From Sediminibacterium sp. (lineage in GTDB: Bacteria; Bacteroidota; Bacteroidia; Chitinophagales; Chitinophagaceae): 16,717 nucleotides of DNA. The stretch lies in assembly GCA_028288645.1 (NCBI GenBank), contig JAQBNJ010000316.1, positions 1 to 16,717 on the forward strand, in the 5' to 3' direction. Positions 1 to 16,717 of the stretch are shown here, one piece after another (position 1 is the stretch's first letter; every line of letters begins with the position of its first letter). The notes below the pieces were generated by a model, which saw nothing but the letters and a program-made list of their open reading frames with translations, was not told the DNA's origin and ran no database searches. Made by a program: the position numbers and the translations under genes.

Positions 1-1687
1 TTATGGAACAGAACAGGTGGCGGGTATCGTGAATCGTTTCAGCGCGGGATTGCATAAGTTAGGTGTGCGTGCAAATGATATGACACCCGCCGGCAGCGAT
101 AAGATCGCTATCATCAGCAACAACCGCCCTGAATGGCTCTTTACGGATATGGCCGTGCAACAGTTAGGCGCCATACTCGTTCCTGTATATCCCACTACCA
201 ATCCACTGGAACTGGAATTTATTTTGAATGATGCTGCGGTCAAATATATTTTTGTGAGCAGTGATGAGTTATTGCAAAAAATAAAAGGTTTACTGGATAA
301 AGTTCCCTCCATCAAAACGGTTTATACATTCGATAAAATAGAAGGCGCCGCACACTGGAGCGAAGTAGCAGGATTGGCTGATGAAATGTCTTTGCTGGAA
401 GTGACCGCTATCAAGGCAACCATCCCCGTATCGCATTTGGCAACGATCATCTATACCTCCGGCACAACCGGAACACCGAAAGGGGTAATGCTGAGCCACA
501 GGAATATTTATACCAACCTGCAATTCTCTAAAGAAAGTTTTCCTTTTAATGATGCGCCACAAAGTAAGGTGCTGAGTTTTTTACCGCTGAATCATATTTT
601 CGAAAAAATGTGCACGTATGTTTACCTATACAGCGCCATCAGTATCTATTATGCCGAAAGCCTCGAGACCATTGGCGATAACCTGCGCGAAGTAAAACCG
701 GATGGATTTACCACCGTACCACGTTTACTTGAAAAAGTATTCGAACGCATCATCTCCAAGGGCAATGAATTGAAAGGTGTGAAAAGAAAACTTTTTTTCT
801 GGGCCGTTGCATTGGGAGAGAAATATGATAACCGCGTAAGCGGTGGTGTGTTCTATAACATACAACTAGCAATTGCCAACAAACTTATTTTTAGCAAATG
901 GCGCGAAGCCCTGGGTGGTAATGTTTCTTTTATCATTACAGGTGGCGCGGCTTGCCAGGTAAAACTGTTGCGCATTTTTAATGCAGCCAAAGTGCCGGTA
1001 TATGAAGGATATGGCCCCACCGAGAACAGTCCCGTGATCAGTGTGAACCGCCAGGAAAAAGGCGGTACAAAATTCGGCACTGTTGGCCCTGTGCTGAACG
1101 GCCAGCAGGTAAGACTGGAAGAAGATGGAGAAATATGCGTGTCGGGTCCATGTGTGATGGAAGGGTATTACAAACGTCCGGACCTCACTGCCGAAACGGT
1201 GATAGATGGCTGGTTGCATACAGGTGATATTGGTGTTTGGGAAGAAGGCAAATTTCTAAAGATCACGGACAGGAAAAAAGAATTGTTCAAAACCAGTGGT
1301 GGCAAATATGTTGCCCCCCAACCCATCGAAACCAAATTAAAAGAAAGCCCGTTCATAGAACAGGTGATGATCGTTGGTGCCGAGAAAAAATTTGTAGGCG
1401 CATTGATCGTTCCTTCTTTTTCTACGCTTCGCGGGTGGATGAAGGAGAAAGGACTTGTGTATACTACCAATGAAGATGTGATACATCATCCCAAAGTGCT
1501 TGAATTATACCGCGAACTGGTGGGAAGTTTTAACCAGTTCTTCAACCATGTGGAACAGGTGAAAAAATTTGAACTACTTCCACGCGAATGGACCATCGAA
1601 ACAGGTGAGATGACACCCAAGCTGAGCCTGAAAAGAAAAGTGGTGATGGAAAAATTCAAGGATGCGTTCGAGAGGATCTATTCGTAA
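1..1687 (+). CDS. Long-chain acyl-CoA synthetase (AMP-forming), N-terminus cut by window edge
   Basis: Activates fatty acids to acyl-CoA through an acyl-adenylate; cytoplasmic or membrane-associated, for fatty acid breakdown or lipid synthesis. The frame is open from base 2 and the family-like sequence starts at the edge, so the GTG at 17 is not the real start; related proteins are nearer 600 residues, so a few dozen are missing. Numbering from the GTG, the adenylate-forming signatures are in order: the P-loop YTSGTTGTPKG at about 146-156, YEGYGPTEN near 329-337, GWLHTGDIG near 398-406, and DRKKELFKTSGGKYVAP near 418-434 (hinge and adenylate contacts). The C-terminal subdomain ends in a basic PKLSLKRK segment, typical of the FadD/FACS group rather than acetyl-CoA synthetases. 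Chain-length preference cannot be read. The gene is followed by a palindromic repeat at 1703-1790 that may end its transcript. Confidence 0.93.
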   Translation, partial: YGTEQVAGIVNRFSAGLHKLGVRANDMTPAGSDKIAIISNNRPEWLFTDMAVQQLGAILVPVYPTTNPLELEFILNDAAVKYIFVSSDELLQKIKGLLDKVPSIKTVYTFDKIEGAAHWSEVAGLADEMSLLEVTAIKATIPVSHLATIIYTSGTTGTPKGVMLSHRNIYTNLQFSKESFPFNDAPQSKVLSFLPLNHIFEKMCTYVYLYSAISIYYAESLETIGDNLREVKPDGFTTVPRLLEKVFERIISKGNELKGVKRKLFFWAVALGEKYDNRVSGGVFYNIQLAIANKLIFSKWREALGGNVSFIITGGAACQVKLLRIFNAAKVPVYEGYGPTENSPVISVNRQEKGGTKFGTVGPVLNGQQVRLEEDGEICVSGPCVMEGYYKRPDLTAETVIDGWLHTGDIGVWEEGKFLKITDRKKELFKTSGGKYVAPQPIETKLKESPFIEQVMIVGAEKKFVGALIVPSFSTLRGWMKEKGLVYTTNEDVIHHPKVLELYRELVGSFNQFFNHVEQVKKFELLPREWTIETGEMTPKLSLKRKVVMEKFKDAFERIYS

Positions 1688-1702
1688 AGCTTTAAAGAAA
1701 AA

Positions 1703-1790
1703 TTTCACGCAAAGGGGCAAAGGGGCAAAGACGCAAAGGAAAATGTTTTACTCTCTTGGCGCCTTGGCTTCTTTGCGCCTTTGCGTGAAA
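1703..1790. repeat. Palindromic intergenic repeat, GCAAAG-word family
   Basis: The left arm (about 1703-1740) starts TTTCACGCAAAGG and continues as near-tandem copies of GCAAAGRSGCAAAG. The right arm (about 1753-1790) is the imperfect inverse and ends CCTTTGCGTGAAA. About 12 nt form the loop. It lies 15 nt after the acyl-CoA synthetase stop and just before the truncated cytochrome gene. Transcribed, it would fold into a long imperfect hairpin. It resembles dispersed repeats I associate with Bacteroidota genomes; the copy number here is unknown. Confidence 0.8.
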
Positions 1791-1824
1791 CACATCTATC
1801 GGCTTGCCCGCATGCATTTTTTGA

Positions 1825-2340
1825 TCCTGCCCCATTGCATTAGCGCCGATACAATATGATGTGACGGAATCAAAAGCCGATTTCCCTGTTAATATATTGA
1901 TGCATTTAGCGCCTGCAAAACCAGCATTTGTTTCAAAGCCCGCAGAAACAGATACGGTTAAATATGGTGAGTACCTGGTAAACATGTCGGCCTGTATGAT
2001 CTGTCATTCAAAAGAAGAAAAAGGAGATATTATCAAAGGAAGTGAATATGGCGGTGGTCGCGAGTTCGCTTTCCCGGGTGGTGTTGTCCGTTCGGCAAAC
2101 ATCACATTCCATACTACGGGCATAAGTTTAACAAGAGAACAGTTTATCGGCCGCTTTGCTTTGTACAGAGATAGCAGCTATCGCTCACCTATCCTGAAAT
2201 TAACCGATTTTAATACACCTATGCCATGGTTGATGTATGCGGGTATGAAAACATCTGACCTGGCCGCTATCTATGCATATCTTAAAACCGTAAAACCAAT
2301 CGACAATAAAGTAGTGAAGTTTACCCCAGGGAAATCGTAA
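1825..2340 (+). pseudogene. C-terminal half of a diheme cytochrome c, probable gene remnant
   Basis: From a GTG at 1861 this reads 159 residues with one c-type haem site, CMICH at 45-49, and a likely Met ligand region near FNTPMPW. It ends with AIYAYLKTVKPI, as expected for the end of a cytochrome c domain. From memory of the family, Bacteroidota diheme cytochromes of about 320-350 residues have a first haem domain ending in '..TLxPI', then a linker like ESKADFPVN, then the second domain. Here the linker (ESKADFPVN, residues 3-11) is present, and the family-like PIQYDV runs upstream of the GTG in the same frame, back to a TGA at 1822. The first haem domain and the signal peptide are absent, and haem attachment needs export, so this copy is probably non-functional. 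The GCAAAG repeat lies just upstream and may mark the deletion edge. An annotation pipeline would likely call a CDS at 1861-2340. Confidence 0.7.
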
Positions 2341-2391
2341 CTTCCGCAATGGAAATATAAGAGATGATCTTCCTTGTTTTTAGTAATCGCG

Positions 2392-2416
2392 CATACAGAT
2401 ACCATTGTTCTGTATG
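2392..2416. repeat. 8-bp inverted repeat upstream of the sensor kinase
   Basis: CATACAGA (2392-2399) and TCTGTATG (2409-2416) are perfect inverse copies separated by 9 nt. They lie in the 206-nt gap between the cytochrome remnant and the kinase. No T-run follows on either strand, so an intrinsic terminator is unlikely; an operator is possible, as is chance. I see no other gene or clear promoter in 2341-2546. Confidence 0.3.
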
Positions 2417-2546
2417 ATCAAAAAAACAAATCTTGGATGTATTGCAAATCTTAACGATATTAGGTCGTTGCGAATCACTCACGGTATTGCGAGATACATT
2501 GATTTGAGTTCGATCTTATTCCAAACAAATATCTACAGCCGGTACA

Positions 2547-4931
2547 ATGATCAACACATCTGTCTATGAATCTTTCTTTGCAAACTCGCTAAGCGCCCTC
2601 TTTTTACTAAAAACAGATGGAACCATTGTACGTGCAAACCAGGCCGCCTGTGATATGCTTGGTTACACAGAACCTGAATTGCAATTATTAAAAACAGAGG
2701 CATTAATAGATACATCACAATCGGTCGTTACTGAATTGAGAGCCGAGCGGTTGGCGAAAGGGAAAGCGAAAGGAATTATTATGGCTGTCAGGAAAAATGG
2801 AGAAAAATTTCCTGTAAAATTATCCACGGCAACCATCCGGACTGAGACGGGTGAATCTATGACAAGCGTGATCGCCACTGATATTTCTGAGCAGCACGAC
2901 CGGCAGGAAAATTTAATGCTCTTACTGGAAGAAACGAAAAAACTTCACCAGAAAGAAGAAGACAGCCGCATATTGCTTGAAAATGTACTGGACAGTATAA
3001 CCGATGGTTTCTTTATTGTTGACAGGGAATGGAAAATACTTTTCTGGAACACGGCCGCCGAGAACATCCTCAGGAAAACAGAACCCGAACTCATAGGCAA
3101 AAACCTTTGGGAAGAATTTCCTGATCTCGTTATGTTAAAAGAAAACGCGGAGTTTCCAAAACTATACGATAAAAACCAATCGATTCGTTTTCGCGAGTAC
3201 TTTCCCAAATACAAAATATGGGCAGATGTAAGCGCCTATCCGTCTGAAAAAAATATATCTGTTTATTTTAAAGATGTTACCGAAGTAAAGAATCTCCGCA
3301 CAATGGAAAGGCTGGAGAGGGAAGTGCTTGAAATGAATGCAAGGCCGGAAGCGTTGTTAGAAGATACACTTGATTTTTACCTGAAGGAAATACAGCAGAT
3401 CCACAAAGGCATGATCTGTTCAGTACTCCGTTTAAAAGGTAACCGCCTCTACCATTGGTCAGGTCCGGATCTGTCGAAAAAATATATCGACGGCATTGAG
3501 GGGGCTGAAATAGGAGATAGTGGAGGCTCTTGCGGAACCGCTGCTTTCAGGAAGGAAAAAGTAGTTGTGGTAGATATTGAGAACGATCCGCTATGGGCCG
3601 ATTTTAAGCATATTGCAGCAGAAGAAGGTCTAAAAGCCTGCTGGTCCTTTCCGCTTATCGATTCGAATAACCATGTAATGGGCACATTCGCTATTTATTA
3701 CAAACGCGTAAAAGCACCAACACGTGAAGAAGAAAACACACTCGAACGCGCCAAGAATCTTTTAATGATCATTCTTGAGAACAGGATGTCGGTAGAAGCG
3801 GTAAAATCCAGTATCCAGAATTACGATATGGTTGCCAAAGCAACCAATGATGCAATATGGGACTGGAGCGTGGAAACCAACGAAGTTACCAGGACCGGCA
3901 AAGGATTGGAAGTGCTTTTTGGCTATAAAACTGAGGAAGCCGCAGCAGAAGACAATTTCTGGAACAAACGCATACACCCCGATGACCTGCATGGTTTCTT
4001 GCAGATACAGTCTGCCATATTGAACAACCCATCTGAATTGTATTGGGAGGATGAATATCGCTTTAGAAAAAAAGATGGAACCTATGCATACGTGTTTGAT
4101 AAAGGATATATCATACGCGATGCAACCGGTAAAGCTATCCGCGTGATTGGTGCTACCCGCGACATATCTGACAGAAAGGAAAGTGAGGCACTGTTGCTTG
4201 AATTGAATAACCGGCTAAAACAAAGAGCCGATGAGCTGGCAGCATCGAATGTTGAGTTGGAAAGATTTGCCTATATCGCGTCACATGATATGCAGGAGCC
4301 TTTGCGGATGATCACAAGCTTCCTGCAATTGTTCAAGAAGAAGTACGAGGACCACCTGGATGAGACCGCAGAACAATACATCCATTTTGCAGTAGATGGC
4401 GCGGACCGGATGAAAAAACTGATCATGGACCTTCTTGAATATTCCCGCGTGGGTTCCAATAAAGATGATCTCACCGAAATAGATACGAACCAGTTGATAC
4501 AGGAAGTGCTCAATGTATTTGTTAGCAGGATGGCAGAAATGCGGGCAAATATTGTTCTGAATAAATTGCCGGCGATCAAAGGCAACAGGACACAATTGTC
4601 CCAACTGTTTCAGAATCTTATCGGGAATGCATTGAAATACCATACAGGCGAGTCACCCCGTATAGAGATTGAAGGAAAAGAAGAAGAACATTATTTCCTT
4701 TTTAGTGTGCGTGACAATGGAATAGGGATCAAACCTATTTTCTTTGAAAAAATATTTGTACTGTTCCAACGCCTGCATCATAAAAATGAATACAGCGGAA
4801 CAGGTATCGGCCTGGCGATCTGTAAAAAGATCGTTGACAAACACGGTGGCAGGATCTGGGTTGAATCTGAACCGGGAAATGGAAGCTGTTTTTATTTTAC
4901 CATCAGTAAAACTGTTGAAGATTACCGGTGA
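2547..4931 (+). CDS. Multi-sensor histidine kinase (PAS-PAS-GAF-PAS-HisKA-HATPase)
   Basis: A soluble sensor kinase of 794 residues with no membrane segment or signal peptide, so it reads a cytoplasmic signal. Domains in order: PAS (about 5-115, ending SVIATDISE), short coiled coil, PAS (145-250, ending VYFKDVTE), GAF (265-412, with SCGTAAF and the NDPLWADF / GLKACWSFPL pattern), PAS-fold with PAC (425-545, ending VIGATRDISDRKE), coiled coil, HisKA, HATPase_c. The phospho-accepting His is H580 in FAYIASHDMQEPLRM, the H-box seen in bacteriophytochrome-like kinases. ATP-lid boxes: N690/N694 in QNLIGNALKY, D723-G727 in DNGIGI, and G751-G755 in GTGIGLAI; all catalytic residues look intact. No ligand can be named, and the GAF lacks evidence of a bilin site. 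The ATG at 2547 has no Shine-Dalgarno. The next gene, 173 nt downstream on the same strand, carries a receiver and is a natural partner. Confidence 0.92.
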   Translation: MINTSVYESFFANSLSALFLLKTDGTIVRANQAACDMLGYTEPELQLLKTEALIDTSQSVVTELRAERLAKGKAKGIIMAVRKNGEKFPVKLSTATIRTETGESMTSVIATDISEQHDRQENLMLLLEETKKLHQKEEDSRILLENVLDSITDGFFIVDREWKILFWNTAAENILRKTEPELIGKNLWEEFPDLVMLKENAEFPKLYDKNQSIRFREYFPKYKIWADVSAYPSEKNISVYFKDVTEVKNLRTMERLEREVLEMNARPEALLEDTLDFYLKEIQQIHKGMICSVLRLKGNRLYHWSGPDLSKKYIDGIEGAEIGDSGGSCGTAAFRKEKVVVVDIENDPLWADFKHIAAEEGLKACWSFPLIDSNNHVMGTFAIYYKRVKAPTREEENTLERAKNLLMIILENRMSVEAVKSSIQNYDMVAKATNDAIWDWSVETNEVTRTGKGLEVLFGYKTEEAAAEDNFWNKRIHPDDLHGFLQIQSAILNNPSELYWEDEYRFRKKDGTYAYVFDKGYIIRDATGKAIRVIGATRDISDRKESEALLLELNNRLKQRADELAASNVELERFAYIASHDMQEPLRMITSFLQLFKKKYEDHLDETAEQYIHFAVDGADRMKKLIMDLLEYSRVGSNKDDLTEIDTNQLIQEVLNVFVSRMAEMRANIVLNKLPAIKGNRTQLSQLFQNLIGNALKYHTGESPRIEIEGKEEEHYFLFSVRDNGIGIKPIFFEKIFVLFQRLHHKNEYSGTGIGLAICKKIVDKHGGRIWVESEPGNGSCFYFTISKTVEDYR

Positions 4932-4936
4932 CAATG

Positions 4937-5073
4937 ACACGAATTAAAAAACACGAATTACACGAATTGAACGAACTTTATGCCAATTACGAATTCGATT
5001 AAATATAATAATGCATACACAATAGCTTTAATTCGTGTAATTCGATCAAATTCGTGTTAAAAGAAATTCGTGT
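4937..5073. repeat. Palindromic intergenic repeat, ACACGAATT-word family
   Basis: Three direct copies of ACACGAATT (4937-4945, 4951-4959, 4960-4968) face three inverted copies, AATTCGTGT (5030-5038, 5049-5057, 5065-5073), around an AT-rich centre of about 60 nt. It fills nearly all of the 173-nt gap between the two signalling genes. A transcript across it could form a large hairpin, so it may lower or uncouple expression of the downstream gene. Confidence 0.88.
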
Positions 5074-5104
5074 GTTTAAAATCCAATAAGAAGAATTCAA
5101 TATA

Positions 5105-6559
5105 ATGGCAATACCAGAAAACACACCCTTACTATCCATCCTGATCGTAGAAGATAATCCCGGTGATCTTTTCCTGTTGGAGGAAACACTCCGTTTAACC
5201 CGCTTGCCTTTCGAGCATGTATTCAAAGCATCGAGCGCGGCCGCGGCCATAGAAGCATTGAACAAACATAAGGTCAGTGTTGTATTGCTCGACCTTTCCC
5301 TGCCGGATAGTTCCGGGTTTAATTCTTACAACCAGGTGCAGGAACATGCGTCAGCTATTCCCATCATTGTACTTACGGGTTTGGCTGATACAGAGCTGGC
5401 GCTTGAAACCATGGCCAGTGGTGCACAGGATTATTTGATCAAAGGTGAATTTGATGAGCGCCTGCTGGCAAAATCAATACAATATAGCATTGAAAGGAAC
5501 CGTATCAGGCTTAGTTTGATAGAAAGCAACGAAAGTTACCGGAATCTTTTCTTTAATAATCCTTTACCTATTTTCATCTGGTCGCTCGATACACTCGAGA
5601 TACTGGAAGTAAATGATGTTGCGCAACAGGAATATGGTTATACACGCGATGAATTGCTAAGCATGACCGTGCTGGACCTGAGGCCAAACGAACAGCATGC
5701 AAAAGTGCTCGCGTTTGTGAAGGAATTCAAAGAAACAAGCATCACAAAAAAATCGGGTCTCTGGAAGAACAAAAAAAAGAACGGCGAATTGTTGATCCTC
5801 GATATTTCTTCTCACAAGATCGATTATAAAGGGGGCGCCGCCATACTGGCCATTCACAATAACATCACAGAGAAGATCAGGCTCGAAGAAAAGCTGGAGG
5901 AAGAAAAACTTCTGAAACAGAAAGAGATCACCGAAGCAATGATACAGGTGCAGGAAAAAGAACGTTACGAGATCAGCACCGAATTACATGATAATGTGAA
6001 CCAGCAATTAACAGTTGCTATGATGTATATCGCTTCTGCGCAGCAAAAACACCCCGACAGTTCAGAAGTGTTGAAACAATCGTCAGGCTTTATCCTCAAT
6101 GCGATCGAAGAGATCAGGAAACTATCACAAACGCTTGTATCACCCATGATCAAGCACTTTGGTTTGAGCAAGGCAGTAGAAGGTTTGCTGGATGATATCT
6201 CTGCCGTAAACCCATTGCAGATAGAACTAACAGCAGATTCTTTTTTTGAAGATGATATCAAATACGATTTTAAGCTGAGCCTCTTCCGTATTGTGCAGGA
6301 ACAAATGAGCAATATTCTCAAACACGCCCAGGCCAAACACGTGAATATTGAATTGAGACGTGAAGAGCGGATCATCTTTATGCGGATCCAGGATGATGGC
6401 GTAGGCTTTGATATTAACCAGCAACGCAAGGGCATTGGTATCTACAATATCATCAGCCGTTCAGACCTGTATAATGGAGTGGTTGATATACAGACCGCAC
6501 CTGGTGCAGGTTGCTCTATCACGATCACGTTTCCGATCAAGGTGGATATTCTTATGTGA
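5105..6559 (+). CDS. Receiver-PAS-histidine kinase hybrid (HisKA_3/NarX-type)
   Basis: A 484-residue soluble protein. An N-terminal response-regulator receiver (about 10-128) has the acidic pair E16/D17, phospho-acceptor D63 in LLDLSLPDSSG, T91 and K113, so it should accept phosphate. A PAS domain follows (about 138-258, ending IHNNITEK), then a coiled coil. The transmitter is of the HisKA_3 class: H295 in ERYEISTELHDNVNQQL, N403 in EQMSNILKHA, D430/D431-G434 in DDGVGFD, and the second glycine box in KGIGIYNI. Kinases of this class usually phosphorylate LuxR/NarL-type regulators, and none is encoded here. The likely flow is from the upstream kinase H580 to D63, then to a distant regulator; this is inference. 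The start ATG at 5105 follows the ACACGAATT repeat; the 3' end runs into a palindrome shared with the convergent amidohydrolase gene. Confidence 0.92.
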   Translation: MAIPENTPLLSILIVEDNPGDLFLLEETLRLTRLPFEHVFKASSAAAAIEALNKHKVSVVLLDLSLPDSSGFNSYNQVQEHASAIPIIVLTGLADTELALETMASGAQDYLIKGEFDERLLAKSIQYSIERNRIRLSLIESNESYRNLFFNNPLPIFIWSLDTLEILEVNDVAQQEYGYTRDELLSMTVLDLRPNEQHAKVLAFVKEFKETSITKKSGLWKNKKKNGELLILDISSHKIDYKGGAAILAIHNNITEKIRLEEKLEEEKLLKQKEITEAMIQVQEKERYEISTELHDNVNQQLTVAMMYIASAQQKHPDSSEVLKQSSGFILNAIEEIRKLSQTLVSPMIKHFGLSKAVEGLLDDISAVNPLQIELTADSFFEDDIKYDFKLSLFRIVQEQMSNILKHAQAKHVNIELRREERIIFMRIQDDGVGFDINQQRKGIGIYNIISRSDLYNGVVDIQTAPGAGCSITITFPIKVDILM

Positions 6560-6564
6560 GAGAT

Positions 6565-6650
6565 AATTAATAATTAGTAGTTAATAGTTAATAATTGGGC
6601 AGCGGTTATGCAGAGTAGCGTTCCTTATTATTAACTATTAACTATTAATT
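6565..6650. repeat. Palindromic repeat, TTAATAGTTAA-word family, between convergent genes
   Basis: The left arm 6565-6596 is built of AATTAATA / GTTAATAGTTAATAATT words. The right arm 6625-6650 (TTATTATTAACTATTAACT and onward) is its inverse. A 28-nt GC-richer loop separates them. It sits between two convergent genes, so a hairpin here could end transcription from both sides. The right arm overlaps the last codons of the minus-strand amidohydrolase gene: its stop codon is 6645-6647. Confidence 0.85.
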
Positions 6651-8228
6651 CATCCCTGGTTGTCTCAGCTGCCATCCGGTTTTCTTTTTTTCATCATCAA
6701 CCATTTGCTTTACATCCTGCAATAATTTTTTGGCATCATATACAATACCATCTTTAATGGTGTAAAGAACGCCGCCTGTGCGTATGGCTTTGTTGTCCTT
6801 GTTCAGTTCAATAGCGCCGGTGCCATATAATACCTGTAAATTCTTTAACGGGTTGGCATTAATGATCACGATATCTGCCAGCTTGCCAATTTCCACACTG
6901 CCAATTTCTTTATCCATACCCAATGCTTGTGCGCCATATAAAGTAGCTGAGCGGATCACCTCCAACGGATGAAAACCGGCTTCGCGTAAAAGCTCCAATT
7001 CGCGTATATACCCGAAGCCATAGGTCTGGTAAATAAAACCATTATCAGAGCCAGCCGTAACACGCCCGCCACGGTTTTTATATTCATTGATAAAAGCCAT
7101 CCATAAACGATAATTATTTTTCCATTCCACTTCCTGTTCCGTTCCCCAGTTATGCCAGTAAGAACCGTGCGATTGAAGACTCGGTTCATAAAACTTCCAG
7201 AGTGAGGGTAACGTATAGGTTTCGTGCCATTCTGCGCGGCGGGTTCTTTGAAGGTCGCGGTTAGCTTCGTAAATATTAAAAGTGGGATCGAGTGTAAAAT
7301 CGAGCGATAACAATTCATTCATCACTTTGTTCCAATGCTCGCTATAGGGTGCTGCTGCCTGTTTCCATAGTTTACCGGCTTCTTCAAAACGGTTCTGTTC
7401 ATCGTTGTAATTATAGTCTAATGGAAAATCCTGTATCGTTCTATCAGTAAATAGCGCTTCGGGTAACCCATACCAGTGTTCCATGCTTGTCATACCCGCA
7501 CGCGCAGAATTCAATACGTTCCATCTTGCTACATCTGTTTGTGCATGGTGCGCGCAGGAGCGGAGGCCGAGTTTTTTATTCTCACGTATCGCTGCATCCA
7601 TCACTTCCGGTGAAGCGCCAAAGAACTTAATTCCATCTGCGCCGTTCTTTGCATTCTGCTGCACCCATGCACGCGCCTGGTCGCCATTGGTGATAGGTGT
7701 CCTGCTGCCTTGTCCGAAAACAGTGTACGCAAATATTCTTGGTGCGGTAATAAGATTGGCCGCGCTTTTTTTCTTTTCATCCAATACCCAATCCAATCCA
7801 TTCATTGAACCAGGTTCGCGAATCGTTGTAATACCATGCGCCATCCATAATTTAAAAACATATTCCGCAGGCGTGCCTTGCGCAACGCCACCGATATGCG
7901 CATGCACGTCTATCAAACCTGGCATCGCAAACATGCCTTCGCAATTCAATTCTTTACCGCCTTCTTTTAGCTGCGGCCTTCTTGCTGGATTGATCGTTTG
8001 CCCCGGGCTTCCCAATGAACTGATCTGTACGATCCTGTTCTGTTCAACCACAATATCTACGGGACCCATCGGCGGTGCGCCTGTCCCATTGATCAAAGTA
8101 ACACCACGAATGATGAGTTGGGTGTAAGGGCCCATGCCTTCTTTAACCTCGGGTGCTTTGGTGATTTGTGCATTGGATGTTCCAATAAAAAAGACGATAG
8201 CCGAAAGGCTGGCGAGTATTTTTCTCAT
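6645..8228 (-). CDS. Exported metal-dependent amidohydrolase
   Basis: A 527-residue member of the amidohydrolase superfamily (imidazolonepropionase-like branch), hydrolysing an unidentified C-N or ester bond. A Sec signal peptide is clear: MRK, a hydrophobic stretch at 4-16, and probable cleavage after A20 (TSNA-Q), so the enzyme is periplasmic. The composite N-terminal beta domain carries LINGTGAPP (45-53). Metal-site residues are H109 and H111 in GLIDVHAHIGG, K201 in DGIKFFGA (the likely bridging, possibly carboxylated, lysine), H227/H228, H251 in SMEHWYG, and D395 in TAGSDNGF. The ending LADIVIINANPLKNL is typical of this family. All expected metal ligands appear present. The substrate cannot be told: dipeptides, cyclic imides and lactones are all possible in this branch. 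It is monocistronic by appearance, bounded by a repeat at each end. Confidence 0.9.
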   Translation of the reverse strand: MRKILASLSAIVFFIGTSNAQITKAPEVKEGMGPYTQLIIRGVTLINGTGAPPMGPVDIVVEQNRIVQISSLGSPGQTINPARRPQLKEGGKELNCEGMFAMPGLIDVHAHIGGVAQGTPAEYVFKLWMAHGITTIREPGSMNGLDWVLDEKKKSAANLITAPRIFAYTVFGQGSRTPITNGDQARAWVQQNAKNGADGIKFFGASPEVMDAAIRENKKLGLRSCAHHAQTDVARWNVLNSARAGMTSMEHWYGLPEALFTDRTIQDFPLDYNYNDEQNRFEEAGKLWKQAAAPYSEHWNKVMNELLSLDFTLDPTFNIYEANRDLQRTRRAEWHETYTLPSLWKFYEPSLQSHGSYWHNWGTEQEVEWKNNYRLWMAFINEYKNRGGRVTAGSDNGFIYQTYGFGYIRELELLREAGFHPLEVIRSATLYGAQALGMDKEIGSVEIGKLADIVIINANPLKNLQVLYGTGAIELNKDNKAIRTGGVLYTIKDGIVYDAKKLLQDVKQMVDDEKKKTGWQLRQPGMN

Positions 8229-8261
8229 AAGAAGAGGAAGTTAAAAAATTATCGGAATAAA

Positions 8262-8324
8262 CTGTGCCCCCTGTGTCTCTGTGTGAGAAATAAATTTGCA
8301 CACGGAGACACGGAGGCACGGTTT
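8262..8324. repeat. Palindromic repeat, ACGGAGACACGG-word family
   Basis: The left arm (8262-8289) reads CTGTGCCCCCTGTGTCTCTG then TGTGAGAAA. The right arm (8295-8324) reads TTTGCACACGGAGACACGGA then GGCACGGTTT, an imperfect inverse with only about 5 nt between. It lies in the 143-nt gap between the start of the amidohydrolase gene and the end of the helical-protein gene, both on the minus strand. It would form a GC-rich hairpin downstream of the latter. Confidence 0.85.
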
Positions 8325-8338
8325 TAATACATTTATCA

Positions 8339-8396
8339 TTCAGGCCGCTTTCGTGATTACTGTTGATTTGGTCACGCCGATTTAGCGTCCCGACCG
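8339..8396 (-). repeat. GGTCGGGACGCT repeat, split copy overlapping a gene end
   Basis: On the minus strand this contains CGGTCGGGACGCT (8396-8384) and, 33 nt further on, AAGCGGCCTGAA (8350-8339). Both words also occur at 15823-15848, there separated by a single base. The first word lies inside the 520-residue gene and encodes its last residues (GRDAKSA), with the TGA at 8374-8372. The longer spacing suggests an insertion or a diverged internal duplication in this copy. Confidence 0.6.
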
Positions 8397-9934
8397 ATGG
8401 CCTCAATATATTTTTGCCTGATAACATTCTGCACATGCTGGTCATTGATCTTGCTTTCTAACCATGAAATAATATCGAGATACATAAATGCCCGGCTTTC
8501 CAAACGGCTCTTCTCCAAAGGTTTCAATTCGGCCAATAATTTTTCAAACTGAGGTTTGAGTTGCCTGGGTGATAAACGGAACGAACTTCTTAAGAACCCA
8601 AATATCTTTTCTTCCACCGTACTCAGATTCTGCATTTTGTACATAAAGCGGTAAACGGATTTTAATAAATATTCCAGCAGATCAAAATTTCCCAATTCAT
8701 AATGTGCAATAAGATGTAGCAAACGGGCGTAACACTGCAGATCGGTGCGCAGGTCTACTTTCCAGTTGATGATCTTGTTCAGATAATCAATGCTCTTGTC
8801 AAAATCGCCACTTCCAAAATACAATGAAGCGATCTTGTAATAGAATACCAATATGCGATGGCGGTCCATATAGATCTCGTATTCGGCGAGCTTCTCTTCA
8901 ATATACGGAACCAGTTCGAGGCCTTCACTGAACGTGCCTTCCATAAAATGCTTATTCAGCCGTGCAATATTCAGGTAAATAAAAGTTTGTATCAGGTTGT
9001 TTCGGTTCTGTTGTATCACCGGCGTTTCAATAAACTTCTCAAACACATGAATGGTATCATTGAATTTCTGGTAATTACGCAGGTCAAAATGTGCGCTCAT
9101 CAGATTGTGCAGGCCTTTTATATAATGCGCGGTTTCTATCTCTATCATTTTCGGATCCGCATCAAACAGGTCAACCCATTTCTGGCAATAACGGTAATAG
9201 CCCAAAAAATTCTGCGTAATGAATGCGTGCCAGCAATAGCATTGATACAGGTACAACCGCTCATAAAAACTTTTGCAATCCTGCGTTTGCTGTATAGCTT
9301 CAGTCTGTAGGAATGCATCTACAATAGCTGTGTCTTCTGCATTTCTTGCATGGCCATTCTTGATGTACCAGCTATACAATTGCAAAGAAACATTCGATAA
9401 CGAGCCAATCAGTGTTACACGATGATTGATCTCATCCACTTCACTACTCAGTTTATCTGCCCGGTCCTGCATACTTCTTGTAATGTGCAGCGACTCGATC
9501 TTTTTCTCCAGGAAAAGAACCTGTAAAATATAGGTTACCTGGTTATTGGCCCTTGCCATATCCTTTACCCGGTCGAGGATCTTCAAACTTTGTAAATAAA
9601 GCCCCTTATTATAAAGCAACCGCGCAAAATCGAGTTGTTCATGTAACTGCAGGTCGATGTTTTCTTCCTGGTTCAGCAAACGGAGGCTGGCCAGGATCTC
9701 CCTGTATAAATGCGCTTTGAGATTGGAGAGCTGTTGTTTCTGGATGGACGGATTTTTAACTAACAACTGTTCTTCATCATATTGCTTCATTTTCTCCAAA
9801 GCATCGAACAACTGGATCACTTTCAGGTCGCCGGAAGCCGTATTCCGGGTCATATAGAGCTTAAAATTCCGTTTCTCGGACCTTTCGAGCGACTGAACCA
9901 GCTGAAACAAAGCATCGGTAGAACGGTTGGGCAT
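8372..9934 (-). CDS. All-helical TPR-like protein of unknown function
   Basis: A 520-residue cytoplasmic protein with no signal peptide or membrane segment. I recognise its type only as a conserved Bacteroidota hypothetical: the N-terminal pattern LFQLVQSLERSEKRNFKLYM, followed by a 'LFDALEKMKQYDEEQL' helix, recurs in such proteins. The rest is rich in Leu, Tyr, Lys and Glu and reads as successive amphipathic helix pairs (for example KGLYLQSLKILDRVKDMARA and FGSGDFDKSIDYLNKII), like degenerate tetratricopeptide repeats, which suggests a scaffold or protein-binding role. There is no catalytic motif. The C-terminal seven residues come from a dispersed repeat. The gene is divergent from leuA across 216 nt with a 9-bp dyad, so shared control is possible but functional linkage is unproven. 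Confidence 0.8.
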   Translation of the reverse strand: MPNRSTDALFQLVQSLERSEKRNFKLYMTRNTASGDLKVIQLFDALEKMKQYDEEQLLVKNPSIQKQQLSNLKAHLYREILASLRLLNQEENIDLQLHEQLDFARLLYNKGLYLQSLKILDRVKDMARANNQVTYILQVLFLEKKIESLHITRSMQDRADKLSSEVDEINHRVTLIGSLSNVSLQLYSWYIKNGHARNAEDTAIVDAFLQTEAIQQTQDCKSFYERLYLYQCYCWHAFITQNFLGYYRYCQKWVDLFDADPKMIEIETAHYIKGLHNLMSAHFDLRNYQKFNDTIHVFEKFIETPVIQQNRNNLIQTFIYLNIARLNKHFMEGTFSEGLELVPYIEEKLAEYEIYMDRHRILVFYYKIASLYFGSGDFDKSIDYLNKIINWKVDLRTDLQCYARLLHLIAHYELGNFDLLEYLLKSVYRFMYKMQNLSTVEEKIFGFLRSSFRLSPRQLKPQFEKLLAELKPLEKSRLESRAFMYLDIISWLESKINDQHVQNVIRQKYIEAIGRDAKSA

Positions 9935-9949
9935 CGTAATATTTTTATA

Positions 9950-9978
9950 TTAAAACCCAATGACAGCAAGGGTTTTAA
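9950..9978. promoter_or_regulatory. 9-bp perfect dyad in the divergent leuA control region
   Basis: TTAAAACCC (9950-9958) and GGGTTTTAA (9970-9978) are perfect inverse copies separated by 11 nt. The centre lies 30 nt upstream of the minus-strand ATG (9934) and 187 nt upstream of leuA. The form fits a dimeric repressor or activator site; it is not followed by a T-run suited to termination. Confidence 0.45.
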
Positions 9979-10059
9979 CCAAATTTAACGGGTTTATAGA
10001 CTGTAAAATACCATCAATTTTGATTACCAGCCCCTTATATAGTAAAGTATATTCGGTAT

Positions 10060-10120
10060 GGCAGGCTATCATATTTGTTATTAAAGGCAATCGATAACAA
10101 ATGTAAATAGCCTGCCTTTT
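10060..10120 (+). promoter_or_regulatory. Terminator-like hairpin in the leuA leader (possible attenuator)
   Basis: GGCAGGCTAT (10060-10069) pairs perfectly with ATAGCCTGCC (10107-10116). An inner pairing, ATTTGTTAT (10073-10081) with ATAACAAAT (10094-10102), extends it over a 12-nt loop. TTTT follows at 10117-10120. No gene enters from upstream on this strand, because the neighbour is divergent, so a terminator here would act on the leuA transcript itself. The leuA ATG is 30 nt further on. A weak -7-like TATATTCG lies at 10048-10055, but its TTTG (10019-10022) is 25 nt away. If it is used, transcription would begin close to the stem, making this a 5' mRNA hairpin instead. Confidence 0.55.
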
Positions 10121-10150
10121 CATCTCAATCCTTTAGAAAAATAAATATTA

Positions 10151-11317
10151 ATGGATCAACAGGTCTTCATATTTGATACAACACTACGTGATGGCGAGCA
10201 GGTGCCGGGCTGTAAACTCAATACCAAAGAGAAGCTTGACCTTGCCCTGAAACTGGAGGCATTGGGTGTTGATATCATTGAAGCGGGCTTTCCGATCTCA
10301 AGCCCCGGTGATTTTGAATCGGTGGTGCAGATCTCGAAAATAATTAAAAATGCGAGTGTGTGTGGTTTGAGCCGTGCGGTGCAAAAAGATATTGAAGTGG
10401 CCGGTGAGGCATTAAAATATGCAGCAAGACCAAGGATTCATACCGGTATCGGCACTTCTGATTATCATATCAAAGCAAAATTCAATGCAACGCGTGAAGA
10501 GATCCTTCAACGTGCCATACAAGCCGTAAAATGGGCGAAGAATTTTGTAGATGATGTTGAATTTTTTGCAGAAGATGCGGGACGCACCGATAACGAATAT
10601 TTAGCGCAGGTTGTTGAAGCAGTTATTAAAGCAGGCGCTACTGTAGTAAATATTCCGGATACCACAGGCTATTGTTTACCGCACCAATATGGCGAGAAGA
10701 TCGCTTTCCTCAGGAACAATGTTTCTAATATTGATAAAGCAGTGATCGCATGCCATTGTCATAACGACCTGGGATTGGCAACAGCTAATTCAATCGCAGG
10801 TGTGATCGCGGGAGCAAGACAGATCGAATGTACCATCAATGGATTAGGAGAAAGGGCAGGTAACACTTCCCTGGAAGAAGTGGTAATGGTACTGAAACAA
10901 CACAAACAACTTGGATTGTACACCAATATCCAAACCAAAATGCTGAACCCACTCAGCCGCGAAGTGTCAGATATCATGCGGGTTCCCGTACAGGTAAATA
11001 AAGCGATCGTGGGTGCGAATGCATTTTCGCATTCATCAGGTATTCACCAGGATGGATTTTTAAAAGATTCTTCAACGTACGAGATCATCAACCCGGACGA
11101 TGGTGGGGCCGAAGGAAGTAAGATCGTACTTACTGCGCGTAGTGGAAGAAGCGCGTTGGCTCACCGTTTTCAGAAACTCGGTTATCAATTTAGCCGCAAT
11201 GATATAGATGTTCTATATGAATCGTTTATACAGGTAGCAGACAGAAAAAAAGAAATTGAGGAAGAGGATCTGCATCAGCTGGCAAAGGCGTATAAGCCGG
11301 AGCCGGCCATAGCTTAG
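10151..11317 (+). CDS. leuA: 2-isopropylmalate synthase, short form
   Basis: First committed step of leucine synthesis: condenses acetyl-CoA with 2-ketoisovalerate to 2-isopropylmalate. The DRE-TIM barrel is clear: [12 protein letters not shown] at 9-20 (R13, D14 metal ligand), the HCHND metal site with H202 and H204, and [15 protein letters not shown] with N238 as fourth ligand. The [13 protein letters not shown] segment and the leuCDB neighbours favour LeuA over homocitrate or citramalate synthase. At 388 residues it ends at the helical subdomain ([20 protein letters not shown]), before where the roughly 120-residue C-terminal LeuA regulatory dimer domain of long forms (E. coli, about 520) would be. 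It is therefore probably not inhibited by leucine through that domain. Short forms are, to my knowledge, common in Bacteroidota. The start ATG is preceded by an A-rich tract, with no Shine-Dalgarno. Confidence 0.94.
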
Positions 11318-11349
11318 GGTTTTCTCATCAGTATAGTTTTAGTTTGAGT

Positions 11350-11380
11350 AGTGTGGCGCCGGTGGGCGCCACACTTTAAT
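11350..11380 (+). terminator. Strong hairpin between leuA and leuC
   Basis: AGTGTGGCGCC (11350-11360) and GGCGCCACACT (11365-11375) form a perfect 11-bp, GC-rich stem with a GGTG loop. A weak T-tract (TTAAT) follows. It lies in the 74-nt gap between leuA and leuC. It may be a partial terminator that lowers leuCDB relative to leuA, or an mRNA-stabilising stem. Confidence 0.6.
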
Positions 11381-11391
11381 TAAACAGCAGT

Positions 11392-12804
11392 ATGGCAAAA
11401 ACATTATTCGACAAGATCTGGGACAAACACGTAGTTCAAAAAATTGAAGACGGTCCTTCTGTATTGTATATCGACAAACACTTCATACACGAAGTAACGA
11501 GTCCGCAGGCATTTGCAGGGATAGAAAAAAGAGGATTGAAGGTGTTTCGTCCGCAACAGGTGGTGGCAACAGCCGATCACAATGTGCCAACACTCAACCA
11601 GCATCTGCCTATCAAGGATGAGTTGTCACGATTACAGGTGCAGCAGTTGATAGAAAATTGTAAAAAACACCATATCGAATTGTATGGCCTCGGCCATCCT
11701 TTCCAGGGAATTGTGCATGTGATAGGGCCGGAGTTAGGAATCACGCAACCCGGCATGACGATCGTTTGCGGCGACAGCCATACATCAACACACGGCGCAT
11801 TCGGCGCTGTTGCATTTGGCATTGGTACCAGTGAAGTTGAAATGGTGTTTGCATCGCAATGCGTATTGCAGACAAAGCCGAAAAGAATGCGCATCAATAT
11901 TGAAGGCGAGTTACAGAATGGCGTGTTATCAAAAGACATCATCCTTTACATCATTGCAAAAATTACAGCGAGTGGTGCCACAGGATATTTTGTTGAGTAT
12001 GCAGGTTCTGCCATCCGTTCATTGTCCATGGAATCAAGAATGACCATTTGCAATATGAGTATTGAAATGGGTGCAAGGGGAGGAATGATCGCGCCGGATG
12101 AAACAACTTTCAATTACATGAAAGGCCGCCAGTTTGCACCGGGTGTGAACCAGTGGGAAGAAAAAGTAGCCGAATGGAAAGAATTGTATACTGATGCGGA
12201 TGCGGTATTTGACATGGAGATCAATATCAATGCATCAGAAATAGAGCCAATGATCACGTATGGTACTAATCCGGGATTATGCATTGGCATCAACGGCTCT
12301 ATACCCGTTACAGATACCATACCGGATGAAGGCGAAAGAAAAAATATCATCAAGGCATTGCAATACATGGGCCTCGAGTCCGGTAAACAATTGCTCGGGA
12401 TGCCGGTTCAACATGTATTTATCGGTAGCTGTACCAACTCGCGTATTGAAGACCTGCGTTTGGTTGCGCAACTGGTAAAAGGAAGAAAGAAAAATGAACA
12501 TGTGCAGGTGATGATCGTTCCGGGTTCGCAACAGGTGGCTAAGCAGGCACAGGCAGAAGGACTGAATAAAATATTTATTGAAGCGGGATTTGAAATAAGG
12601 CAAGCCGGTTGCAGCGCGTGTTTGGGAATGAATGAAGATAAAATTCCTGCAGGCGAATATTGTATCAGCACAAGTAACAGGAATTTTGAAGGGAGACAGG
12701 GCGCTGGTGCGAGAACATTACTAGCGAGTCCTTTAACAGCTGCTGCTGCAGCGATCACGGGAGTTGTAACAGATGTGAGAACCTTAGAACCTGTTAACTC
12801 CTAA
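11392..12804 (+). CDS. leuC: 3-isopropylmalate dehydratase, large subunit
   Basis: With LeuD it isomerises 2-isopropylmalate to 3-isopropylmalate in the cytoplasm. It is an aconitase-family [4Fe-4S] protein of 470 residues, near the usual length. Cluster ligands are C347 in FIGSCTNSR and C407/C410 in GCSACLGMN. Substrate and cluster surroundings include [12 protein letters not shown] (127-138) and the [13 protein letters not shown] stretch near the end. The start [15 protein letters not shown] is canonical. The gene lies 74 nt after leuA with a hairpin between, and 14 nt before leuD, so leuC and leuD are co-transcribed and give a 1:1 complex. Confidence 0.96.
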
Positions 12805-12818
12805 AAAAGAAATTAGTC

Positions 12819-13403
12819 ATGCAGGCATTACAAAAAATATATAGCCGCTTTATCCCAATACCAATGGAAAACATTGATACGGATCAAATTATTCCCGCAC
12901 GTTTCTTAAAAGCAACTACGCGTGATGGATTCGGAAGAAATCTTTTCCGCGACTGGCGATATGAGAATAATGATGATACGAAACCCAAAGAAGATTTTGT
13001 ATTGAACCAACCGCAATTCAGCGGCGAAATACTGGTAGCTGGAAAGAATTTCGGCTGCGGTTCTTCACGCGAACACGCGGCATGGGCATTACTGGATTAT
13101 GGTTTTAAAGCCGTGGTATCAAGTTTCTTTGCGGATATATTTAAGAACAATGCATTGAACAATGGTGTGTTGCCCGTAACCGTGAGTGATGAATTTCTTG
13201 CCAAATTATTTACACTTGGAAATGCGAATACGCTGAGTATTGATGTAGAGAAACAAACCATTACCATTGATGCAACCGGTGAACAGGAAGTGTTTGATAT
13301 CAATTCTTATAAAAAAACATGTTTACTGAACGGGTATGATGACATCGATTACCTCATCAATCACCGTGCACAAATCGAAGCATACGAAACACAAAATATT
13401 TAA
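12819..13403 (+). CDS. leuD: 3-isopropylmalate dehydratase, small subunit
   Basis: Swivelling-domain partner of LeuC that completes the active site. It has 194 residues, standard length. Motifs: [14 protein letters not shown] (18-31), which carries substrate-specificity residues, and [13 protein letters not shown] (75-87), the conserved serine loop binding the substrate carboxylates. It follows leuC by 14 nt and precedes leuB by 36 nt. The order leuA-C-D-B puts the isomerase between synthase and dehydrogenase. Nothing unusual was seen. Confidence 0.96.
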
Positions 13404-13408
13404 TAACA

Positions 13409-13426
13409 AGTTCCCTATAGGGGACT
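13409..13426 (+). other. Small hairpin between leuD and leuB
   Basis: AGTTCCC (13409-13415) pairs with GGGGACT (13420-13426), with one G-U pair, around a TATA loop. It sits 5 nt after the leuD stop and 13 nt before the leuB start, with no T-run. A processing or translational-coupling role is possible; the stem is too short to call a terminator. Confidence 0.4.
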
Positions 13427-13439
13427 AAGATCGGTAGAC

Positions 13440-14558
13440 ATGGAAAAAAAGATCGCAGTAATATTAGGAGATGGCATCGGCCCCGAAGTAACCCAACAAT
13501 CTATCAAGGTACTCAATGCCGTAGCGCTGCGTTTTGGCCATACATTCGAATATAGTTATGGCATCATGGGCGCGGATGCCATTGATAAAACAGGTAATCC
13601 ATTGCCTGATGAAACCATCGAAACCTGTTTGCAGAGTGATGCCATTTTATTCGGAGCCATCGGCCACCCCAAATATGATAACGACCCTACTGCCAAAGTG
13701 AGGCCGGAGCAGGGTTTATTGAAGCTGCGTAAAGAACTGCAGTTGTTTGCAAACATCAGGCCCATCAGTACCTACCAATCACTGCAACATTTATCGCCTT
13801 TAAAGAGTAAACAACTGAAAGGTGTTGACTTTGTCATTTTCCGCGAACTGACCGGCGGTATTTATTTTGGGAAAAAAGAATTGAGTGAAGATCAAACCTA
13901 TGCATCTGATCTATGCGCTTATAGCAAAAGTGAAATTGAACGTGTATCACATCTTGCGTTTCAATATGCACGAAAAAGGAAAAAGAAATTAACGTTGGTA
14001 GATAAGGCCAATGTGCTGGAAACATCACGCCTCTGGCGCAAAGTGGTGCAGGAGATCGCTTCGGAATACAGTGATGTAACGGTTGATTACATGTTTGTTG
14101 ACAATGCCGCAATGCAGATCATTTTAAATCCCGCACAATTCGATGTCATACTTACAGAAAATATGTTTGGCGATATCATCAGCGATGAAGCAAGTGTGTT
14201 GAGCGGTTCCCTGGGTTTATTGCCTTCGGCTTCGGTTGGAAATAAGACAGCTTTGTTTGAACCGATCCATGGTTCTTATCCGCAGGCTGCGGGAAAAGAT
14301 ATTGCGAATCCATTGGGGTCGATCTTGTCTGCCGCCATGCTCCTGGATCATTTCCAGTTAACGCATGAAGCCACCGCCGTACGTGCCGCAGTGGCCTGGA
14401 CCCTGGCGAATGGATTTGTTTCTAAAGATATTGATGCGATCAATAACTATTCAACAACCGCTATCGGCGACCTGATCACAGATCATATTGAACGCAATAA
14501 AGATAGTGACAGCAGCAGCAGTAGTAACGCGAGCCTGAACCAGTCGACGATCATATAA
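13440..14558 (+). CDS. leuB: 3-isopropylmalate dehydrogenase
   Basis: NAD-dependent oxidative decarboxylation of 3-isopropylmalate to 2-ketoisocaproate. It belongs to the isocitrate/isopropylmalate dehydrogenase family: GDGIGPEV at 10-17, substrate arginines R97, R107 and R135 (FRELTGGIYFG), catalytic Y142 and K189, metal aspartates D221, D245 and D249 (NMFGDIISDEAS), and the NAD-site stretch EPIHGSYPQAAGKDIANPLG (274-293). The family is usually about 350-360 residues; this one is 372 because of a C-terminal tail from about residue 354, rich in Ser/Asn, encoded by AGC/AGT repeats. The tail lies beyond the fold and is probably disordered. It is the last gene before the ilv leader and is followed by a palindromic repeat. 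Confidence 0.96.
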   Translation: MEKKIAVILGDGIGPEVTQQSIKVLNAVALRFGHTFEYSYGIMGADAIDKTGNPLPDETIETCLQSDAILFGAIGHPKYDNDPTAKVRPEQGLLKLRKELQLFANIRPISTYQSLQHLSPLKSKQLKGVDFVIFRELTGGIYFGKKELSEDQTYASDLCAYSKSEIERVSHLAFQYARKRKKKLTLVDKANVLETSRLWRKVVQEIASEYSDVTVDYMFVDNAAMQIILNPAQFDVILTENMFGDIISDEASVLSGSLGLLPSASVGNKTALFEPIHGSYPQAAGKDIANPLGSILSAAMLLDHFQLTHEATAVRAAVAWTLANGFVSKDIDAINNYSTTAIGDLITDHIERNKDSDSSSSSNASLNQSTII

Positions 14559-14560
14559 CT

Positions 14561-14630
14561 GTTTTAAATGTTGAATTTTAAATGTTGAATGGAGCGTTCA
14601 TTTAACACTTAGCACTCAAAATTTAAAATA
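14561..14630. repeat. Palindromic repeat, AAATGTTGAAT-word family, after leuB
   Basis: Two tandem copies of TTTTAAATGTTGAAT (14562-14590) face an imperfect inverse, ATTTAACACTTAGCACTCAA then AATTTAAAAT (14600-14629), over a short loop. It starts 2 nt after the leuB stop and could form the 3' hairpin of the leu transcript, separating it from the ilv unit. Confidence 0.7.
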
Positions 14631-14645
14631 AATAAAAAATAGTTC

Positions 14646-14676
14646 TTTGTTTTTTGAAAAGGTGGGAGTATTTTCG
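14646..14676 (+). promoter_or_regulatory. Promoter for the ilv leader, Bacteroidota type
   Basis: TTTG at 14646-14649 and TATTTTCG at 14669-14676, 19 nt apart. This matches the Bacteroidota -33 TTTG / -7 TAnnTTTG pattern with one mismatch in the -7 element. The predicted start, a few nt downstream near 14681-14685, leaves a leader of only about 10 nt before the leader-peptide ATG at 14693, as expected for an attenuator. Confidence 0.6.
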
Positions 14677-14692
14677 TTTCAACAAATCATTC

Positions 14693-14785
14693 ATGTTGAA
14701 GAGCAGAACAAATAATGCAAACTCAGTTATCACGATAATTATTATTGTGATCGTCATTATTATTCCTGCACTGCATGGAGGATGA
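14693..14785 (+). CDS. Ile/Val-rich leader peptide of the ilv attenuator
   Basis: A 30-codon reading frame, ATG to TGA, that starts MLKSRTNNANS. Residues 12-24 are VITIIIIVIVIII: nine Ile and three Val in 13 codons, interrupted only by Thr. It ends PALHGG. No short chance ORF is expected to look like this, and it sits directly before a strong terminator and the ilvE-ilvD genes. It is the counterpart of E. coli ilvL, whose peptide likewise carries a Val/Ile run ending in IIIP; the resemblance may be convergent. Scarcity of charged Ile or Val tRNA would stall the ribosome between 14726 and 14764. Leu is present only at positions 2 and 27, so leucine should have little effect. The peptide itself is hydrophobic and presumably has no further role. 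Confidence 0.85.
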   Translation: MLKSRTNNANSVITIIIIVIVIIIPALHGG

Positions 14786-14819
14786 GTTTATACACGCTAA
14801 AAAATACTAAGCATATAAG

Positions 14820-14847
14820 CCCCGCCTCTAAAAAGGCGGGGTTTTTT
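14820..14847 (+). terminator. Intrinsic terminator of the ilv attenuator
   Basis: CCCCGCCT (14820-14827) pairs perfectly with AGGCGGGG (14834-14841) over a 6-nt loop, followed by six T (14842-14847). It lies 34 nt after the leader-peptide stop and 59 nt before ilvE, so it would stop transcription before the structural genes when not prevented. A competing pairing, TGGAGG (14776-14781) with CCTCTA (14825-14830), could act as a weak antiterminator. Confidence 0.9.
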
Positions 14848-14849
14848 AA

Positions 14850-14892
14850 TACCCACCCCCAACCCCCTGAAAGAGGGCTTAAAGAATGGGGT
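14850..14892. repeat. CCCC-rich palindromic repeat before ilvE
   Basis: Outer ACCC (14851-14854) faces TGGGGT (14887-14892), and inner CCCCCT (14863-14868) faces AGAGGG (14872-14877). It begins 3 nt after the terminator T-run and ends 14 nt before the ilvE ATG. It resembles C-rich/G-rich intergenic repeats I associate with Bacteroidota. It could affect ribosome access to ilvE. The remaining parts of 14559-14906 hold the leader described above; nothing else was seen there. Confidence 0.55.
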
Positions 14893-14906
14893 AAAAACAA
14901 CAAATT

Positions 14907-15818
14907 ATGGCAACCTATTACAAAGAGAACACACTAATCTATCTCAACGGCGCTTTTGTAAAAGCATCGGAGGCGAAAATGGATTTTTATAGCCAGTCGT
15001 TCCATTATGGCTATTCTGTTTTTGAAGGGATCCGTTCTTATAAAACGGTAAATGACGAAACGAGGATATTCAAAGCAATGGAACACTTCGATCGATTGAA
15101 AGCATCAGCCGAGGCGTTGAACATGCCGTATACGTATACAACGGAAGAACTGATAGATGCAACGTATGAGTTACTCGCTAAAAATAATTTACAGGATGCC
15201 TATATACGTCCCGTTGTGTATGCACCGGCGAATATGAGTTTTAACCTGAACACCGAATCTTTTATAGTAATAGAAGTTTGGGAGATGGCGCCATTTCTCG
15301 GCGATAAATTATTACGCGTGATGACCTCGACATTCCAGCGTCCGAATCCGAAAGGATTTAAGATCCATGCGAAAGCTGCGGGCCATTATGTGAATTCCAT
15401 ACTGGCGAGTCATGAAGCAAAAGGACAGGGTTTTGATGAAGCGTTGTTAACCGATATGAACGGTTGCGTTGCAGAAGCGCCGGGTGCTAATGTGTTCTAT
15501 GAGAAAGATGGAAAATTAGTTACACCCGGTTTAGGAAATATTCTTCCCGGTATCACGAGAGCAACCGTATTGGAATTATGTGCTGAATTAAACATTCCGG
15601 TTGAAGAAAAGATGTTTGTAAAAGAGGAGATGTATGGTGCAGATGCGGCTTTCTTCTGCGGAACAGCGGCAGAAGTAATTGGTTTGCAATCATTGGATGA
15701 TAAACCATTCATCATGCCATGGGAAAGCACCGTGAGTAAGTTGATCCAGGATGCATACAAAAACCTGATCGTAGAAAACAAACAGGAATTGGTGAACGAG
15801 ATATCGGGTGTTGAATAG
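14907..15818 (+). CDS. ilvE: Branched-chain amino acid aminotransferase
   Basis: PLP enzyme of fold type IV that interconverts Leu, Ile and Val with their 2-keto acids, using glutamate/2-oxoglutarate. It has 303 residues, the usual length. FHYGYSVFEGIRSY near the N-terminus is the class IV signature region. The Schiff-base lysine is K156 in KIHAKAAGHYVNS, and E190 in GCVAEAPGANVF is the residue that contacts the pyridine nitrogen. PGITRATVLELC and FFCGTAAEVIGLQ are also conserved. The start ATG at 14907 is the first in frame after the CCCC repeat, in an A-rich context with no Shine-Dalgarno. It is the first structural gene behind the Ile/Val attenuator and serves the last step of all three pathways. 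D-amino acid aminotransferase is less likely, given the branched-chain neighbours. Confidence 0.95.
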   Translation: MATYYKENTLIYLNGAFVKASEAKMDFYSQSFHYGYSVFEGIRSYKTVNDETRIFKAMEHFDRLKASAEALNMPYTYTTEELIDATYELLAKNNLQDAYIRPVVYAPANMSFNLNTESFIVIEVWEMAPFLGDKLLRVMTSTFQRPNPKGFKIHAKAAGHYVNSILASHEAKGQGFDEALLTDMNGCVAEAPGANVFYEKDGKLVTPGLGNILPGITRATVLELCAELNIPVEEKMFVKEEMYGADAAFFCGTAAEVIGLQSLDDKPFIMPWESTVSKLIQDAYKNLIVENKQELVNEISGVE

Positions 15819-15822
15819 TGCA

Positions 15823-15848
15823 CGGTCGGGACGCTTAAGCGGCCTGAA
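15823..15848 (+). repeat. GGTCGGGACGCT repeat, compact copy in the ilvE-ilvD gap
   Basis: CGGTCGGGACGCT (15823-15835) is followed after one base by AAGCGGCCTGAA (15837-15848). Both words recur on the minus strand at 8396-8339. The rest of the 117-nt gap (to 15935) holds no gene. GTGCA just upstream and TGCAC just downstream form a small outer inverted repeat. The element would be transcribed between ilvE and ilvD. Confidence 0.65.
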
Positions 15849-15935
15849 CGTTGCACAACGAAAGCTGAATAATGAATCGAAAGTACAAGTGAGTGACACA
15901 ACGAAGCTCAATAAAGATATATAGCTGATAAAAAA

Positions 15936-16717
15936 ATGGCGAACGAAATAAACAAATACAGTAAAACACTGACACAGGATATCACACAACCTGCCGCCCA
16001 GGCAATGCTGTATGGTATCGGCTTAACTGACCATGACCTTACAAAAGCGCAGGTGGGTATAGTTAGCATGGGTTATGATGGCAACACCTGCAACATGCAC
16101 CTGAATGATCTTGCCAAATTGGTGAAGCAGGGTGTATGGGATAATGAAATGGTTGGGTTGATCTTTAACACGATCGGTGTGAGTGATGGTATGAGTAACG
16201 GAACCGATGGCATGCGTTATTCATTGGTGAGCCGCGATATAATTGCTGATTCGATAGAAGCTGTTTGCGGCGCGCAATATTATGATGGAGTGATCGCATT
16301 GCCGGGCTGTGATAAAAATATGCCGGGATCAGTGATGGCGATGGGTCGTTTGAATCGCCCTGCTATTATGGTGTATGGCGGAACGATCGCACCGGGACAT
16401 TACAAAGGGCAGGACCTGAATATTGTTTCTGCGTTTGAAGCCCTTGGGCAAAAACTCGCAGGTAATCTGAATGATGAAGATTTTAGGGGGATCATTCAAC
16501 ATGCTTGTCCCGGTGCGGGTGCTTGTGGTGGAATGTATACTGCAAACACGATGGCATCTGCTATTGAAGCATTGGGAATGAGTTTACCGTATTCATCATC
16601 CAATCCTGCATTGAGTGAGGAGAAACAGAAAGAATGTTTAGATGCCGGTAAAGCAATAAGATTATTATTGGAAAAAGACATTAAGCCAAAAGATATCATG
16701 ACAAGAAAAGCATTTGA
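15936..16717 (+). CDS. ilvD: Dihydroxy-acid dehydratase, 3' end beyond window
   Basis: Dehydrates 2,3-dihydroxyisovalerate and its Ile-pathway analogue to the 2-keto acids. The frame opens at the ATG at 15936 ([12 protein letters not shown]) and stays open to the edge, giving 260 complete codons of the usual 550-570. Fe-S ligand cysteines are C52 (GNTCNMH), C125 ([10 protein letters not shown]) and C197 ([17 protein letters not shown], starting at C191), with D126/K127 next to the second. [17 protein letters not shown] is the other family signature. Whether the cluster is [2Fe-2S] or [4Fe-4S] cannot be told. It follows ilvE by 117 nt and is probably in the same attenuated transcript. In related genomes ilvB, ilvN and ilvC often come next; they are outside this window. 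Confidence 0.95.

Follow-up and report, generated by a model that had tools for sequence, protein, structure and literature searches.

A stretch of 16,717 nucleotides from the Sediminibacterium sp. contig JAQBNJ010000316.1 (here 'the window') very probably carries a ribosome-mediated transcription attenuator for an Ile/Val operon that includes ilvE-ilvD and, by comparison with the relative L007, probably ilvB-ilvN-ilvC-ilvA. Such an attenuator would almost certainly let the bacterium turn on its Ile/Val genes only under shortage of Ile/Val. Established here are the parts of the device, their conservation, their alternative pairing in silico, their geometry and their linkage to the pathway. The initial annotation had read the region as an Ile/Val leader-peptide attenuator controlling ilvE-ilvD, and this reading is well supported by family-wide conservation, linkage to ilvD, an antiterminator and the geometry. 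Both genes named in it do lie downstream; the regulated unit is probably longer, as the order past the leader in L007 is ilvE, ilvD, ilvB, ilvN, ilvC, ilvA (ilvB to ilvA identified by NCBIfam, ilvD placed through L081, on a contig of equal length, 756144), which is the Ile/Val pathway.

Leader region between leuB and ilvE

In the window, leuA-leuC-leuD-leuB lie upstream of the leader. The end of leuB is at 14558 and the branched-chain aminotransferase gene ilvE (14907-15818, Pfam Aminotran_4) starts at 14907, so that promoter, leader ORF and hairpin all fall inside this gap; the dihydroxy-acid dehydratase gene ilvD follows as a 5′ part (15936-16717) cut by the window end. All these features are on the + strand. 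The promoter consists of TTTG (14646-14649), a 19-nt spacer and TATTTTCG (14669-14676), and the pair fits the Bacteroidota form, TTTG-N19-TAnnTTyG. A strict match to TTTG-N18-21-TAnnTT is found in the upstream regions of 31 of 57 aligned leaders, compared with 2.1% of shuffled regions, leaving 26 leaders without a strict match. The promoter-like pair noted previously is confirmed, with the form of a Bacteroidota promoter rather than a sigma-70-like one. A sigma-70 reading is not supported, because the only match of the promoter scan in this stretch sits at 14602, against 2.3 expected by chance.

The leader peptide ORF runs from the ATG at 14693 to the TGA ending at 14785 (30 codons plus TGA) and encodes MLKSRTNNANSVITIIIIVIVIIIPALHGG. 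Its sensor run holds Ile or Val in 12 of 13 codons and is followed by P-A-L-H-G-G, whereas the best other 13-codon stretch in the six frames of the window has 8 Ile/Val. Among 3000 first-order Markov sequences with the length and composition of the gap none reached 12 (maximum 9), which places the density of the 30-codon ORF described at the outset far above chance. Leader ORFs of such shortness are easily overlooked by gene callers. Leucine had been called almost absent from the run, and it is indeed a minor residue across the 57 leaders, whose 627 run codons comprise 295 Ile, 200 Val and 36 Leu. Direct reading bears out that no Shine-Dalgarno sequence precedes the leader ATG, and ribosomes of Bacteroidia are reported to fail to recognise such sequences (PMC9976891). 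An ATG is located 10-23 codons upstream of the run window in 53 of 57 leaders, the exceptions being L010, L024, L031 and L057. The leader start codon of L010 (the same as L019) is ATA, as against ATG in its close relative L009, which could be a non-ATG start or decay.

The intrinsic terminator (14820-14847) is built from the arms CCCCGCCT (14820-14827) and AGGCGGGG (14834-14841), which enclose a 6-nt loop and precede a run of six T (14842-14847), and it ends 59 nt upstream of ilvE. Pairing is perfect over 8 GC-rich base pairs, just as the initial annotation had it, while a simple terminator scan returned 0 sites in this stretch. The stem covaries in relatives, with 6 of 9 pairs changed on both sides (0/500 shuffles as high). 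Hairpin onset is 17-39 nt past the stop codon (n=56), outside the footprint of a terminating ribosome. Past the terminator, at about 14850-14895, there is a C-rich and then G-rich stretch (ACCCCC...GGGGT); pieces of the form CCTCCCC...GGAGGGG are seen near the corresponding position in L009, L010 and L018, perhaps as a dispersed repeat.

Distribution of the leader in the family and the phylum

We compared 66 loci upstream of ilvE orthologues, made up of the window locus, 12 contigs (5 of them Chitinophagaceae) and sites in genomes of the same family. Three ilvE-like paralogues in the window's own genome (L002-L004) were left out of this set, and no leader is listed upstream of them. Of the 66 loci, 62 have an Ile/Val-rich leader with a hairpin after it, counting L005, whose hairpin was missed by the finder and recognised by eye. 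In the other four (L020, L050, L055 and L065, the last assessed by where the upstream frame ends) leuB immediately precedes ilvE and no leader is present. Omission of four duplicates and of L014, which contains Ns, from the 62 gave the 57 aligned leaders. The alignment behaves as had been anticipated for an attenuator, both among the closest relatives (L005-L008) and across the family: the Ile/Val run is kept, its flanks drift and the terminator is conserved. A side observation concerns L007, where an ORF at 3109-4566 in the leu gene cluster resembles an ABC ATPase (best NCBIfam match ModF, below cut-off) and directly precedes a 376-aa ORF at the place of leuB.

A covariance model built from the window's family (R1) was then searched against 147 family genomes, accepting leader matches at E<=0.001 and ilvD matches at E<=1e-60. 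The leader was matched in 85 genomes, ilvD in 99 and both in 80. Put differently, the leader occurs in 80/99 genomes with ilvD, being absent from the remaining 19 in this search, and in 5/48 without it (Fisher p ~1e-16, ignoring relatedness). In 77 of the 80 genomes that have both, leader and ilvD share a strand and the leader is no more than 2.5 kb upstream, at less than 300 nt in 28 and at 300-2500 nt in 49; the exceptions are G047, G113 and G004, the last with its leader upstream of an unrelated gene. Four of the five genomes with a leader and no ilvD are assemblies of at least 400 contigs (G142, G076, G043, G135), and the fifth, G115, has a weak match (E 0.00099). The order leuB-leader-ilvD in L072, L074, L084, L087 and, with a weaker match, L075 shows the leader still accompanying the operon when ilvE is missing from this position. 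A plain search for the pattern GGAGG ... CCGCCTC ... GGCGG found it in 64/147 genomes, some of these evidently by chance, and a reversed control was found 8 times in 7 genomes.

Similar short leader ORFs are found upstream of ilvA, ilvN, thrA, hisG and pheA elsewhere in the phylum. Across 392 Bacteroidota genomes, 67 were matched by R1 at E<=0.01. Among the 20 best matches outside the family, 18 combine a sensor peptide with its cognate gene (L103 and L105 do not). From 50 weaker matches 40 were fetched, 23 of which are a leader with a cognate gene and 17 are not; the remaining 10 include L076, a Phe leader, and L078, which is not a leader. This yielded 42 leaders whose sensor residues match the downstream pathway, including the Phe/Tyr leader L076 of the window's own family. 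Their downstream genes, assigned by NCBIfam or Pfam, or by a tblastn match to a gene with such an assignment, are ilvE/ilvD (11), ilvN (5), ilvA (10), thrA (7), hisG (7) and pheA (2). Examples of the sensors are MNLLQLHHHRHHHTCSQARW upstream of hisG (L094), MTINNTTIITIITTGKYFGGK upstream of thrA (L102) and FYYFFFYFSFPEGGG upstream of pheA (L076).

Alternative pairing of leader and terminator

The layout proposed initially, a leader ORF followed by a terminator, holds in both of these elements and was missing an antiterminator, which we supply here. Region 2, the antiterminator strand, lies within the final leader codons (UGGAGG, 14776-14781) and can pair with CCUCUA (14825-14830); a second helix joins GUUUAUA (14786-14792) to UAUAAGC (14814-14820), at -14.4 kcal/mol for the window antiterminator. 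The two 3′ strands form region 3 (UAUAAGC...CCUCUA, 14814-14830), which overlaps the 5′ arm and loop of the terminator.

Stalling was simulated by placing a ribosome at the last sensor codon, its front edge assumed to be 9 nt further. In such folds, before the 3′ arm exists, the probability of region 3 pairing with region 2 exceeds 0.8 in 55 of 56 leaders; the failure of L047 probably comes from the run finder counting its C-terminal V-I-V-L. Moving the ribosome to the stop codon lets the terminator form in silico in 56/56. At equilibrium the terminator prevails in 51/56 leaders even when the ribosome is stalled, so the antiterminator must win kinetically and the order of folding must matter. 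The geometry is of a matching kind. The gap from the last sensor codon to the antiterminator has a median of 12 nt in the family (n=56, keeping at least five values of -16 to -18 that are probably run-finder artefacts as for L047) and of 9 nt in the other set of leaders (n=41), which is roughly where a stalled ribosome would end. The GAGG-type strand begins 6-21 nt upstream of the stop codon in 54/57 leaders and at +1 in one (the pattern was not found in two), which puts it roughly within the footprint of a terminating ribosome.

Since the antiterminator varies too little inside the family to covary clearly (2 pairs changed on both sides, 145/500 shuffles as high; 4/500 by covariation score), we turned to swapping partners across families. 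The set of 41 leaders, all but one belonging to other families, excludes L101, in which no hairpin was picked up by the finder. Own pairs of region 2 and region 3 average -13.6 kcal/mol, as against -9.2 for swapped pairs (sd 0.36), and 0/2000 permutations were as low; several of the 41 are closely related, and they therefore represent fewer independent cases than 41. Within the family (n=56) the values are -16.1 and -15.0 kcal/mol, again with 0/2000 permutations as low. Across families, complementarity of the antiterminator is maintained while its sequences change.

The arrangement suggests the following course of events, in which the transcription start site, ribosome stalling, termination and regulation are what we infer from the parts. 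Transcription would start at about 14680, and the leader would be translated without a Shine-Dalgarno sequence. When Ile- and Val-tRNAs are charged, the ribosome would get to the stop codon (14783) and mask region 2 (GGAGG, 14777-14781), leaving the CCCCGCCT/AGGCGGGG hairpin to end transcription. When Ile or Val is scarce, the ribosome would stall in the run with its front edge about where region 2 begins. Region 2 would then be free to pair with CCUCUA, and GUUUAUA with UAUAAGC, before the 3′ arm of the terminator is synthesised, and with the antiterminator formed RNA polymerase would continue into ilvE. When folded with no ribosome, 50 of 54 leaders pair region 2 to region 3 and the other 4 pair it to upstream sequence, and a protector hairpin is not evident in this test, which does not separate Escherichia coli ilvL from the family. 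In a similar test without a ribosome, region 3 is paired with anything upstream at P>0.5 in 54/56 family leaders and 31/41 of the other set; the same test gives 0.86 for ilvL, 0.78 for hisL, 0.52 for thrL, 0.49 for leuL and 0.10 for trpL of E. coli, and because of these values it does not discriminate. We dropped the claim of a variant without a protector hairpin, as ilvL is much alike in the no-ribosome test.

The sequence GGAGG is present in 50/57 family leaders, and its partner is the anti-SD-like CCUCC in 38/57 (CCUCU in the window). GGAGG is ruled out as a general hallmark of Bacteroidota leaders, as just 6/41 leaders of the other set have it. A broader hypothesis, which we regard as unlikely, is that a single modular attenuator lineage runs across the amino-acid operons of Bacteroidota, swapping only its sensor codons (Ile/Val, Ile, Thr/Ile, His, Phe/Tyr); the antiterminator strand could then be a perfect SD because ribosomes of the phylum ignore SD sequences, and ribosomes with an exposed anti-SD might compete for the strand.

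Competing readings and known attenuators

There are other possible explanations for the Ile/Val ORF and its hairpin. The hairpin sits 3′ of leuB and would also stop read-through from it, and it might be a mere 3′ terminator of the leuA-leuB transcript next to which the ORF is incidental. This is very improbable, as the leader and a promoter conserved in many relatives intervene between leuB and the hairpin, and leader and hairpin track the ilv genes across the family; moreover, direct reading of 14848-14906, between hairpin and ilvE, finds no TTTG, so ilvE would be without its own promoter of that type. We give just as little credence to the ORF being a functional small hydrophobic (membrane) peptide, with the RNA switch secondary or absent. 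The run is hydrophobic, and a V/I run with P-A-x-x-G-G recurs in many relatives, but the N-terminal half of the peptide drifts among them, the G-G codons fall on the antiterminator strand, and in other families the sensor residues of similar leaders are His, Thr/Ile or Phe/Tyr, in keeping with the operon.

The strong structure of the leader (fold z = -5.0, 0/200 shuffles folding as well) would also fit a ligand-binding riboswitch or T-box in place of a translating ribosome. We consider this exceedingly improbable, as conservation in the run follows codon positions: position 2 is the most conserved and position 3 the most variable (mean entropy 0.43 vs 1.43 bits), as a translated run would show. 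Neither the window nor any of 16 related loci has an Rfam match at gathering score. The best match below threshold is Arrc14, an Actinobacillus sRNA family, at 32.1 bits against 99, and the only leader families below threshold are Thr_leader (RF00506, 25.1 bits) and Phe_leader (RF01859, 21.5 bits) over 14730-14850; with a gathering score of 55 for each, membership in either was rejected.

The ribosome-mediated attenuator can be set beside E. coli ilvL, the leader of ilvXGMEDA (NC_000913.3 3950322-3950420) and thus of the same pathway, with the peptide MTALLRVISLVVISVVVIIIPPCGAALGRGKA. Its run ends in VVVIIIP (VVVIIIPP), as in several family members, and its UGCGGGG, which starts 6 nt past the final Ile codon, has its complement, CCCCGCA, further down in the terminator arm. 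The leader here differs in its Bacteroidota promoter and its start without Shine-Dalgarno, in the rarity of Leu in the run (ilvL has three Leu codons) and in its antiterminator strand, GGAGG rather than GCGGGG. VVVIIIP and the layout are held in common, in a run too short and low in complexity to tell common descent from convergence. In other phyla, ilvB uORF attenuators are described as ilvB-II (Corynebacterium), ilvB-OMG and ilvB (PMC10272879); they share a uORF rich in branched-chain amino acids upstream of an ilv gene and, for ilvB-II, a terminator stem, whereas their sequences are other ones and they lie upstream of ilvB.

Occurrence in Bacteroidota had been presented as unusual. The attenuator reading itself is supported, but the find is less surprising than first suggested, because leader-peptide attenuation of amino-acid operons is already reported for Flavobacterium psychrophilum (PMC9723704) and attenuation is therefore known in the phylum as a general phenomenon. 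That case is alike in phylum, proposed mechanism and position upstream of amino-acid biosynthesis operons; it concerns a different family, and in the accessible part of the report the operons are not named and antiterminators not described. Small ORFs reminiscent of leader peptides are also reported in Bacteroides thetaiotaomicron (PMC7366714). Among the open-access literature matches listed, we recognised no paper describing this attenuator of the ilv genes, or its antiterminator, in Bacteroidota. The attenuator is anatomically complete and conserved, and since ribosomes of the phylum do without Shine-Dalgarno sequences, it offers a way to study this classic control in their absence; its description also provides named, testable regions.

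Some minor observations concern the leuA region of the window. Reading of the 216 nt upstream of leuA revealed no Leu-rich leader and a hairpin only: at about 10048-10120 a promoter-like TATATTCG precedes an extended hairpin (GGCAGGCTAT...ATAGCCTGCC) and four T, which might serve to control leuA separately. Comparable stems also seem to occur upstream of leuA in some relatives, among the matches listed. Divergent to leuA is a 520-aa ORF (8372-9934, - strand) with a weak TPR match below cut-off, which also adjoins leuA in L186 and L187. A paralogue of this ORF with 33% identity lies downstream of the orphan Ile/Val leader in G004, hinting at a link between the 520-aa ORF and branched-chain amino acids.
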